Part shown: positions 1-64,000 of the stretch, one piece after another
Numbering within the stretch: the first letter of the stretch is position 1
How the letters are laid out: the number at the start of each line of letters is the position of its first letter
Assembly (NCBI RefSeq): GCF_030580865.1
Contig: NZ_JAUQSY010000007.1
Location: 124,001 to 188,000 of the forward strand
Source of the DNA: Hymenobacter aranciens
GTDB lineage: Bacteria > Bacteroidota > Bacteroidia > Cytophagales > Hymenobacteraceae
Direction of reading: 5' to 3'
DNA length: 64,000 nucleotides
Made by a program: the position numbers and the translations under genes
The notes under the pieces: model-generated
Told to the model about the DNA's origin: nothing
What the model saw: only the letters and a program-made list of their open reading frames with translations
Database searches by the model: none

Positions 1-145
1 TGTCTTCAAATCCCCCGTCTACCGCCTCTACATCGGCGACTACACTAGCAAGCTGGAGGCCGCCCGCGGTTTGGCCCGCGTAAAAGCTCTGACGCAGAAA
101 GCCGAGTTGGAAATGACGCAGGTGCTGCTAAATAAAACGCCGTAG
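1..145 (+). CDS. SPOR-domain protein, C-terminal fragment (5' end outside window)
   Basis: An open frame runs from base 2 to a TAG stop at 143-145 and gives 47 residues. The stretch YRLYIGDYTSKLEAARGLAR has the shape of the last strand and helix of a SPOR domain, where a 'hR(V/I)xhGxYxxxxxAxxxxxxL' pattern is usual. SPOR domains bind denuded glycan strands of peptidoglycan, often at division sites. In Bacteroidota they often end lipoproteins or periplasmic proteins. Only the end of the protein is visible, so its total length, signal sequence and other domains are unknown. A palindromic repeat element begins 13 bases after the stop. Assignment rests on one partial motif. Confidence 0.6.
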   Translation, partial: VFKSPVYRLYIGDYTSKLEAARGLARVKALTQKAELEMTQVLLNKTP

Positions 146-158
146 CAGCACGACAAAC

Positions 159-337
159 TCCCCTCCTTGGAAAGGAGGGGATGTGAGCGCCGAAGAGGCG
201 CGAACGGGGGGGGGCGCCCGTCCGCGCCGTCTGGGTTTTTGTTAAAATACACTGCGTCGTTCTACCGGCGCGAGCGGGCGAACCACCCCCGTTCGGCGCT
301 CTTCGCGCCTCACATCCCCTCCTTTCCAAGGAGGGGA
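159..337. repeat. Palindromic MITE-like element, copy A (family 1)
   Basis: The two ends are inverted copies of each other over about 70 bases. Each arm starts with a small hairpin (CCCCTCCTTGGAAAGGAGGGG), then GGGGATG, a second small hairpin, then CGGGGGTGG (shifted by a G run in the left arm). The second hairpin has a GAAGA loop in both arms. Two more copies lie at 20221-20428 and 21298-21504. The element fills the gap between the SPOR fragment and the amidohydrolase gene and ends about 15 bases before the start codon of the latter. Confidence 0.85.
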
Positions 338-352
338 GCTTCTCGTTCTCTC

Positions 353-1543
353 ATGTCCGACCTTCTCGCCACCATCCAAGAAAAAGCCGCCCGCTATGCT
401 GCCGACACCGTAGCCCAGCGCCGCCACCTGCACGCCCACCCCGAGCTGTCTTTCGAGGAAACCAACACCGCCGCTTTCGTCACCCGCGAGCTGGAAAAGC
501 TGGGTTTGCACCCGCAGCCCTTGGCGGGCACCGGCGTGGTAGCCCTCATCGAAGGCCGCGAAGGTGGCCCTACGGTAGCCCTGCGGGCCGATATGGACGC
601 CCTGCCCATCCAGGAAACCAACGAGGTAGCTTACAAATCGACTAACCCGGGCGTGATGCACGCCTGCGGGCACGACGTCCACACCGCCTCGCTGCTGGGG
701 GCTGCCCGCATCCTAACCGAGCTGAAAAACGACTTCACCGGCAGCGTCAAGCTGATGTTTCAGCCGGGCGAGGAGCGGCTGCCCGGCGGCGCCTCGCTCA
801 TGATTAAGGAAGGTGTGCTCGAAAACCCCAGGCCCGCTTCCGTACTGGGCCAGCACGTATTTCCGCGCCTGCCGGCGGGCCAGATTGGCCTGCGCAGCGG
901 CCAGTACATGGCCAGCACCGACGAGCTCTACCTCACCATCCGGGGCAAGGGCGGCCACGGCGCCATGCCCGAAAGCAACCTCGACCCCGTGCTGGTAGCC
1001 GCCCATATTATCGTGGCCGCCCAGCAAATCGTGAGCCGCCGCGCCGACCCCAAAACGCCCTCCGTACTCTCCTTCGGCAAAGTCATCGCCAACGGCGCCA
1101 CCAACGTCATCCCCGATTCGGTGTACCTGGAAGGTACCTTCCGCACCTTCAGCGAGGAGTGGCGCAACCAGGCCCACGTACTGCTGCGCCAGCTCTGCGA
1201 AGGCCTGGCCGCCAGCATGGGAGCTGTCTGCGAGCTGGAAATCCGCCGCGGCTACCCCTACCTCGAAAACGACCCCGCCGTGACGGCCCGCACCAAAGCC
1301 GCCGCCGCGCAATACCTGGGTGCCGAAAACGTTATCGAACTGGACCAATGGATGGCCGCCGAGGACTTCGCCTACTTCTCGCAGGCCGCGCCCGCCTGCT
1401 TTTACCGCCTCGGCACGGCTTCGGCCGATGGGCGCTTCACCTCCTCGGTCCATACGCCGACCTTTGATATCGACGAAGCCGCGCTGGCTACCGGGCCGGG
1501 GCTCATGGCGTGGTTGGCTTTACAGGAATTGGCCGTTAAATAG
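353..1543 (+). CDS. M20-family metal-dependent amidohydrolase
   Basis: A 396-residue protein of the M20D group (N-acyl-amino-acid / hippurate / IAA-amino-acid hydrolases), which hydrolyse amide bonds of N-acylated amino acids using two metal ions. Visible motifs are LRADMDALPIQE near residue 80, the metal-binding HACGHDVH at 103-110, and QPGEE at 137-141 carrying the catalytic and metal-binding glutamates; the dimerisation-domain signature GGHGAMPE follows. Length is normal for the family and there is no signal peptide, so it should be cytosolic. The frame is open further upstream, but that extension lies inside palindromic repeat DNA, so the ATG at 353 is preferred. The exact substrate cannot be read from sequence. 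Confidence 0.93.
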   Translation: MSDLLATIQEKAARYAADTVAQRRHLHAHPELSFEETNTAAFVTRELEKLGLHPQPLAGTGVVALIEGREGGPTVALRADMDALPIQETNEVAYKSTNPGVMHACGHDVHTASLLGAARILTELKNDFTGSVKLMFQPGEERLPGGASLMIKEGVLENPRPASVLGQHVFPRLPAGQIGLRSGQYMASTDELYLTIRGKGGHGAMPESNLDPVLVAAHIIVAAQQIVSRRADPKTPSVLSFGKVIANGATNVIPDSVYLEGTFRTFSEEWRNQAHVLLRQLCEGLAASMGAVCELEIRRGYPYLENDPAVTARTKAAAAQYLGAENVIELDQWMAAEDFAYFSQAAPACFYRLGTASADGRFTSSVHTPTFDIDEAALATGPGLMAWLALQELAVK

Positions 1544-1552
1544 CTCGCAATT

Positions 1553-2398
1553 ATGTCTATGCGTTACTTCTTTCTTGCGGCGCTACTGCCTTGTTTTGCT
1601 TACGGGCAGGGTACCTCGCATCAACGGCGTCAGGTGGCGTTGCAACCTGAGGTGCAGGCTCAGGTTTTGCTTAGTCAGGGGGCTTATGTATATGCTGCTT
1701 TTGGCGGCGTGCGCTATACTGATTATACTTCCGCCTCGACCGACCGGACGCTGGGGCTGGATGTGCGCTACGCAGCGGCCGGATACGAAGCACCATTGCG
1801 AGGCTATAAGTGGAGTTGGGGAGCCACTGTGCGCGTGGCGGGCACCCAGGGCGTGGGCCCGGTGGTGCAGCCGGGGCTGCTGCTGCGCCATCGCAGCGAG
1901 CTAGGGCCGCTGGTGCTGGGACAGCGGTTGGGGGCCGAGTATGCTTTCTCCAAGGATTTTCGCCTGGACCCAGCATACAACATAGCTTCAAGCTATTCAG
2001 CGGTTAGCCCATTTTTACTGCGCTTGCGCCTGGATTTGTTTCCAGCCAAATACTTTCAGGTCGTTAATGGTTTGATGGTTAGACCTCGCGTTAGCTTTGA
2101 GCCAGCGCTATTCTTACGTCTGCAACGCGACGAAAACGACCCGGATAAGCGCACGATTGATTTCACTAGTCTGCGGGCCGATGTTGCATTTCGCATTGAG
2201 AAAGCTAAGTTAGATATAGCTCCTTGGTTTGCTTTGCAAACACAATACCTCCGCACTGTTATTCAGACCGACCCGAACGGCAACCCTACATCCAATGGGA
2301 AGCTAAATAGCGTGCTGCCCACGGTTGGGCTTGAACTGCGGTATCACTTATGGCAAGCAAACGATGTGTTGCTACCGGAGCTATCCACACAGCATTAA
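1553..2398 (+). CDS. Secreted protein, probable outer-membrane beta-barrel
   Basis: A 281-residue protein starting 9 bases after the amidohydrolase stop, so the two may be cotranscribed. A second in-frame ATG lies two codons on. An N-terminal signal peptide (MRYFFLAALLPCFAYGQ) is clear. The rest alternates polar and hydrophobic or aromatic residues in short strands (for example FRLDPAYNIASSYSAVSPFL, LRLRLDLFP), ending with a strand rich in aromatics, as in outer-membrane barrels of Bacteroidota. I recognise no named family. Base composition drops noticeably from about 1950 onward relative to neighbours, which may indicate a different history for this gene. Function unknown. Confidence 0.75.
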   Translation: MSMRYFFLAALLPCFAYGQGTSHQRRQVALQPEVQAQVLLSQGAYVYAAFGGVRYTDYTSASTDRTLGLDVRYAAAGYEAPLRGYKWSWGATVRVAGTQGVGPVVQPGLLLRHRSELGPLVLGQRLGAEYAFSKDFRLDPAYNIASSYSAVSPFLLRLRLDLFPAKYFQVVNGLMVRPRVSFEPALFLRLQRDENDPDKRTIDFTSLRADVAFRIEKAKLDIAPWFALQTQYLRTVIQTDPNGNPTSNGKLNSVLPTVGLELRYHLWQANDVLLPELSTQH

Positions 2399-2632
2399 AT
2401 TCATGATTATGTCAAAAGGTCAGAATTGCCAAAAATGATTTTAGGGCGATTGAGAGTTGTGGGAGCGTTTTTATCTTTTGGTAGCGGATGCTATAAAAAA
2501 TTGCCTTAGTGAAAACAGACAAAAAGGCAGTTAAAGTTTGCTGCCTGGCGACTGGTACAGATTTTATAGAATACTCAGCGTACCGCAATCGGTACTGTTT
2601 CTGTAAAAATCTAACCAACACCCGCCTACACC

Positions 2633-3139
2633 ATGGCTACGCTCGTTTATAACAACCGTCCCTCGCTCCGTCCTACCCGCGCCTTCAACACCCTGCTCGG
2701 GCAGATGCTGCGCGAAACCGGCGGCACCCAGCCCGCCCCCAGCTTCGTCCCCGCCGCCGACATCGTTGAAACCGCCCAGGGCTTTGAACTGCACCTCGCC
2801 CTGCCCGGCGTGAAAAAAGACGCTGTCAAAATCGAATTCATCGACGGCCAGCTCGTCGTGTCCGGGGAGCGCGCAAACCCCTTCGCCGCTGCCAAAGCAT
2901 CTGCTGCCCCGGCCGCCGAAACTGCTGGCGCCGAGAGTGAAACAGCCCCCGTCGCGACCGAAGCCGCTCCGCGCTTCCGCCGCACCGAAACCAACTTCGG
3001 CCCCTTCCAGCGCAGCTTCCGTCTGCCCGACACGGTGAACGTGAAGAATATCGGTGCCGAGCTGACCGACGGCATCCTGCGCGTCACGCTGCCCTTCGAC
3101 ACCGAGAAGGTGACCAAGCAAACTATCGAAGTGCGCTAA
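2633..3139 (+). CDS. Small heat-shock protein, Hsp20 / alpha-crystallin family
   Basis: A 168-residue ATP-independent holdase chaperone of the Hsp20 family. The alpha-crystallin domain starts near residue 42 (ADIVETAQGFELHLALPGV, then KKDAVKIEF and GQLVVSGER) and finishes with ELTDGILRVTLP and a short tail. Between residues about 82 and 113 there is an Ala/Glu-rich low-complexity insert of roughly 30 residues, between the VSGER strand and the FRRTETNFGPFQRSFRLP segment, where most Hsp20 proteins have only a short loop. A 234-base A+T-rich leader region precedes the gene, and a strong hairpin terminator follows, so it is probably monocistronic. No operator could be recognised. Confidence 0.93.
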   Translation: MATLVYNNRPSLRPTRAFNTLLGQMLRETGGTQPAPSFVPAADIVETAQGFELHLALPGVKKDAVKIEFIDGQLVVSGERANPFAAAKASAAPAAETAGAESETAPVATEAAPRFRRTETNFGPFQRSFRLPDTVNVKNIGAELTDGILRVTLPFDTEKVTKQTIEVR

Positions 3140-3155
3140 GCTGTCCTGAGGTTTT

Positions 3156-3190
3156 AGAAAAAGGGCATCCCACTGGGATGCCCTTTTTCT
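3156..3190 (+). terminator. Rho-independent terminator after the Hsp20 gene
   Basis: Arms AGAAAAAGGGCATCCC and GGGATGCCCTTTTTCT form a near-perfect stem with a tiny loop, ending in a T run, 16 bases after the Hsp20 stop codon. Confidence 0.85.
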
Positions 3191-3418
3191 GGCTCGGGGC
3201 TTGCTGAGAAAATGCCCGCGGCAGGGCGCTTTTTTCGGTGGCTTTGCGTTTAATTTGTAGTCTAAGCAACCCTCCTCCACCGATTGGAATCTTTGCGGCG
3301 TGGAGGATGTCAAAACAAAGCGGGTGTTTGTTCGTCCTCATTGCTTATTCACCTTTCTGCCTCCAATTTCGACTATCTAAACCCCTACTCCTTCATTACC
3401 TCATCACCGAATAAAACC

Positions 3419-4927
3419 ATGCAAGCAAAACAAATGATGCTCGGCCTGCTCGGTTCCGCCATTCTGGGCGGGGGCGTGGCCGTAGGTGGGTACAAGATGC
3501 TGGAACCGACTGCCGAAAGCCGGAACCAGGTCGTGGCCGCCGACCCCAATGTGCGTTATACTTCCGAAATGCGCAGCAGCCATTACGCCGTGCCCGAAGG
3601 CCTGAACTTCGTGGCCGCTGCCGCGGCCGTAACGCCTGCCGTAGTGCACGTTATGACTGAATACGCCGCCCCGGCCGTCGACAACAGCCGGGCGCAGCAG
3701 ATGGACCCCTTCCTGCGTCAGTTCTTCGGCGACCAGTTGGAGCAGTTCCGCGGCCAGCAGCCGCAGGGCGGTGGTGAAGGCTCGGGTTCGGGCGTAATCA
3801 TCGCCGCCAACGGCTACATTGTCACCAACAACCACGTAATTGACAAGGCCTCGAAAATCGCCGTTGTGCTCGACGACAAGCGCAAGTTCGACGCCGAGCT
3901 GGTGGGAGCCGACCCCAGCACCGACCTCGCCGTGCTGAAAGTGAACGCCGACAACCTGCCCTTCGTGAAGTACGGCAACTCCGACGATGTGAAAGTAGGC
4001 CAGTGGGTACTTGCCGTCGGTAACCCCTTCAACCTGAACTCGACCGTAACGGCCGGTATCATTTCGGCCAAAGGCCGCAACATCAACATCCTGCGCCGCG
4101 AGGACAACATGGGCATCGAGTCGTTCATCCAGACCGATGCCGTGGTGAACCCCGGCAACTCGGGCGGTGCGCTCGTCAACCTCAACGGCGACCTCATCGG
4201 CATCAACTCGGCCATCTCGTCGCACACGGGCTCGTTTGAGGGCTACGCCTTCGCCATCCCCAGCTCCATCGCCAGCAAAGTGGTGGACGACCTGCTGAAA
4301 TACAAAGTAGTACAGCGCGCCCTGCTCGGCGTACAAATCCGCGAAGTAGATGCCAAGCTGGCCTCCGAGAAAAAGCTGAACACCCTGAACGGTGTGTACG
4401 TGGAAGGCTTGAGCAAGAGCAGCGCCGCCGCCGAAGCCGGCCTGAAAGCCGGCGACGTAATTACGCAAATCAATGGCGTGCCGGTGAACACCTCATCGCA
4501 ACTGCAGGAGCAGGTGGCCCGCTTCCGTCCTGGCGACAAGCTGAAAGTGAACTACCTGCGCGGCTCCGATGCCAAGGAAACCACCGCCACGTTGCGCAAT
4601 GCCACCGGCACCACGGCCGTGGTGCGCGAAGAGCCCGCTTCGGCCACCGTTAAGTACGAAGGCGTGACGCTGTCGCCGGTTTCGGCCCGCGAGCAAAACC
4701 AGTTGGGCATTGCGGGTGGCGCCAAGATGTCGGGCGTGAAAAACAGTAATTTCCGCGAAGTCGGCATGGTGGATGGCTTCATTATCACGCGCATCGATAA
4801 GAATATCGTAACCAAGCCTTCCGACGTAAAAACCTTCCTAGAGGAGGCCAAAAATAGCTCGGGTGCTCTACTCGAAGGGGTGTATCCGGATGGTCGCAAG
4901 GCGTACTATCCGCTCATCCCAGAGTAA
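3419..4927 (+). CDS. HtrA/DegP-like periplasmic serine protease with two PDZ domains
   Basis: A 502-residue trypsin-like protease of the Do/HtrA family, which degrades or refolds damaged envelope proteins. A hydrophobic N-terminal segment (MLGLLGSAILGGGVAVGG) should export or anchor it. The catalytic triad is visible: His139 in TNNHVID, Asp169 in DPSTDLAVLK and Ser248 in GNSGGALV. The first PDZ domain covers about residues 300-395 (LLGVQIREVD onward, then AGLKAGDVITQINGVPV); a second, more diverged one follows to the C terminus. A Gly/Gln-rich loop precedes the protease core, resembling the LA loop region. The ATG at 3419 was chosen because upstream in-frame sequence has no export signal. Single gene between two hairpin terminators. 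Confidence 0.95.
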   Translation: MQAKQMMLGLLGSAILGGGVAVGGYKMLEPTAESRNQVVAADPNVRYTSEMRSSHYAVPEGLNFVAAAAAVTPAVVHVMTEYAAPAVDNSRAQQMDPFLRQFFGDQLEQFRGQQPQGGGEGSGSGVIIAANGYIVTNNHVIDKASKIAVVLDDKRKFDAELVGADPSTDLAVLKVNADNLPFVKYGNSDDVKVGQWVLAVGNPFNLNSTVTAGIISAKGRNINILRREDNMGIESFIQTDAVVNPGNSGGALVNLNGDLIGINSAISSHTGSFEGYAFAIPSSIASKVVDDLLKYKVVQRALLGVQIREVDAKLASEKKLNTLNGVYVEGLSKSSAAAEAGLKAGDVITQINGVPVNTSSQLQEQVARFRPGDKLKVNYLRGSDAKETTATLRNATGTTAVVREEPASATVKYEGVTLSPVSAREQNQLGIAGGAKMSGVKNSNFREVGMVDGFIITRIDKNIVTKPSDVKTFLEEAKNSSGALLEGVYPDGRKAYYPLIPE

Positions 4928-4952
4928 GCTACGGACTGACTTAAGTGACTTG

Positions 4953-4985
4953 AAAAGAGTCTGCTCCACGAGCAGACTCTTTTTT
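4953..4985 (+). terminator. Rho-independent terminator after the HtrA gene
   Basis: AAAAGAGTCTGCT and AGCAGACTCTTTTTT form a perfect stem with a 5-base loop and a T tract, 25 bases after the HtrA stop. Confidence 0.88.
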
Positions 4986-5076
4986 ATTGTCTTCATTCCA
5001 GAAAAAATAGACTGATGCCGCTGGGTTTACGCAACAGTCGGGCTACGCCCCCGTATACCAGAAGCCGCTCAATGCG

Positions 5077-5084
5077 TACTTTTG
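5077..5084 (+). promoter_or_regulatory. Bacteroidota-type -7 promoter element (TACTTTTG)
   Basis: The octamer TACTTTTG fits the TAnnTTTG -7 consensus and lies only 4 bases before the ATG of the next gene. No convincing -33 TTG was identified at normal spacing. If used, transcription would start at or within a base or two of the start codon. Confidence 0.4.
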
Positions 5085-5088
5085 CCTC

Positions 5089-5487
5089 ATGGCCGACCAC
5101 CTATCCATCATTTTTCGTTCCGATTTACAGGCTCTCATTGTGCGCTGGCTGGCTCCAGTCGACGACGAGCAGGTGCAGGCCGACTATGAGACGGTGGAGG
5201 CCGCCGCCAAGGAAAACGACGGGTGCCGGCTGTGGATGTTCGATGTGCGCCGCCGTTCGCTCGGCAGCGACGAATTTAACAACTGGGTAGGCAAAACCTA
5301 CTTCCCGCGCATTGCCAAGTCCTCGGTGGGCCCGGTAAGCATTGCCTTTTTGGCCACGCCGCGCCAGTTGGCGGGGGTAGTACTGGGCAGTGGCCAGGGC
5401 GCCGTGGAGCAGGGCGCCAAAGCCGGCATTCGCTGCCGGTTTTTCGCCGATGAGGGCCCGGCCCTGACTTGGCTGACGGGCCACTAG
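5089..5487 (+). CDS. Hypothetical protein, possibly STAS/SpoIIAA-like
   Basis: A 132-residue soluble protein with no signal peptide or membrane segment. The layout of alternating strands and helices (ALIVRWLAPVDDEQVQADYE, then CRLWMFDVRRRS, then VSIAFLATPRQLAGVVL and an ALTWL end) is reminiscent of the small STAS/SpoIIAA-like proteins common in Bacteroidota, but I cannot confirm this by eye. It lies between the HtrA terminator and the promoter of the aldehyde dehydrogenase gene, so it appears to be its own transcription unit. The start at 5089 is the only ATG near the beginning of the frame. Confidence 0.7.
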   Translation: MADHLSIIFRSDLQALIVRWLAPVDDEQVQADYETVEAAAKENDGCRLWMFDVRRRSLGSDEFNNWVGKTYFPRIAKSSVGPVSIAFLATPRQLAGVVLGSGQGAVEQGAKAGIRCRFFADEGPALTWLTGH

Positions 5488-5488
5488 C

Positions 5489-5518
5489 CTTGCTGCTTCG
5501 GTCGGTTTCGTAGCTTTG
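5489..5518 (+). promoter_or_regulatory. Predicted promoter of the aldehyde dehydrogenase gene
   Basis: TTG at 5490-5492, an 18-base spacer and TAGCTTTG at 5511-5518 match the Bacteroidota -33/-7 arrangement well. The ATG of the gene is 32 bases downstream of the -7 element, leaving a leader of about 25-30 bases. Confidence 0.6.
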
Positions 5519-5550
5519 TGGGCAATAAACCACACACCCTGCATTTTCCA

Positions 5551-7155
5551 ATGAAACAGGCCCTCGAAGAAGCCACCACGCCCGACGTAACCGTCGAGCA
5601 TCCCCACGAAGACAAGCACGGCATCCGCGATGTGCTGCGCGCCCTCGGTGTTCAGTCCGAAAACGCTGCCTACAGCACCGGCCTTACCTGGGGCGGGCAT
5701 AACAACCAGCGCAGCCGCACCATCTCGGCCCCGGCCGATGGCCAGCGCATGGCCAGCGTAGCCCTGGCTACCAGCGACGACTACAACACGGTGATTGAAA
5801 AAGCGCAGGAGGCCTTCAAGGCCTGGCGCTTATGGCCCGCCCCGAAGCGCGGCGAAGTAGTGCGCCAGATTGGCAACAAGCTGCGTGAGAACAAAGAAGC
5901 CCTCGGCAAGCTGGTAGCGGCCGAAATGGGCAAAATCCTGCAGGAAGGCCTCGGCGAAGTGCAGGAAATGATTGACATTTGCGACTTTGCAGTGGGTCTG
6001 AGCCGCCAGCTGCACGGCTTCACGATGCACTCGGAGCGCCCAGCGCACCGCATGTACGACCAGTATCATCCGCTGGGCATCGTGGGCATCATCTCGGCCT
6101 TCAACTTCCCGGTGGCCGTGTGGAGCTGGAACGCCATGCTGGCGGCCATCTGCGGCGACGTAAGCGTGTGGAAGCCTTCGGAAAAGACTCCGCTGACGGC
6201 CGTGGCAGTGCAGCACATCATCCGCGATGTGCTCGAAGAAAATGAAGTGCCGGAGGGCGTATTCAGCGTCATCATCGGCGAGGCGGAAGTAGGTGCGGCC
6301 ATGGCTGCCGATACCCGCGTGCCGCTGGTGTCGGCCACCGGCAGCACCCGCATGGGCAAGAAAGTAGGCGAAGTGGTGGGCGCCCGCCTGGGCCGCGCCC
6401 TGTTGGAACTGGGCGGCAACAACGCCATCATACTCACCAAGCACGCCGACCTCGACATGGCCATGCGCGCCGTGGTATTTGGGGCCGTGGGCACGGCCGG
6501 GCAGCGCTGCACCACCACGCGCCGCCTCATCATCGAGGAAAGCATTTACGAGGACGTGAAAGCGCGTCTGCTGGCTATTTATCCCAAGCTGCCCATCGGC
6601 CACCCGCTGCAGGAAGGCACGCTGGTGGGCCCGCTAATTGATGGCGACGCGGTAAAAATGTTCTCGGACGCCCTGACCAAGGTGCAGGCCGAAGGCGGCA
6701 AGCTGCTCACCGGCGGCCAGGTGCTGAGCGGCGCCGAATACCACGGCGGCCACTACGTGCAACCCGCACTGGTAGAGGCCCAAAACCACTACCACACGGT
6801 GCAGGACGAAACCTTCGCGCCCATCCTGTACCTCATCAAGTACAGTGGCGGCGTGGAAAACGCCATCGAGCTGCAAAACGGCGTGAAGCAGGGTCTGTCG
6901 TCGAGCATCTTCACCCTGAACATGCGCGAAGCCGAAGCTTTCCTGGCTCAGGGCGGCTCCGACTGCGGCATTGCCAACGTGAACATCGGCACGAGCGGCG
7001 CCGAAATCGGCGGCGCCTTCGGTGGCGAGAAAGAAACCGGCGGCGGCCGCGAGTCCGGTTCCGACGCCTGGAAGGTGTACATGCGCCGCCAGACGAATAC
7101 GATTAACTACTCTGACCAGCTACCGCTGGCGCAGGGGATTAAGTTTGACGTGTAG
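5551..7155 (+). CDS. Aldehyde dehydrogenase, ALDH7 / aminoadipate-semialdehyde type
   Basis: A 534-residue NAD(P)-dependent aldehyde dehydrogenase. The catalytic cysteine is Cys320 in GQRCTTTRR and the general base Glu286 in LELGGNN. The segments SVWKPSEKTPLTAVAVQHII, ELGGNNAIIL and NVNIGTSGAEIGGAFGGEK are typical of the ALDH7 (antiquitin) group, which oxidises alpha-aminoadipate semialdehyde / piperideine-6-carboxylate in lysine catabolism. The protein is slightly longer than the roughly 510-residue norm because of an N-terminal extension. An in-frame GTG at 5518 overlaps the predicted -7 element, so the ATG at 5551 is preferred. No other lysine-degradation gene is adjacent, so the pathway role is inferred from family only. 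Confidence 0.92.
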   Translation: MKQALEEATTPDVTVEHPHEDKHGIRDVLRALGVQSENAAYSTGLTWGGHNNQRSRTISAPADGQRMASVALATSDDYNTVIEKAQEAFKAWRLWPAPKRGEVVRQIGNKLRENKEALGKLVAAEMGKILQEGLGEVQEMIDICDFAVGLSRQLHGFTMHSERPAHRMYDQYHPLGIVGIISAFNFPVAVWSWNAMLAAICGDVSVWKPSEKTPLTAVAVQHIIRDVLEENEVPEGVFSVIIGEAEVGAAMAADTRVPLVSATGSTRMGKKVGEVVGARLGRALLELGGNNAIILTKHADLDMAMRAVVFGAVGTAGQRCTTTRRLIIEESIYEDVKARLLAIYPKLPIGHPLQEGTLVGPLIDGDAVKMFSDALTKVQAEGGKLLTGGQVLSGAEYHGGHYVQPALVEAQNHYHTVQDETFAPILYLIKYSGGVENAIELQNGVKQGLSSSIFTLNMREAEAFLAQGGSDCGIANVNIGTSGAEIGGAFGGEKETGGGRESGSDAWKVYMRRQTNTINYSDQLPLAQGIKFDV

Positions 7156-7175
7156 CGCCTGCTTTGGCTTGCGCA

Positions 7176-7226
7176 GCAAAAAGAAAACGGCCCGCCTGGA
7201 TTTCCAGGCGGGCCGTTTTCTTTTGC
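7176..7226 (+). terminator. Strong terminator after the aldehyde dehydrogenase gene
   Basis: Arms containing AAAACGGCCCGCCTGG and CCAGGCGGGCCGTTTT form a stem of over 20 pairs with one bulge and A/T-rich flanks. It can also act on transcripts from the minus-strand gene that ends at 7261. Confidence 0.88.
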
Positions 7227-7260
7227 AATCAAATTTCGTCCGAAGCGCGGCGGGAAAGCC

Positions 7261-7440
7261 TTACATCAGCCATTTGGCTAAGCGTTGTTTGGCTTCCCCT
7301 ACTGTGATTACTTCGCTCCGTTTCGCCTGTTCCACAGCTTCTTCCATTTTTTGTAGGGCAATCAAGCGTTCAATGAGCTGCTCAGGCTCGAAAGAATCGG
7401 GCAGGTCCTGCAGGGAATTTAGCAACTGCGTTTTGGTCAT
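7261..7440 (-). CDS. Small orphan antitoxin-like protein (59 residues)
   Basis: A 59-residue frame with an ATG at 7440 and TAA at 7261. It begins MTKTQLLNSLQDLPDSFEPE and goes on with QLIERLIALQKMEEAVEQAK, then SEVITVGEAKQRLAKWLM. The pattern 'LPDxFxxEQLIERLxxLxKxEExxxQ..., then VxxxEAKxRLxKWL' is that of short RelB/ParD-like antitoxins frequent in Bacteroidota next to RelE/ParE toxins. No toxin gene is adjacent: the neighbours are the aldehyde dehydrogenase terminator and, divergently 124 bases away, the ECF sigma gene. It is therefore an orphan antitoxin or a small regulator of that fold. Codon use and the clear helical heptads support coding; the antitoxin label is family-style inference. 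Confidence 0.72.
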   Translation of the reverse strand: MTKTQLLNSLQDLPDSFEPEQLIERLIALQKMEEAVEQAKRSEVITVGEAKQRLAKWLM

Positions 7441-7564
7441 GATTTTCCAGGGTTTTGTAACTTACCTGCTAAAATACGCGCTGCTGCTTGTAAAAGTGCC
7501 GCGTGCAACCCCGAACCACTAATCCGGTCTTTGGGTTGCTTAAGCTCTTACCCCCCTTCCCTGC

Positions 7565-8143
7565 ATGGAAGCACTTTCGTATTCCGCCTACGTCGATATC
7601 AACGCTCCGCTGGTGGAGCGCTGCCGCCTCAACGACCGGCAGGCCCAGGCCGAAATTTACCGGCGCTACGCCAAGGCCATGTTCAACGCGGCCCTGCGCA
7701 TCACCGGCGACTATGCCGAGGCCGAGGATGTGCTTCAGGAGTCGTTCCTGAGTGCGTTTCGCGAGCTGAGTAGCTATAAAGGCGACTCGTCGTTTGGCGC
7801 CTGGCTAAAGCGTATCGTGGTGAATAAGAGTATTAACTGCCTGCGGCAGCGGCGGCTGGCGCTGGTGCCGCTGGGCGAGCAGCACCACGACGCCCCGGCC
7901 GAAACCGCTGGCCCTACGGCCGACGACGAAGCCGAGACTAGCTACCGCGCCGACGTGCTGCGGCGCTGCATCCAGGAGCTACCCGACGGCTACCGCGTGG
8001 TGCTCACGCTGTATCTGCTGGAGGGCTACGACCACCTCGAAATTGCCAACATTCTGGGCATTTCCGAGTCTACTTCCAAGTCGCAGTACAGCCGGGCGCG
8101 GGTGAAATTGCGCGAGCTGGCTGCCCAGCGGGGCTTGAGCTAA
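7565..8143 (+). CDS. ECF-type RNA polymerase sigma factor
   Basis: A 192-residue sigma-70 family factor of the extracytoplasmic-function class. Region 2 covers about residues 28-97 (AEIYRRYAKAMFNAALRITG, AEAEDVLQESFLSAFREL, FGAWLKRIVVNKSINCLR) and region 4 about 131-183 (RCIQELPDGYRVVLTLYLLE, then the helix-turn-helix HLEIANILGISESTSKSQYS). It directs RNA polymerase to a small regulon, usually controlled by a cognate anti-sigma protein. The next gene encodes a single-pass membrane protein of suitable shape, followed by a DUF4097-like exported protein, giving a three-gene cassette. The ATG at 7565 yields the standard N terminus. Confidence 0.95.
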   Translation: MEALSYSAYVDINAPLVERCRLNDRQAQAEIYRRYAKAMFNAALRITGDYAEAEDVLQESFLSAFRELSSYKGDSSFGAWLKRIVVNKSINCLRQRRLALVPLGEQHHDAPAETAGPTADDEAETSYRADVLRRCIQELPDGYRVVLTLYLLEGYDHLEIANILGISESTSKSQYSRARVKLRELAAQRGLS

Positions 8144-8276
8144 AGGGCCGTATCCGGCCGAATTACCTTATCCATTTACTCCCCATTACCCTGCATTCCT
8201 TCTCTTTCGGCTGCGTTCCCCGTATATCCCCGACGCCGAACTTGTGAAACCGGAAGCTATGCGTCCGCTTATTCCC

Positions 8277-9047
8277 ATGACAACTAAGAACCCCCATTCG
8301 CTGGAAAACTTCGTGGAGCGGCACCGCGCCGACTTCGACGTGCACGAGCCGCGCCCCGACCTCTGGGCCGCGCTGGAGCAGGAGTTGGACGGCACCACCG
8401 CGCCGACTCCGGTAGCCCCGCCCCTGATGGTGGTGGCCGCTGCAGATGCAGCGCCGGAAACAACCAAGGTGCTGCCAATCAAAGCTGAGCAGCACACCTG
8501 GTTGCAACGCTACGGCATCGCCGCCGCACTGGCCGCTTTGGTAATGGCCGCTGGCGCTGGCGAAGTTTGGAAAAGCCGGCAGCCTGCTGCCGAAATAGCC
8601 GCCGTTAACCCCGCCGCAACCACCGGAACGGCGAGCACCGACGACGCCGCCCTCTACCTGAGTGACGGGCCGCAAACTGTGCTCTCGGGCGCCCGGGGCG
8701 ACTCCAACAGCATCCGTCTGGCCTCGGCCGTGCGCGGGATGGAAGCGTATTACAGCAGCCAGCTTAGCAGCCGGCAGGCCGAATTGAGCCAGCTCAGCGG
8801 CCCCGGCGTGGCGGGCATGACGGCCGACTGGCAGCGCGAGCTGGCAGCCCTTGATTCCAGCTACCGGGAACTGAAAATGGAACTGCCCAGCCACCCGCAG
8901 CCCGAAGCCGTGCTCACGGCCATGAACCGCAATCTGCAGATTCGCCTCGACATCCTCGACCAGCAGCTTCACCTCGGCAGCCCGCGGCCGGCCGAGCAGG
9001 AGCGGGGCGCCTACGTGCTGGCCGATAGTCGCAACCAGCCTGAATGA
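8277..9047 (+). CDS. Putative anti-sigma factor, single-pass membrane protein
   Basis: About 256 residues. The N-terminal part (LENFVERHRADFDVHEPRPDLWAALE without its ends) resembles cytoplasmic domains of Bacteroidota anti-sigma-like proteins, followed by one membrane segment at about 80-97 (YGIAAALAALVMAAGAG) and a periplasmic helical domain with a coiled-coil tendency. Gene order after an ECF sigma gene supports a sigma-binding role; no zinc-binding HxxxCxxC motif is present, so this is not a ZAS-type factor. Start choice is uncertain: GTG at 8244 and ATG at 8259 are also in frame. The ATG at 8277 fits the family-like beginning. The stop overlaps the next start by 4 bases, indicating translational coupling. 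Confidence 0.78.
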   Translation: MTTKNPHSLENFVERHRADFDVHEPRPDLWAALEQELDGTTAPTPVAPPLMVVAAADAAPETTKVLPIKAEQHTWLQRYGIAAALAALVMAAGAGEVWKSRQPAAEIAAVNPAATTGTASTDDAALYLSDGPQTVLSGARGDSNSIRLASAVRGMEAYYSSQLSSRQAELSQLSGPGVAGMTADWQRELAALDSSYRELKMELPSHPQPEAVLTAMNRNLQIRLDILDQQLHLGSPRPAEQERGAYVLADSRNQPE

Positions 9048-10297
9048 GCACCATGAACAAGCCCGGCGCCTGGCCCTGGCTGCTGGCAACTCTGGTGAGC
9101 CTGCTTTGTCCCCGGCTGGCATTGGCTCAAAATGAGGTGACTAACACCGTGCAGGTGCAGTACCTCTGGCTGCGCAGCCCCGATGAGGTGATGACCGTGC
9201 TGCTGCAGGCCCAAAACCCGCAGCCAGGCCAGAACGACCAGACCACCCCCGGCTGCCAACCTGGTGACGGGCAGGAAAACGGCACTACCGTGGAGCAGCG
9301 CCGCCGCCTGAGCCACAGCTATGCGGTGCCCGCCAAGGGCCGGGCCTTTTCGCTCGATACCCGCTACGGCAAGGTGCAGGTGAACCCCTGGAACAAGAAG
9401 GAAATCAAAGTGGAAGCCGAGCTGATAGCGCGGGCCGAAAGTGAAGCCAACGCCCGCCAGCTGCTGGATGCCCTGGGCGTGCAATGGCTTGACTACGACG
9501 CCCGCACAGGCGGCGTGGCGGTGAATACCTGGTTTGGCCCCGCCCTGCGCGGCCGGGCCGGCGGCTGCCGCTACGAGGTGAACTACACCGTGTGGCTGCC
9601 GGCCACTACGGCCCTGCGGGTGTATAATAACTTCGGCGAAATCACCGTGACTGGCGACATGAAGGGGCCAACGGAGCTGGCAGTGGAATACGGAACCCTG
9701 CGGACCGCCCGGTTGGAAGGTGCTCATAATCTGGTGCGTATTGGTAATGGCGACTGCACTATTCCGTACGTCCGGCGCGCCAGCATCGATGCCAGCTACG
9801 CCAGTCTGCGCCTGAAAGAGGGCGAGGTGGTGGACTTGCGTAACAATTACTCCGATGTGGACATTGGCACGGTGCAGGATTTGACGGTGCACAGCAAGTA
9901 CGGCGACGTAGCGCTGGGCACGGTGCGCAACCTGCGCGGCTCATCGGGCTACTCGCGCTTTAGCGTGGATAGGCTGGGGGAGGGGCTGGATATGGCGCTA
10001 CGCTATTGCCCCGATTTTGTGGTGCGCGACACCGGGCCGAACTTCCGGCAAATCAACCTAGATGGCGGGTTTAGCACCATTCGGCTGGGCTTTGCGGAGG
10101 TGCCGGGCTTCCGGTTCGATGTGAGCACGGAGCAAGGGCAGCTGCTGGTTGACAAGCAGATGGTCCGCATTCTATCGGAGGAAAACGGGCCGCAATCGAG
10201 CGACGTGCTGGGGGTGTTTGGCGGCGCGCTGCCGGCGCATAATGCGGGCAACGTCAACATTAAAGTACGCTACGGCACGGTGCGTTTCAGCCGCTAG
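9044..10297 (+). CDS. Exported protein with DUF4097-like repeat (beta-helix) region
   Basis: A 417-residue protein with a clear signal peptide (LLATLVSLLCPRLALAQ). After it, residues about 100-400 consist of short beta-strand turns of the type 'DTRYGKVQV', 'NNFGEITVTG', 'VEYGTLRTARL', 'SKYGDVALGTV' and 'VRYGTVRFSR', the hallmark of DUF4097 / putative adhesin beta-helices. Such genes often follow sigma/anti-sigma pairs in Bacteroidota. The start overlaps the stop of the preceding gene (ATGA), so the three genes 7565-10297 form one unit. Expected location is periplasm or outer membrane; molecular role is unknown. Confidence 0.85.
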   Translation: MSTMNKPGAWPWLLATLVSLLCPRLALAQNEVTNTVQVQYLWLRSPDEVMTVLLQAQNPQPGQNDQTTPGCQPGDGQENGTTVEQRRRLSHSYAVPAKGRAFSLDTRYGKVQVNPWNKKEIKVEAELIARAESEANARQLLDALGVQWLDYDARTGGVAVNTWFGPALRGRAGGCRYEVNYTVWLPATTALRVYNNFGEITVTGDMKGPTELAVEYGTLRTARLEGAHNLVRIGNGDCTIPYVRRASIDASYASLRLKEGEVVDLRNNYSDVDIGTVQDLTVHSKYGDVALGTVRNLRGSSGYSRFSVDRLGEGLDMALRYCPDFVVRDTGPNFRQINLDGGFSTIRLGFAEVPGFRFDVSTEQGQLLVDKQMVRILSEENGPQSSDVLGVFGGALPAHNAGNVNIKVRYGTVRFSR

Positions 10298-10409
10298 AGC
10301 GGGCACACCGGTGGGATGTTGGCGGCGCAGCCAATGCTGCTTAATATTGTGGGAATGCAGGCGATGAAGCCCGGTAAAGTGCCGGGGCTGCTGACTGCTC
10401 GCTATTTCC

Positions 10410-13400
10410 ATGAAATCTACCGCTACCCACGGCGCAGCACTGGCGCTGCTACTTGCCTTGCCCGTTGCCGCGCAGCAAAATTCGCCCGTTTGGCCCCGGC
10501 AGGGGCAATTGATTAAGGAAGGCATCGCCCTGCACGATAAGGAAGACTACGTGGGGGCCATTGCCAAGTACCGGGCCGTGACGCCCGGCGACTCGTCTTA
10601 TGCCTGGGCACAAAGTGAGCTGGCCATGTCGCTAAGCGCCGCTGGTAAGCACGAAGAAGCCATTGCCGCCGCCAAAGAGGCTATTGCCCGCCAGCCCTTT
10701 GAACCGCAGACGTATAATACCCTGGCCGACTCGCAGGAAGAGCTAAAGCAGGTAGAGGCGGCCCTGGCTACTTACCAGCAGGCGCTGAAACTGTTTCCCT
10801 ATAGCCCGCAACTGTATTTTAACCAGGGCCTGACGCTGATGCGGCAAAACCGCGTGGCCGAAGCCATGACCAACACCGGGCACGCCGTGGAGCTGCGGCC
10901 CCTGCACGCCCCCTCGCAGCGAATAATGGGCGTGCTGGCGGCGCAGCAGGGCCAGACGGCTCACGCGCTGCTCAGCTTTCTCACTTATCTCTGCCTTAAT
11001 GAAAACGAGAAGGCTGGTAATGAGGTGCTGGTGTACGCGGAACGGCTGTCACAGGGCGCATCTATTATTGACGACAAAGACCGGGTGAAGCCTTCGGCTC
11101 CCAACACTGCTTTTGCCGAGCTCGACCAGCTGCTGGAAAGCAAGGTAGCGCTGCAAAAAGGCTACACCAGCAAGGTGAATTTCCCGGCGGCCGTGGTGAA
11201 GCAGACGCAGCTGTTGGTGGAGAAATTTCCGCTGGACGCGCCGGCCGATGATTTCTGGATGCGGACTTACGGCCCGATGGTGCGCGTGCTGAAACAGGAT
11301 GACAACCTGACTACGTTCACCTACTTCATCTTGCGCCATGCCGAGTCGCCCAGCGCGGCCAAGTGGGTAAAAAGTAATGAGGGGAAGGTGAAAAAGATGC
11401 TGCTGGCGGTGATGTCGGCGCTGATAGAGCCGCGCCGGGAGCAACAGGTGGCGGGCGGAGCGGCCGGCCAGCGCCAGCCAGCCTGGTTTACTACCCAAGG
11501 CGTGCTCGATGGCCTGGGGCCGGGCCACATGGAGGGAGACAACCTAGTGCTTACCGGCGACTGGATTTCGGTAGAAACCACTGGGGCCGTGGAGGCCCTG
11601 GGCCGTTACAATGCCGCCGGCAAGCGCGTGGGCGAGTGGAAATCGCTGCGGCCCGACGGCACAGCGAAGAAAACCTTCACTTATGACGATAAAGGTGAGT
11701 TGGAGGGCCGGGCGCAGGAATTTCACCCCAATGGCCAGTCTTCTTTTGACGCTACCTACCACCAGGGCAAGCTGGAAGGGACGCTGACGCTCTACAACGA
11801 GTGCGGTATTCGCACCGAAGCGCGCACCTTCAAGGCCGGCGACCTCGAAGGGCCTTATACCACTTATTACACCAACGGCCAGGTGCGCTACCGCGCCACC
11901 ACGCACGCCGACAAGGTTGAGGGCCAGGAGGAACGGTTTTACCCCGATGGCACGCTGCAGTACACCCAGGCCTACGTGGCCGGTAATCAGCAGGGGCCGC
12001 TGGTGGTCTATTATTCCAACAAAACCATTTCGAAAAAAGCCAACTACGACCAGGACAAGCTGCACGGCGCCTATGTGCGGTACCACCCCAACGGCCAGCC
12101 CAGTGAAAGCGGTAGCTTCGCGCACGGCCTGCGCACCGGCACCTGGCGTGAGTTTTACGACAATGGCAAGCCTGAGAACGAGGCCACTTATGACGAAAAG
12201 GGCGAGCAGCACGGCCTCTACCACCAATACAACGAAACGGGCCGCTTGTACTGTGATACGGAGTACGCCCACGGTCGTATCACGCGGCTGCAGTATTACG
12301 ATGCCGCTGGCAAGCTCCTGCTTGAGCAGCCCGTGAAAAAAGGTCGTACTACCGTGAAAGCCATGGCTGCCGGCGGCTGGGTGAATTCCAGTGGCACCTT
12401 TACCGACGGCCAGCTCACCGGCGACTGGGAGTGGTACTTCCGCGACGGTACGGTGCGCGAGCGCATGCACTTCGATGATAAGGGTACGAAGGTGGGCACC
12501 GGTGAAACCTTCCACCAGGGCGGGCAGGTGCATCGCCGCGTGCACTACGGTGCCAATGGGCAGGAAGATGGTTACTACGAGGAATTTAATATTGCCGGCC
12601 TGCCCACTCAAACCGGCTACTACCGCGATGGTGAGCAGCAGGGACAGTGGCGTAACTACTACGTCAATGGCAAGGTGAGCGAGGAGTATGAGTACCACCG
12701 TGGCGAGAAAAACGGGGTGCATCGCAGCTACGCCCCCAGTGGCAAGCTCAGCCAGGAGCAGCTATACGTGTTTGGTAAGCTGCACCAGATAACGGCTTAT
12801 GACTCGACCGGAAAGGTGACGAATATCGTTAAAGTGCAGCCTGACAGCAAGCTGCTGGCCACTAAATATCCCAGCGGCAAACCGCGCTATGAGTCCAGCT
12901 TGTTGTGCTACGAAGGCTACGGCCCTACCACCTGGCTGCGCCCCGATGGTCAGACCGAATCGACGGTGTCGATGCTCGATGGCCAGCGCCAGGGAGCCAG
13001 CAAGTCGCTGCATCCTAATGGTAAAGTGCGTAGCACCGGCAATTACGACGCTGGACAGGCCACCGGCGAATGGACCTTTTACTTCCCTAACGGTCAAATC
13101 GAAAGCAAAGGCCAGTACTATCAGGGCCAAAGCGAGGGCGAGTGGACGTTTTATCATCCCAACGGGCAGATAGAGCAGGTGCAAACCTACCGCGCGGGCG
13201 ACTATCACGGCTCTGGCCGGTGCTACAACCCGGCCGGCGAACTGCTCATTGAGCGTCAGTATCAGGGCGACGACCTGCTACGCTACCGCGGACCAGGTGC
13301 TCCCACGGCTCCTTATCAAGAGTTTACCGGGCTCAGCGGGAACATCAAAACCTCCTTCGCCAACGGCAAGCCAGCGGTGGATGAAACCCTGAGCCATGGC

Positions 13401-13709
13401 CTGCACGTGGGCGCGCTCACGCGCTATTACGCTTCGGGCGAGGTGTTTGAGCGCATTAACTACGACAAGGGTATGCGCAAAGGTTTGATGGAAGCTTTCT
13501 ACCCGGGTGGCAAGCCCATGAGCCGCGAAAACTACCTGTACGGCGCGCTGCACGGCCGCTGCCGCTACTACCGCCCCGACGGCACCCTGGAACGCGAAGA
13601 ATCCTACCTCTGCGGCGAGCTGAATGGCCCCACCACGTACTTTGACGCCGTTGGCAAGCCGCTGCGCACCGAGCACTATTGGAACGCGATGCTTTACGAC
13701 ACGAAATAG
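10410..13709 (+). CDS. Large exported TPR and MORN-like (YwqK-type) repeat protein
   Basis: A 1099-residue protein with a signal peptide (LALLLALPVAAQQ). Residues about 30-190 form TPR helices (EGIALHDKEDYVGAIAKYRA; EEAIAAAKEAIARQPFEPQT; EAALATYQQALKLFPYSPQL). From about residue 390 to the end there are roughly 25-30 repeats of 22-24 residues of the pattern 'G-x-W-x-x-Y-x-x-N-G-x-x-x-x-x-x-x-Y-x-x-G-x-x-x-G', as in MORN variants that databases label 'toxin-antitoxin system YwqK family antitoxin'. That label does not imply a real antitoxin. The repeats probably build a long beta scaffold for binding membrane, glycan or protein. Length is far above typical MORN proteins. It lies 112 bases after the sigma cassette; whether it belongs to that regulon is unknown. 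Confidence 0.9.
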   Translation: MKSTATHGAALALLLALPVAAQQNSPVWPRQGQLIKEGIALHDKEDYVGAIAKYRAVTPGDSSYAWAQSELAMSLSAAGKHEEAIAAAKEAIARQPFEPQTYNTLADSQEELKQVEAALATYQQALKLFPYSPQLYFNQGLTLMRQNRVAEAMTNTGHAVELRPLHAPSQRIMGVLAAQQGQTAHALLSFLTYLCLNENEKAGNEVLVYAERLSQGASIIDDKDRVKPSAPNTAFAELDQLLESKVALQKGYTSKVNFPAAVVKQTQLLVEKFPLDAPADDFWMRTYGPMVRVLKQDDNLTTFTYFILRHAESPSAAKWVKSNEGKVKKMLLAVMSALIEPRREQQVAGGAAGQRQPAWFTTQGVLDGLGPGHMEGDNLVLTGDWISVETTGAVEALGRYNAAGKRVGEWKSLRPDGTAKKTFTYDDKGELEGRAQEFHPNGQSSFDATYHQGKLEGTLTLYNECGIRTEARTFKAGDLEGPYTTYYTNGQVRYRATTHADKVEGQEERFYPDGTLQYTQAYVAGNQQGPLVVYYSNKTISKKANYDQDKLHGAYVRYHPNGQPSESGSFAHGLRTGTWREFYDNGKPENEATYDEKGEQHGLYHQYNETGRLYCDTEYAHGRITRLQYYDAAGKLLLEQPVKKGRTTVKAMAAGGWVNSSGTFTDGQLTGDWEWYFRDGTVRERMHFDDKGTKVGTGETFHQGGQVHRRVHYGANGQEDGYYEEFNIAGLPTQTGYYRDGEQQGQWRNYYVNGKVSEEYEYHRGEKNGVHRSYAPSGKLSQEQLYVFGKLHQITAYDSTGKVTNIVKVQPDSKLLATKYPSGKPRYESSLLCYEGYGPTTWLRPDGQTESTVSMLDGQRQGASKSLHPNGKVRSTGNYDAGQATGEWTFYFPNGQIESKGQYYQGQSEGEWTFYHPNGQIEQVQTYRAGDYHGSGRCYNPAGELLIERQYQGDDLLRYRGPGAPTAPYQEFTGLSGNIKTSFANGKPAVDETLSHGLHVGALTRYYASGEVFERINYDKGMRKGLMEAFYPGGKPMSRENYLYGALHGRCRYYRPDGTLEREESYLCGELNGPTTYFDAVGKPLRTEHYWNAMLYDTK

Positions 13710-13799
13710 TGCGTCTTCACGCACTTACATGGACCTGAATTTGCGCTAATTTAGTTGTCAGTTTCACTACGGTTCAGAAGCTCAATACATTTACGGAGT

Positions 13800-15749
13800 A
13801 TGTTTGTAAGATATTGTTTACCAATTATTAGCCTGATAAGCCTGGGCGCGGCGGCCCAAACGCCGGCCCAGCTGGTGGCCGAGCTGAAGAAGCAGTTTCC
13901 GGGCGAGAAGGCGGTGTATCTGGAGCAGCGGCAGAATCTGACGGTCGAAATCCGCAACGACTCGGTGCAGGTGCTGGCCAAGCACCACAGCGACATGCTG
14001 CACCTCGACGAGCAGTCGGGCTACTACGCCAACGACCGCGTGCACAGCTCGCACTTCAGCCGCCTGCAAAAGCTGGAAGCCAGCACCATGGTGCCCAGCG
14101 CCAACGCCGACCGCTACAAAACCGTGCGCGTCACCGATTTTCACGAAAAATTTGCCACTCAGGAAGGCATTTTCTTCGACGACAGCCGGGCTACGTCCTT
14201 CACCTTTCCGGCCGTGATGCCGGGCGCCCGCACCGTCACCGACTACACCGTGCGCCACCCCGATGCGCGCCTCGTGCAGCCGTTCTACGTGGGCTCCTAC
14301 GTGCCCGTGAAACACGCCGAGCTCACCATCACGGCGCCCAAAACGGTGAAGCTAGGCTACAAGATTTTTCAGGGCGAAAAGGCAAACATTCAGTTCAGTA
14401 AGCAGGCGAAGGGCGACCAGATTATCTACCGCTGGACGGCCGACAACCTGCCCAGTCCGCCCCGCGACTCCGACGGCCCGCAGGCCAGCTACTACCTGCC
14501 GCACATCGTCTATTACATCGAAGAAGCGACCGTGAACGGCCAGCCCCGCAAGCTGCTGGCCGGCGTGCCCGAACTGTACACGATGTACGCTGATTTTGTG
14601 CGCCGTATCGAGCATCCCGACAAGCCTGAGAGCGGCCTGCAGCACCGCGTCGACTCGCTGACGGCGGGCGCGGCCAATGAGGAGGAAAAGGTGCGCCGCA
14701 TCTACTACTGGGTGCAGGACAACGTGCGCTACATTGCTTTCGAGCAGGGCCTGCGCGGCTTCATTCCGCACGATGCCGGCCTGGTGTATTCGCGCCGCTA
14801 CGGTGACTGCAAGGACATGGCCAACCTCACCTACGAGATGATGCGGCTGGCGGGCGTCAAAACTGCCTACCTCACCTGGGTGGGTACCCGCGACCTACCC
14901 TATCACTACGCCGAGTTGGCCACGCCCGGCGTCGATAACCACATGATTGCCACCTACGAGCCGCGCCCCGGCGAGTACGTATTCCTCGACGCCACCAGCA
15001 AGCACACGCCCTACGGTCTGCCCTCGTCCATGATTCAGGGCAAGGACGGCTTGCTGGCGCTGAATTCTAAAGACTGCCGCGTGGTGAGCATTCCGGCGAT
15101 GGACAAAGCCCGCAGCGGCGCCGACGATGCTTCAGTGCTGACCCTCGATGGCACCGACCTGCGCGGCAAGGGCAAGCTGAGCTTCAGCGGCTACGCCAAG
15201 GTAATGCGCAGCTACGGTCTCGATGGCCTCGACCGCACGCAGGAGCCGAAGTACGTGAAACAGCTGCTGGAGCGCGGCAACAACAAATTCTTTGTCGATA
15301 ACTACCAGGTAAACAACCTGAGCAGTCGCGAAAAGCCGCTGAGCATCGACTACGAGTACCGCCTGCAGGACTATGTGCAGCGCCTCGACGACGAGCTATA
15401 CGTGAACCTGAGCCTGGAGCGCCCCTACGCCACCGACCTCATCGACTCGACTACGCGCCGCCTGCCGCGCTACAACGAATATGCCTATACTGACCACACC
15501 CGCACCGAGCTGGTAATTCCGGCCGGCTATGAGGTGAGCTACCTGCCGCCCACCGCCGAAATGCGCGGCGATGCCCTGGGCTTCCAGCTCCGCTACGAAC
15601 GGCGCGGCGACCGCATCATTCAGCACCGCGAGTTGTATGTGAACTACTTGCTGATGCCCGCCAAACAGTTTTCCGGTTGGAACTCGGTGGTGGGCAAGCT
15701 GGGCAGCGCCTACCGTGAGGTGGTGATTTTGAAAAAGAAGAAAGTGTAA
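13800..15749 (+). CDS. DUF3857 / transglutaminase-like exported protein
   Basis: A 649-residue protein with signal peptide (MFVRYCLPIISLISLGAAAQ), an N-terminal DUF3857 domain (about residues 50-260) and a transglutaminase-like core. The papain-type triad is intact: Cys337 in YGDCKDMANL, His381 in DNHMIATYEP and Asp397 in VFLDATSKHTPYG. A C-terminal beta-rich domain follows. Such proteins are common in Bacteroidota and presumably act on the cell envelope, but no substrate is established. The frame is open to 13755 without an ATG; the ATG at 13800 directly precedes the signal peptide. It forms a tandem pair with the next gene, which has lost these residues. Confidence 0.92.
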   Translation: MFVRYCLPIISLISLGAAAQTPAQLVAELKKQFPGEKAVYLEQRQNLTVEIRNDSVQVLAKHHSDMLHLDEQSGYYANDRVHSSHFSRLQKLEASTMVPSANADRYKTVRVTDFHEKFATQEGIFFDDSRATSFTFPAVMPGARTVTDYTVRHPDARLVQPFYVGSYVPVKHAELTITAPKTVKLGYKIFQGEKANIQFSKQAKGDQIIYRWTADNLPSPPRDSDGPQASYYLPHIVYYIEEATVNGQPRKLLAGVPELYTMYADFVRRIEHPDKPESGLQHRVDSLTAGAANEEEKVRRIYYWVQDNVRYIAFEQGLRGFIPHDAGLVYSRRYGDCKDMANLTYEMMRLAGVKTAYLTWVGTRDLPYHYAELATPGVDNHMIATYEPRPGEYVFLDATSKHTPYGLPSSMIQGKDGLLALNSKDCRVVSIPAMDKARSGADDASVLTLDGTDLRGKGKLSFSGYAKVMRSYGLDGLDRTQEPKYVKQLLERGNNKFFVDNYQVNNLSSREKPLSIDYEYRLQDYVQRLDDELYVNLSLERPYATDLIDSTTRRLPRYNEYAYTDHTRTELVIPAGYEVSYLPPTAEMRGDALGFQLRYERRGDRIIQHRELYVNYLLMPAKQFSGWNSVVGKLGSAYREVVILKKKKV

Positions 15750-15829
15750 ATTTTTTGGACGATGCAGCGACGCATCTTTGCGGCTCTGTGCTGACCGGCT
15801 ACTCGTTTTTTCGTCTTACTACCCGTTTA

Positions 15830-17803
15830 ATGCGCCTTTACCCGCTTCTTTTCGCGCTGTTGCTTAGTGTTGTCGCTTCGGCGCAGAGCATTCCCACCGC
15901 CCTCATTCACGCCGGCTACAACTGGGATGTGAAGCGCACCAAGCGCCTGCCCGTCACGCCAGCCGAGGCCGAGCTGCCAGCCATTGTGCTCAAGGACTTT
16001 ACCAGCCTGGAGTATTTTCTGGGCAGCGACCAGAACCTGCACCTCTACGCTACCGAGCACCGCATCATTCGGGTAAATAATTCGGATGGTATTGAGCGCT
16101 ACAACAAAATCGTGCTGCCCATTCTGGCCAATGGGCAGACGGTGGACGTGAAGGCCCGCACTATCAGCCCGCGCGGCGAGGTGCGGGAAGTGCGTACCGC
16201 CGACATGAAAGAGTTGAAGGACGATAACAACCAGCGCGGCTACCGCATTTTTGCCGTTGATGGCGTGGAGAATGGCAGTGAGGTAGAATATTTCTACACC
16301 CGCGAGCGGCCCATGAATCACTTCGGCAGCGAAACTTTTCAGAATGGTACGCCCAGCCGCGACGTGATATTCGAGCTGATTTCGCCCGAAACCCTGACGT
16401 TCGAGGCAAAAGTGTACAACGGCCCGCCCGCTGTGGCCGACACCACCATGCCCGGCAAGCGCGTGCTGCGCCTCAGCCTGAAAGAAGTGCCCGCCGTGCG
16501 CGATGAGGCCTTTACCCAGGTGCGGGCCCAACTAATGCGCCTGGAGTACAAACTGGCGTTCATCGCCAACAAAGGGCAGGTGCGCCAGTTCACCTGGGCC
16601 GATGCCAGCCAGAATATCTACCGCAACCTGACTAGCCTGGGCAAGGACGAAGCCAAGGCCGTGGATAAGATTATAGCCGACGCCAAAGTGCCCGGCAGCG
16701 GCCCCGTGGCAGAGCGCATCGCGGCCGTGGAGCGCTACGTGAAGCTGAACTACAGCCTCGAAGATGGGGCTGATAATGACATTGCCCGCATCCGCGCCAC
16801 CCGCAATGCTTCCGAAGTTGGTTTCACGCACCTGCTCACGGCGCTCTACCGCAAGCTGGATATCGAAACCCAGATGGTGATGACCAGCGACCGGAGCGAG
16901 CGCAAGTTCGACGGCAGCTTCGATACCTGGAATTTCCTCGACCACTACCTGCTGTATTTCCCCGCCACGCAGCAGTACCTGGCCCCCGGCCGCCCCGACT
17001 GCTACTACGGCCTAGTGCCCGCCGACTGGGCCGGCCAGTCGGGCCTCTACGTGAAGCCCTTGAAGCTGGGCAACATCGAATCGGCAATGGGCACGGTAAA
17101 GGAAATTCCGGCCTTGCCAGCCGACCAGAGCCACCAGGACTTGGACGTGACTGTGACCTTCGCGCCCGACCTGAGCAAGAGCACCGTGGCCCTGCGCCAG
17201 ACCATGACCGGCTACATGGCCGCCGTCATTCAACCCTTCTGGACGATGATTCCAGAAGCCAAGCAGAAGGAGGTGCTGCAGGACATGCAGAAAAGCATCG
17301 TGCCCGATGCTGCCAATTTCAAAAACTTGACGGTGAAGAATGTAGAGCGCGGCACCAACTCGCTGCAAAAGCCCTTCATCGTCGAAGGACAGTGCGAATC
17401 GGCTGCTTTGCTCGACAAGGCCGGGCCCCGCTACCTGTTCAAAATCGGCACCCTGATTGGACCGCAGACGGAGCTTTATCAGAAAGAAGAGCGGCAGTTT
17501 GACGTGGATAACGACAGCAACCACGGCTACGCGCGTATCATCCGCTTTGAGGTGCCGGCTGGCTATACAGTGCGTAACCTCAAGGACTTGAACTTCGATG
17601 TGAAGGCGGGCAGCACGGCCGGCAAGCCGTTATTTGACTTCCATTCCAGCTACGTGCAGCAGGGGCAGACCATCATCGTAACCATCGACGAAAACTACCG
17701 GCAGCTGACCTGGTCTAAAGCTGATTTTGAAGCTTTTCGGTCGGTGGTGAATGCCTCGGCCAACTTCAATAAAGTGGTGCTCGTGCTCGATAAAAAGAGC
17801 TAA
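15830..17803 (+). CDS. DUF3857 protein with degenerate transglutaminase site
   Basis: A 657-residue paralogue of the preceding protein: signal peptide (MRLYPLLFALLLSVVASAQ), DUF3857 domain (GIERYNKIVLPILANGQTVD; GVENGSEVEYFYTRERP), then a transglutaminase-like fold. Where the upstream protein has GDCKD, this one reads ASEVG, which by the alignment I made places Glu329 at the Cys position. The Asp strand is also altered (QYLAPGRPD in place of FLDATSK), while a His in FLDHYLLYFP may remain. It is thus likely a non-catalytic partner or binding protein. It is 80 bases from the upstream gene; ATCTTTGC at about 15773-15780 could be a weak -7 element, so separate expression is possible. Confidence 0.88.
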   Translation: MRLYPLLFALLLSVVASAQSIPTALIHAGYNWDVKRTKRLPVTPAEAELPAIVLKDFTSLEYFLGSDQNLHLYATEHRIIRVNNSDGIERYNKIVLPILANGQTVDVKARTISPRGEVREVRTADMKELKDDNNQRGYRIFAVDGVENGSEVEYFYTRERPMNHFGSETFQNGTPSRDVIFELISPETLTFEAKVYNGPPAVADTTMPGKRVLRLSLKEVPAVRDEAFTQVRAQLMRLEYKLAFIANKGQVRQFTWADASQNIYRNLTSLGKDEAKAVDKIIADAKVPGSGPVAERIAAVERYVKLNYSLEDGADNDIARIRATRNASEVGFTHLLTALYRKLDIETQMVMTSDRSERKFDGSFDTWNFLDHYLLYFPATQQYLAPGRPDCYYGLVPADWAGQSGLYVKPLKLGNIESAMGTVKEIPALPADQSHQDLDVTVTFAPDLSKSTVALRQTMTGYMAAVIQPFWTMIPEAKQKEVLQDMQKSIVPDAANFKNLTVKNVERGTNSLQKPFIVEGQCESAALLDKAGPRYLFKIGTLIGPQTELYQKEERQFDVDNDSNHGYARIIRFEVPAGYTVRNLKDLNFDVKAGSTAGKPLFDFHSSYVQQGQTIIVTIDENYRQLTWSKADFEAFRSVVNASANFNKVVLVLDKKS

Positions 17804-17833
17804 TTGCCAATTCTTAGACTAAGAAAATCAAGC

Positions 17834-18313
17834 ATGGACCAAATCGCCGCCTTCCGTCAGCAGGTACTCACCCCGTGGAAGTTGCGGGTATTCATGCTGC
17901 GCAGGCTGCCCATGGCCTGGCTGGCCGGCCTGCGCCTGCGCGAGCTGACGCCCCAGCGCGCCGTGGTCACCATTCCGTTCAAATACCTCACCCAAAACCC
18001 CTTCCGCAGTATCTACTTCGCCTGCCTGGCGATGGCCGCCGAGTTGGCCAGTGGCATCCAGGCCATGATGCACGTGCAGGCCGGCACGCCCGCTTCCATG
18101 CTGGTCGTGGGGCTGGAGGCTGAATTTATGAAAAAAGCCGTGGGCCTCATTACCTTCACCTGCCCCGACGGCCCGCAGATTGCCCAGGCCCTGGCCGAAA
18201 GCCGCGCTACCGGCGAAGGCCGTAGCGTGCTCTGCACCAGCACCGGCGTCGACGCGGCCGGCGACGTGGTGGCCGTATTCCGCATCCGGTGGTCGTTTAA
18301 GGCGAAGCAGTAG
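17834..18313 (+). CDS. DUF4442 hotdog-fold thioesterase-like protein
   Basis: A 159-residue soluble protein. The segments AVVTIPFKYLTQNPFRSIYF, then ACLAMAAELASGIQAM, SMLVVGLEAEFMKKAVG and LITFTCPDG correspond to the hotdog fold of the DUF4442 (YiiD C-terminal-like) family, which is related to acyl-CoA thioesterases. Most members are of unknown substrate. It starts 30 bases after the DUF3857 gene and could be cotranscribed with it. The ATG at 17834 gives a normal N terminus, and the open extension upstream contains no better start. Confidence 0.85.
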   Translation: MDQIAAFRQQVLTPWKLRVFMLRRLPMAWLAGLRLRELTPQRAVVTIPFKYLTQNPFRSIYFACLAMAAELASGIQAMMHVQAGTPASMLVVGLEAEFMKKAVGLITFTCPDGPQIAQALAESRATGEGRSVLCTSTGVDAAGDVVAVFRIRWSFKAKQ

Positions 18314-18320
18314 CTGCCAA

Positions 18321-18590
18321 CTAAGCGCCCGGCTTCTGGAGCAGATTCAGAATCTGGTCCAATTTGCCGTCCATTGATACTTGATGCGCTTTTAGCTCCG
18401 CAATGTAACCTTTCATAGCCAACTGCTCGCGCAGCAAAAAGTTAAGCGTATCACTGTGCTGGGTAGCGGTAGTGATGAGCTGCCCGGCGGAATTCTGTAA
18501 CTGCCTGAACTGAGCCGTATGACGGTCGAGAACCGCTAGGCCTTCAGATACGAGGGGTTCTAATTGATTTAGTCGTTCGTCAGCAGTCAT
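18321..18590 (-). CDS. Small coiled-coil hypothetical protein
   Basis: An 89-residue protein made almost entirely of amphipathic helix (RLNQLEPLVSEGLAVLDRHT; LNFLLREQLAMKGYIAELKA; GKLDQILNLLQ), suggesting a coiled coil. There is no signal or membrane segment. It ends 7 bases from the convergent DUF4442 gene. Upstream, at 18600-18645, is an A+T-rich stretch that may hold its promoter. I do not recognise the family. Conservation of helical heptads and a normal ATG support it as a real gene, but proof would need homologues. Confidence 0.65.
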   Translation of the reverse strand: MTADERLNQLEPLVSEGLAVLDRHTAQFRQLQNSAGQLITTATQHSDTLNFLLREQLAMKGYIAELKAHQVSMDGKLDQILNLLQKPGA

Positions 18591-18665
18591 GACAAAGGAC
18601 GGATTATTGTTTTTGATAATGAATCAAATTCAATTCATTTTTTGACAAAAAGCAACGAGGGCGAC

Positions 18666-20192
18666 TTATTTGTTCGCTTTTCGCTCCTCCTCCAGACTCT
18701 CCTTCGTCATCACATCCACCATCCCATCTTCGCTCACTACCACGGCCAGGCAGGGATGCGCCGAACTCTCGACGTAGCGTACGGCCGAGTTATAGCGGGC
18801 GCCGCGGGCACCGTCGCCGTGGCCCGAGGCCTTACCGTCGAGGATGACGCCGATGGAGTAGCAGTAGCCTGCCGGGTCGAGCAGCACGGCGCCGTCGATG
18901 CTGGTGACGAGGCGGGTGATGAGCGGCGTGAGCGGCACCGGCTCGATGAGCGTGCACTGCAGCTTGAGACGGTCGGCCTCGGCCAGGGCTTCGGTGGTGA
19001 TAACGAGCAGCGTACCGCTTTGCTGGCGGCTGGCTTCGAGCACCACATCCCAAAGCAGTTCGGTATTGGCTTCGTCTATGACGCCGAAGGTGCGGCGCAA
19101 ATCGCGGCGGAACCGGGCGCGGTTGAGGCGGGTGCGGGGCAGGCTGGGCAAGCCGTAGTGGCAGCGCATCAGCACCTGGCCGCCGTGCTTCAGCTCCCAG
19201 GCGTAGTGGTTCACGAAGTTGATGGCAAACAGGTCTTCACGGCTAGGGTCGTAGGTGCCTACCACGCGGCCCAGGCCGTACACGCTCTCGCCATCGGCCA
19301 GCAGATGTACGTCGGGCGTCGTCATCTCCAGAAGCTTGCGCACGGCGCGGTAGTCGGTCAGCTCGGTGGGGCAGGTGAGGGCAAATACCTCCTCCAGATT
19401 GGGATGGTGGCGGCGGGCCAGAATGAGCTTGCCTACCCCTTCGGCGCCCTCATAGCGGAGACTCGAAATAGTATTGCAGGTAGCAAATAGCTTGGCCGTG
19501 GCCGGGTTGAAGCCCAGCGCGTGCGCCGGCGTGTCGAGAAACGATTTGCCGGCGGCGCGCAGCACCTCGTCGGTTTCGCGGGGGCGGCTGAGGAAGCCCG
19601 CACCGGGCTCGGGCTCGCTCAGGGCCTTCATACCTTCCTCGTTGAAGCGGTAGAGGGCCGCCGTGAGCAGGGAGTTGGCCAGCGGCTTGCCTTCGGTAGA
19701 GTAGCGCCCGGCCTTCAGCGACGGATACGTGCGGAACGGCTTGCGCTGCAGCCGCAACACGGTCATAATGAAATGCTGATTGATGAGCACCGGCCAACCG
19801 GCGAAGTGCAGATACTTGCCGTCGGCATCCAGCTCATCAAACACTTCCTGAGTGGCTTTACGCACGCCCAGGCCCTCGAAGCGCTGCAGCAGCAGCGTCT
19901 GGCTCATGTCGTCGCGCTCGAGCAGGGCGGGCCAGTTGCTGGTCAGCTGCATTTCGCGGCCGCGCTCCAGCACCTGGTCGAAGCGTTCGGCGGGAATATC
20001 AGTATTGACGGGCTCCAGCACGCGGGCCAACTGGGTGGTGTCGACGGGCAATGCCAGGAGCAGCACCAGCGGCTTCAGGTCATCGTCGAGGTTGTCGAAT
20101 AAATCCTGGGCTAGGGCCTGGCTGGCCTGACGGTAGCGGGCCTGGTGGGGCCACAGCAGTTGGGTGGGAGCGAGGATGGGCAGCGTGAGCAT
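18666..20192 (-). CDS. Diadenylate cyclase (DisA_N/DAC domain) with unusual N-terminal region
   Basis: A 508-residue protein ending in a DAC domain that makes the second messenger c-di-AMP from two ATP. The two signature motifs are present: DGA at 433-435 (SIDGAVLLDPAG) and RGARYNSA at 463-470, the counterpart of the RHRxA motif. The domain is at the C terminus, unlike DisA, and no membrane helices like those of CdaA are seen. About 350 residues precede it; this resembles the N-terminal putative sensor regions (DACNV type) described by comparative genomics for a separate DAC group. The ATG at 20192 is preferred over a TTG at 20219. A palindromic element sits immediately upstream. Confidence 0.85.
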   Translation of the reverse strand: MLTLPILAPTQLLWPHQARYRQASQALAQDLFDNLDDDLKPLVLLLALPVDTTQLARVLEPVNTDIPAERFDQVLERGREMQLTSNWPALLERDDMSQTLLLQRFEGLGVRKATQEVFDELDADGKYLHFAGWPVLINQHFIMTVLRLQRKPFRTYPSLKAGRYSTEGKPLANSLLTAALYRFNEEGMKALSEPEPGAGFLSRPRETDEVLRAAGKSFLDTPAHALGFNPATAKLFATCNTISSLRYEGAEGVGKLILARRHHPNLEEVFALTCPTELTDYRAVRKLLEMTTPDVHLLADGESVYGLGRVVGTYDPSREDLFAINFVNHYAWELKHGGQVLMRCHYGLPSLPRTRLNRARFRRDLRRTFGVIDEANTELLWDVVLEASRQQSGTLLVITTEALAEADRLKLQCTLIEPVPLTPLITRLVTSIDGAVLLDPAGYCYSIGVILDGKASGHGDGARGARYNSAVRYVESSAHPCLAVVVSEDGMVDVMTKESLEEERKANK

Positions 20193-20220
20193 ACAGCAGA
20201 AGAGGGGGGTGAACGACAAG

Positions 20221-20428
20221 CTCCCCTCCTGCTAAGGAGGGGATGTTTTCGCGCAGCGAAAACGGGGGTGGTTAGGCCACCCGCGCCGTTAGGTAATAAA
20301 GCTGAACAAGGCCCCGCGGGTTTCAAAAATCCACAGAAATTCTCCAGATATTACCCTGGCGGCGCGACCGGGCGAACCACCCCCGTCAAGCCTGCGGCTT
20401 GACATCCCCTCCTTGAGAAGGAGGGGAG
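20221..20428. repeat. Palindromic MITE-like element, copy B (family 1)
   Basis: Same design as copies at 159 and 21298: outer hairpin CCCCTCC/GGAGGGG, then GGGATG, an inner hairpin, then CGGGGGTGGTT, and the mirror image at the other end. The two inner hairpins differ: TTTTCGCGCAGCGAAAA on the left and, read on the other strand, GTCAAGCCGCAGGCTTGAC on the right. It fills the space between the TonB-C gene and the start of the diadenylate cyclase gene. Confidence 0.85.
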
Positions 20429-20444
20429 CTTCGTACCAACCGCG

Positions 20445-21254
20445 CTACAGTTGAAACAAGACGGGCAGCACCATCTTTTGCTTTAACGGCTTGCCATTAT
20501 AGCTGGCCGGCTCCCACTTTGGCGCCATTTTAATTAGCCGCAAAGCTTCTTCATCCAGCCCCGAGCCCATTTTCTTGATGACGCGGGCATCGGTGAGGGT
20601 GCCGTCGGCCTGCACCATGAACTCGACCATCACCTTGCCCTGGATTTTGCGCTGGCGGGCCAGGGTGGGGTACTTCTGGTTTTTCTCAATCCACTCGAAG
20701 AAGGCCTCGGTGCCGCCCACGGGGCGGGTGGGCTTGTCGGGCGCCACCACGGGCGGCCGGTCGGGGTTGGCTGAGGCGGCGATGTCGGCGGCATTGGCGG
20801 GGGCGGCGGGCGTACCCTTGGGGCCCACGGTCACCACCTCCGAACCGGGCGACATCACGAAGCTCACCGGCACCGTGATGCGCTGCCGCACCACCTTGCC
20901 AAAGTGCTGGGCAGGCGTCCACTTCGGCCCGCTCTTGATGAGGCGCAGGGCCTCGGCATCCAGCTCGGGCGAGAGCGGCTTGTCCACTTTTACCTCACCG
21001 ATGGTGCCGGTCTTTTCCACCACGAAGCTCACCGGTACCGTGCCCTGAATGCCTTTCTGCATGGCGGCGGCCGGGTATTTCTGGTGGTCGGCCAGAAACT
21101 GGGCGTACTTCTCGGTGCCGCCCAGCGGCACGGCCGGCTTCGATACCGAGTCGTACACTTGCGAGGCGTCGGGCTTGGGGGGCATTTTGAGTTTCTTCTG
21201 GGCGTGAGCGGTGACGGACAAACCCAGGAGGCTGAGCAGGAGGAGGCGTTTCAT
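20445..21254 (-). CDS. Exported protein with two TonB C-terminal domains
   Basis: A 269-residue protein with a cleavable-looking signal peptide (MKRLLLLSLLGLSVTAHAQ) followed by two tandem TonB-C domains. Domain 1 has KYPAAAMQKGIQGTVPVSFV and ELDAEALRLIKSGPKWTPA; domain 2 has KYPTLARQRKIQGKVMVEFM and GLDEEALRLIKMAPKWEPA. Each is introduced by a GGTE(K/A) motif. A linker rich in Ala and Pro joins them. Classical TonB has a membrane anchor and one C-terminal domain that contacts TonB-box receptors; a secreted double domain is a Bacteroidota variation whose partner is unknown. The ATG at 21254 fits the signal peptide. It lies between two copies of the family 1 repeat. Confidence 0.9.
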   Translation of the reverse strand: MKRLLLLSLLGLSVTAHAQKKLKMPPKPDASQVYDSVSKPAVPLGGTEKYAQFLADHQKYPAAAMQKGIQGTVPVSFVVEKTGTIGEVKVDKPLSPELDAEALRLIKSGPKWTPAQHFGKVVRQRITVPVSFVMSPGSEVVTVGPKGTPAAPANAADIAASANPDRPPVVAPDKPTRPVGGTEAFFEWIEKNQKYPTLARQRKIQGKVMVEFMVQADGTLTDARVIKKMGSGLDEEALRLIKMAPKWEPASYNGKPLKQKMVLPVLFQL

Positions 21255-21297
21255 GATTGGAGGGAATGGAGGGAGGTGCGAAGTACGAAGAAAGTAC

Positions 21298-21504
21298 AAA
21301 AGAACGACACTCCCCTCCTTGGAAAGGAGGGGATGTTTTGCCGCCGGCAAAACGGGGGTGGTTGGCCCGCTCGCGCCGTCTGAATGTCGCAGTAACTCAC
21401 AAGTAATCTAAAGCCCAACCGGCGCGACCGGCTCAACCACCCCCGTTCGGCGCTCTTCGCGCCTCACATCCCCTCCTTTCCAAGGAGGGGAGTGTCGTTC
21501 TTTT
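21298..21504. repeat. Palindromic MITE-like element, copy C (family 1)
   Basis: The inverted arms extend further out here than in the other copies, starting AAAAGAACGACACTCCCCTCC and ending with its complement. The left inner hairpin is TTTTGCCGCCGGCAAAA; the right one reads GAGGCGCGAAGAGCGCC on the other strand, identical to the right arm of copy A. It occupies most of the 303-base space between the divergent TonB-C and RidA genes. Confidence 0.88.
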
Positions 21505-21557
21505 CTGCCGTTCTTTTGTGCTTTCGCAGCACCATCCATTTCCCCCCCTAACTACGC

Positions 21558-21968
21558 ATGACTTCCCGCGCCCCCGAACCCGTTGGAGCTTACCCCTACA
21601 CCCGCCGCGTCGGCAATTTGCTATTCCTCTCCGGCGTGGGCCCGCGCCAGCGCGGCCAGAAAGCCATTCCCGGCGTCGAGCTCGACGACGAAGGCAACGT
21701 CGTCAGCTACGACTTCGAAAGCCAGTGCCACGCCGTGTTCCAGAACGTGCGCTACATCCTCGAAGAAGCCGGCGCCGAGTGGGACGACCTCGTCGACGTC
21801 ACCGTCTTCCTCACCAATATGAAGGATGACTTTCCCATCTACAACCGCCTCTACGCCGAGTATTTCGCCACCGCCCAGCCCTGCCGCACCACCCTCGAAA
21901 TTAACTGCCTGCCCACGCCCATCGCCATCGAGCTGAAGTGCATTGCGGCAATTAACAATGAGCAATGA
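21558..21968 (+). CDS. RidA / YjgF / UK114-family imine deaminase
   Basis: A 136-residue protein of the RidA family, which hydrolyses reactive enamine/imine intermediates released by PLP enzymes. Visible features are the N-terminal GNLLFLSGVGPR strand, LEEAGAEWDDLVDVTVFLTN, and RTTLEINCLP with Arg110 at the position of the substrate carboxylate-binding arginine. The insert after GPR makes it closer to RidA subgroups annotated as aminomuconate deaminase-like than to archetypal RidA. The last codons (INNEQ and stop) lie inside the foldback repeat at 21950-22066, so the C terminus seems to have been supplied by repeat DNA. Confidence 0.92.
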   Translation: MTSRAPEPVGAYPYTRRVGNLLFLSGVGPRQRGQKAIPGVELDDEGNVVSYDFESQCHAVFQNVRYILEEAGAEWDDLVDVTVFLTNMKDDFPIYNRLYAEYFATAQPCRTTLEINCLPTPIAIELKCIAAINNEQ

Positions 21969-22066
21969 GCAATACTACTGCATCGGCTCAGTATTAAAAC
22001 GCACAATGGGCAATGAACAATGCCGAACGACATTGCTCATTGCCCATTGTTAATTGCTCATTGAAT
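21950..22066. repeat. Foldback of 7-base units (CAATGAG type) at a convergent gene end
   Basis: Arms at 21950-21973 and 22032-22055 match in 23 of 24 bases when inverted, and are built from CAATGAG-type heptamers. A third related segment at 22003-22022 can pair with the same right arm. It sits between the RidA and T9SS type B genes, overlapping the coding end of the former. Confidence 0.8.
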
Positions 22067-23865
22067 TACTTAATCACGTCCACCCAGCCCTTGTAGGTCT
22101 GCGGGCGGCCGGCGCAGTCGTTGTAGTCGACACGGTAGTAGTAGGTGCCGCCCGAGGTGCTTTCGGCCGTCCAGCCTTCGTTCGGGTTGGTGCTTTCCCA
22201 GAGGCGGCGGCCCCAGCGGTTGAAGACGAACATGCGGTAGTTCGTTACCTCACTCGGGAATTCCAGGTGCAGGCTGCTGTTGCGGGCGTTCGGGCTGTTG
22301 GGCACAATCACGTTCGGGAACACCGGCAGGGCATCGCTCTTGATGCGTACCGAGGCAGCTGCCGAGGCCGGGCACAGCCCCGCGCTGGTGTAGGTGATGT
22401 TGTAAGTGCCGGCCGTGGAAGTAGCCAGGTCGATAACGCCCGTGCTGGCGTTGATGCTCAGCCCCGGCGTGGAGGCAAACGTGCCGCCCGCCGGCGTGAA
22501 GGCCGGCGCCCCGCTGCTGCCCGTGCGGCAGAACACGGTTTCGGCGTAGGCCAGCGAGGCCTCGGTGCGGATAATATTTACCGTAGTCGAGGCCGTGGCC
22601 GGGCAGGGTGCGGTCACCGTGTAGGTAATCGTGTACGTGCCCGTGGTGGCGGTCGCCACGTTTAGGGCGCCGGTGGTGGGGTTCACCGTGAGGCCGGGGC
22701 TGCTGCTGGTGAAGCGCCCGCTCGCGTTGTTCATCGGCGTGAAGCTCAGGGGCAGCACCGTGCCCTGCTGCGGGCAGAAGGTGGGCACCTCGGGCGGCGT
22801 GCCGTAGGCCAGCGTGGCCGTGTTGGGCAGAATGGTCACCAGCGTCACGTTCGAGAAGCTCGACTGAATGCCGCAGGCCACCCGCACCCGGTACGAGGTG
22901 TTCACCGTGGGCTGCACCGTGAGGCTGGCCCGGGTAGTAGCCCCGGCAACGTCAGTCCACGTCACGCCCCCGTCCGTCGACGACTGCCACTGGTAGGTAA
23001 TGTTGCCGCCAATGGTACTTCCCGTCAGCGAAATCGTGGCCGAGCCGCCGGGGCAGATGGTCTGGTTGTTGGCCGCCGTCTGGCCCGGGGCGGGCGCCGT
23101 GAGGCAGGTCGCCCCCAGGCTCACGGCCATGATGTTCAGCACCGGGTCGGTCAGGGTTTTGAATACCGTCACGCTCTGCACCAGCTTGGTGTAGTTGGTA
23201 GGCGAGAGCGGAATGTGCACCTCGTACAGCGTCGGGTCCTGGTTATTGTTCTCCACCCCGTCGGCGGGGGTTGTGCCCCGGTTTACCCGGCTGCGCACGT
23301 AGATGGCCGGCGTGATGGTGCCGCCGTACCAGTCCGGTACAATAATACCCGGCACCACTTGCAACGTGCCGTCCGTAAAGCGCACCGTGAAAGTTTTGTC
23401 GGTAGAGTTAGTGCCGTTGCCCTCGGCCGCCAGCACGATAACCTCGCTGCACGACTGCGGCCGCGTAAGCGTAAGCGTGCCTGTGCCCGCACCGTCGATG
23501 CGCAGTGAGTTGCGGCCCGCGCTCGGCGTCGGGTTGCCCGATGAGCCCAGCTTGAAATACATGCCCGGCGTAGTACGGCTGCGCACAATGCCCGTCGGCG
23601 ACAGTGCAAAGAGGGGACGCACCCCGGCCGGATTCACAAAGGTAGTGTCGGCCAAGCACCAGCGCACGGCCCCATTGCCTCGGTCAAATGCAGCCGTAGT
23701 GGAGTTAGCCACCGGCCCCACACCATCGGCAATCACGTCTTCGGTGTAGCCGGTTACCTCGGCCGGCACGTAGATGGTGGAGGCCTGCGCCATAGCTGCC
23801 GAGTGCAGAAAGAGGCTGCCAAGCACACCAAGCAAATAGCCAAAACAGGTACTGGGTTTTTTCAT
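22066..23865 (-). CDS. T9SS type B-sorted surface protein with Ig-like repeats
   Basis: A 599-residue secreted protein. A signal peptide (LLGVLGSLFLHSAAMAQ) is followed by a beta-rich domain to about residue 260, then Ig/PKD-like repeats (ITYQWQSSTDGGVTWTDVAG; repeated GTYTITYTVTAPCPAT-like strands). The last 90 residues (FPNVIVPNSPNARNSSLHLE without its ends, VFNRWGRRLWESTNPNEGW, GTYYYRVDYNDC, YKGWVDVIK) are a gliding-motility-associated CHU_C / T9SS type B sorting domain, which sends the protein through the type IX system to the cell surface. Specific binding target unknown. It converges on RidA through the foldback repeat. Confidence 0.9.
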   Translation of the reverse strand: MKKPSTCFGYLLGVLGSLFLHSAAMAQASTIYVPAEVTGYTEDVIADGVGPVANSTTAAFDRGNGAVRWCLADTTFVNPAGVRPLFALSPTGIVRSRTTPGMYFKLGSSGNPTPSAGRNSLRIDGAGTGTLTLTRPQSCSEVIVLAAEGNGTNSTDKTFTVRFTDGTLQVVPGIIVPDWYGGTITPAIYVRSRVNRGTTPADGVENNNQDPTLYEVHIPLSPTNYTKLVQSVTVFKTLTDPVLNIMAVSLGATCLTAPAPGQTAANNQTICPGGSATISLTGSTIGGNITYQWQSSTDGGVTWTDVAGATTRASLTVQPTVNTSYRVRVACGIQSSFSNVTLVTILPNTATLAYGTPPEVPTFCPQQGTVLPLSFTPMNNASGRFTSSSPGLTVNPTTGALNVATATTGTYTITYTVTAPCPATASTTVNIIRTEASLAYAETVFCRTGSSGAPAFTPAGGTFASTPGLSINASTGVIDLATSTAGTYNITYTSAGLCPASAAASVRIKSDALPVFPNVIVPNSPNARNSSLHLEFPSEVTNYRMFVFNRWGRRLWESTNPNEGWTAESTSGGTYYYRVDYNDCAGRPQTYKGWVDVIK

Positions 23866-23984
23866 CAGTTAAGTTTGAGGAGTGAAGAGAATGCCTGAAA
23901 GGGGGGTGGGGAATGCAAGCGTGGTGCAAATAACGCGCCTGCCGCGCAGCTTTGCGATGAAGTTTAAGTTTATTTTAATAGCTC

Positions 23985-24941
23985 ATGTACGTTCGCAACA
24001 ATCTGCGTTTTTCCGTTGTTTGGCGATTCGCCTGGCGCGGCCTGGTCATCTTTACACTGTATGACCTGCTTATCTGCATTCTCTACGGCCCGCTCAACGT
24101 CCATTGGCTTGATATTCCGTGGGCGCCCGTGGCTACGCTCGGCACGGCCGTGGCCTTCTATATCGGCTTCAAAAGCAACGGCTCCTACGACCGGTTCTGG
24201 GAAGGCCGCCAGCTCTGGGGCACCATCGTCAACGTGAGCCGCACCTGGGCCGTACGCGTCTTCGACTACGTGGCCGACCCCGTCGCCCCCCTCGACCACT
24301 CCGACTCGCCCGCCCTCCAGGCCCTGCACCGCCGCCTCCTCTACCGCCAGATTGCCTGGTGCAACGCCCTGCGCCTGCACCTGCGCCGCCAAACCGCCGA
24401 GCACTGGGACGAGCAGGTAGCCCCCCTGCTCGACCCCGCCGAGTCGGCCGCCGTGCGCCGCCTCTCCAACCCGCCCACCCACCTGCTGCGTCGCCAGAGC
24501 ATCGAGCTGCGCGAGCTCCAGCAGCAGGGCCTGCTCACCGAGTTCCGCCACGTCGCCCTCATGGAAACCATCCAGGACCTCTTCAACGCCCAGGGCGGCT
24601 GCGAGCGCATCAAAAACACCCCCTTTCCCCGCCAGTACGCTTTCTTCAGCTTCCTCTTTGCCTGGGTGTTCGCCGCCGTGCTGCCCCTGGGCCTCGTCGC
24701 CGAGTTCAACCGCATGGGCCCCTACCACCTCTGGCTCATGGTCCCCGTCGCCGCCCTCGTCAGCTGGGTCTTCAACACCATCGAAGTGGTGGGCCACATG
24801 AGCGAAAACCCCTTCGACAACCAGATGAACGACGTGCCCATGACCGCCATCTGCCGCAGCATCGAAATCGACCTCCGCGAGCTGCTCGCCGAAACCGACC
24901 TGCCCCTCCGCACCGAACCCCTCGACGACGTCCTCTTCTAA
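23985..24941 (+). CDS. Bestrophin-family chloride-channel-like membrane protein
   Basis: A 318-residue protein of the bestrophin (UPF0187) family, homologues of which form pentameric anion channels. It has the N-terminal signature WRGLVIFTLYDLLICILYG, then FYIGFKSNGSYDRFWEGRQL, where the S/R-x-x-RFWEGR segment is highly characteristic, and C-terminal membrane helices (YAFFSFLFAWVFAAVLPLGL; LWLMVPVAALVSWVFNTIEV). The end motif ENPFDNQMNDVPMTAICRSI is typical. Length is normal for bacterial members. A CAGCTTTG stretch about 30 bases before the ATG may be the -7 element. Ion specificity cannot be judged. Confidence 0.93.
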   Translation: MYVRNNLRFSVVWRFAWRGLVIFTLYDLLICILYGPLNVHWLDIPWAPVATLGTAVAFYIGFKSNGSYDRFWEGRQLWGTIVNVSRTWAVRVFDYVADPVAPLDHSDSPALQALHRRLLYRQIAWCNALRLHLRRQTAEHWDEQVAPLLDPAESAAVRRLSNPPTHLLRRQSIELRELQQQGLLTEFRHVALMETIQDLFNAQGGCERIKNTPFPRQYAFFSFLFAWVFAAVLPLGLVAEFNRMGPYHLWLMVPVAALVSWVFNTIEVVGHMSENPFDNQMNDVPMTAICRSIEIDLRELLAETDLPLRTEPLDDVLF

Positions 24942-25007
24942 CCCACCACGTACCGCGAAACTCCACCTTCGCGACGAGTGCAGCAAGTTCCCACGCGCTT
25001 ACTACTC

Positions 25008-25194
25008 AACTCAAGTTGAGAACCAGCCGCGAAGCGGCGACACGTTGGTAGTTTGAGCCAGTTTCAGCGACCAGAGTCGCAAAGCGGCGGCACTTCCACC
25101 AGGCAAAAGTGTCGCCGCTTCGCGGCTCTGCTTACGTCAGCCAACAACACTAGCTACCAACGTGTCGCCGCTTCGCGGCTGGTTCGCTTGGGTT
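25008..25194. repeat. Nested palindromic element (family 2), full copy
   Basis: A perfect 32-base inverted repeat (25020-25051 and 25154-25185; core CCGCGAAGCGGCGACACGTT) encloses a second imperfect one at about 25072-25095 and 25106-25130. Outermost ends AACTCAAGTTGAGAACC and, inverted, AACCCAAGCGAACC look like terminal inverted repeats. A related, internally deleted copy is at 45283-45379. The 24942-25648 gap contains this element and the tandem array below and no gene that I can support. Confidence 0.85.
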
Positions 25195-25366
25195 AATCAG
25201 AGCCGTAGGGTAGGGGCGGGGCTTGCCCCCACCCGGCATAACCGCGCCTCTGTCATCTTCCCAAAAGGCTTAGTCAGCAACCACAAAAGCTTAGTCGTAG
25301 TGCATGAGGTCTCGCTCGTCAATTGCAATGCTTGCCTGGGTTAAATAAAGCTTAGTTAAGCATTAT

Positions 25367-25576
25367 AAAAACCTGGTCGATGTCCGCGAAACCCTGCATG
25401 GGGCTTGCAAAAGCCTGCCAGTGACTCGCGAAAGCCTACATGCAACCCGCGAAACCCTACATGGGACCCGCGAAATCCCACATGGAACCCGCGCAAGCTT
25501 ACCCGGGCCTCGCGAAATCTTACATGGAACCCGCGCAAGCCTACCTAGTGCCTGCGCAAGCCCAGGATACCCGCGC
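25367..25576. repeat. Degenerate 21-base tandem repeat array
   Basis: Nine clear head-to-tail 21-base units run from 25388 to 25576, with consensus roughly GAAACCCTACATGGAACCCGC, and a weaker tenth at 25367-25387. Units differ at several positions but keep the spacing exactly and have no spacers. Because 21 is divisible by 3, several frames stay open across it, so open reading frames here are not evidence of coding. It ends about 70 bases before the next gene. Confidence 0.88.
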
Positions 25577-25648
25577 ACGGTCTTACCCACCACCCCAATA
25601 TCCCCGGCGCCCCCTATCTTGCACCCATCCTAAGCCCGCCCCTCCGCC

Positions 25649-26083
25649 ATGCCCACCCCCGAAGCCCTCGTCGCCGCCTTCGAGCAGCGCGTCCTCACCC
25701 GCGACGAGCCCGCCCCCATCCTCTTCGATGCCGCCAGCATCCGCCAGCGCCTGCGCCAGGCCCTCGCCACCGACTTCGGCCAGCGCGACCCCCGCCTGCG
25801 CAAGCTCACCACCATCTGCTACGACTTCCTCGCCCAGCCCGCCCAGCACAGCACCGCCCACCTCCCCACCTTTGGCTGCTCCCCCAGCGCCCTCTCCGAC
25901 GCCTGGCGCATCCTCCGCGACGCCGACCTCGTCGCCTACACCCACGACGGCCCCCACCGCAACTACCGCCTCACCCGCTTCGGCGAAGACTGGCTCCTCA
26001 GCGTCGTCAAAGGCCAGCCCCTCGGTAGCCCAGATGCCCACGAGCCCCAACCGAAGGCCAGCGTAGCTAACGAGGTTCCGTAG
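25649..26083 (+). CDS. Hypothetical protein with winged-helix-like C-terminal half
   Basis: A 144-residue soluble protein. The C-terminal part (SALSDAWRILRDADLVAYTH then DGPHRNYRLTRFGEDWL) has the look of a winged helix in which the recognition helix is followed by a beta wing 'hxYxLTxxG', as in ArsR/MarR-type regulators; the N-terminal half is helical (ALVAAFEQRVLTRDE; RQRLRQALATDF). The family is not recognised. TATCTTGC at about 25614-25621 could be its -7 element, with the 21-base tandem array just upstream. Codon choice is extremely C-rich at third positions, like the neighbouring bestrophin and FUSC genes. A DNA-binding role is inference. Confidence 0.65.
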   Translation: MPTPEALVAAFEQRVLTRDEPAPILFDAASIRQRLRQALATDFGQRDPRLRKLTTICYDFLAQPAQHSTAHLPTFGCSPSALSDAWRILRDADLVAYTHDGPHRNYRLTRFGEDWLLSVVKGQPLGSPDAHEPQPKASVANEVP

Positions 26084-26244
26084 CCTCCCCTGGAGCAGTG
26101 CTGTTCGGCCGTCCAGAAAACCCACCTGTAAGTTTGCCGAGGGAAGGCGCTATTTTAGTAGAGATTTTAGAAGAGTATTTGTCTGCTGTACAATGAACTA
26201 GAAGCATTTCTAACAATGTTTGTCGTATTAATCCGCTATTTCGT

Positions 26245-26516
26245 CTGTAAGTTTGCGTAGAATAGTTGGTCTACATAAGAAAACAAGGGAGCCAGGCACC
26301 CGGCCCAGCCCCCTTGCCAAACTACCCGAGTAATTGCGAGAACAGGAGCCAGCCAATGGCTTTACCTGCTCCACTCAAAAACCCGACTGCGACGGGCTTC
26401 CACCATTGCCGCAGTAGTTTTCTCACGCTTGCCTTTGTCATCTGTCAGGAAGGAAAGGGTTGCATCATAACCCCCACTTCTCGAAGCCCGACCCTGCCAG
26501 GTCGGGCTTCTCTTTT
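26245..26516 (+). ncRNA. Candidate structured non-coding RNA in a gene-free stretch
   Basis: A -7 like TAAGTTTG at 26248-26255 is followed by about 225 bases able to fold into several hairpins: CAAGGG.../...CCCTTG near 26284-26320, AGCCAGCCAATGGCT near 26349-26363, ACTGCG.../...CGCAGT near 26384-26416, and a final terminator at 26483-26516. No credible protein is encoded. The same 12-mer CTGTAAGTTTGC also occurs at 26126-26137, 119 bases upstream. It does not show tmRNA, RNase P or SRP RNA hallmarks. Apart from these signals, 26084-26244 is A+T-rich with nothing else recognisable. Confidence 0.35.
26483..26516 (+). terminator. Intrinsic terminator not attached to any protein gene
   Basis: GAAGCCCGAC and GTCGGGCTTC form a perfect 10-pair stem with an 8-base loop, followed by TCTTTT. 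The nearest protein gene upstream ends 400 bases earlier, which suggests an independent short transcript. Confidence 0.75.
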
Positions 26517-26680
26517 ACAGAGCAGCCGTTGAGCTGGGGGACATACTTAACGCGAGTGGGGCAAAGGTACAAGGCGGGGTTGCCGGTTGACGCAATAGAA
26601 TAGGGTAAATCGGTAGCGGATACGGAAAGGGCCTGCGTAATTACAGGTTTTTCATGAGTTTGTCTTATTTGGTGTCCCGT

Positions 26681-26819
26681 GCTGGCGCGCGTCTCCGACC
26701 CGTGCTGCCGCCTGGCGTGGCGTCTCCAGACGCCCCGGTTGCGCCGCCTGGCCCGGTCGTCCTACCAGCGCGTCAGAGACGCGAACCCAGTCGGCAGCGC
26801 GTCGGAGACGCGCGCCAGC
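26681..26819. repeat. Imperfect inverted repeat (family 3), single copy
   Basis: Arms at 26681-26710 and 26792-26819 both read GCTGGCGCGCGTCTCCGAC outward-in on opposite strands, and two smaller copies of the CGTCTC(C/T)GACGCG theme lie between them. It precedes the FUSC-type gene by about 75 bases. The rest of 26517-26892 shows no gene. Confidence 0.75.
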
Positions 26820-26892
26820 GCCGCCTCGCGCCCGCCCCTCCCAACCCATTCCCCAAAATTTCGTGTTTATTAGCAGCCCCCCGCTGCTGCTT

Positions 26893-29064
26893 ATGAATCA
26901 CCACACCCGTCGCCTGCACTACTTCTTCTACGGCCAGAACTTTGCCGACGGGGTGCGCACGGCGCTGGCCATCCTGGTGCCGGCCGCCCTGGGCGCCCAG
27001 TGGGGGCAGCTCGAAGCCGGCATCACCATCAGCACCGGCGCCGTGTGCGTGAGCGTGGCCGACACCCCCGGCCCCGCCCTGCACAAGCGCAACGGCATGC
27101 TCGCCGCCTGGGGCCTCACCACCGCCACCGCCCTGCTCACCGGCGTAGTAGCCCCCTACAAATGGGCCCTGGGCCTCGAAGTGGCCGCCCTCAGCTTCGC
27201 CTTCACCATGCTGCTGGTGTGGGGCGCCCGCGCCGCCGCCGTGGGCACCGCCGCGCTGCTGTGCATGGTGCTCACCCTGGCCACCCCGCCCGCCCTGGCC
27301 GACGTGCTGCGCCACACCGGCCTGCTGGCGCTGGGCGGCCTCTGGTACCAATTGCTGGCCGCCCTGCTGCACCAGGTGCGGCCCTACTGGCCCGCCCAGC
27401 AGTCGCTCGGCGACTGCCTGCACGCCATCGCCCGCTTCCTGGATTTGAAGGCCGAATTCTACGAAACCGGCACCAGCCTCGACGACGACTACCGCCGCCT
27501 CGTGCAGCAGCAGGTCACGGTAAATGAAAAGCAGGAAGCCACCCGCGACATCCTCTTCCGCACCCGCCAGATAGTGCGCGAAAGCACCGTCGCCAGCCGC
27601 CGCCTCGTCCTCACCTTCGTCGAAGCCGTCGATTTATACGAGCACATCACCGCCAGCTATTACGACTACGCCGCCCTGCGCGACACCTTCGGCGCCACCG
27701 GCATCCTGCACGAAGTAGCCCTCCACATCCGCCACGTGGCCGCCGAGATGGACCACCTCGGCGCCGCCATCCAGGCCGGCCGCCCCTACGGCGGCTACTC
27801 GCCCGACCTCCCCGCCGAGCTCGCCCGCCTGCAAGCCCGCATCGCCGAGCTGGAGCAGGACCCCGCCCACGCCGGCCGCACCCGCGTGCTCAAAAAGATA
27901 TTGGTGAACCTGCGCGACATCACCCGCCGCCTCCAGAACCTGCGCCGCTACTTCGACGAAACCCAGCTGCCCGAGGCCGCTCCCAACCGCAGCCGCAGCC
28001 GCGAGCACCGCCGCTTCGTGGCCCGCCAGGAGTTGGAGTGGAAAGCCTTCGGCCAAAACTTCACCCTGCAGTCGTCCGTCTTCCGCCACGCCCTGCGCAT
28101 GACCCTGGCCTGCCTCACCGCCTTCATCATCGGCGAAACCCTGTGGCGCGGCACCCACAGCTACTGGATTCTGATGACCGTCACCATCATGCTCAAGCCC
28201 GGTTTCAGCCTCACCCGGCAGCGCAACACCGAGCGCATCCTGGGTACGCTGGGCGGCGGCGTGCTGGGCGCGCTGGTGCTCTACCTCGTGCCCGAGCCCA
28301 CCGTGCGCTTCGGGCTGCTGGTGGTGTTTATGGTGATTTCCTACAGCTTCCAGCGCACCTACTACATGGTGACGGTGGTGTTCATGACGGCCTTCCTGCT
28401 CATCATGTTCAGCTTCCTGGGCCTGGGCTACCTCGGCGTCATCGAAGAGCGGATTATCGACACCGTGATGGGCTGCGCGCTGGCCTTTGCCGCCGGCTAC
28501 TTCCTCTTTCCCAGCTGGGAGCGCGACCAGTTGCGCGACCACATGGCCGCCACCCTGCGCGCCAACCAGGCCTACCTGCGCCAGCTGGCCGAGCGCCTCG
28601 CCGGCCAGCCCGTGCCCCCCGTGCAATACCGCCTCCTGCGCAAAGACGTGTACGTGGCCTCGGCCAACCTCGCGGCGGCCTTTCAGCGCATGCTCTCCGA
28701 GCCCAAGAGCAAGCAGCGCCACGAGGCCGAAATCCACCAGTTCGTGGTGCTGAACCACATCCTCTCCTCCAACATTGCCGCCGCCACCGTCAGCCTCGAC
28801 GAGGGCGCCACCCCGCCGCTCTCGGCCGACAGCCGCCGCGTCCTCACCAGCGCCCAGGCCGCCCTGGGCCGCAGCCTGACGCGCCTGGCGCCCCCCACCG
28901 AGCCCGCCGCCCCCGAGCCCGCCGCCCCCCGCTCCCCGGAAGCCCGCCCCGAACCCGCCTTGCCCGACGCCGCGCCCACCGACCGGCCGCTGCTGGAGCA
29001 GCTCACGTTTCTGCAAAAGGTGAGCGGCGATATCGGGCGCGTCACGGAGAATATCACCGGCTAG
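26893..29064 (+). CDS. FUSC/YccS-type inner-membrane protein
   Basis: A 723-residue membrane protein. It has an N-terminal block of membrane helices from residue 15 to about 165 (VRTALAILVPAALGAQWGQL, then ALLTGVVAPYKWALGLEVAA and ALLCMVLTLATPP), a long soluble helical middle, and a second block at about 395-540 (ALRMTLACLTAFIIGETLWR; GTLGGGVLGALVLYLVPEPT; TVVFMTAFLLIMFSFLGLGY). This duplicated layout is that of the FUSC family (YccS/YhfK, related to aromatic-acid exporter AaeB). The tail from about 655 is Pro/Ala/Glu-rich. The ATG at 26893 is preferred to an open extension lacking an ATG. Substrate unknown. Confidence 0.9.
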   Translation: MNHHTRRLHYFFYGQNFADGVRTALAILVPAALGAQWGQLEAGITISTGAVCVSVADTPGPALHKRNGMLAAWGLTTATALLTGVVAPYKWALGLEVAALSFAFTMLLVWGARAAAVGTAALLCMVLTLATPPALADVLRHTGLLALGGLWYQLLAALLHQVRPYWPAQQSLGDCLHAIARFLDLKAEFYETGTSLDDDYRRLVQQQVTVNEKQEATRDILFRTRQIVRESTVASRRLVLTFVEAVDLYEHITASYYDYAALRDTFGATGILHEVALHIRHVAAEMDHLGAAIQAGRPYGGYSPDLPAELARLQARIAELEQDPAHAGRTRVLKKILVNLRDITRRLQNLRRYFDETQLPEAAPNRSRSREHRRFVARQELEWKAFGQNFTLQSSVFRHALRMTLACLTAFIIGETLWRGTHSYWILMTVTIMLKPGFSLTRQRNTERILGTLGGGVLGALVLYLVPEPTVRFGLLVVFMVISYSFQRTYYMVTVVFMTAFLLIMFSFLGLGYLGVIEERIIDTVMGCALAFAAGYFLFPSWERDQLRDHMAATLRANQAYLRQLAERLAGQPVPPVQYRLLRKDVYVASANLAAAFQRMLSEPKSKQRHEAEIHQFVVLNHILSSNIAAATVSLDEGATPPLSADSRRVLTSAQAALGRSLTRLAPPTEPAAPEPAAPRSPEARPEPALPDAAPTDRPLLEQLTFLQKVSGDIGRVTENITG

Positions 29065-29186
29065 GAAGGCAAGAAAAAATGAAGGCTTTCGGTGTTTTTT
29101 CGGAATAAGTCCGCATATTCTGGTAGTTATGGCCTGAAAATTGTTCTGCTCGCGGGGAACTATTTTCTCACCAATCATCACTCCCT

Positions 29187-31427
29187 ATGCGATTTTTACC
29201 CTCTCTCTTCACCTTACTGCTGGTGCTCGGCTGCTGGCTGGGCCGCGTAGCCCCGGCCCGGGCCACGCACGTGCAAGGCGGCCAGCTCACGTACCTCAAC
29301 GTCGGCAATAACCAATACGTCGTCACGCTGTATCTGTACCGTGACTGCTCGGCGGCTTCCACCCTACCTGCCAGCATGACGCTGATGGTCAGAAACGGTT
29401 GTAGTGGCACCACGCAAGGCACCTATCCGATGAACCCGGTGCCCAACTCCGTAATGGTGGGCACCCAGTATTGCCCGGCTCAGCAGCAGGCAGCTCAGTG
29501 CGTCGCTACTGCCCCGCTGCCCAACTACCAAACGCAGCAGTACCGCACGGCCACCGTCACTATTCAGCCGGGGCAGTGGTTGCTGAGCACCGAAATCTGC
29601 TGCCGCCCCAGCACCGCCAACCTGGTAGGACAGGCTAATTTTCGCTACGAAGCCACGCTGAACAACCAGATTATGGTGAACGGCCAGGCCGTAACTATTC
29701 AGAACAGCTCGCCGCAGTATTCGCCGCAGGACGTACCGGTGCCCTTCGTGCCCGTCAATCAGCAAACCACCATCAGCTTCAACACCAACGACCCCGACAA
29801 TACCCGCCTAAGCCCCGACCAGGACTCGCTGGTGTATTCGTTGACCCAGCCGCTCGAAGGCTGCAACGTGCCGGTGCCCTATCAGCCCTACCCGGTCTTT
29901 GCCAATAGCGGTGGCCCGTGCATAATCCTTCCGCCACCTGCTACCCCGGCTACCTATACGGCCCAGCTGCCAGTAGCAGTGGGTTTTACTACTACTGGTT
30001 CCTGCCCCTTATTGCAGGGCGTTGCCAACCAGTTTTATTTTAATGCTGCTGCCGGCCAGTTTACTTTCTCCCCAGTCCGCTACCTGAATACCCCGCCGCA
30101 GGATGGCTCTAATAAGTACGTGGTAGTAGGGCGCGTGGACGACTACCGCCGCCTGCCCGGCTCGAACCGCCGCTACCTGGTGGGCTCGGTGCGCCGCGAG
30201 ATTTTTGTCGTTATCACCAACAGCACCAACGCGGTGCCGGCTCCCCCCAGCGCGGCCATGGTCACCGGTCAGGTGCCGGTCATTGTCAACGGCGACTCGC
30301 TCGATATCACTATCCAGCCCTGCAACTACGCGCAGATACTGGTGCGCTTCACCGACCCCGACCCGCTCGACCAGCTCACGGTGGCTTACACCGGTGCGGG
30401 TACCATTGCGGGTGATGTGCTGCAGAATGGCGACATCGGCACTTACTCGCTTACCGGCAACGGCACCCGCACGCCGGTGGCCCGCTTCCAGTTTCAGCCC
30501 TCGCCCGCGCATAGTGGCCAGGTGTTGCGCATTCCTTTCCAGATTCAGGACAATGCCTGCCCCATCCGGGGGCTGCAAACCCGCGTGCTGATTGTGCGCA
30601 TTGCGGCGACGCGGCGCGATTTGGCCAGCATTGCCGTCGTGCAGTCGGGGGGCGGCACGCCGACCTCGGCCCGCGAGGCCACGGTGTGCGTAGGCGGCTC
30701 GCTGCAGCTGCGCGGCTCCGTCACGCGCCCCGATTCGGTGCGCGGCGGCCTCCAAACCTACAATTACGCCTGGACGGGCGCTGGAATCGTGAGCAACGCC
30801 AATCAGGCCACCATCACAATAAATCCGGTGATTGATACCCGCTACCGCCTCACCGTGACGCCCGCCAGTGGTTTCCAGACCGGCGTGTGCGGCGACACCG
30901 CCTCTATTCTCGTGCGGGTGGTGCCGCAGCCGGCCCAGCCCAGCATCAGCCGCCAGGGCCCGCTGCTGGTGAGCAGCGCCAGCGGCGGCAACCAGTGGTT
31001 TGTGAACAACAGCGAAATCCCGGGGGCTACCAGCCAGACGCACCAGCCCACGCAGCTGGGCAGCTACACCGTAGCCGCCCGCACAGGGGCTAACGCCGGT
31101 TCGGGCGGCTGCTCCTCGACGCCCTCGGCCGCCGTGGCCGTCACCACTCTGGGCACGCGCGGGGCGTTGGCGGGCAGCAGCGTAGAAGTGCTGCCCAACC
31201 CCACACCCGACGGCCACCTCACGGTGCAGCTGACGGGCTACCGCCAGGCCACCACGCTCACGCTGCTCGATGCCCTGGGCCGTACCATGCGCACGGCCAC
31301 GATTACGGCGCCCAATGTGGCCGGCACCAGCCTGCCGCTGGACTTGAGCCAGCTGCCAGCCGGCGTGTACGCCCTGCGCGTGAGCACCCCCGGCGGCATC
31401 GACGTGCGCCGCGTGGTGCGGCAGTAA
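29187..31427 (+). CDS. Large secreted protein with T9SS type A sorting domain
   Basis: A 746-residue protein. A signal peptide (LFTLLLVLGCWLGRVAPARA) precedes THVQGGQLTYLNVGNNQYVV, a start typical of large Cytophagales surface proteins annotated as gliding-motility or PKD-like. Many strands rich in Thr, Ser and Asn follow, with several paired cysteines that probably form disulfides. A final domain begins near residue 667 (VEVLPNPTPDGHLTVQL; LTLLDALGRTMRTATI; LPAGVYALRVST; VRRVVRQ), a classic T9SS type A C-terminal sorting signal (PNP...GhY). It should be exported by the type IX system and either attached to the surface or released. Function unknown. Confidence 0.88.
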   Translation: MRFLPSLFTLLLVLGCWLGRVAPARATHVQGGQLTYLNVGNNQYVVTLYLYRDCSAASTLPASMTLMVRNGCSGTTQGTYPMNPVPNSVMVGTQYCPAQQQAAQCVATAPLPNYQTQQYRTATVTIQPGQWLLSTEICCRPSTANLVGQANFRYEATLNNQIMVNGQAVTIQNSSPQYSPQDVPVPFVPVNQQTTISFNTNDPDNTRLSPDQDSLVYSLTQPLEGCNVPVPYQPYPVFANSGGPCIILPPPATPATYTAQLPVAVGFTTTGSCPLLQGVANQFYFNAAAGQFTFSPVRYLNTPPQDGSNKYVVVGRVDDYRRLPGSNRRYLVGSVRREIFVVITNSTNAVPAPPSAAMVTGQVPVIVNGDSLDITIQPCNYAQILVRFTDPDPLDQLTVAYTGAGTIAGDVLQNGDIGTYSLTGNGTRTPVARFQFQPSPAHSGQVLRIPFQIQDNACPIRGLQTRVLIVRIAATRRDLASIAVVQSGGGTPTSAREATVCVGGSLQLRGSVTRPDSVRGGLQTYNYAWTGAGIVSNANQATITINPVIDTRYRLTVTPASGFQTGVCGDTASILVRVVPQPAQPSISRQGPLLVSSASGGNQWFVNNSEIPGATSQTHQPTQLGSYTVAARTGANAGSGGCSSTPSAAVAVTTLGTRGALAGSSVEVLPNPTPDGHLTVQLTGYRQATTLTLLDALGRTMRTATITAPNVAGTSLPLDLSQLPAGVYALRVSTPGGIDVRRVVRQ

Positions 31428-31430
31428 GTT

Positions 31431-31515
31431 GAGTTAAAAGTTAAAAGTGAGGAGTTAAAAATCCTGGAGAAAGCACCTCCAGGATTTTTAACTCCTCACT
31501 TTTAACTTTTAACTC
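31431..31515. repeat. Perfect 39-base foldback (AGTTAAA units) between convergent genes
   Basis: 31431-31469 and 31477-31515 are exact inverted complements with a 7-base loop. The arms contain GAGTTAAAAGTTAAAAGTGA, a heptamer-like motif repeated at 61014-61091. It lies between the ends of the T9SS type A gene (plus) and the S9 peptidase gene (minus) and could terminate both transcripts. Confidence 0.9.
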
Positions 31516-31521
31516 AAAAAT

Positions 31522-33573
31522 TTACTTCCCGCTCACGCCGCCGGGCTTGAGCGTGCGGCCCAGCCACTCGAAAAACACCCGCTGCCAGAGCACCGAGTTC
31601 TGGGGCTTCGTTATCCAGTGGCCCTCGTTGGGGAAGTACAGGAAGCGGCTGGGAATACCCTTGAGCTGGGCCGTGCCGAAGGCCTCCATGCCCTGGTCCT
31701 CGGGCACGCGGAAGTCCTTGCCGCCGTGGATGACGAGGATGGGCGTGTCCCAGTTCTTGGCGAAGCTTTGGGGGTTGAAGTCGGTGTAGGACTTGTGCAG
31801 CGGCGTCTCCCAGGGCGCGCCGCCGATGTCGTGTTTGGCGAAGAACATTTCCTCCGTCGTGGGGTACCAGCTGGTGAGGTTATACAGGCCGCAGTGGGCG
31901 ATGAAGGTTTTGAAGCGCCCTTCGTGCTTACCGGCCAGAAAATACGTGGAGTAGCCGCCGTAGCTGGCGCCCACGCAGCCGCGCCGGTCCTTGTCCACGT
32001 AGGGCTCCTTGCTCACTTCGTCAATCGCCGAGAGGTAGTCGCGGATGGGCTGCCCGCCCCAGTCGCCCGAGATGGCATCGTTCCACTGGCGGCCGTAGCC
32101 GGGCAGGCCGCGGCGGTTGGGGGCCACCACGATGTAGCCGTTGGCCGCCATCAGCTGGAAGTTCCAGCGGAAGCTCTGGCTCTGGGTGATGGGGCTTTGC
32201 GGGCCGCCCTGGCAATAGAGCAGGGTGGGGTACTTCTTGCTGGGGTCGAAATCGGGCGGGAAAATGACGTACACCTGCATCTGCTTGCCGTCGGTGGTGG
32301 TCACGCGGCGGTCTTCCACTTTGCCCATTTTCAGGCCGCTCAACTCGGCTTGGTTGATGGTGGTGAGGGGCGTGGTTTTGCCGGTTTTCAAATCCACCCG
32401 TACCAGGTCGGGAAAGTCCGAAAGCGTCGTGCGGTTGGCCACCGCCAGGCCCTTGCCGGCCAGCTCAAAGGCGTTGAAGTTTTGCGCCCCGCTGGTAATC
32501 TGGCGGATTTTTCCGCCCTTCGCCGCCACTTCAAACAGCTGCTCGGTGCCCATCTGCACGCTGTTGAAGTAGATGGTTTTGCCATCGGCACTCCAACGCA
32601 GGTTCCCGCCGCTCAGCTCCGAGCCGCTGATGACGTCGCTCCGCTTTTTGGTGGCGAAGTCGTAAACGATGATGCTGTTGCGGTCGCTCTCGAAACCGGC
32701 CGTGGCCATACTCAGCCAAGCCACTTTCGAGCCGTCGGGCGAGAAGGCGGGCTCCACGTCGTAGCCCGGCATACCTTCGCTCAGGTTCATGGTTTTGCCG
32801 TCGTGAATGTCGTAGACAAAGATGTCCGAGTTGGTGCTTTCGGCCTCAGCGCGGCCCGTCAGCTTGCGGCTGGTGTAGGCAATTTTATACCCGTCGGGCG
32901 AAAACGCCAGCTGCTCCGAGCCACTCAGCGGCTGCAGCGGCGCGTCGAAGGCTTCCCCGGCCATCAGGTCTTTGCCGTAGCCCTGCGGCTTGCCATCGGG
33001 ACCGATGGGCTGGAAGAACACGTGCGTGGCCTTGTGGTCGTCCCAGGCGTTCCAGTGCCGGTAGTTGAGGTCGTCGATGATTTTGGCGTCGGCCTTGGGC
33101 AGGTCCGGGAACATATCCTTGACCTCCGGCCGCACCTTCACATCCTGGGTGTAGAGGATGAAATTACCCTTCGGCGCGTATTTCAGGTTGCTCAGGCCCT
33201 CGTCCGGAAACGTGCTCAGCAGCTGCTTGCCCGAGCCGTCGGCGTTGATGACGTACAGCTGGTCGGTGCCACTCTCACCCGAGATAAACGTCAGCTTGCC
33301 ATCGGCCCGCCAGTTCAGCGTATTCTCCGAGCTGGGTGTGGTGGTGAGCTGCTTAGTGGCGCCGCCTGCCACCGGCACTACCCAGATATCGGCGTTGCCT
33401 TTGTTGGCAGCCAGGTCGTATTTCGTCACGGTGTAGGCCACCGTTTTCCCATCCGGCGATACCTGCATTTCGCCCAGGCGGCCCAGCTGCCAGAGCTTCT
33501 CGGGGGTGAGGACGTTGGTGGGGTTTTGGGCCGCGGCCGCCAGGGGGAGTAGGGCCAGAAGTAGTCGTTTCAT
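31522..33573 (-). CDS. S9-family prolyl oligopeptidase / dipeptidyl peptidase
   Basis: A 683-residue exported serine peptidase. A signal peptide (MKRLLLALLPLAAAAQ) leads into a beta-propeller with WD40/PD40-type blades (MQVSPDGKTVAYTVTKYD; LAFSPDGYKIAYTSRKL; PAFSPDGSKVAWLSMA), then an alpha/beta-hydrolase domain with Ser537 in GASYGGYS, Asp620 in GGKDFRVP and His652 in NEGHWI. This is the arrangement of S9 (DPP-IV / acylaminoacyl peptidase-like) enzymes that cleave short peptides in the periplasm. Length matches the family. The frame is open well upstream through a repeat, but the ATG at 33573 starts the signal peptide. Confidence 0.94.
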   Translation of the reverse strand: MKRLLLALLPLAAAAQNPTNVLTPEKLWQLGRLGEMQVSPDGKTVAYTVTKYDLAANKGNADIWVVPVAGGATKQLTTTPSSENTLNWRADGKLTFISGESGTDQLYVINADGSGKQLLSTFPDEGLSNLKYAPKGNFILYTQDVKVRPEVKDMFPDLPKADAKIIDDLNYRHWNAWDDHKATHVFFQPIGPDGKPQGYGKDLMAGEAFDAPLQPLSGSEQLAFSPDGYKIAYTSRKLTGRAEAESTNSDIFVYDIHDGKTMNLSEGMPGYDVEPAFSPDGSKVAWLSMATAGFESDRNSIIVYDFATKKRSDVISGSELSGGNLRWSADGKTIYFNSVQMGTEQLFEVAAKGGKIRQITSGAQNFNAFELAGKGLAVANRTTLSDFPDLVRVDLKTGKTTPLTTINQAELSGLKMGKVEDRRVTTTDGKQMQVYVIFPPDFDPSKKYPTLLYCQGGPQSPITQSQSFRWNFQLMAANGYIVVAPNRRGLPGYGRQWNDAISGDWGGQPIRDYLSAIDEVSKEPYVDKDRRGCVGASYGGYSTYFLAGKHEGRFKTFIAHCGLYNLTSWYPTTEEMFFAKHDIGGAPWETPLHKSYTDFNPQSFAKNWDTPILVIHGGKDFRVPEDQGMEAFGTAQLKGIPSRFLYFPNEGHWITKPQNSVLWQRVFFEWLGRTLKPGGVSGK

Positions 33574-33589
33574 CTGGCGAAAATAACTC

Positions 33590-33679
33590 CTGTCGTGCTG
33601 AGCGCGGCGAAGCATCCTGTCACGGCCAAACAAAGTCGTAGTGGCGTGAGAGAGTGCTTCGCTGCGTTCAGCATGACAG
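33590..33679. repeat. Inverted repeat with TGCTGAGCGCAGCGAAGCA theme (family 4)
   Basis: 33590-33614 (CTGTCGTGCTGAGCGCGGCG...) and 33655-33679 are inverted near-copies, and a fragment of the right arm (GCATGACAGTT) repeats directly after. A single half-copy is at 58278-58305. It lies in the divergent gap between the S9 peptidase and LysR genes. Confidence 0.75.
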
Positions 33680-33715
33680 TTTCGCGCTCTGCATGACAGT
33701 TCCGTACTTGCACTC

Positions 33716-34621
33716 ATGTCCGATTTCCGTCTCCGCGTTTTCCAGGCTGTGGCCCGGCACCTGAGCTTCACCAAGGCCGCCCAGGAACTGCTCATCACCC
33801 AGCCCGCCGTCACCAAGCACATCCACGAGCTAGAGCGGCAGTACGAGCAGCGCCTGCTCGAGCGCCGCGGCAACCGCGTGACCCTCAGCGACGCCGGCCG
33901 CCTACTCCTGAGCCACGCCGAGGCCGTCATTGCCTCGCACCGCGCCCTGCGCGACCAGCTCCACGCCCTGCGCGACCCTGAAGAAGCGGCCGGGCACCTG
34001 CGCCTCGGCGCCAGCACTACCCTGGCCCAGTACGTGCTGCCGGCCGTGCTGCCCGCCTTCCAGCAGCGCTACCCCCGCGTGCAGCTTTCCCTGCGCTCGG
34101 CCAACTCCGAGCACGTAGCCGCCGCCCTGCTGCGCAACGAGCTGGATATCGGCTTCGTGGAGGGCTTCAGCAAAAGCCGCGACCTGCACTACGAGCCCCT
34201 GATGGCCGACGAGCTGGTGGCCGTGCGTAGCGCCACGCCCGCCGGCCCCCCCGCCCTCATGCCCCTGGCCGAAGCCCTCACGCACCCGCTGGTGCTGCGC
34301 GAGCGCGGCAGCGGCACCCTCGAAGTGCTGCAAATCACCCTGCGCGAGCTCAAAATCAAGCCCGCCGACCTTAAAATTGCCATTTTCCTCGACAACACCG
34401 AGGCCATCAAAGCCTACCTCGAAGCCGCGCCTAACACCCTGGGCTTCGTCTCGCGCCGCGCGCTCGACCGCGAGCTGGTGGCCGGGCAGCTCGAAATCGT
34501 GCCCATCGAAGGGCTGCACCTGCCGCGCCGTTTCGAGGCGCTGTGGCCGCAGGGACAGCCCTTGCCGCGCAATGCGCAGCGGTTTCTGCACTTCGCCCAG
34601 CAATGGTATAATAAAAAGTAA
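33716..34621 (+). CDS. LysR-family transcriptional regulator
   Basis: A 301-residue regulator. The N-terminal winged helix-turn-helix is standard (RLRVFQAVARHLSFTKAAQE; LLITQPAVTKHIHELERQYE), followed by a helical linker and a periplasmic-binding-protein-like effector domain (LRLGASTTLAQYVLPAVLPA; LRNELDIGFVEGF). Effector domains of this type sense small anions or metabolites. The gene just downstream on the same strand encodes a YeiH-type exporter, a pairing often seen for LysR and YeiH genes, so it probably controls that gene. It is transcribed divergently from the S9 peptidase gene across a palindromic repeat. Confidence 0.94.
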   Translation: MSDFRLRVFQAVARHLSFTKAAQELLITQPAVTKHIHELERQYEQRLLERRGNRVTLSDAGRLLLSHAEAVIASHRALRDQLHALRDPEEAAGHLRLGASTTLAQYVLPAVLPAFQQRYPRVQLSLRSANSEHVAAALLRNELDIGFVEGFSKSRDLHYEPLMADELVAVRSATPAGPPALMPLAEALTHPLVLRERGSGTLEVLQITLRELKIKPADLKIAIFLDNTEAIKAYLEAAPNTLGFVSRRALDRELVAGQLEIVPIEGLHLPRRFEALWPQGQPLPRNAQRFLHFAQQWYNKK

Positions 34622-34665
34622 TGGTTGATAAACTTTTTCGATAACCTAGGAGGGGAGGAGCCGCG

Positions 34666-34673
34666 TACTTTTG
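34666..34673 (+). promoter_or_regulatory. Predicted -7 promoter element (TACTTTTG) of the YeiH-type gene
   Basis: TACTTTTG fits TAnnTTTG and lies 19 bases before the ATG at 34693. A good -33 element is not visible at standard distance, as expected if activation by the upstream LysR regulator is needed. Confidence 0.4.
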
Positions 34674-34692
34674 CAACATCCCACCCACCCGG

Positions 34693-35718
34693 ATGCCCCT
34701 CACCCTCATGAAAGCCACCCTGCCCCAGCCTGCGCACACCCATGCGCCGGAGCGGTTGGCCGGGTTCCAGCAGCAGCACGAGCTGGCTGGAATCCGGTTT
34801 ACCTGGGCGCAGGTGGTTTTCTGCGGGGTGCTGGCATCCTGCCTCACGCCCTGGGCCTCGGCCCCGCTGGCGCTGGCCCTGGGCCTACTCGTGGCTCAAA
34901 CTTCCGGCAATCCTTTCGTAACCCAAACCAAGCCCGCCACTGCTAAGCTGTTGCAGTGGTCGGTTATTGGCCTCGGCTTCAATATGAATGTGCAGGCGGC
35001 GGCTCAGGCCGGCCGCGAAGGCTTCGTTTTTGCCATTGCTTCCATCGTTGGCACGCTGGTGCTGGGCTTTTTCGTGGGCCGGGCCTTAGGCCTGACGCGC
35101 ACCGTCACGCACCTTATTTCCTGCGGCACCGCTATTTGCGGCGGCAGCGCCATTGCGGCCGTGGGCCCGGTGATGAAAGCGAAAGAAGAAGAGCTATCGG
35201 TGGCCCTCGGCACGGTATTCATCCTCAATGCCATTGCCTTGTTTGCTTTCCCACCCATCGGGCACCTGCTGCAGCTCACACAACACCAGTTTGGCCTCTG
35301 GTGCGCCATTGCCATCCACGATACCAGCTCGGTAGTGGGCGCGGCCACCGCCTACGGCGATGCCGCCCTGCAAACCGCCACCACCGTGAAGCTGGCCCGC
35401 GCCCTCTGGATTATCCCGGTAGCCCTGGGTACGGCCGTGCTGTTCAAGCAAAAGGACGTCAAGGTTAAAATCCCCTATTTTATCCTCGGTTTCATCGCCA
35501 CCATGCTGCTCAATACTTACGTGCCCGCTCTGCACGAGGCCGGCCAGTGGGTCGTGAAGCTGGCCAAAATCGGCCTCACGGTTACGCTGTTTTTCATCGG
35601 CGCGGGCCTGTCGGGCAAGCTACTGAAAGCCGTCGGCCCCCGGCCGTTTGTGCTGGGCGTGGTGCTGTGGCTGCTGATTTCCACGGTTTCGCTCTACGTC
35701 ATTCAGCACACGGTCTGA
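34693..35718 (+). CDS. YeiH-family putative sulfate/anion exporter
   Basis: A 341-residue membrane protein of the UPF0324 (YeiH) family, with about ten hydrophobic segments. Family hallmarks are LLQWSVIGLGFNMNVQAAAQ, LGLTRTVTHLISCGTAICGG followed by SAIAAVGPVMKAKEEELSVA, and CAIAIHDTSSVVGAATAYGD. Members have been annotated as putative sulfate exporters; direct evidence is limited. It follows the LysR gene by 71 bases. The ATG at 34708 is an alternative start; the first one leaves a very short leader if the -7 element at 34666 is used. A hairpin terminator follows. Confidence 0.92.
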   Translation: MPLTLMKATLPQPAHTHAPERLAGFQQQHELAGIRFTWAQVVFCGVLASCLTPWASAPLALALGLLVAQTSGNPFVTQTKPATAKLLQWSVIGLGFNMNVQAAAQAGREGFVFAIASIVGTLVLGFFVGRALGLTRTVTHLISCGTAICGGSAIAAVGPVMKAKEEELSVALGTVFILNAIALFAFPPIGHLLQLTQHQFGLWCAIAIHDTSSVVGAATAYGDAALQTATTVKLARALWIIPVALGTAVLFKQKDVKVKIPYFILGFIATMLLNTYVPALHEAGQWVVKLAKIGLTVTLFFIGAGLSGKLLKAVGPRPFVLGVVLWLLISTVSLYVIQHTV

Positions 35719-35810
35719 GTCGTTTCGCTCGTTTTACGTTTCCCACCCGTTTCGTTTCCCCTCCCTCACCCAGCTTCTACCACCACACCCACCCGTCCAT
35801 TTTCCATTTC

Positions 35811-35854
35811 CCACAAAAAAGCCCGGCCGGATTTCCAGCTGGGCTTTTCTGTGG
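35811..35854 (+). terminator. Terminator after the YeiH-type gene
   Basis: CCACA...AAAAGCCCGGCCGG and CCAGCTGGGCTTTT...TGTGG pair around an ATTT loop, with a T run in the 3' arm and an A run in the 5' arm. Confidence 0.8.
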
Positions 35855-35894
35855 TGGTTATCGTACCGAGGCTAGCACATAAGTGCTCCGAATA

Positions 35895-36080
35895 TCAATG
35901 GCCCTGTTTACGGCCCGAGCCGCCGGGAAGTTTCCCGCCGCCGTCATTTTTATTGACGGTAGCCCAGGCGCGGGCCTCGGCCTCGTCTTTCGACACGCCC
36001 TTTTTCTCGTAGCTCTCTTCGATGTGCTCGGCCTGGCGTTTCTGCTTGTCGGTGTACTTCGACTTATCTCCTTGGGGCAT
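35895..36080 (-). CDS. Small basic hydrophilic protein (often labelled plasmid stabilization protein)
   Basis: A 61-residue, highly charged protein: GDKSKYTDKQKRQAEHIEES, then YEKKGVSKDEAEARAWATVN and a Gly/Lys-rich tail. Short proteins with this 'SxYTDKQKRxAEHIExxYxxxGxxxxEAExRAWATVNK' pattern are widespread in Bacteroidota and Proteobacteria and carry the inherited name 'plasmid stabilization protein' without functional proof. No plasmid gene is near. The gene stands alone between the YeiH terminator and the T9SS tail gene, on the opposite strand to both. Confidence 0.85.
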   Translation of the reverse strand: MPQGDKSKYTDKQKRQAEHIEESYEKKGVSKDEAEARAWATVNKNDGGGKLPGGSGRKQGH

Positions 36081-36174
36081 GGTGGTAGGTGGTGGAAAGG
36101 TGGAAGGAAAACGGGCCGGACGTCGGCCTGGGTTTGTATTTACGGCTGAATACCAGTCCTGTTACAGCAGAGCT

Positions 36175-36429
36175 ATGGTTAAAACTGTTTTACGAAGCCC
36201 GGTCAGCAACTCGACCACCCTGCACCTGACCCTGGCCCGCCCGGCCGCCGTACGGGTGCGGCTGCTGGACCTGAGCGGGCAGCCTCGCCGCGAATTGCTG
36301 AATCAGCGTAACTTAGTAGCGGGCACCCACCAATTGCCCCTGGCCCTGCCAGGCCTCCCGCCCGGTATCTACCTGCTGAATGTCGACGCCGGCAGCGGCG
36401 AGCAAATAATTCGTCTTGAACTACTTTAA
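36175..36429 (+). CDS. Orphan T9SS type A sorting tail, 84 residues
   Basis: The whole product is a C-terminal sorting domain: LHLTLARPAAVRVRLLDLSG, PRRELLNQRNLVAGTHQLPL, LPPGIYLLNVDAGSGEQIIR, ending LELL. The normal PNP start is replaced by RSPVSNSTT. There is no signal peptide and no passenger domain; the in-frame open region upstream to 36022 is unlike protein. It is either the surviving 3' end of a larger secreted-protein gene or a stand-alone unit. The next gene, a lipoprotein, starts 10 bases after its stop. Without a signal peptide it could not reach the type IX system by itself. Confidence 0.6.
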   Translation: MVKTVLRSPVSNSTTLHLTLARPAAVRVRLLDLSGQPRRELLNQRNLVAGTHQLPLALPGLPPGIYLLNVDAGSGEQIIRLELL

Positions 36430-36439
36430 TTCTGCCGCT

Positions 36440-37093
36440 ATGAACAACTTTTTAGTGCAATCGAAAAAGGGCCTGCTCTGCGGGCTTATCCTGGCCCTGC
36501 TGGTAGCCGCGTGCACGGAGCGGGAAGAGTCGGGGCTGACGCGGGTGCGGGGGCAGGTGGTGCTGGCCGACAGCAACACGCCCGTGCCCACCCCACCCCC
36601 GGTGCAGGTGTGGGCGCAAGCGACGGGCGGGATGATAGGCAGCGCCTATGCCCCGGTGGGCGCGCCCCATGCCACGGACGAGCAAGGGAAATTTGACTTT
36701 AGCTTCCCGGCCGAAGGGGGCCAGCAGTACGTCTTGCGGGCGGCCGAGGGCAGGCTGGGCTACTACACGGACTGGAACCTGGCGCGAGCGCTGCGCAAGG
36801 GTGAGGAAAACGAGGTGCGCCTGCCGGTCTACGCCCCGGCCTGGATTCGCCTGGACCTCGTCGATGAGCCCCCACGCAGCCGCGTCTGGATGTTTTTCTC
36901 TGGGTTTGGGGGCGGGGGGCTAACGGTCCCTTATCCTCGTGATACGACGCTTATATTTCCTTATCTGACAGGCCCTGGTAAGGAGTCTTTCATCTTCTGG
37001 GCTATCAAGGATACTTTAGGTCGTGAAACGGAGTATCGGCGCACGTTCATTCAGCCCCCGCTGGACACGCAACGGGTGCGCATTGCCTTCTAA
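36440..37093 (+). CDS. Lipoprotein with carboxypeptidase-regulatory-like fold
   Basis: A 217-residue lipoprotein. The signal ends in the lipobox LVAAC (Cys25), followed by TEREESGLTRVRGQVVLADS. The following domain (TRVRGQVVLAD, DEQGKFDFSFPAEGGQQYVL) resembles the beta-sandwich 'carboxypeptidase regulatory-like' or Cna-B-type folds that many Bacteroidota lipoproteins carry. The C-terminal half is rich in aromatic residues and unassigned. A short, nearly identical copy of its start occurs immediately downstream at 37097-37222, showing a recent partial duplication. The ATG at 36440 is right for the signal peptide. Confidence 0.8.
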   Translation: MNNFLVQSKKGLLCGLILALLVAACTEREESGLTRVRGQVVLADSNTPVPTPPPVQVWAQATGGMIGSAYAPVGAPHATDEQGKFDFSFPAEGGQQYVLRAAEGRLGYYTDWNLARALRKGEENEVRLPVYAPAWIRLDLVDEPPRSRVWMFFSGFGGGGLTVPYPRDTTLIFPYLTGPGKESFIFWAIKDTLGRETEYRRTFIQPPLDTQRVRIAF

Positions 37094-37096
37094 GCC

Positions 37097-37222
37097 ATGA
37101 CGACTCTCACAAAGCTGCTCCCCATGCTACTTCCTTTGGCCCTACTCGCAGGCGCGTGCACGGAGCGGGAAGAATCGGGGCTGACGCGGGTGCGGGGGCG
37201 GGTGGTGCTGGCCGGGAACTAA
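37097..37222 (+). pseudogene. Truncated duplicate of the upstream lipoprotein gene (41 codons)
   Basis: A frame from the ATG at 37097 to TAA at 37220 encodes a lipoprotein signal (LLPLALLAGAC, Cys21) and then TEREESGLTRVRGRVVLAG followed by N and stop. The DNA from GCGTGCACGGAGCGGGAAGA onward matches 36511-36575 of the upstream gene almost base for base, whereas the signal-peptide codons differ. The frame stops where the parent continues for about 175 more residues. It could make a tiny lipopeptide but is best read as a remnant of a partly deleted paralogue. Confidence 0.75.
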
Positions 37223-37240
37223 GAGACTACCACCATAAAC

Positions 37241-37301
37241 AAAACCGGCCGGAAGAAGCCGTGGGCAGTATCTTCGTCCACGGCTTCTTCCGGCCGGTTT
37301 T
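37241..37301 (+). terminator. Perfect 24-base hairpin abutting the next start codon
   Basis: 37241-37264 (AAAACCGGCCGGAAGAAGCC...) and 37278-37301 are exact inverted complements with a 13-base loop, ending in TTTT. It looks like a terminator of the lipoprotein unit, but the ATG of the next gene is only 3 bases further on, which would leave no room for a separate ribosome-binding site. Confidence 0.7.
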
Positions 37302-37304
37302 GCT

Positions 37305-37559
37305 ATGCGCCACGTCGCCGATATTCCGCATCCTTCCGTCAAAATCACGTTGCTGGCCTGGAACGGCAAGTTTCTGCTCAAGCTGGAGCAGGGCAACCTG
37401 GAGCAAACCTACAAGGTGGCCGAGCTGGACCTGCTGACCGGCACCGACACCGAGTTGCGCGAGCTGCTGGATGAGGAGTTTCTGGCCGCCGCCATTGCCC
37501 GTTTCCAGCCCATGCGCGCCGATTTGCAGGCCGCTCTCGACCGGCACGAACTTCGCTAA
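37305..37559 (+). CDS. Conserved hypothetical small protein
   Basis: An 84-residue soluble protein: VKITLLAWNGKFLLKLEQGN, LEQTYKVAELDLLTGTDTEL, RELLDEEFLAAAIARFQPMR. It has two short beta strands followed by helices. It is of a type frequently seen as a hypothetical protein in Bacteroidota, with no known role. The start lies directly against the long hairpin at 37241-37301, so translation may be limited by RNA structure. An unrelated secreted-protein gene follows 31 bases later and may be cotranscribed. Confidence 0.7.
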   Translation: MRHVADIPHPSVKITLLAWNGKFLLKLEQGNLEQTYKVAELDLLTGTDTELRELLDEEFLAAAIARFQPMRADLQAALDRHELR

Positions 37560-37590
37560 GCCGCTTCCTGCGAAAAAAACAATTTAACGT

Positions 37591-38319
37591 ATGACCAAGC
37601 TGTTCACCCTGCTGCTGACCCTTAGCAGCCTGCTATTTACCCACCTCGCCACCGCCCAGCTCTACGACGTGCGCGAGGGCGAAACCAGCTACAACAAAGC
37701 TCCCCGCGCCACCCTCAAAGTGCAGGTGGATGGCAACGCCACCAATGTGCGCGACTACTTTCAGAAGTGGATGAAGGACAGCTACAATGTCAGGTTCAAA
37801 AGCGGCGGCGTGATGGGTATGGGCAAAAGCGCCGTGCTCGAAGCGCAGAAGGTGCAGGCCAGCACCGTGTCGGGCAAGCTCGTGAACCTCTACGCCACCA
37901 TCATCGCGCCGTCCGACTCGGTGTCGGAAGTAGCCATCTTTGGCGGCTTCGACGACAAAACCTTCTTCGACGCCGACCGCAGCGCCAACGAGTTTAACGC
38001 CCTGCGCGGCATGCTGCAGAACTTCGCCGGGGCCGCCCGCGTGAAGGCCTACCGCGACATGATTGAGGACGCTGAAAAGAAGCTGCGCGAAGCCGAAAAG
38101 GAAAAGGACCGCCTCGAGAAAGAGCGGCTGACGCTGGCCGCCAACACGGCCTCCAACCTGCTGAAAATTCAGGAAATGCTGCGCCAGAACACCCAGAACA
38201 CGCTGCTCTCGCGCTCCGACTCGACGCAGCTGGTGAAGAACGCCGCCCAGCGCGAGCTCGACCGCGCCCGCCTGCAGCGCCGGCGCGACCGGCTCTCGGC
38301 CCTCGACCGCAAAAACTAA
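37591..38319 (+). CDS. Exported protein with C-terminal coiled coil
   Basis: A 242-residue protein with a signal peptide (LLLTLSSLLFTHLATAQ). The middle is a mixed domain (ATLKVQVDGNATNVRDYFQK; LVNLYATIIAPSDSVSEVAI; FGGFDDKTFFDAD). From about residue 150 there is a long charged helix (AEKKLREAEKEKDRLEKERL) typical of a coiled coil, ending in an Arg-rich tail. I do not recognise a named family. It is 6 bases from the next gene on the same strand, so the pair 37591-38985 is probably cotranscribed. Periplasmic location is expected. Confidence 0.78.
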   Translation: MTKLFTLLLTLSSLLFTHLATAQLYDVREGETSYNKAPRATLKVQVDGNATNVRDYFQKWMKDSYNVRFKSGGVMGMGKSAVLEAQKVQASTVSGKLVNLYATIIAPSDSVSEVAIFGGFDDKTFFDADRSANEFNALRGMLQNFAGAARVKAYRDMIEDAEKKLREAEKEKDRLEKERLTLAANTASNLLKIQEMLRQNTQNTLLSRSDSTQLVKNAAQRELDRARLQRRRDRLSALDRKN

Positions 38320-38325
38320 GCAGCG

Positions 38326-38985
38326 ATGAACAACCAGCCTTCGCCCATCGAGACCCTGCGCCAGCTACGCGAAATGCTCGACGCCGGCACCATCACTGCC
38401 ACCGAGTTTGAGGCCCTGAAGCAGCAGCTGGTTTTCAGCGCCCAGGCCCCAGCAGCTCCGGCCGCCGAGCCGCCCGCGCCGGATTTTACTGCCCCGGCCG
38501 TGGCGCTGCCCGCACCCGCCGAGCAAGACTCGCCCATGTTTGAGGATGCACAGCTGCCGCCCGGCTCGACCGACCTGGAGGCGCCGCTGCCAGCTGCGCC
38601 CACTGCCGCGCCCCAGGCTGTGCCGCCGGCCGCTACCAACGAGCTGGACGGGTTTAGCCAGCCGCCGGCCCGCAATCCGCTCAATCTGGTGCTGGCTATC
38701 GGTGGCCTGCTGGTGCTGCTGTCCGTGTTTGCCTATCTGGCGCTCAATCAGAACGACTCGGAGCACATCAGCAGCAATAGCATGACGGCCGCCGACTCGC
38801 TGAACACGAACGTGGAAGAAGGCCCGCAGGCCGCGCCGGTGGAGCAGCCCGTGGCCGTGCCCGAAACGGTCCGCGTCGCGCCCCTGAACCCCGCGCCACC
38901 CGTGGTGAAGCCGAGCGTGGCGCCAGCAACCGCTGATTCGACCGCGACCGTGCCGACGGCGGTTGATTCGACTCAGAAACCGTAG
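38326..38985 (+). CDS. SHOCT-like single-pass membrane protein
   Basis: A 219-residue protein. Residues 7-35 (IETLRQLREMLDAGTITATE, then FEALKQQL) are a SHOCT domain, a short module that probably mediates oligomerisation. A long Ala/Pro/Glu-rich linker follows, then one membrane segment at about 119-140 (LVLAIGGLLVLLSVFAYLAL) and a Ser/Thr/Pro-rich tail ending in repeated ADSTATVPTAVDST-like sequence. Topology would put SHOCT in the cytoplasm and the tail in the periplasm. It follows the coiled-coil exported protein by 6 bases. Function unknown. Confidence 0.78.
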   Translation: MNNQPSPIETLRQLREMLDAGTITATEFEALKQQLVFSAQAPAAPAAEPPAPDFTAPAVALPAPAEQDSPMFEDAQLPPGSTDLEAPLPAAPTAAPQAVPPAATNELDGFSQPPARNPLNLVLAIGGLLVLLSVFAYLALNQNDSEHISSNSMTAADSLNTNVEEGPQAAPVEQPVAVPETVRVAPLNPAPPVVKPSVAPATADSTATVPTAVDSTQKP

Positions 38986-38995
38986 GGACAAATAC

Positions 38996-39019
38996 AGAGA
39001 CGCAAAGTATTGCGTCTCT
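38996..39019. repeat. Short perfect hairpin between convergent genes
   Basis: AGAGACGCAA and TTGCGTCTCT are exact complements around AGTA, between the ends of the SHOCT-like gene (plus) and the KdsC gene (minus), overlapping the stop of the latter by two bases. It lacks a clear T tract, so it may be a weak terminator or a small repeat. Confidence 0.6.
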
Positions 39020-39530
39020 ATACCCTGATGGCTGTCTGCTGCGCCGAAATAATCAGCTCTGCCAATTCCCGAAAACACCCGTGGCCACCAAAGGCCTGGC
39101 AGTGATACATGGCCACGTTGCGGGCAAAAATAGTGGCGTCGCCGGGGCAGGCTGAGAGGCCCACCATGTCCAGGATTTCGAGGTCGTTGGTGTCGTCGCC
39201 GATGAAGGCAATTTCGTTGGCCGTGAGGCCGGTGCGCGCCAGGATTTCGCGTAGCCGCCCCGGCTTGTCCTGAATACCCAGGTGCAGCTCTTCAATTTTG
39301 AGCTTGGCGGCGCGGGTGACCACCGAAGGCGACGTTTCGCCAGTGACGATGCCCGTGGCGATGCCGTGCTCGCGCAGGCGTACCACGCCCATGCCGTCGC
39401 GGATGTTGAAGCGCTTCATTTCTTCGCCGCGTTCGGAGTAGTACACGCCGCCGTCGGTGAGCACGCCGTCGCAGTCGGTCAGCACGAGGCGGATGCGGCG
39501 GGCGCGGGCGTATAATTCGGCTTGCTTCAT
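39018..39530 (-). CDS. kdsC: KDO-8-phosphate phosphatase, HAD superfamily
   Basis: A 170-residue HAD-type phosphatase. The DxD motif is LTDCDGVLTDGG (Asp19 nucleophile, Asp21), motif II lies at GIVTGETS and motif IV is FIGDDTND. The short cap-less form, the NIRDGMGVVRLRE segment and GLSACPGDA are diagnostic for KdsC, which hydrolyses 3-deoxy-D-manno-octulosonate 8-phosphate to KDO for lipopolysaccharide synthesis. Related phosphatases act on KDN or sialic acid precursors, so substrate should be taken as likely, not proven. The ATG at 39530 gives the standard length; the open upstream extension is not family-like. Confidence 0.92.
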   Translation of the reverse strand: MKQAELYARARRIRLVLTDCDGVLTDGGVYYSERGEEMKRFNIRDGMGVVRLREHGIATGIVTGETSPSVVTRAAKLKIEELHLGIQDKPGRLREILARTGLTANEIAFIGDDTNDLEILDMVGLSACPGDATIFARNVAMYHCQAFGGHGCFRELAELIISAQQTAIRV

Positions 39531-39824
39531 AAGAAAAAGGGGAAATGCGGGTGCAAGTTGGGGCCGGGGGCGGGATTTTGCGGCGCGGGTAATTTTTTTT
39601 CTCCGCACCGTTGCTGGCAAGAAGTAGGACTTGGCAGGGGCCGCGTGTGGCGTAATTGGGATAGGCCCCTACGCAATGCAAAAAAATAGGAGAATCGCTG
39701 CAAACCGGCCTGCGGAACGGACCAGTATGTAAGCCGGAGAATGCCTGATTCAGCGGGTAGTAGCTGCCGGATTATGGCCGCGCCTGCGTAACTTGTTTTT
39801 GTAATTCTACCTTAATGGGATGCT
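39531..39824. other. Divergent gap between KdsC and the NTF2-like gene
   Basis: About 290 bases without a gene. It includes short T runs (near 39590-39600) and must hold the promoters of both flanking genes, but no clear -33/-7 pair, repeat or RNA was recognised. Confidence 0.5.
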
Positions 39825-40808
39825 ATGAAGAAAACCTTGACCCTTGGATTGCTGACTATTCTTGCCGTGGTCGGCCCGGCCCACGCCCAACAGGCTCGGG
39901 AGGCCATAATAGCCGCCGAAAAGACCTTTGCGGCCCAGGCCGCCCGCGAGGGCAGCGCCGCCGCCTTCCTGGCTAATAGCACCGCCGTCTCGATGGTAGT
40001 GGAAAACGGCCAGCTGGCCAATGCCCAGAAAGTGTGGCAGAGCAAGCCGCCCGCTACCGGCACCCACCGCCTGGCCTGGCACCCCGTGATGGCCGACGTG
40101 GCCCAATCGGGCGAGCTGGGCTACACCACCGGCCCCTGGACGTTGGGCTCGGGCACGCAAACCGCCGCCGCCGGCGAGTACGTGACCCTGTGGCACAAGC
40201 AGCCCGATGGCCAATGGAAATTTGTGGTGGATATGGGCGTAGAACACAGCGACGACGCCATTGCCACGCCCGGCACCGTGGCCCGGCCACAGCTGTTTGC
40301 CGGGCCGGCCACGCCCGTGCCGGTGCCCGCCCACGCCATCATCGACCTCGACCATACCTTCTCCAAAGCCGAGCTGCACAAGCCGCTGGAAACCTACCAG
40401 GCGTATCTGAGCAAGGAGGCCCGCCTGCTGCGCCCAGGCCAGCTGGCCTTGCTGGGCCCCACGGCGCAGGTGGTTATCAGCAACACCCTGAGCCGGGCTT
40501 ACCTGTTTGCGCCCACCGGCGGCTACCTGGCCGCTTCCGGCGACCTCGGCTACGTGTACGGTACCCTGCGCCGCCCCTCCACCGACCCCAGGCAGCCCGA
40601 GGAAACCGGTAGCTACCTGCGCATCTGGCGCCGCGAGGCGGTGGCCGGCTGGCGTATTGTGCTGGAGGTGTTGAACGAGTCTACCCCGGCGGCTCCGGCA
40701 GTAGCGGTTACGCCCGTGGCCCCGGCCAGCACGCCAGCTGCCCCGGCTACGGCTACCACGCCCGCCACCCCGCCAACGACAGACGGTGCCGCTCCCGTGC
40801 GGCAATAA
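39825..40808 (+). CDS. Exported protein with two NTF2-like (DUF4440/SnoaL-type) domains
   Basis: A 327-residue protein with a signal peptide (LGLLTILAVVGPAHAQQ). Residues about 22-140 and 165-285 are two related NTF2-like alpha+beta cone domains: the first has EAIIAAEKTFAAQAAREGSA and GEYVTLWHKQPDGQWKFVVD, the second has AIIDLDHTFSKAELHKPLET and GSYLRIWRREAVAGWRIVLE. The ending 'hxhWxxxxxGxWxhhh(D/E)h' is the usual last strand of DUF4440. The C-terminal 45 residues are a Pro/Ala/Thr-rich tail. Such domains bind or convert small molecules; nothing here fixes the ligand. Monocistronic, followed by a hairpin terminator. Confidence 0.82.
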   Translation: MKKTLTLGLLTILAVVGPAHAQQAREAIIAAEKTFAAQAAREGSAAAFLANSTAVSMVVENGQLANAQKVWQSKPPATGTHRLAWHPVMADVAQSGELGYTTGPWTLGSGTQTAAAGEYVTLWHKQPDGQWKFVVDMGVEHSDDAIATPGTVARPQLFAGPATPVPVPAHAIIDLDHTFSKAELHKPLETYQAYLSKEARLLRPGQLALLGPTAQVVISNTLSRAYLFAPTGGYLAASGDLGYVYGTLRRPSTDPRQPEETGSYLRIWRREAVAGWRIVLEVLNESTPAAPAVAVTPVAPASTPAAPATATTPATPPTTDGAAPVRQ

Positions 40809-40840
40809 GCAAGCTTTGCTATCCCTCAACAAAACCTCAA

Positions 40841-40876
40841 CAAAAAGACCGGCCCGCTTCTGGGCCGGTCTTTTTG
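40841..40876 (+). terminator. Terminator overlapping the promoter of the sensor kinase
   Basis: CAAAAAGACCGGCCC and GGGCCGGTCTTTTTG form a perfect 15-pair stem with a 6-base loop. Its T tract (TTTTTG) also supplies the -33 TTG of the next promoter. Confidence 0.88.
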
Positions 40877-40902
40877 CGTTCCCGGGAATTTGCCTAGCTT
40901 TC
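40873..40902 (+). promoter_or_regulatory. Predicted promoter of the propeller sensor kinase
   Basis: TTG at 40874-40876, an 18-base spacer and TAGCTTTC at 40895-40902 (one mismatch to TAnnTTTG). The ATG is 4 bases beyond the -7 element, implying a leaderless or nearly leaderless message. Confidence 0.5.
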
Positions 40903-40906
40903 GGCA

Positions 40907-43900
40907 ATGGCACGACCATCCATCATATGGTATTGGAAATTCTGGTTGCTGGGCTGCCTGGGCTGGCTACTGACGGCCCCGGCAGTGAGCCAACCGGTTC
41001 CGGCCCGCCTGCGCCCGCTAAGCTCGGCCGACGGCCTCGTGAATGACGTGGTGCAGAGCATCGCTCAGGATGAGCAGGGCTTTCTGTGGATTGGCACGCA
41101 GGATGGCCTGAGCCGCTACGATGGCAGCGGCTTTCGCACGTTTCGGGCCGACGAGCGGCGGGCGGGCAGCCTGCTGAGCAACTTCGTGCGGGCCGTGGCC
41201 GCCGACCCCCGGCGCGGCGGCGTGTGGGTGGGCACGGGCAGCGGCCTGTGTTATTATAATCCCCGTACCGAGCTGTTCGTGCCCGTGCCGATGGGCCAAG
41301 CTGCGGGCGCCTCCTTCGTGCACGCCGTGCTGCTGGACCAAAGCGGCCAGGTGTGGGCTGGCACCGAAGACGGCCTGTGGCGCTACGAGCCGCGCCGTCG
41401 GCGCCTGCAGCGCATTGCCGGGCCGCCCGGTAGCGCCCGGCAAAATTCCATCCGGACCCTGGCCCAGGATGCAGCGGGCGTGCTGTGGGTGGGCACCGGC
41501 GCGGGCGCGCTGCTACGCTACGACCCGCTGGCGCGCAACCTGCGCCACGACCGCCGCCACAACTCGCCCGGCCCGGCGCCGGTGAGTGCGCTGGCCGCCC
41601 CGCCCGGCGGTGGTCTGTGGGTGGGCACCGAGGCGGGTGCCCTGCGCTACCTGCCGCCCGGCGAGCAGCCAGCCATCGACTTATTAACGACTGCGCCCGC
41701 CGTGCGCAGCCTTTGGGCCGATGCCGCCGGCGCCTGGGTAGGAACGGCCGCCGGCCTGCGCTACTGGCCCCAGCCCACGGCCAGTTCGCCGCCTGCCATT
41801 CCACCTTTGGTGCTAACCGAGCCCGTGCAGGCCCTGTGCCCCGACCGCGTGCGGCAGCTCTGGCTGGGAACCGAGGCCGGCCTGCGCCGGCTGGATATCC
41901 GGCCTTCGGCGTTTGGCCGGCCGCTGGCAGCGGCGGCGACGGGGGCGGTGTGGGCGGTGGACACTACGCCGGCCGCCGTGTGGCTGGGCACGGAGCAGCT
42001 GGGAATCCTGCGCCTCGACCACGCGACCGGCCGCGTGGCCGAGCAGCTGCGCCATAGCCCAGCCGACACAACCAGTCTGGCCGACAACTACGTGCGGGCC
42101 CTGCTGGCCGCGCCCGACGGCGGCCTGTGGGTGGGCACTCAGCGCCACGGGCTCGACTACCGGCCGGTCGGCGCCACGGGCTTCCGGCACTTCCGGCACC
42201 GGCCGGGGCAGGCGGGCAGTCTGGCCGATGACTTCGTGCGCTGCGTGTACCGCGACCCGCTCGACGGCGGCATCTGGGTGGGCACCGAGGGGGGGCTATG
42301 CCGGCTGGCCGATGCCCGCCGCGGGCGCTTCGTGAGCTACCGGCACCAGGCGGGCGTGACCACTTCGCTACCCAGCAACTACGTGCGCTGCGTGCGCCGC
42401 GACCCAGCCGGGCGGCTGTGGGTGGCCACTGGCGGAGGCGGCCTGAGCCGCCTCGACGATGCCCGTAGTGGGCGCTTCACCACCTTTCGGGCCGATGCGC
42501 AGGACGAGCGCAGCCTGGCCAGCAACTTCGTGCGGGCGCTGGCTTTTGACAGGCAGGGGCGGCTGTGGGTGGGCACCGAGGGCGGCGGCCTCTGCCGGCT
42601 CGACGACCCCGAGCGCGGGCGCTTCACCACTTTCGGCGAAGACCAGGGCCTGCCCAGCGAGCTGGTGTATGGCCTGGTAGCCGACCCGGTCACGGGCGTG
42701 CTGTGGGCCAGCACCAACCGCGGCCTGGCCCGGCTCGACCCCGCCACCGGCCACCTCACCAGCTTCGACACCCGCGACGGCCTGCCGCAGGACGACTACA
42801 ACGCCGGCGCCGCTACGGCGGGCCCGGGGGGGCAGTTGTTTTTCGGTGGGCCGGCGGGACTGGTGGCCTTCCGGCCGGCGCGGCTGCCGCTGCCGGCGCG
42901 CCCGCAGGTGCTGCTCACGGGCCTGCGCCGGCTAAACCGGCCGGTGGCCCTGCCCGATACGGCGCTGGCCCAGCGGCGGCTGCTGCGCATCGGGCCGGCG
43001 GATTACGTGTTTTCGCTGGAGTTCGCGGCGCTGGATTTGCGGCGAGCCGGGCGCTACCCCTTGCTGTACCGGCTCGAAGGCTTCGACCGCGAATGGCTGG
43101 CGGCGGGGCCGGGCCGGGAGGCCACGTACACCAACCTCGACCCCGGGCACTACACCTTCCGGGTGCGGGGGGCCGATGCGCCGGCGGGGAGCGGGGCGGC
43201 CCTGCGGCTGGTGGTGGAGCCGCCGTGGTACGGCACCTGGTGGTTCCGGCTGGCGGTGGGGCTCACGGTGGCGGGCCTGGGCTGGCTGGCCTACCGCCTG
43301 CGGGTGCAGCAGCTGCTGGCGCTGGAGCGGGTGCGCCACCGCATTGCCCGCGACCTGCACGACGATATGGGCTCGACGCTGAGCAATATTTCCATCCTGA
43401 GCCAGCTGGCCCAGACGCACCAGCAGGCCCAGCGCCCGGCCCAGGCCGCCGCCCTGCTCACCCAGATTGGCGACTCGTCGCGCCGGATGCTCGACTCGAT
43501 GGACGACATCGTGTGGGCCATTAACCCCGCCCACGACGGGCTGGACGACGTGACCACCCGCATGCTGGCCTTCGCCTCCGAAGTGCTGGAGGCTCAGGGC
43601 GTCGAGCTGCACTTCGAGATGGCCCCTGGCGTGGAGCAATTGCGCCTGCCGATGGAGGCGCGGCGCGAGTTTTTCCTGCTCTTTAAGGAGGCAGTAAACA
43701 ACTTGGCCAAGTATGCCCGCGCCCAGCACGCCACTATCAGCCTGCGCTACGCCCAGCGCCATTTGCAGCTAACGATTATGGATGACGGCGTGGGCTTCGA
43801 CCCCGGCGCGCCGGCGCAGGGCGGCGGCAATGGACTGACCAACATGCGCACCCGGGCGGCGGCGCTGGACGGCACGCTGGCCATCGAGACGACGCCGGGG

Positions 43901-43939
43901 CAGGGCACCACGCTGCGGCTGCGGGTGCCGCTGCGCTAA
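40907..43939 (+). CDS. Sensor histidine kinase with two-component-regulator propeller
   Basis: A 1010-residue membrane sensor. After a signal peptide (FWLLGCLGWLLTAPAVSQ), residues about 35-640 form beta-propeller repeats of the Reg_prop type (GFLWIGTQDGLSRYD; GGIWVGTEGGLCRLAD; GRLWVGTEGGGLCRLDDPER). A Y_Y_Y domain follows (YPLLYRLEGFDREWLAAGPG; NLDPGHYTFRVRG), one membrane helix near 780, then a HisKA_3 kinase core with phospho-acceptor His818 in RDLHDDMGSTLSN and a HATPase (GNGLTNMRTRAAALDG). The receiver partner is the NarL-type regulator 90 bases downstream. It is not a hybrid kinase: no receiver or AraC domain is fused. Confidence 0.94.
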   Translation: MARPSIIWYWKFWLLGCLGWLLTAPAVSQPVPARLRPLSSADGLVNDVVQSIAQDEQGFLWIGTQDGLSRYDGSGFRTFRADERRAGSLLSNFVRAVAADPRRGGVWVGTGSGLCYYNPRTELFVPVPMGQAAGASFVHAVLLDQSGQVWAGTEDGLWRYEPRRRRLQRIAGPPGSARQNSIRTLAQDAAGVLWVGTGAGALLRYDPLARNLRHDRRHNSPGPAPVSALAAPPGGGLWVGTEAGALRYLPPGEQPAIDLLTTAPAVRSLWADAAGAWVGTAAGLRYWPQPTASSPPAIPPLVLTEPVQALCPDRVRQLWLGTEAGLRRLDIRPSAFGRPLAAAATGAVWAVDTTPAAVWLGTEQLGILRLDHATGRVAEQLRHSPADTTSLADNYVRALLAAPDGGLWVGTQRHGLDYRPVGATGFRHFRHRPGQAGSLADDFVRCVYRDPLDGGIWVGTEGGLCRLADARRGRFVSYRHQAGVTTSLPSNYVRCVRRDPAGRLWVATGGGGLSRLDDARSGRFTTFRADAQDERSLASNFVRALAFDRQGRLWVGTEGGGLCRLDDPERGRFTTFGEDQGLPSELVYGLVADPVTGVLWASTNRGLARLDPATGHLTSFDTRDGLPQDDYNAGAATAGPGGQLFFGGPAGLVAFRPARLPLPARPQVLLTGLRRLNRPVALPDTALAQRRLLRIGPADYVFSLEFAALDLRRAGRYPLLYRLEGFDREWLAAGPGREATYTNLDPGHYTFRVRGADAPAGSGAALRLVVEPPWYGTWWFRLAVGLTVAGLGWLAYRLRVQQLLALERVRHRIARDLHDDMGSTLSNISILSQLAQTHQQAQRPAQAAALLTQIGDSSRRMLDSMDDIVWAINPAHDGLDDVTTRMLAFASEVLEAQGVELHFEMAPGVEQLRLPMEARREFFLLFKEAVNNLAKYARAQHATISLRYAQRHLQLTIMDDGVGFDPGAPAQGGGNGLTNMRTRAAALDGTLAIETTPGQGTTLRLRVPLR

Positions 43940-43979
43940 GCCATTCAGCTCACATCATTATGCGATACTTTCGCATTGT

Positions 43980-43996
43980 TACGTTTGCTACCTTCG
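43980..43996 (+). promoter_or_regulatory. Possible -7 elements before the NarL-type regulator
   Basis: TACGTTTG (43980-43987) fits TAnnTTTG exactly and TACCTTCG (43989-43996) with one mismatch, 33-50 bases before the ATG at 44029. This suggests the regulator can be expressed apart from the kinase gene. Confidence 0.4.
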
Positions 43997-44028
43997 CAGC
44001 CCCTTTTACCCTGCAAAATACCCACCCT

Positions 44029-44682
44029 ATGGAAACCCCCACCCGCCTGGTTATTTACGAAGACAACCCCGACCTGCGCGCCGGCCTGAGCGAGCTGCTG
44101 GCCCACGCGCCGGGGCTGGCGCTGGTGGGCGCCTTCGGCAACTGCGTGCAGGCGGCCGACGACGTGCGCCGCCTCGCGCCCGACGTGGTGTTGATGGACA
44201 TCGACATGCCCGGCTGCTCGGGCATCGAGGGGCTGCGCGCGGTGAAGGCCACGGCCCCCACTACGAACGTGCTGATGCTAACGGTGTTCGAGGACAACGA
44301 CCGGGTGTTCGAGTCCATCTGCGCCGGGGCCGACGGGTATTTGCTGAAGAAAACGCCGCCGGCGCGGCTGCTCGAAGCCATCGGGGAGGTGCGGGCCGGG
44401 GGGGCGCCGATGACGCCGGCCGTGGCCCGGCAGGTGCTGCGTCTCTTCCCCAAGCCGGCGCCGGTGCGGGCGGCCCCTACGGAGTCGCTGGCCCACCTCA
44501 GCGCCCGCGAGCAGGAAGTGCTGAACCTGCTGGTGAAGGGCTACAGCTACAAGATGATTGCCGCCGACCGGGGCATCAGCATCGATACGGTGCGCTCGCA
44601 CATCAAGAAAATCTACGAGAAGCTGCACGTGCGCTCGATGACGGAAGCCGTGAGCAAGGCCATGCGCGAGGGGCTGGCGTAG
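44029..44682 (+). CDS. NarL/FixJ-type response regulator
   Basis: A 217-residue two-domain regulator. The receiver domain has the acidic pair in LVIYEDNP, phospho-acceptor Asp57 in DVVLMDIDMPG, and Lys in GYLLKKTPP. The C-terminal LuxR-type helix-turn-helix is LSAREQEVLNLLVKGYSYKM followed by IAADRGISIDTVRSHIKKIY. It pairs with the HisKA_3 kinase immediately upstream. The ATG at 44029 gives the normal N terminus; an earlier in-frame ATG at 43960 would add 23 residues but overlaps promoter-like sequence, so the shorter form is preferred. Targets unknown. Confidence 0.94.
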   Translation: METPTRLVIYEDNPDLRAGLSELLAHAPGLALVGAFGNCVQAADDVRRLAPDVVLMDIDMPGCSGIEGLRAVKATAPTTNVLMLTVFEDNDRVFESICAGADGYLLKKTPPARLLEAIGEVRAGGAPMTPAVARQVLRLFPKPAPVRAAPTESLAHLSAREQEVLNLLVKGYSYKMIAADRGISIDTVRSHIKKIYEKLHVRSMTEAVSKAMREGLA

Positions 44683-44759
44683 GTGGGGGTGTTGGGTGCG
44701 AGTCGCGAGCGTATCGATAGAACAACTGGCGCTTAGCCATCACTTAGAAGCTTCAGCGT

Positions 44760-45257
44760 ATGAAATTCGGACAGCTGCTTATCGGAGTCTTGCTTGGCGG
44801 AGTGCTGGGCTTTGGACTGACGACCTATTTCGCGGGCACCAGGCCGCCGGCGGGCCCGGCCCCGGCAATCGGCCGCGCGGCAGCGGCGGCAAAGTGGGCC
44901 TGGCCCGACAGCCTGGATGCCGTGCGGGCGGCCCCAGCCAACCACAAGGTGGTGTACGAGGATAGCACCGTGCGGATATTGCAGGTGCTTTTAGCGGGGC
45001 ATCGGGCAGAGCCGGTGCACACCCACCAGTGGAAGAGCATCATGTGGATTGCCAAGCCTGCCGTGCCCTGCACCATTTACCAGTATAAGGTGGGCGAAAA
45101 CGGAAAATTTGTGGCCGCCGACAGCGTGACCATCCCACAGATGACCACGAACGTCGGCCAGCACATCGACGCCGAAGGCCCGACCGGCATCCAGAATCTG
45201 GGCAACGACGACGGGGTAGCCTACCGGGTTGAGTTCAAAAAAGACTTCCAGCCATAA
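44760..45257 (+). CDS. Membrane-anchored cupin-like protein
   Basis: A 165-residue protein with an N-terminal hydrophobic anchor or signal (LLIGVLLGGVLGFGLTTYFA), an Ala/Pro linker, and a cupin-like beta-barrel core: APANHKVVYEDSTVRILQVL, then LAGHRAEPVHTHQWKSIMWI, where the closely spaced His residues could bind a metal, and VEGPTGIQN-like segments. The second cupin motif is weak, so metal binding is uncertain. It stands 77 bases downstream of the response regulator gene and could be cotranscribed. The substrate is unknown. Confidence 0.7.
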   Translation: MKFGQLLIGVLLGGVLGFGLTTYFAGTRPPAGPAPAIGRAAAAAKWAWPDSLDAVRAAPANHKVVYEDSTVRILQVLLAGHRAEPVHTHQWKSIMWIAKPAVPCTIYQYKVGENGKFVAADSVTIPQMTTNVGQHIDAEGPTGIQNLGNDDGVAYRVEFKKDFQP

Positions 45258-45282
45258 GGCTGCTTCGACCCCACGGCTTGCT

Positions 45283-45379
45283 AACTCAAGTTGTGAAGTA
45301 GCGAAGCGGCAGCACATTGGTAGCTCGCACCAGCTTTTAGCGCCCAGAGCCGCGACGCGGCTACGCCGCAGCTTGGGTT
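45283..45379. repeat. Internally deleted copy of the family 2 palindromic element
   Basis: The left end (AACTCAAGTTGTGAAG, then GCGAAGCGGC, ATTGGTAG, CCAG, CCAGAG and GCGGC blocks) lines up with 25008-25090, and the right end GCTTGGGTT matches 25186-25194. The right half of the palindrome is missing. It lies between the cupin-like gene and the terminator of the giant protease. Confidence 0.65.
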
Positions 45380-45386
45380 TGCTCTA

Positions 45387-45426
45387 AAAAGAAGAGGCCC
45401 TTGCCGATTGGCAAGGGCCTCTTTTG
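45387..45426. terminator. Bidirectional terminator between convergent genes
   Basis: AGAGGCCCTTGCC and GGCAAGGGCCTCT form a perfect stem around GATT with A-rich and T-rich flanks, between the cupin-like gene (plus) and the metalloprotease gene (minus). Confidence 0.88.
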
Positions 45427-45444
45427 CTGCAAAAGCGGGCATGC

Positions 45445-48400
45445 TTACTCCACCACCACGCGGCGGGTGGCGGGCGCCTGGCCGGCGGCCTGCACCGTGA
45501 GCAGGTAGGTGCCGGCGGCCAGCCTCGTGGTTGTCAGCTCGGTGCGCAGGCCGCTGAAGCTGTGCTGCGCCACCGCGCGGCCCAGCACGTCGCGTAGCAT
45601 AACGGTGGCTGTGGTGGCCTGCTCCAGCTGCACGTGCAGGGCCGCTTTGTGCGAAGCCGGGTTGGGCCACACGCTGAATTGCAGCGTACCGGGGCCGGCC
45701 GTGGCCGTCACGCCGGTGGGGCGGCTCAGTAGCAGCTCGAAGCGGCCATTGAGGGCGCCGGCCTGGGCGGCGGTGAAGGCATAGTTCGTCACCTGGCGCA
45801 GGTCGGTGCGGGTGTTGAGCTGGTGGTCGAGCAGGGTGGCGGGGGCGTTGGCGTCGAAGCCGCGCAGGTCGAGCACGTCGAAGTGGTAGGGGCCGGCAGC
45901 GGGCACGCGTAGCGTGAGCGGGATGCTGGTGACGGGCGCGCCGGTCAGCGGCAGGCCGTTGATGGCCAGGGGCTCGTGGCCGGGCATCTGGGAGGCCAGG
46001 CTGAGGCGAGCCCCGGGGCTGGTCAGCTTGGGGGCGTCGTGGGCGGCGTCGGGGCCGGTGGCGGTGGCGCCGTTTTCGAAGTACACCACGGTTTCATCGG
46101 GGCCGGCGCTGGCGGGGCCGCTCAGGGCCAGGCGCAGCTGCGGGCGGGCATCGGCCGTGCTACGCTGGAAGGCGGGGGCGAGGCTGGTATTCAGGCGGTC
46201 GGTGTTGCGGAACGTGAGCTGGCCGCTGCCGCCCACGGTGGCCGTGCGCACGAAGAAGCCCTGCCCCAGCGGCAGCACCGGCCCGCCGTTATTGGCGCCG
46301 ATGCCGTTGACGTAGCTGGCGTAGCTGCCCGCGTAGGCACCGCTCGATTTAAAGACGTACAGCGCATTCTCCAGGCCCGAGAGGCCGCCGTGGGCCAGCA
46401 GCGAATCCCAGTGCAGCGGGGCGGGGTAAGGGTTGCCGAGCAGGTGCCAGCCGGCCTGGGCATCGGTGCCGCGGCCGAGGTTGGCTTTGCTGAAATCTGT
46501 CTGGGCCGGGGTGCCCACAAAATCAATCGTGATGCCGGCCGGAGCGTGTACGGTGTAGCCTTGGCCGGAGCTCATGGTTTCGCTGAGGGCGGCGGGCGAG
46601 AACCAGCCTTTGTCGAAGCCGGTGAGGTTGTTGGCCGTGCTGGCCAGGCGAGTTTGGTCGTAGCCAAATACGGTGGGGTAGGGCAGTACGAGGCCGGGCT
46701 GGGCGGCCGAGTTGTAGGCCGCATTCACCACCGGCGCGAAGCTGCCGGCGGCCAAATCGGCGAAGCTGGTGTTGGTGACCGGGGCGCTGAAGTGGCGGTA
46801 GCCGGGGCCGCTGTTGAGGCTGCCATCGACGTAGCGCTGCGCCGTGATGGGGCCGCTGATGCTACCCGCCGAGGGGCGGGTGGAGGCTACGTAGGCCGTG
46901 CTGCTGGCCGTGGAAAGGAGGGTGAGCACGCGGCCGGTGGTGGTGAAGGTGCCGGCCGCCGGCGTCAGCGCCTCACGGATGCTGACGTTGCCGCTCAGGG
47001 TCACGCCGCCGGGGTTGTTCACGGTCAGGTTGCGCACGGTGGCGGGCAGGCCGGGGCCGGTTTGCTGCGCCTGCGTGCCGCGGTAGGTGTAGCTGGCATC
47101 ATCGGAGAAGCTGCGGGCGCCGGTGTTCCGGATGCTGCCGGTGGCGCCGCTGGGGCTCAGGCCGGCCGGGTCGAAGACGTGCAGGTTGCCGCCGGCTTCG
47201 AGGGCGAAGCTGCCGCCGCCCTGCACCAGGTTGTAATTGGTGATGAAGGTGCCGCCGCTCTGCACGGTCATGGTGCCGGCCACGGACAGCGCACCCGTTA
47301 GGGTGAGCGTACCGGTGCTGGTGACGGTCACGTTGTTGTAGCTGCTGGCAGGGATGCTCGTCGTGGTCGTCACCAGCAGGTCGGGCAGCGTCACGGTGAA
47401 GGCGAGGCCGTTGCTGGTGCCGCTGGGCGTGGTCACGGTGACGCTGCCGGTGCTGGCGCCGGCGGGCACGGTGGCTGTAATCGAAGTAGCCGAATTGACG
47501 GTGAAGCCGGGGGCGGCCGTGCCGTTGAAGCTCACGGCGGTGGCACTCGTCAGGCTGGTGCCCGTGATGGTGACCGAGGTGCCCACCGGCCCGCTGGTGG
47601 GGCTAAGGCTGCTGATGCCCGGGGCTGGCGTCGGGGCCGTGATGGTCCAGGTGGCGGTGGCGGGCGTGGGGTCCACGTTACCGGCCGCATCCACGGCCCG
47701 CACCTGGAAGGTGTGCGGACCCACGCTCAGGCCGGTGAAGGTGAGCGGGCTGACGACGGTAGCAAAGGCCGCGCCGTCGAGGCTGCCCTGGAAGCTGCTC
47801 ACGCCGCTGCCCGCGCCATCGGTGCCCGAGAAGGTGAAGGTGGCCGAGGTGCTGGTAGTGGTGGCAGCCGGGCCGTTGTCGATGGTCGTATTGGGTGCGG
47901 CCTGGTCGAGGGTGTAGAACTCACCGCCGAAGAAGGTGTTGCTGCTGCCCACGCCGTTGCCGGCCACGTCGCGGATGGCGGTGCCGATGGCCGTCACGTT
48001 GAGGCGGAAATCGCCGGCACCGCTCAGGTTGTTCACCACCACGTCGTAGGTGGTGCCGCTGCCGCTCACGCTGGCAATGGTGCCGCTCACGCTGCCCAGG
48101 TTGCCGATGGTGAAGTCGTTGACGTCCACGTTCAGCACGGCTTCGCTGAACGTGACGCGGAACGTGACGCTGCTGCCGTTGGTAATGGCGGCCGCTGGCG
48201 TCAGGCGGATGCTGCTGAGCGTGGTGGGCCGGATACCATCGACCAGAATAGTGCTGGTATTGGGCACGTTGTTGAGCGTCAGGTTGGCGTCGGTGCCGTT
48301 GCCGCTGCGGATGGTGCCGCCGTTGAGGCTGATGGCGCCGAGCGTGATGCCGTCGGTATCAAGGTCGCCGGCCTGGATGACGTAGGCAAACGACACCTGC

Positions 48401-51400
48401 GTACCGCTGGTGTTGGTGGCGTCCAGCGCCGCCTGCCGCACCGTCGAGCCGATGGTCAGGGCCAGCGTGGGGCTGCCCGTCACGGTCAGGTTCTGGTTGA
48501 AAACCACGCCCACCGGCAAGGTCTGGCCCAGCAGATAAGTACCGTTGGGAATCAGTACGCTCGTCACCACCGGCACGGCGTAGGTGAAAAAGAATGTCTG
48601 GGCCGCGCCGGAAGTGGCGCCGCCCGCGCAGTTGCTCGCCACGCTCACGGTGTAGTTGGTGCCGGGCGTCAGGCCCGTCAGGCTCACCGCGGTGCCGGTG
48701 GGGTTGGGGCTCACGGTCTGAGCGCTGCCGCCGTTGGGCGTGTAGGTCACGGTGTAGCTGGTGGCGCTGGGGCTGGCCGTCCAGCCCACCGTCACCGAGG
48801 TCGAGGTCTGGTTGCTGGTGGTGAGGGCAGTGGGCGCGGTGCAGGGCGGCACCGGGTTGGTTACGCAGATGGTGAAGCTGCCCGTCACCGCTCCCGGGAT
48901 GCTGGTGTAGGGGTAGAAGCGCACGTAGTATGTGCTGCCGCTGGTGAGGGTGCTCAAGGTCAGGTTTTCAGTGGTGCCCTGGCCGCCGCCATCCGCACAG
49001 CCCAGGCTGCTGAGGCTGCCGCAGGTGCCGGAAAATAGCTCCAGCACACCGTCGAGGCTGCTGGCAGCCGTGATGGTGTGGGTGGTGCCGGTGGCTACGA
49101 AGGCGTACCATACATCCTGCACCGTAGTGCTGGTAAAGCCGTTGCAGTCGAGTGGAGCGCGCGACTGCGTGGCTCCGGTGATAGTGCCCGCCATTGGACT
49201 GCAGCTCGTGGCCGAGGTCAGCAGCACCGCGCCGGCGCACTCGTCGTTGGCGGGCACGGCCACGCTGGTGGTGAAGCTCGTCGTGGCGGCCGGGGCCGTG
49301 GCGCCGGCCGCGCAGTTGCTCACGATGCTCACGGTGTAGGCCGTGCTGGCCGTCAGCCCGCTGAAGGACACGGGGCTGCCCGTCACCGTCTGGGTGGTGG
49401 TGGCGGGTGAGGTCGTCACAGTATAAGAAGTAGCCGAAGCGCTGGGCGTGAAGCTCACCGTGGCCGAGGTGCTGGTGACGCTGCCGGCCGTCAGGCTGGT
49501 GGGCGCGGCGCAGGGGCTGGTATTGGTGGTGGCGAAGGTGGTGGTGGCCGCCGTCGAAGTCAGGCCGTTCTGGCAGCTCGTGGCGATGCTCACGGTGTAG
49601 CTGGTGCCGGGCGTCAGGCCCGTCAGGCTCGCGGGCGAGGCCGTGATGGTTTGCGTGGTGGTGGCCGGCGAAGTTGTCACCGTGTAGGAGCTGGCCTGGG
49701 CATTGGGCGTGAAGCTGATGCCGGCCGAAGTGTTCGTGATGCTGCCCGCGCTCAGGGCGGTGGGCGCGGCGCAGGTGGGCGCCACCGTGCCGGTCACGCA
49801 AAGGGTAAAGCTGCCGTTGGTGGGAGCGGTATCGTAGGGATATACCCGAATGTAGTAGCGGGTGTTGGCCGTGAGGCCGGTAAGGCTCAGGGTTTCGGTG
49901 CCAGCTGCATTCTGGTCGCGGCAGCCCAGGCTGCTCAGGCTGCCGCAGCTGCCGCCGAAGGCCTGTACTACTCCGTCAAAGCCCGGGCTGTTCAGGGTTA
50001 CCGTGTGGGTGGTGCCGGTCGCCACAAAGCTGTACCACACGTCGAGGGCGGTGGTGCTGGTCGCGCCGTTGCACGTCGAAGCTGCCTGCGACTGCGTGGC
50101 GCCCGTCACCGAGCCCGCCGTGGTGGTGCAGCTTGTGCCCGAAATCAGCTGAATGGCCCCGGCACAGTTATCGTTGGCCGGCGGGGTACCGAAGGTGATG
50201 CTGGCCGTGGCCGAGCCGCCGTTCGAGCAGTTCGTTTGAATGTTCACCGTGTAGCTAGTGCCGGCCGTCAGCCCGGTCAGCGCCACCGGCGAGGCCGTCA
50301 CGGTGTAGGTGCTGGTGGTGGGCGAAGTCGTTATCACGTAGGTGCTGGCCCCGGCGCTGGCCGTGAAGCTCAGGCTGGCCGAGGTAGCCGTGATGCTGCC
50401 CACCGCTGCGTTGCTCACCGCATTGCACACCGGCGGGGCGGCCGTGGTGAAGGTAGTAGCGGCGGCCGTGGAAGTGGCGCCCGCCGCGCAGCTGCTTTGC
50501 ACGAATACCGTGTAGCTGGTGCCGCCCGTCAGCCCGGTCAGCGTTACCGGCGAGGCCGTCACCGTCTGGGTGGTAGTGGCGGGCGAGGTCGTCACCACGT
50601 AGCTCGTGGCCGAGCCGCTGGCCGTGAAGCTCAGGCTGGCCGTGATGGCTGTGATGCTGCCCACGCTCAGGCCGGTAGGTGCCGCGCAGGCTGTGGCGGC
50701 GGTAATGGTAAAGTTGGTGTTCGAGATGTCAAAGAAGTAGTTGTCGGCCGCTTCTACCATCACGCGGGCCGTAGTAGTGGCCACGCTGGGCACCGTGACG
50801 GCTGCCGAGCCGTCGTTGGCCGTGCCGGCCAGCAGCACGGTGGGGTAGGTGAAGCCGCCGTCGGTGCTCAGCAAGATGTTGACCGTGGCGCAGTTCACGC
50901 CGTTGGCGCTGGTGCCGGCCACGTTCCAAGTCACGGTTTGCGAGGTGTTGCCGGCCCAGGTCACGGCCGTATTCGGGGCCGTCACCAGGAAAGGGCCGGC
51001 TGCGCTGGTGCTGCTCAGGGCTACCACGGTGCTGCTGTTCACGCCGCCCGTCACGCCAAAACCCGTGTTGTTGGTGGTGTAATGGTCGCGCAGCGTCACC
51101 CGGAAGTTCAGGTCGCGCGTCACCAGCGGCAGCCGCTCGCCCTTCGGGGGCGTGCTATTGGAAATAACGTAGGTGAGCTGCGGGAAGTAGCGCGTCGGGC
51201 TGCTGCTGGGCACAAAGGAGCGAAACAGCGGCACGTCGTCGTTGGCCACCTGCGTGGCGGTCGGGGTGCCGGCCGAGCCCAAATCGTATTCCTCCCAGCA
51301 ATACGTCACGGCGTCGCCATCGGCATCGCTGCCCAGCGCCGTCAGCTTAAACGGCGTGCCGATGGGCAACACCTTGCCACTGGCCGGCAGCGTTGCCACC

Positions 51401-52737
51401 GTCGGCGGCGTGTTGCCAGTGGCCGAGTTATCGGCGCAGCTGATGGTGCCCAAAAAAGCCTGAATCTCCTCGTAGCTAACTACATGGAAGTAGGCGTTGG
51501 AATTGTTCTGCGTGTTGTTGTCGGTGCCGCAGATGCCGGCATAGGCCATGATGGTCGTGCCCGAGCCCGGCTCGTAGGCCGTGCTGGCGTTGCGGTTGCC
51601 ATCGCAGGCATCGCTGCCGTTGCCATCGGCGTTGAAGGTGTGGTTGCCCCCGAACTGGTGCCCCATCTCGTGCGCCACGTAGTCGATGTCGAAGGCATCG
51701 CCAACCGGGCTGAAAGAACCCGTGACCCCCTGCGCCTTGCCGCTGCCACACACCGAGCGCAGTTGCGCTACGCCGCCGCCGCCGGTGCTGAATACGTGGC
51801 CGATATCGTAGTTGTTGACGCCGATGACGCTGTTGATATTGCTTTGATTCTGGCTGAGCAACGCGTTGGGGTCGTTGTCGGTGTACGGGTCGGTGCTGGC
51901 ATTCGTGTACACCAGTGACGAGTTGTTGTTCACCAGCACCAGGCGCACAGCCAATTCTTTCTCAAACACCCCCACCACGCGGTTGACGCTCGTCACGATG
52001 GCCGCCTGGCCCAGCGCCACCGTGCCGCCGTGAAAGGCCGTGTACTCGCCCGTAGCCGCCACGGCCAGCTGGAAGCTGCGCAGCGTGCCGCCACTGGTGC
52101 GCAGCGCCGCGCCGGCCGGGCCGCTGCCCAGGCTGCGCCGGGCCGTCTGGCTCACGGCGGGCGCGGCCACGCCGCAGCTGAAGCGGCTGGCCGGCATGGC
52201 CGTGCGGGCAAAGCTCAGGTAGTGCCGCGTATCGGTCCGCGTCACGGGGTCGATGTACACCGTGCCCCGGCGGTCCGACAGTATCTGGGCGTGAAAGCCG
52301 CCCGGCGTCAGGTCCAGCCGCACGCTGGCCGTGGGGTCGTCCACGCCCACGCCGCGGTAGGTTTTGATGCCCGGAAACTGCGCCGCCAGGCCCGGCTCCA
52401 TCACCGCCGTTTCCACCACCCGAAACTGCTCGCTCGTGCCATCGGGCAGGGGCAGGGCCAGCAGCAGCGGGGTCGCGCCGGGTTGGGTTTCGGACGGGGC
52501 CGTAGCCAGGGTGGCTTGCAGGCGGGCCACGTCCAGCGTCAGCGGGCGCGAGTGCTGCAGCGCCGCCGCCAGTGGCGAAACGGCCGCCGCCCGCTGCGCG
52601 CCCGCATCCTCGATAAAGTGCGCGGGCGCCGCCCGCTGCTGCGCCCGCGCCCCTAGCGCACCCAGCAATAAGACGAACAGGCCAAGGGGGCGCCACCACC
52701 CGGTGGCAACGATTGTACGAGCGAAGAGCTGCTTCAT
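45445..52737 (-). CDS. Giant secreted reprolysin-like metalloprotease, T9SS substrate
   Basis: A 2430-residue protein. The signal peptide (LGLFVLLLGALGARAQ) and a propeptide-like region precede a zinc-metallopeptidase with HEMGHQFGGNH at 356-366, the HExxHxxGxxH motif of the M12B-like group. Two beta domains follow, then FN3 modules with the repeated core SYTVTTSPATTTQT, interleaved with two pre-peptidase-like modules (PANDNCAGAIQLI; PANDECAGAVLLT). Further on are bacterial Ig-like domains, an IPT/TIG domain (ISSLSPTSGPVGTSVTITGT) and a T9SS type A tail (SVWPNPASHKAALHV; LAAGTYLLTVQAAGQ). Probably a surface or secreted protease that binds a polymer. The ATG at 52737 fits the signal peptide. 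It is the largest gene here. Confidence 0.93.
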   Translation of the reverse strand: MKQLFARTIVATGWWRPLGLFVLLLGALGARAQQRAAPAHFIEDAGAQRAAAVSPLAAALQHSRPLTLDVARLQATLATAPSETQPGATPLLLALPLPDGTSEQFRVVETAVMEPGLAAQFPGIKTYRGVGVDDPTASVRLDLTPGGFHAQILSDRRGTVYIDPVTRTDTRHYLSFARTAMPASRFSCGVAAPAVSQTARRSLGSGPAGAALRTSGGTLRSFQLAVAATGEYTAFHGGTVALGQAAIVTSVNRVVGVFEKELAVRLVLVNNNSSLVYTNASTDPYTDNDPNALLSQNQSNINSVIGVNNYDIGHVFSTGGGGVAQLRSVCGSGKAQGVTGSFSPVGDAFDIDYVAHEMGHQFGGNHTFNADGNGSDACDGNRNASTAYEPGSGTTIMAYAGICGTDNNTQNNSNAYFHVVSYEEIQAFLGTISCADNSATGNTPPTVATLPASGKVLPIGTPFKLTALGSDADGDAVTYCWEEYDLGSAGTPTATQVANDDVPLFRSFVPSSSPTRYFPQLTYVISNSTPPKGERLPLVTRDLNFRVTLRDHYTTNNTGFGVTGGVNSSTVVALSSTSAAGPFLVTAPNTAVTWAGNTSQTVTWNVAGTSANGVNCATVNILLSTDGGFTYPTVLLAGTANDGSAAVTVPSVATTTARVMVEAADNYFFDISNTNFTITAATACAAPTGLSVGSITAITASLSFTASGSATSYVVTTSPATTTQTVTASPVTLTGLTGGTSYTVFVQSSCAAGATSTAAATTFTTAAPPVCNAVSNAAVGSITATSASLSFTASAGASTYVITTSPTTSTYTVTASPVALTGLTAGTSYTVNIQTNCSNGGSATASITFGTPPANDNCAGAIQLISGTSCTTTAGSVTGATQSQAASTCNGATSTTALDVWYSFVATGTTHTVTLNSPGFDGVVQAFGGSCGSLSSLGCRDQNAAGTETLSLTGLTANTRYYIRVYPYDTAPTNGSFTLCVTGTVAPTCAAPTALSAGSITNTSAGISFTPNAQASSYTVTTSPATTTQTITASPASLTGLTPGTSYTVSIATSCQNGLTSTAATTTFATTNTSPCAAPTSLTAGSVTSTSATVSFTPSASATSYTVTTSPATTTQTVTGSPVSFSGLTASTAYTVSIVSNCAAGATAPAATTSFTTSVAVPANDECAGAVLLTSATSCSPMAGTITGATQSRAPLDCNGFTSTTVQDVWYAFVATGTTHTITAASSLDGVLELFSGTCGSLSSLGCADGGGQGTTENLTLSTLTSGSTYYVRFYPYTSIPGAVTGSFTICVTNPVPPCTAPTALTTSNQTSTSVTVGWTASPSATSYTVTYTPNGGSAQTVSPNPTGTAVSLTGLTPGTNYTVSVASNCAGGATSGAAQTFFFTYAVPVVTSVLIPNGTYLLGQTLPVGVVFNQNLTVTGSPTLALTIGSTVRQAALDATNTSGTQVSFAYVIQAGDLDTDGITLGAISLNGGTIRSGNGTDANLTLNNVPNTSTILVDGIRPTTLSSIRLTPAAAITNGSSVTFRVTFSEAVLNVDVNDFTIGNLGSVSGTIASVSGSGTTYDVVVNNLSGAGDFRLNVTAIGTAIRDVAGNGVGSSNTFFGGEFYTLDQAAPNTTIDNGPAATTTSTSATFTFSGTDGAGSGVSSFQGSLDGAAFATVVSPLTFTGLSVGPHTFQVRAVDAAGNVDPTPATATWTITAPTPAPGISSLSPTSGPVGTSVTITGTSLTSATAVSFNGTAAPGFTVNSATSITATVPAGASTGSVTVTTPSGTSNGLAFTVTLPDLLVTTTTSIPASSYNNVTVTSTGTLTLTGALSVAGTMTVQSGGTFITNYNLVQGGGSFALEAGGNLHVFDPAGLSPSGATGSIRNTGARSFSDDASYTYRGTQAQQTGPGLPATVRNLTVNNPGGVTLSGNVSIREALTPAAGTFTTTGRVLTLLSTASSTAYVASTRPSAGSISGPITAQRYVDGSLNSGPGYRHFSAPVTNTSFADLAAGSFAPVVNAAYNSAAQPGLVLPYPTVFGYDQTRLASTANNLTGFDKGWFSPAALSETMSSGQGYTVHAPAGITIDFVGTPAQTDFSKANLGRGTDAQAGWHLLGNPYPAPLHWDSLLAHGGLSGLENALYVFKSSGAYAGSYASYVNGIGANNGGPVLPLGQGFFVRTATVGGSGQLTFRNTDRLNTSLAPAFQRSTADARPQLRLALSGPASAGPDETVVYFENGATATGPDAAHDAPKLTSPGARLSLASQMPGHEPLAINGLPLTGAPVTSIPLTLRVPAAGPYHFDVLDLRGFDANAPATLLDHQLNTRTDLRQVTNYAFTAAQAGALNGRFELLLSRPTGVTATAGPGTLQFSVWPNPASHKAALHVQLEQATTATVMLRDVLGRAVAQHSFSGLRTELTTTRLAAGTYLLTVQAAGQAPATRRVVVE

Positions 52738-52808
52738 GGAGTCAGGCGTTTGCGTAAGACAATCAAAAGTAAGAATATTAGGAAGATTTATCCCCGGCCT
52801 TCGCCCGT

Positions 52809-52864
52809 ACAAAAGCGGCGTAGCGGCGGCCTCACTTCCGAGGCCGCCGCTACGCCGCTTTTGT
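52809..52864. terminator. Very strong 25-base hairpin terminator
   Basis: 52809-52833 and 52840-52864 are exact inverted complements (ACAAAAGCGGCGTAGCGGCG...) with a 6-base loop and T-rich end on both strands. It follows the ferredoxin gene and insulates the protease gene. Confidence 0.88.
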
Positions 52865-52882
52865 GTTTTAATCGAGCTACGC

Positions 52883-53206
52883 TTATGCGCCGGTGGGGGC
52901 CAGTCGCAGCACCAGCCCGTCGGTGCGGGGCGTGAGGCGAATCTGGCAGCTCAGGCGCGAGCCTTCAAACAGCACCGGCAGGGTTTCGAGCATGTCGAGC
53001 TCGGCATCCTCGGGTTCGGGCAAGGCCGGGCCGGCCAGCACTTCCACGTGGCAGGTGGCGCACAGCGCCATGCCCCCGCAGGTAGCCTGAATGGGGTAGC
53101 CGCTGGCTTTCAGTAGCTCCATCAGGCTCAGGCCCATGTCGGTAGGTCCTTCAATCTCGGTGCGCTGCCCGGGCGCTTCTTCAACGTAAACGCGAATGTC
53201 ACTCAT
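52883..53206 (-). CDS. [2Fe-2S] ferredoxin, adrenodoxin-like
   Basis: A 107-residue plant/vertebrate-type ferredoxin. The cluster ligands are Cys43, Cys49 and Cys52 in ATCGGMALCATCHVEV and Cys87 in SRLSCQIRLT; the C-x5-C-x2-C spacing is typical of adrenodoxin/Fdx-type proteins. It carries single electrons, and its partner is very likely the ferredoxin-NADP reductase encoded just upstream on the same strand. The two genes are separated by a foldback repeat of about 110 bases. Acceptors are unknown; candidates include desaturases or P450-like enzymes elsewhere in the genome. Confidence 0.93.
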   Translation of the reverse strand: MSDIRVYVEEAPGQRTEIEGPTDMGLSLMELLKASGYPIQATCGGMALCATCHVEVLAGPALPEPEDAELDMLETLPVLFEGSRLSCQIRLTPRTDGLVLRLAPTGA

Positions 53207-53210
53207 AAGA

Positions 53211-53320
53211 GAATTATGAGTTATGAGTTATGAGTTATGAGTTACGAATAGACAGCGCTAGCTCAGGGAAGAGCCAACCAACTACCAATTCATAACTCAT
53301 AACTCATAACTCATAACTCA
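53211..53320. repeat. Foldback of ATGAGTT heptamers between reductase and ferredoxin genes
   Basis: Five tandem ATGAGTT-type units at 53211-53250 face their inverted copies at 53287-53320 across a 36-base loop. It touches the stop codon of the reductase gene (53321) and ends 4 bases before the ferredoxin start. Confidence 0.85.
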
Positions 53321-54337
53321 CTAAAGTGAAGGTGCCCCGTTCACCGTGGTGTATTTCAGGGTGTATTTTTTGTCGGGGAAAATGTACTTAAACGCGCCCT
53401 GGCACATCAGCGCTGCCTCGTGGAAGCCGCAGAGAATGAGCTTGAGCTTGCCGGGATAGGTGTTGATGTCGCCGATGGCGAACACGCCGGGTAGGGAGGT
53501 GCTGTAGTCCAGGGTATTCACCTTCACGGCGTCATCCTCAATATCCAGCCCCCACTCGCCGATGGGGCCGAGCTTGGGCGTAAGGCCGAACAGCGGAATG
53601 AAGTGGTCGAGCGCCACAGTGTTGCTGTCGCCGGCGTTGGCCGTGATGGTGACCTGCTCCAGTTGGTCGTCGCCGTGCAGGTGCGTTACGTTCGAGCTGA
53701 GCACCAGCTTAATTTTGCCGGCCTCGTGCAGCTTCTGCACCTTCTCGGCCGAGTCGGCGGCGCCGCGGAAGGTGGTGCCGCGGTGCACCAGCGTTACGTC
53801 GGCGGCCACGTTGGCCAGGAAATTGGTCCAGTCGAGGGCCGAGTCGCCCCCGCCGGCGATGACGATGCGCTTGTCGCGGAAGTGCTCGGGGTCGCGCACC
53901 ATGTAATGCACCCCCTTGCCGCCCTCGAAGCGCTCCAGGTTTTCCACGGCCGGCTTGCGCGGCTCGAACGAGCCCAGGCCACCGGCAATGGCCACCGCCT
54001 TGCACTGAATTTCAGTGCCATCGGTGGTGTAGAGCTTGAAGGAACCGTCATCGAGTTTCTCAAATTTCTCGACCCGCTCGCCCAGCGTGAACGTGGGGTG
54101 GAAAGGCTCAATCTGCTTCATCAGATTGTCAACCAGGTCGCCGGCCAGCACTTCCGGGAAGCCGGGGATATCGTAAATGGGTTTCTTCGGATAAATTTCC
54201 GACAGCTGCCCGCCGGGCTGCGGCAGGGCATCAACCACGTGGCAGCGAAGCTTCAGCAAACCAGCTTCAAATACAGCAAACAAACCGACCGGACCAGCGC
54301 CGACGATGCAGATATCAGTGGAAATGGGGGTGGACAT
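53321..54337 (-). CDS. Ferredoxin/flavodoxin-NADP+ reductase, thioredoxin-reductase-like type
   Basis: A 338-residue FAD- and NADP-binding enzyme. The FAD site is ICIVGAGPVGLFAVFEAGLL, followed by PGGQLSEIYPKKPIYDIPGF, a hallmark of TrxR-like FNRs. The NADP fold is RIVIAGGGDSALDWTNFLAN, and the second FAD motif is GVFAIGDINTYPGKLKLI. The redox CxxC of true thioredoxin reductase is absent, and the end (YTTVNGAPSL) resembles YumC-type FNR. It transfers electrons between NADPH and ferredoxin and lies upstream of a [2Fe-2S] ferredoxin gene. The ATG at 54337 was chosen over an upstream open extension. Confidence 0.93.
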   Translation of the reverse strand: MSTPISTDICIVGAGPVGLFAVFEAGLLKLRCHVVDALPQPGGQLSEIYPKKPIYDIPGFPEVLAGDLVDNLMKQIEPFHPTFTLGERVEKFEKLDDGSFKLYTTDGTEIQCKAVAIAGGLGSFEPRKPAVENLERFEGGKGVHYMVRDPEHFRDKRIVIAGGGDSALDWTNFLANVAADVTLVHRGTTFRGAADSAEKVQKLHEAGKIKLVLSSNVTHLHGDDQLEQVTITANAGDSNTVALDHFIPLFGLTPKLGPIGEWGLDIEDDAVKVNTLDYSTSLPGVFAIGDINTYPGKLKLILCGFHEAALMCQGAFKYIFPDKKYTLKYTTVNGAPSL

Positions 54338-54377
54338 AAACGGGTAAATCGTGCAACACAAAACGTGGGGGGCGCCG

Positions 54378-54385
54378 CAAAGGTA
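54378..54385 (-). promoter_or_regulatory. Predicted -7 element (TACCTTTG) of the reductase/ferredoxin unit
   Basis: Read on the minus strand, TACCTTTG matches the -7 consensus, 40 bases before the reductase ATG. A TTG lies 22 bases further upstream, slightly longer than the usual spacing. Confidence 0.5.
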
Positions 54386-54728
54386 CGCCCCGACAACCCG
54401 GGGATAACAACCAGCCGGCTTGAAACGTTGAAGCCGAACTCAAAATCGAAATGCAGTGTCTGTCAAAAATAACGGCTGTGCTTATCGGGTAGTAATTCGT
54501 TATAAATAAATGTGTTAAATGCGAAGGTAGAGACGTGAGCCAAAGGAAAGCCTACTGGGTAGCCGGTGCGGAGGAAGCCCGTCCTTAATTTTAACCTGAA
54601 TCTGTAATCTGACCAAAAGTAGAGCAAGCTGCGTACAGGCAGCTGGGAGCGGGCAGATTGAGGCGTTATACACTTAAATCATCTGCTGCGAAAAAGTCAT
54701 TTTGCGTATTCAAAATAAAAGACTTTCA
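54386..54728. other. Divergent gap without a recognisable gene
   Basis: About 340 bases between the reductase promoter and the next gene. The middle (54470-54530) is A+T-rich, and TCATTTTGCG near 54693-54702 is a weak -7 candidate for the plus-strand gene. No repeat, RNA or ORF was supported. Confidence 0.5.
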
Positions 54729-55253
54729 ATGGATTCCCCTCTGCGTAGACTCCGTTGCCTTGGCCGGATAGGCCTGCTGACTGGCCTGCTGGCATTTGCC
54801 AATTGCCCTCTTGTGCTGCTATCCGGGCAAGCTAGTGGGTTTGTGCAATCAGCCAAAGCTCAGGCGCCTACAAGCAATAGCGAGCAACCCGCCGCTCCCG
54901 CTCCGCAGCCCGCCGCCCCGATAGTTGAGTCAACGCCTCAGGCGCCGGGGCAGCAAAGCAGTGGCAATACCGGTTGGTTGTGGGCATTGGGGGGCGGTAT
55001 AGTCGTGCTAATGGGGTTTTTCCTGCTGAGTATTCTGAAGGCCAAACCCAAAGAAATGCCCACTGCTACCGAGGATGAAAGCGCCCGCGTGCGCCGCCAC
55101 CAGCACCGGCGGGGCCAAGGGCGCACGCCGGCCAGCCGCGAAGAGCAGCGCATCAGTGAAAACTCGCGTGATGAGTTTATGAATGCGCCTATGCGCCACA
55201 CTGCTGCCGGCACTAATGAGCCCACGTCGGACGCCTCCGAAACTAAGGCGTAG
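54729..55253 (+). CDS. Hypothetical membrane protein with basic C-terminal tail
   Basis: A 174-residue protein. The N terminus (LGRIGLLTGLLAFANCPLVL) is a signal peptide or first membrane segment, followed by an Ala/Pro/Gln-rich periplasmic linker. A membrane helix lies at about 83-104 (WLWALGGGIVVLMGFFLLSI), then comes a charged, Arg/His-rich cytoplasmic tail. No family is recognised. Start choice: the ATG at 54729 fits better than a TTG at 54702. Its last 11 bases overlap the end of the convergent histidine kinase gene, so transcripts of the two could interfere. Confidence 0.65.
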   Translation: MDSPLRRLRCLGRIGLLTGLLAFANCPLVLLSGQASGFVQSAKAQAPTSNSEQPAAPAPQPAAPIVESTPQAPGQQSSGNTGWLWALGGGIVVLMGFFLLSILKAKPKEMPTATEDESARVRRHQHRRGQGRTPASREEQRISENSRDEFMNAPMRHTAAGTNEPTSDASETKA

Positions 55254-56580
55254 GCAGCAGCACCAGCGGCGGTAGCCGCAGGCTGAAGGTGGTGCCCGGG
55301 CCTTTCTCCGACGTTACCGTGATTTGCACGAAGTGCAACTGCGCAATACTGCGCACCACGGCCAGCCCCAGGCCCTCGCCTTCGGCGGCTTCGGGGTCGA
55401 AGCGGCGGAAGCGTTCGAAGAGGTGCGGCAGGTTGTCGGCCGCGATGGGCTTGCCGGTGTTGCGAATGTTGAGCACGTAAGCCTCGCCAGCTTCCGGCTG
55501 GCCGCTTATCTCGATTTCGCCCCCCGCGCGGTTGTACTTAATGGCGTTGCTGAGTAGGTTGATAATGAGAGTGAAAATAAGGGTGCGGCTGGCCGGTGCC
55601 AGCATGGGCTGGCCCGTCAGGTTCCACTGCAGGCTGATTTGCTTGTGGCCGATGCGGTCTTCAAGCTCCTCCACGGCATCGGTAAGCACCTCGCGTACAT
55701 CCACGGTTTCGTTGCGCGGAAACTGGTTGTTTTCGACCCGCGAGATGAGCAGCAGCGTGCGCAGCGTGGCCGTCATGCGTTGCAGGGTTTTCTGCGAGGT
55801 AACGAGTTGCGCCTCGGCTTCTTCGGGCAGGTTTTCGGCCCGCAGCATGTTCTCGAAGCGGTTTTGCAGAATGGAAATCGGCGTCAGCAGTTCGTGCGAG
55901 GCGTTGGCGATGAACTGCCGCTCCTGCTCGAAGACACGCTGGATTTTGAGTAGCATCTGCTGAATGCTGGCGTCGAGGTACTGGAAGTCGGAAGTGGTGG
56001 TGCGAAGCGGTGGAAAATCAGGGGCTTGCGGTCCGCGCACGGCCCGCAGCCGCTCCACGATGTGGTCGACGGGCTGCAGCAGGTGCCCAATCACGCCCAG
56101 CTCAATGAGCAGCGTGGTGAGCACCGTGAAAGCCAGCGCATAGCCCGCCGAGGTGCGCAGCAAATCATACACATCTTCCACGGAGGCAATGCTTTTGCCA
56201 ATCTCGAAGGTATAGAGCTGCCCCTGGTAGTAGCCACTGTGCCGCAGCACCCGAAAATCGACCGCTGCGCCGTGCTGCCGCCGCGGAAATGTGCCGATGG
56301 TATCGCGGAAGGGCTGGCTGGTAGTGGCTTGCAGGTCGATGAATTCATCCTGCAGCAAGTCGTAGTGCGTGCGGCGCATCGCCGGACCCTGCGGCAAAAA
56401 CTCGCCGATGCCCACCTGCGCAATGCGAGCCTGTACCTGCCGCAGCTCGGTGCGTAAGGCGCTGTCGGTGTGGCGCATCACCAGGGTTTGCACCACCCAG
56501 GGCAGGGCCAGCAGCAGGATGGCCGCCATCAGCCCTTTCGAGAGGGTGGTCAGCAGGACGAGCTTTTGCTGGAGCTTCAT
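55243..56580 (-). CDS. Sensor histidine kinase, HisKA type
   Basis: A 445-residue membrane kinase. Two membrane helices (residues 11-34 and about 146-170) flank a periplasmic sensor of about 110 residues. The kinase core has phospho-acceptor His229 in [16 protein letters not shown], the N box [14 protein letters not shown], and the G box [14 protein letters not shown]. The SHELLTP variant of the usual SHELRTP is notable but occurs in Bacteroidota. It is encoded just after its OmpR-type regulator with a 4-base overlap, so the two form a translationally coupled pair. The signal is unknown. Confidence 0.94.
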
Positions 56581-57308
56581 GCCGCCGGAGCGGGGGCGGG
56601 GGCCGGGGCCGGGGTGGCGTTGTCGGGCCGCAGGCGGTAGCCGATGCCGCGCACGGTTTCAATCCACTCGTTTTCGGCGTCGGCCTGGGCCAGCTTTTTG
56701 CGCACGTTTTTCACGTGCACGTCGATGTAGTTCGAGTCGTGGTCGGAGCTGTCAGTCATGGTGCTGCCCCAGATATGCTCACTCAATTGCAGGCGCGTCA
56801 GTACTTTGGCGCGGTGCAGCAGCAGGTAGTGCAGCAGGTCAAACTCTTTACGCGTGACCACGATGGGGGTGTCGCCGTGCTTCAGGCTGCGGTCGCTGAG
56901 GTTGAGCACGAAGCCACCGAAAGCGAGCTTGTCTTCCACCACGCCGTGCTTGCGGCGCGTCACAGCCTGCATGCGCGAGCCCAGCTCCAGCAGCGAGTAG
57001 GGTTTGGGCAGGTAATCATCGGCGCCCAGGTTGAGGCCGTTGATGCGGTCGTCGACCGAGCCGCGGGCGCTGAGAATGATGATGGACGCATCCTTGTTGC
57101 GCTCGCGGCGGGCCTGGGCCAGCAGCTCCAGGCCGTCCTGGTCGGGCAGGCCGAGGTCGAGTAACACGAAGTCGTACTCGTTGACAAACAGCTTCTCCGA
57201 GGCTTCGCGGCCGGTGCGGGCGTAGTCGCAGTGGTAGTGCTCGTCGTAGAGAAAAAGGCCGAGCTCGCGGGCCAGGGCCCGGTCATCTTCAACAATCAGA
57301 ACGTTCAT
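56577..57308 (-). CDS. OmpR/PhoB-type response regulator
   Basis: A 243-residue regulator. The receiver has the acidic pair in [10 protein letters not shown], phospho-acceptor Asp51 in [13 protein letters not shown] and Lys in [13 protein letters not shown]. The C-terminal winged helix includes [20 protein letters not shown], then [15 protein letters not shown] and VRGIGYRL. The protein ends in a short Ala/Pro repeat tail; its codons run into the start of the kinase gene. Read on the minus strand, TAACTTTC at 57330-57337 is a plausible -7 element about 22 bases before the ATG. Targets unknown. Confidence 0.95.
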
Positions 57309-57397
57309 GGGAGAGAAAGAAGGAGAGGCGAAAGTTAAGAGAAAAGAAGGAGTTGAACGAGTTACAGACGCAGGGCTTCAGGCTACGGGTTGAGTAT

Positions 57398-58072
57398 TTA
57401 CGCCACGGCCGAATGCGGAGCAGCCTGCAGGCCCACCAGTTCCACGCGGCCGCCGGTGCCGGCATAACTGTTCTGAAAATGGCGCAGGCTTTCAAATGCA
57501 GTGTAGTCCACAAGTTTAGCCCGGCCGAGGTCAATGATAATATGCTGGCCGGCAGGCAAGGTGTCGAGGTGACTTTTCAGGCTGAAGTAGTTGCGGGCTA
57601 CTAACGAGTTGTGCACGATAATAAGCAGCTGGCCAGCAGCAGCGTTGGCCCCGGTGCCTGCCGAAACGGTGAACAGGCTCCGAGCCGGCGCCTCTTGGTA
57701 TAATTGAAAAATGAAAGTGGCCAGCCCGCCCGCCGCAACACTTGCGACCACGGTAGTAGCCAGCGCCAGATGGTGGCCCCGCCCGGCCCCGCCCCGGCTT
57801 AGCTCCTCTGCGGCGCCCACGGCCACCACGAGCAACCCTGCAATGGACCATCTGATGCTCAGCCCGAATCTGCCGGCCACCAGCTCGGCCACTCCGCCCA
57901 CGATGGCGATGGCAATACCCGCCAGGGGGGGAAACCAGCTGGCCCCGCCAATGGCCATCCCCAACGGCAGCGCCAGCAGAAACGCCAGCAAGCCCGCCAC
58001 CGCACCGGCCCGCCCGCACCGACGCATCCCGCCGAAGTCGCTGCCAGGGACGTTCGATTGCGGGATGCTCAT
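57398..58072 (-). CDS. Shortened SulP-like protein: membrane stub joined to a STAS domain
   Basis: A 224-residue protein. The N-terminal part (LLAFLLALPLGMAIGGASWF, PPLAGIAIAIVGGVAELVAG) matches the first helices of SulP anion transporters. The C-terminal part (LIIVHNSLVARNYFSLKSHL, DTLPAGQHIIIDLGRAKLVD) matches the STAS domain that ends them, including an 'hhDhsxxxhVDxTxhExL'-like strand. A normal SulP protein has about 500 residues or more and 10-14 helices; here perhaps four helices remain, so the middle seems to be deleted in frame. It might be a regulatory STAS anchor or a decaying gene. Confidence 0.65.
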   Translation of the reverse strand: MSIPQSNVPGSDFGGMRRCGRAGAVAGLLAFLLALPLGMAIGGASWFPPLAGIAIAIVGGVAELVAGRFGLSIRWSIAGLLVVAVGAAEELSRGGAGRGHHLALATTVVASVAAGGLATFIFQLYQEAPARSLFTVSAGTGANAAAGQLLIIVHNSLVARNYFSLKSHLDTLPAGQHIIIDLGRAKLVDYTAFESLRHFQNSYAGTGGRVELVGLQAAPHSAVA

Positions 58073-58277
58073 ACGCGGGAATGGAAAGTGGACGGGCTTG
58101 GGGAAGAAAGCCAGGCGAAGTAAGGACGCAGCTTTTCAGCTTTGCCAGAGCAAAATTTCGAGTGAATGCGTGAAAGAGGAGTGAAGAGCAAATACTGAAG
58201 CTGTTCAGGAAGTCGGTTTCTACTGGTCTGACGTCGTAGGCGTCCGGCCGGACCGCCGGACTACCTAAACAGGTTCG

Positions 58278-58305
58278 CTGTCGGGCTGAGCGTAGCGAGG
58301 CATGA
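58278..58305. repeat. Half-copy of the family 4 repeat
   Basis: The bases TCGGGCTGAGCGTAGCGAGG, then CATGAC, resemble one arm of the inverted repeat at 33590-33679. No second arm is nearby. Confidence 0.55.
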
Positions 58306-58312
58306 CAAACGA

Positions 58313-58343
58313 AAAAAGCCCCGGCCAATGGCCGGGGCTTTTT
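58313..58343. terminator. Terminator after the Spy-like gene (minus strand)
   Basis: AAAAAGCCCCGGCC and GGCCGGGGCTTTTT are perfect complements around AAT, with A and T runs that make it usable on both strands. It lies 18 bases past the stop of the minus-strand gene. Confidence 0.85.
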
Positions 58344-58361
58344 CGTGGGGTTCCCAAATTG

Positions 58362-58799
58362 TTAGTTGTCAGTTTGCTTGGCTTTAACTTTGCCGTTTTT
58401 CTTGGCTTTCAGCTTGGTGTCGCCGTCGCCGCTTTTGATTTTGCCTTTGCCGCCGGGGCCGGGGCGGTTCGCCTGGCCTTTGCTGAACTTGGCGTACTGC
58501 TCAGGTGTCAGCACTTCCTTGTAGCGGGCGTCGTATTTGTCGCGGTCGGCCTTCTGGCGGCTTTCCATTTCCTCCCGCGAGGGGCGGGTGCCGTTTTGCG
58601 GGCGGTTGGCCTGCATATCCTTCGCGCGCTCCTCATCAATGGCTTTGATGCGGGCGGCCTGGTCGGCGTTCAGGCCGAGCTCTTTGGTGAGGCGCTCCGA
58701 TTGGTTGCCGGGGCCGCCGGGGCGCTGCTGGTCCTGGGCGGTGGCGGTGCCGATGGTGAGCGCCAGGGCGGCCAGCAGCGGAAACAAGGTCTTCTTCAT
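58362..58799 (-). CDS. Small exported Spy/LTXXQ-like or DUF4890-like protein
   Basis: A 145-residue protein with a signal peptide (MKKTLFPLLAALALTIGTAT). The body is helical and charged: LTKELGLNADQAARIKAIDE, then SREEMESRQKADRDKYDARY and KEVLTPEQYAKF. The repeated 'LGLxxDQxxxIxxI... and LTPEQYxKF' pattern is like periplasmic Spy-type chaperones or DUF4890 proteins, in which an LTPEQ motif recurs. The tail is very Lys/Gly-rich. Such proteins react to envelope or metal stress in other bacteria; here that is inference only. The ATG at 58799 begins the signal peptide. Confidence 0.8.
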   Translation of the reverse strand: MKKTLFPLLAALALTIGTATAQDQQRPGGPGNQSERLTKELGLNADQAARIKAIDEERAKDMQANRPQNGTRPSREEMESRQKADRDKYDARYKEVLTPEQYAKFSKGQANRPGPGGKGKIKSGDGDTKLKAKKNGKVKAKQTDN

Positions 58800-59163
58800 A
58801 AGAATGGAGGGAGGTGAAAGGGAAATGGAAAATGGACGAAGTGGGGGAGAAGAGAGGGAAACCGAGCGGCTGGGTGGGCCGGTCGTCAGCCGGTGGGGGC
58901 CGGCTGCCAGCAACCAGCATTTGGGTGAACTATTGGTTGGCGACGGTGCAAAGCTGCAACCCGCCCCGGCCGGCACCAACCCCGGCGGGATAAAGAGGAG
59001 CGAAACATCGACCGAAACGGCCAAAAGCCGGACTGATGCGGTTTTGAGGGTGTTGAAGGGGCCCCGCTACCCCCAAACCGGCCGTAACCGACCAAAACGG
59101 GCCGGTAGTCGATACTCTGCGCCCCTCGGTCGGAGGGGCGGCGGCCGGGCTGCGGCGCGCCGT
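58800..59163. other. Divergent gap with repeated ACCGGCC/CGGCCAAAA motifs
   Basis: About 360 bases with no supported gene between the Spy-like gene and the LytS-type kinase. From 59000 to 59110 short related segments recur (ACCGAAACGGCCAAAA, AACCGGCCGTAACCGACC, AAAACGGGCCGGTAG). They might be a binding region for the LytTR regulator encoded downstream, but this is speculative. Confidence 0.4.
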
Positions 59164-59171
59164 TAAGTTTG
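59164..59171 (+). promoter_or_regulatory. Predicted -7 element (TAAGTTTG) of the LytS/LytTR unit
   Basis: TAAGTTTG matches TAnnTTTG exactly, 20 bases before the ATG at 59192. No -33 TTG is seen at standard distance, which would fit a regulated promoter. Confidence 0.5.
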
Positions 59172-59191
59172 CAGCATCTTTCTTACGAGCT

Positions 59192-60268
59192 ATGACGGCA
59201 ACTACCCTCCGGACCTTCCTTACCCCGCTCACTCACATGCTGGTGTGGGGGCTGTTCGGAGTGGTGTTCGTGCTTTACCCGCCGCTATCGGGCCACGTCG
59301 TGTTTCCGGCCGAGTTCTGGCTAAAGCAGGGCGTGCTGTTTGGCGTGTGGGTGGCTATTTTCTACCTCACTGCGAAAGTGACGGTGCCGCGGCTGCTGTT
59401 TCGGGGGCATACGGGGCAGTTTGTGCTGGCACTGCTGTTCACGGCGGTGGCGGTACTGGTGTTCAGTAGGTTCCTGGAAAACCTGCTCGACCTGCACGAG
59501 AAGCTGACGCTGGCCTTCCAGGCGGCCGGAATACCGCCGCGGCCGCCCAAGCCCGGCTTCCGGCTCGATAACATGAGCAGCCTCACGACCATGCTCGTGC
59601 TGGGCATCAGCACCAGCATCACGGTGGTGCAGAAGTGGCAGCACGAAACCCGGCAGCGCGAGCGGCTGGAGCAGCAGGAAATCAGCGCTGAGCTGAGCTT
59701 TCTGAAAGCTCAAATCAACCCGCACTTTTTCTTTAACACACTCAACAACATCTACTCACTCACCATTAGCAACGGCGAGAAAGCGCGCACGGCTTTGCAC
59801 CGCCTCTCGCGCATGATGCGCTACGTGCTGTATGAAACCAGCGGCGGCACCACCCGCCTGAGCCAGGAAATCAGCTTCGTGCTCGACTATATGGAGCTGA
59901 TGCAGCTGCGCCTCACCGACCGCGTGACGGTGACCTTCGAGCGCCCCGAACCGGTTCATGACGTGCTGATTGCGCCCATGCTGCTGCTGCCCTTCATCGA
60001 AAATGCCTTCAAGCACGGCGTGGCGGCCACGGCGGCTAGCCGCATCCACATTGCCCTGCGCCAGCCCAATTTGACGACCGTCGATTTTGAAGTCTGCAAC
60101 ACCAAGCTGGCCCTGCCCAACTCCGACCTCACCGGCAGCAACGGCATCGGCCTCGTGAACACCCGCCGCCGCCTCGACTTACTCTATCCCGGCCGTTATT
60201 CGTTGGAAGTAACCGACCCCACCGCCGACAACGAATTCTGCGTTAAACTGACTTTGCGCCTGGCATGA
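59192..60268 (+). CDS. LytS/YehU-type sensor histidine kinase
   Basis: A 358-residue membrane kinase. Four membrane helices in residues about 10-150 (LVWGLFGVVFVLYPP; GVLFGVWVAIFYLTAK; FVLALLFTAVAVLVFSRFLE; LTTMLVLGISTSITVVQ) are followed by a His_kinase domain of the LytS class: LKAQINPHFFFNTLNNIYSL carries the phospho-acceptor His, then PMLLLPFIENAFKHGVA and GIGLVNTRRRLDLLYPG. The last bases overlap the LytTR regulator gene by 4, so both are made together. Such pairs sense envelope or nutrient signals; the ligand is unknown. Confidence 0.95.
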   Translation: MTATTLRTFLTPLTHMLVWGLFGVVFVLYPPLSGHVVFPAEFWLKQGVLFGVWVAIFYLTAKVTVPRLLFRGHTGQFVLALLFTAVAVLVFSRFLENLLDLHEKLTLAFQAAGIPPRPPKPGFRLDNMSSLTTMLVLGISTSITVVQKWQHETRQRERLEQQEISAELSFLKAQINPHFFFNTLNNIYSLTISNGEKARTALHRLSRMMRYVLYETSGGTTRLSQEISFVLDYMELMQLRLTDRVTVTFERPEPVHDVLIAPMLLLPFIENAFKHGVAATAASRIHIALRQPNLTTVDFEVCNTKLALPNSDLTGSNGIGLVNTRRRLDLLYPGRYSLEVTDPTADNEFCVKLTLRLA

Positions 60269-61011
60269 AAACCCTGAACTGTATTGCCGTCGACGACGAG
60301 CCGCTGGCCCTCGACCTCGTGTGCGCCTTCATTGAGCAAACGCCTTTTCTGAAGCTGGTGGGCCGCTACGGCAGCGGCGTGGAAGCCCTGCGCGGCCTGC
60401 ACGAGCAGGAAGGCAATGTCGATGTCGCCTTTCTCGACATCCAGATGCAGGAGCTCAACGGCCTGGAGCTGGCCCGGGTGCTGGGCGCCAAAGCTCCGCG
60501 CATCGTTTTCACCACTGCCTTTCCGCAGTATGCGCTGGAAAGCTACAAGGTAGATGCGCTTGATTATCTGGTAAAACCCTTCAACTACGAGGAGTTTCTG
60601 CGGGCCGCCACCCGCGCCCTCAACTACGTGCAGCTGGCCCAGGCCAGCCAGGAGGCGTCCGTGGCCGCGCCGGTAGCCGCTCCGCCGGAAGAGGACCATA
60701 TTTTCCTGAAAGTGGAATACCAACTGGTGCGCGTGGCGCTGGACGATATTCTCTACGTCGAAGGCCTGAAGGATTACGTGAAAGTGCACCTCCGCAGCAC
60801 CCCCAAGGCCCTGCTTTCGCTTATGAGCCTCAAGGCGATGGAGGACCGGCTGCCGGCCCGGCGCTTCCTGCGCATTCACCGCTCGTTCATCGTGGCGCTC
60901 GATAAGATTGAGGCCGTGCGCCGCCTCACCGTGCAAATCGGCAGCCTCACGATTCCCGTGGGCGACCAGTACAAGGAAGCGTTTTCGCAGTTCCTGAGCC
61001 GCTGGTCGTAG
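60265..61011 (+). CDS. LytTR-type response regulator
   Basis: A 248-residue regulator. The receiver has IAVDDEPLAL, phospho-acceptor Asp58 in VDVAFLDIQMQELNG and Lys in DYLVKPFNYEEF. The C-terminal LytTR domain has IFLKVEYQLVRVALDDILYV followed by EGLKDYVKVHL, then RRFLRIHRSFIVALDKIEAV. LytTR domains bind direct repeats in promoter regions. It starts within the kinase gene (ATGA overlap). A foldback repeat begins 3 bases after its stop and may end the transcript. Confidence 0.96.
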   Translation: MKTLNCIAVDDEPLALDLVCAFIEQTPFLKLVGRYGSGVEALRGLHEQEGNVDVAFLDIQMQELNGLELARVLGAKAPRIVFTTAFPQYALESYKVDALDYLVKPFNYEEFLRAATRALNYVQLAQASQEASVAAPVAAPPEEDHIFLKVEYQLVRVALDDILYVEGLKDYVKVHLRSTPKALLSLMSLKAMEDRLPARRFLRIHRSFIVALDKIEAVRRLTVQIGSLTIPVGDQYKEAFSQFLSRWS

Positions 61012-61013
61012 CG

Positions 61014-61091
61014 GAGTTAAAAGTTAAAAGTGAAGAGTTAAAAGGGGAGAAAGCGTGCGGTTTTTAACCCTTCACTTTTAACTTTTAACTC
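61014..61091. repeat. Foldback of AGTTAAA units after the LytTR gene
   Basis: 61014-61043 (GAGTTAAAAGTTAAAAGTGA...) and 61062-61091 are inverted near-copies with an 18-base loop. The arms share 20 bases with the perfect foldback at 31431-31515. Confidence 0.85.
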
Positions 61092-61264
61092 ACCGCAGCG
61101 AGCGGTCTGCTAAACCACCTTTTTGGCCGACGATTTCGGGGTGTTTATCCACTCCCGGGGCTTTTGTGCCTTTTGCCTTGCAACGCCCGGTGCCCCCCAG
61201 GGCTCCTCTATGTGCCGGGCTTGGCGTTCCTCCGAACTAACTAAACGACCCTACCTACGCTTTC

Positions 61265-62269
61265 ATGAAAAATTTGCTTTTGGCTGCCCTGCTCACGCTG
61301 GTGGCCCTGAACTTTAGTGCCTGTTCCTCCGACGATGACGAAACGACTGTTATTCTGGGCGACTGGAAAAAAGTTTCTCAATACGAAGGCGTTGCCCGCA
61401 ATTCGGCCGTCGAATTCACCCTCAACGACAAGGCTTACGTGGGCCTGGGTACCGATGGCGTGGACAAGCTCACCGACTTTTGGGAGTACACGCCGGGCAC
61501 CAATACCTGGCGGCGCGTGGCCGATTTTCCGGGTGTGGGGCGCTACCTGGCGGTGGCTTTCGCGGCCAACGGCAAAGGCTACGTGGGCACCGGCTACGAC
61601 GGCGTGAACAAGCTCGCCGACTTCTGGGAATACGACCCCACGGCCAACCAATGGACCCGCAAGGCCGACTTTGGCGGCTCGGCCCGCTACAGCGCCGTAG
61701 CGCTGACTATTAACGATAAAGGCTACGTGGGTACGGGCTTCGACGGCAACTCGAAAAAGGACTTCTGGCAGTACGACCCGCTGACGGACACCTGGACGGT
61801 GAAGCCCAGCTTCGGCGGCAACAAGCGCCTGGGCGCCTCGGCCTTCACCATCGGCAACGTAGGTTACCTGATGCTGGGCTCGAACAATGGCACCTACGAG
61901 ACGGATGTGTGGTCGTATGACCCCGCCACCGAAAGCTGGACCCAGCACCGCGACCTCGTGCTGCACGACGACGATGACGACGCCAAAGACTACAATTTCA
62001 GCGCCGTGCCGCGCCAGAACGCGGCCAGCTTCGCGGTGGATGGCAAGGGCTACGTGGTGGGCGGCACCAACAGCGGCAACCTCATCAGCTGCTGGGCCTA
62101 CAACCCCGCCACCGACATCTGGTACCAGAAAACGGACTTTGAGGGCTCGGCCCGCAACTACGCCGTGGGCTTCGGCATCGGCGACCGCGGCTACGTGGCG
62201 CTGGGCCTGAACGGCACCACCCGCCTCGATGATACCTGGCAGCTATTCCCCGAGAAGGAAAGTGAGTAA
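61265..62269 (+). CDS. Kelch-repeat lipoprotein
   Basis: A 334-residue lipoprotein: signal with lipobox NFSAC (Cys20), then an acidic SSDDDE spacer. The rest is a Kelch beta-propeller with about six blades of the form 'R-x-x-x-A-V-x-F-x-x-x-x-K-x-Y-V-G-x-G' and 'DFWEYDPxxxxW' (KLTDFWEYTPGTNTWRRVAD; KLADFWEYDPTANQWTRKAD; TDVWSYDPATESWTQH). An insert HDDDDDAKDYN interrupts one blade. It is probably displayed on the outer membrane. It overlaps the next lipoprotein gene by 8 bases, so the two are translationally coupled. Confidence 0.9.
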   Translation: MKNLLLAALLTLVALNFSACSSDDDETTVILGDWKKVSQYEGVARNSAVEFTLNDKAYVGLGTDGVDKLTDFWEYTPGTNTWRRVADFPGVGRYLAVAFAANGKGYVGTGYDGVNKLADFWEYDPTANQWTRKADFGGSARYSAVALTINDKGYVGTGFDGNSKKDFWQYDPLTDTWTVKPSFGGNKRLGASAFTIGNVGYLMLGSNNGTYETDVWSYDPATESWTQHRDLVLHDDDDDAKDYNFSAVPRQNAASFAVDGKGYVVGGTNSGNLISCWAYNPATDIWYQKTDFEGSARNYAVGFGIGDRGYVALGLNGTTRLDDTWQLFPEKESE

Positions 62270-63554
62270 GCGGCTGATTGTGCGCGGAGTGCTGGCCCTG
62301 CTGGCCGGCCTCCCCCTGCTCCTGACGGCCTGCGACGACCCCACCGTGGACCTGGAGCTGAGCACCGACCCCACCGAGCGCAACGCCTACTACACCGACA
62401 CCATCACGGTGCGCAGCAGCACGGTGCTGGTCGATTCGGTGCCGTCGTCGGCCACGGCCTACCTGCTGGTGGGGCGCTACGTGGATGCGCAGCTGGGTAC
62501 CATCGAAGGCCGCAGCTACCTGCAGCCCAGCCTGGCGGCCGCCTTCCAGCCTACTACCGAGCTAAGCTACGACTCGCTGGTGCTGGCCCTGACGCCCGAC
62601 GCCTACCGCTACGGCGACACCACCCGCACTCAGCAGCTGCTGGTGCACCGGGTGCAGCAGCCCTTCGTGGCCACCAAAACCTACTACACCCGCGACGCCC
62701 TGAGCTACGACGCTACGGCGCTGGGCCAGCGCACCTTCCGCGCCCCCAAGAGCCTGGCCAGCCTGCGCGTGCGCCTGGGTGGCACCCTGGGCCCGGAGCT
62801 GTGGCAGGCCGGCCTCAATAACCGCCTGACCAGCAACGACGAGCTGCGCGAGGTGCTGAAAGGCCTGGCCCTGCTGCCCGGCCCGGCCGACAATGCCGCC
62901 ATCGTGAGCTGGAGCCCTACCGCCACGCTGCACCTCTATTACCACGACCCGCTCGACCCTACCACGGCCCTGAATACGGACTTTGAATTGGGCACCCGCC
63001 ACTTCTTCCAGCTCGAAGCCGACCGCAGCAGCACGCTGCTGGCTTCGCTCACGCAGGTAAAGAAAGGGCTGCCCAGTACCGCCACCGCCAACCAAACCTT
63101 CATCGAGGCCGGGCTGGGCCTATACACCAAGCTCGAATTCCCGTATCTGCTTAACTTCCGGGACGTGGGCTCGGGCTTTGTGTTCGGCTCGGCCGAGCTG
63201 AAGCTGGAAGTGGTGAGTAACACGGCCACGCGCCAGCTGCCGGTGCCCGCAGTCGTGGTGCCGCAGCTCGTCAGTCGCGGCAACCAGCTGGGCGCCGCCT
63301 TCCTGAACTCGGCCGGCACTACGCTCACCATTCCGGCCGTGACGGCCGTTTCGACCCGCACCGGCCTCGACCAAACCAGCTACACCCTCGACTGCTCGGC
63401 CTATATTGAGGCGGTGGTGCTGGGCACATTGGCCAATGATGGCCTGCTGCTAAACGGTGATGCGCAGGTTGCCACGGTAGGCCGGGCGGTGCTGGGCGGC
63501 CCTGGGCACGCAACGAATCCGCTGAAAATAAGTGCTTATTACACGCGGCGCTAG
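62262..63554 (+). CDS. DUF4270-like lipoprotein
   Basis: A 430-residue lipoprotein starting at GTG 62262, with lipobox LLTAC (Cys24) and then DDPTVDLELSTDPTERNAYY. The strands RSYLQPSLAAAFQPTTELSY, DSLVLALTPDAYRYGDTTRT and later SAYIEAVVLGT-like segments fit the DUF4270 family of Bacteroidota surface lipoproteins. An in-frame ATG at 62229 would spoil the signal peptide, so the GTG is preferred; it overlaps the Kelch gene by 8 bases. The role is unknown; together with the Kelch gene and the serpin that follows it forms a lipoprotein group. Confidence 0.82.
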   Translation: MSKRLIVRGVLALLAGLPLLLTACDDPTVDLELSTDPTERNAYYTDTITVRSSTVLVDSVPSSATAYLLVGRYVDAQLGTIEGRSYLQPSLAAAFQPTTELSYDSLVLALTPDAYRYGDTTRTQQLLVHRVQQPFVATKTYYTRDALSYDATALGQRTFRAPKSLASLRVRLGGTLGPELWQAGLNNRLTSNDELREVLKGLALLPGPADNAAIVSWSPTATLHLYYHDPLDPTTALNTDFELGTRHFFQLEADRSSTLLASLTQVKKGLPSTATANQTFIEAGLGLYTKLEFPYLLNFRDVGSGFVFGSAELKLEVVSNTATRQLPVPAVVVPQLVSRGNQLGAAFLNSAGTTLTIPAVTAVSTRTGLDQTSYTLDCSAYIEAVVLGTLANDGLLLNGDAQVATVGRAVLGGPGHATNPLKISAYYTRR

Positions 63555-63736
63555 CGCTTGCGCTGCACAATCAAGGTAGTCCGAATTTCGCTGGGGTTCC
63601 GTTGGGCGTTGCCGGAAAGAAGGAGAATAGAAAAGTCAGGGAAAAGCCGCGCAACCATTGCGCACCGGGGCCGGTCTGGCAGAAAGACGGCTGGCCTGCT
63701 TTTCTTTACTTTCCCACTCTTTCACTTTTGTTTGTG

Positions 63737-64000
63737 ATGAAATCCCTTCCCTTCCGCTCGGCGCTGCTGGGCACTGCCGTAGCCCTGACGCTGACGGCCT
63801 GCCAGAAAGACAACACCAAGCCCGAGAACCCGTCCACCCAGCGCCCGCTCAACACCGCCGAGCGCCAGACGCTAAACAGCTCCAACGACTTCGCCTACCG
63901 GGCCTTTGGCGCCCTGCGGCAGGAAGACCCGCAGGAAAACCTGTTTATGTCGCCACTGAGCATTTCGGCGGCCCTCACCATGGCCTACAACGGCGCCGAC
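63737..64000 (+). CDS. Serpin-family lipoprotein, N-terminal part (cut by window end)
   Basis: The frame from the ATG at 63737 stays open to the window end (88 codons). A lipoprotein signal ends in LTAC (Cys22). The following sequence SSNDFAYRAFGALRQEDPQE, then NLFMSPLSISAALTMAYNGA, is the conserved start of the serpin fold (helix A and the NxxxSPxSIxxALxMxxxGA block). Serpins trap serine or cysteine proteases by a reactive loop near the C terminus, which is outside the window, so inhibitory ability cannot be judged. A bacterial outer-membrane serpin could protect against host or self proteases. Confidence 0.85.
   Translation, partial: MKSLPFRSALLGTAVALTLTACQKDNTKPENPSTQRPLNTAERQTLNSSNDFAYRAFGALRQEDPQENLFMSPLSISAALTMAYNGAD

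Follow-up and report, generated by a model that had tools for sequence, protein, structure and literature searches.

Palindromic repeats without a known mover are common in bacteria. MITEs are gene-less copies with inverted ends, and in integron attC sites it is a folded single strand that is recognised, its stem sequence being free. The closest described counterpart of the repeat presented here is the REPIN/RAYT system, in which REP elements are described together with the Y1 transposase TnpA_REP (PMC3116915, PMC3733652). On the enzyme side, the domain DUF559 (PF04480) carries the Pfam label 'unknown function'. Caulobacter VsrA contains a DUF559 domain, which its authors assign to the PD-(D/E)XK superfamily, with a predicted similarity to Vsr; it is functionally tied to a cytosine methyltransferase, and the accessible text of that paper makes no mention of repeats (PMC12907096). 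In the transposase/DUF559 hotspots of Legionella, the DUF559 segments are reported to be repeated regions with evidence of recombination, and these are, as far as the accessible text describes them, larger segments with a transposase and no mentioned palindromic arms, unlike the repeat described below (PMC12308824). Within the accessible text of the open-licence PMC literature no paper linking DUF559 to palindromic repeats was found; papers naming both DUF559 and 'palindromic' there use the word in its CRISPR sense or concern a different domain number. In the literature searched, a system made up of a DUF559 nuclease gene, a palindrome family belonging to it and a fold-out hairpin appears to be undescribed.

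We consider it probable (roughly 0.6) that the repeat, here called family 1, is the gene-less palindromic form of a two-part system with a cognate DUF559 nuclease, in which the inner hairpin words of the element are exchanged in place. The window, by which we mean the whole stretch of 64,000 nucleotides of Hymenobacter aranciens DNA that was analysed, contains three copies (A, B and C; Table 1). The original prediction had placed copy B at 20221-20428, and these coordinates are borne out. In each arm of copy B, a short link joins the constant hairpin on the outside (hp1, CTCCCCTCC-loop-GGAGGGG) to a variable hairpin further in (hp2), which is followed by a constant tail (CGGGGGTGGTT). The two arms are inverted with respect to each other, and copies A and C follow the identical plan. 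As had been predicted, the arms of copy B carry different inner hairpins, of the TTTTCGC type on the left and the TCAAGCC type on the right (the latter had been given reverse-complemented). Copy A has two words of the GAG type and copy C one of the TTTTGCC type plus one GAG word common to copy A, so that the expected minimum of four types over the three copies compares with five distinct words counted. Folded as single-stranded DNA, copy B is predicted to reach -72.5 kcal/mol vs -35.7 (sd 3.5) in shuffles (z -10.7), in a structure with a long arm-arm stem and a four-way junction from which both inner hairpins protrude; the predicted folded single strand and the free stem sequence are features shared with integron attC.

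Table 1. Coordinates of the family-1 elements and their parts in the window
Feature	Position	Strand	Sequence or remark
Copy B, left arm, outer constant hairpin hp1	20221..20242	+	CTCCCCTCC-TGCTAA-GGAGGGG
Copy B, left inner variable hairpin hp2	20246..20262	+	TTTTCGC-GCA-GCGAAAA
Copy B, left arm, constant tail	20263..20273	+	CGGGGGTGGTT
Copy B, centre	20274..20374	none	101 nt between the arms, gene-free
Copy B, right arm, constant tail	20375..20384	-	AACCACCCCC on +
Copy B, right inner variable hairpin hp2	20385..20403	-	GTCAAGCC-TGC-GGCTTGAC on +
Copy B, right arm, outer constant hairpin hp1	20406..20428	-	
Copy A, whole element	158..338	none	Inner words 185-204 and 292-311; left tail degenerate (GGGGGGGGGCGCC)
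Copy C, whole element	21310..21492		Inner words 21336-21352 and 21446-21465; flanked by divergently oriented genes

The window also holds repeats of other kinds. AT-rich inverted repeats of a second family (GAGTTAAAAGTTAAAAGTG / GAGTTATGAGTTATGAG) lie at 31429-31517, 53208-53322 and 61014-61092, one of them with 41-nt perfect arms. A perfect 32-nt inverted repeat (GAACCAGCCGCGAAGCGGCGACACGTTGGTAG) at 25020-25051 and 25154-25185, 102 nt apart, may be a REP pair, and a 78-nt direct repeat (36492-36569 and 37137-37214; 92% identical, 645 nt apart) perhaps represents duplicated short genes.

The family-1 frame is matched exactly 120 times in the 6.02-Mb genome, and its reversed pattern not once, so the repeat is not a product of chance. 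The genome stretches examined (the listed places and part of the rest) contain 125 arms, three of which have four frame mismatches and were excluded; the 122 arms with fewer than four mismatches make up 57 inverted pairs and 8 arms unpartnered at the same threshold, at least four of which have a decayed partner by eye. Conservation reaches from about 11 nt outside hp1 (AGAACGANAA) to about 22 nt inside the tail, and the conserved positions of the 122 arms read AGAACGANAA-CTCCCC on the outside and GGGGTGGTT on the inside. The inner hairpins are discrete self-complementary words that differ between the arms of the same pair in 53 of 57 pairs. Words of 16 nt are found in 71 arms (one being a truncated GAG word), 20-nt GAG words in 48 and words of other lengths in 3; pairing is complete in 63 of the 71 (7 of 7 pairs) and in 45 of the 48 (5 of 5). 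A few family-1 elements have a hairpin of the GGTCGGCGAAGCC type inserted into the inner hairpin or into the loop of hp1.

With two inverted hairpins, mostly intergenic positions and many copies, the 57 pairs have the layout of REPIN/RAYT repeats, and as in that system a single enzyme gene is flanked by the same palindromes. The enzyme differs, however, being a predicted DUF559 PD-(D/E)XK nuclease in place of a Y1 transposase, and so does the frame when compared with the RAYT repeats examined: the GTAG or CGTC tag at the foot of the REPIN/RAYT hairpin is absent among the conserved positions of the 122 arms, and free, exchangeable side hairpins form an extra layer. The system works like REPIN/RAYT, yet it lies outside that family by the family's defining feature, a cognate Y1 transposase.

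The original prediction held that the stem of the inner hairpin is selected while its sequence is free. This is supported by a set of 419 arms from 273 loci, from which 30 duplicate loci (L001-L030) had been excluded. Among 107 distinct 21-nt inner sequences, stem positions 2-8 are Watson-Crick paired in 89 to 105 of the 107, and most of these positions draw on two to four common types of pair. The mean is 6.53 of 7 pairs vs 3.44 when right halves are re-dealt (maximum of 200 trials 3.73), and sliding the partner leaves 1.8-2.1 of 7. Longer forms give 6.39 vs 2.93 pairs (61 distinct 22-nt forms) and 5.88 vs 4.73 (26 distinct 23-nt forms) under the same re-dealing. Loss of pairing in a larger set of copies, the outcome that would have spoken against the prediction, was thus looked for in 107 distinct sequences, and pairing was kept. 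The foot of the hairpin behaves differently, position 0-20 of the 21-nt forms being Watson-Crick in 1 of 107 vs 18 expected; these foot bases lie just outside hp2, at 20244 and 20264 around the left hairpin of copy B. The mismatch first suggested a Vsr-like mismatch recognition; it may instead simply fix the length of the hairpin, since in the predicted fold the partners of the foot bases lie in the other arm. It is not kept in all arms from other phyla.

The second part of the putative system is the DUF559 gene. A genus-wide search for PF04480 found the domain in 103 of 120 genomes and directly beside family-1 arms, and the loci examined show the order arm(+)-DUF559-arm(-), the centre measuring about 420-470 nt. 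In 14 of 14 genomes examined, nine of which had been chosen or found via arms and five (our own, G113, G033, G099 and G042) via DUF559 alone, a close form of the gene lies between family-1 arms at a single orthologous site, which is bordered by a gene whose product starts MKDFPYTESKDTRSGFG (14/14) and on the opposite side encodes MATEVVCP (13/14). By coordinates, arms stand on both sides of DUF559 in G071 and G072 as well, which brings the count to 16 of the 22 close-gene genomes, these 16 being the ones inspected. In the H. aranciens genome, one of the 14, the site is on contig C28 and DUF559 is interrupted; that the genome with the most repeat copies has an interrupted DUF559 speaks against the two-part system. 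Where intact, the close form is under purifying selection, with a median Ka/Ks of 0.095 and a maximum of 0.217 (12 intact genes; 42 of 66 pairs with usable Ks). The arms at this site carry 27 words, 23 of them distinct, and thus DUF559 stays put while the hairpins turn over; 26 of the words are 21-23 nt long, and pairing is complete (8 of 8) in 23 of these and reaches 7 of 8 in the other 3.

Repeat and gene also tend to occur in the same genomes. Exact arms are present in 19 of 22 close-gene genomes vs 11 of 98 others, counts that ignore phylogeny, and with a wider gene set and a relaxed frame arms occur in 20 of 26 genomes with the gene vs 9 of 21 without it (Fisher p 0.03, again ignoring phylogeny). 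The exceptions under the relaxed pattern are 6 of 26 gene-bearing genomes that are armless and 9 of 21 gene-lacking genomes that still have arms. Among 14 DUF559 loci chosen without regard to arms, 4 have the family-1 frame, and most of the rest are accompanied by different palindromes. A DUF559 domain is also found in our own genome (L478, C4:118410) within an open frame of about 912 codons, unlike the small element-borne form, and such 900-codon frames occur in several relatives.

Profile and model fold together identify DUF559 as a predicted PD-(D/E)XK nuclease. All five family-1 proteins match the PF04480 profile at 102-113.5 bits (cut-off 20.6), and residues invariant in seven aligned proteins include KFRRQ, DF, ELDG and RFEN. 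Among solved folds, an AlphaFold2 model (mean pLDDT 78.9) comes closest to 3HRL and to the homing endonuclease I-Bth0305I in its catalytic domain (3R3P; Foldseek E 3e-4, TMt 0.76), with a weaker match to Vsr (1VSR, E 0.08). On the strength of these modelled matches to 3HRL and I-Bth0305I, nuclease-induced conversion is plausible. The likeness to homing endonucleases thus comprises a match in the fold of the catalytic domain and, by analogy only, a break-induced copying of the element; unlike I-Bth0305I, the nuclease would presumably target the element's own dispersed palindrome.

The association between DUF559 and palindromes extends beyond family 1. Flanking inverted repeats score above the highest of 300 control windows at 24 of 29 DUF559 loci, two of which had been chosen for their arms, and do not at the other 5; the frames around these loci include CCTCACCCCC...CCCTCTCC and GACCCCATCCCCC...CCCTTCCCC. 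In a tree of 36 DUF559 proteins, in which some branches from other phyla are long, carriers of the GGGGTGG frame are split from the others with support 100/99, and their group comprises Hymenobacter together with Acidobacteria, Flavobacteriaceae and other Bacteroidetes that were found via the DNA pattern. Five frame labels require 4 changes on this tree, the minimum possible, vs 18.6 when shuffled. Scanning named genomes for the DNA pattern alone placed DUF559 in 9 of the 80 loci listed, and in 8 of those 9 within about 150 nt of an arm. In one locus of an Acidobacteria MAG (L352), DUF559 lies between two outward-facing arms, with the gene on the arms' outer side, the reverse of the Hymenobacter order. 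Plasmid DUF559 loci of other groups exceed the maximum of 160 single-base-shuffled controls in 8 of 16 cases and do not in the other 8.

Closer relatives bear on the inner hairpin itself. Of the 37 listed loci of a sister band of DUF559 proteins (55-65% identity to the close form), 20 were examined, and at 18 of them the gene is flanked by a hairpin-less frame, CTCCCCTCC-loop-GGAGGGG-(CTA, TTG, TTA or CTG)-GGGGTGGTT, with 3 nt where family 1 has the inner hairpin; the other two are a hairpin version (G054) and a locus without such a repeat (G105). Because these sister nucleases keep the frame without the hairpin, the hairpin would seem to be an optional insertion that folds out, its sequence being immaterial. 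A self-complementary insert could fold away and leave the frame contiguous again, and therefore only its pairing would matter. The nuclease link and the hairpin as an optional insertion both go beyond the original prediction.

Its further proposal, that half-elements recombine like cassettes, was followed within and between genomes. Both arms of a pair share an inner word in 4 of 57 pairs vs 2.9 expected (p 0.32), which is the level of chance, and 51 ordered word combinations occur among the 57 pairs; loops of the outer hairpin match within a pair in 36 of 57 vs 25.2 expected (0 of 20,000 shuffles as high). In the sister genomes G067 and G089, whose flanks are 89-96% alike in the alignments inspected, the gene flanks and hp1 are conserved and the inner hairpin, often together with the centre, is replaced by another word. 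Four ambiguous rows at L283 were removed from 43 orthologous rows, and the resulting 39 arms comprise 11 that are the same, 11 that are near (at least 80% identical, with loop, single or compensated changes) and 17 that are less than 80% identical, two of these at 78%. For 11 of the 17 swapped arms, one or both of the words compared recur in exact form on another of the arms examined in their own genome; the G089 words, taken by themselves, recur in this way among the G089 arms examined in only 5 of the 17. The cassette proposal is therefore supported, words being shared between arms at chance level and swapped in place, by an exchange whose mechanism would be the one set out below.

Whole elements are gained and lost as well. 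Seven elements lacking a strict-pattern counterpart between G067 and G089 were placed by colinearity, and in 7 of 7 the other genome has no element. The element-less loci contain a terminator-like hairpin (L318), a single hp1-like hairpin (L271), other sequence (L269, L289) or another palindrome family, of the TGTCATTGCGAG type at L313 and the GTCATGCTGAGC type at L321 and L272; these two types of repeat may be systems of the same kind. No target duplication or clean empty site was found at the seven loci, where different sequence stands in place of a simple gap, nor among the purH and IspH orthologues (30 loci each). Inverted arms are common to family 1 and the MITEs of DDE insertion sequences; the target duplication expected of the latter was looked for at the seven placed loci and not found, and the transposase search covered Y1. 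At purH in other species the element is absent or a different one is present, and the idea that elements supply the stop codons of their neighbours was rejected there, the native C-terminus being intact. Element positions are common to G071 and G072 (99% identical) as far as colinearity matched, and this pair is too similar to be informative on empty sites. At L322, L323, L324, L326, L327, L328 and L329, the sister genomes G067 and G089 have simple hairpins or different families of palindromes in the slot behind the gene.

The position of the elements relative to genes, as given by our own simple gene caller, raises another explanation, namely that the host keeps them as 3' UTR stabilisers or as terminators of transcription in both directions, that they spread and exchange by ordinary recombination, and that DUF559 is a passenger. 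Called genes contain none of the 57 pairs, although one pair extends about 30 nt into the end of a gene. Of the 57 arm sides that look towards the end of a gene, 32 have its stop codon terminating 6-10 nt short of hp1. By sequence consensus, copies B and C have the make-up of an intrinsic terminator, a GC hairpin followed by a T-rich tract near a stop codon, and the region that holds them (19900-21800) contains 10 terminator-like sites vs 2.2 in shuffles. Furthermore, 5 of the 7 element-less sister loci are, in our reading, taken up by a palindrome of another family, a terminator or a lone hairpin. However, the neighbouring genes are co-directional for 41 pairs, convergent for 6 and divergent for 10, the last being a setting in which a terminator is needless, and a host function of this kind leaves unexplained why DUF559 sits between arms at a conserved site, why frames co-segregate with the protein across phyla and why the gene is under purifying selection. 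We regard this explanation as unlikely.

Improbable, too, is an origin of the words by mutation, in which template switching at a quasi-palindrome copies one arm of the stem onto the other and so keeps pairing without selection. In some orthologous arms the difference is indeed confined to the loop or to a single compensated pair (for example L292/L310 and L263/L297), but the 17 of 39 that fall below 80% identity, and the recurrence of the same word at many loci, are at odds with it, and it leaves both the DUF559 tie and the hairpin-less sister frame unexplained. The strong covariation and the fold would also suit an element that acts as a structured RNA, with selection on its folding in cis or in trans; this is very doubtful, as the window has no Rfam match at gathering scores, every gene orientation occurs and the centres vary widely among copies. 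The least credible alternative, that a Y1 transposase (RAYT) moves the repeats as REPs, can point to the common layout, in which inverted hairpins come in pairs and the enzyme gene is single, to a RAYT-like gene in our own genome and to a family-1 element about 1 kb away in 2 of 20 RAYT neighbourhoods (L182, L186), but a check of the two Y1_Tnp genes of our own genome and 20 RAYT neighbourhoods of relatives led us to reject RAYT as the mover, since the RAYT of our own genome and six others examined for repeats are flanked by other palindromes (with a GTAG foot in L182) instead of the family-1 frame, and G054 has 10 exact arms without a Y1 match. The RAYT-like gene (L092, C1:169290) is flanked by palindromes of its own (GTGGTAGTACGAACCGCTGCGCGGAATT).

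We therefore return to a two-part system of palindrome and nuclease. Its first part would be the bipartite frame, that is, the hairpin CTCCCCTCC-loop-GGAGGGG and the tail GGGGTGGTT, mostly in two inverted arms, and its second part the putative cognate DUF559 nuclease, associated with the frame through the position of its gene between two arms in the close-form relatives examined. In single-stranded DNA the arms are predicted to pair with each other, leaving the inner hairpins to stick out at a four-way junction. Inserted between hp1 and tail, the hairpin would, once folded out, leave the frame contiguous, and any self-complementary word would then be tolerated. The homing-like nuclease, or ordinary recombination, may break or nick the element, after which repair, acting by way of the constant frame, would most likely take the interior from a different copy and so yield an in-place exchange of words; a nuclease-driven exchange is what we infer. 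A wider reading is tentative, and we rate it at somewhat less than an even chance: that there is a cross-phylum class of mobile palindromes driven by homing-like DUF559 nucleases, in which a clade-specific bipartite hairpin frame is recognised in folded DNA, the chromosomal population is gene-less and reshuffling occurs by break-induced conversion, with a fold-out hairpin of arbitrary sequence inserted in the present case.

For the host, swaps and gains of elements put terminator-like structures right behind genes, and therefore expression may change. In H. aranciens itself the cognate DUF559 is interrupted, and the spread of the repeat may thus have stopped. The system constitutes a natural experiment in which about two hundred different hairpin sequences meet one structural constraint. 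Should DUF559 clades and palindrome frames prove to correspond across phyla, this would point to a function of the domain as well as of the repeats, and one that is directly testable.
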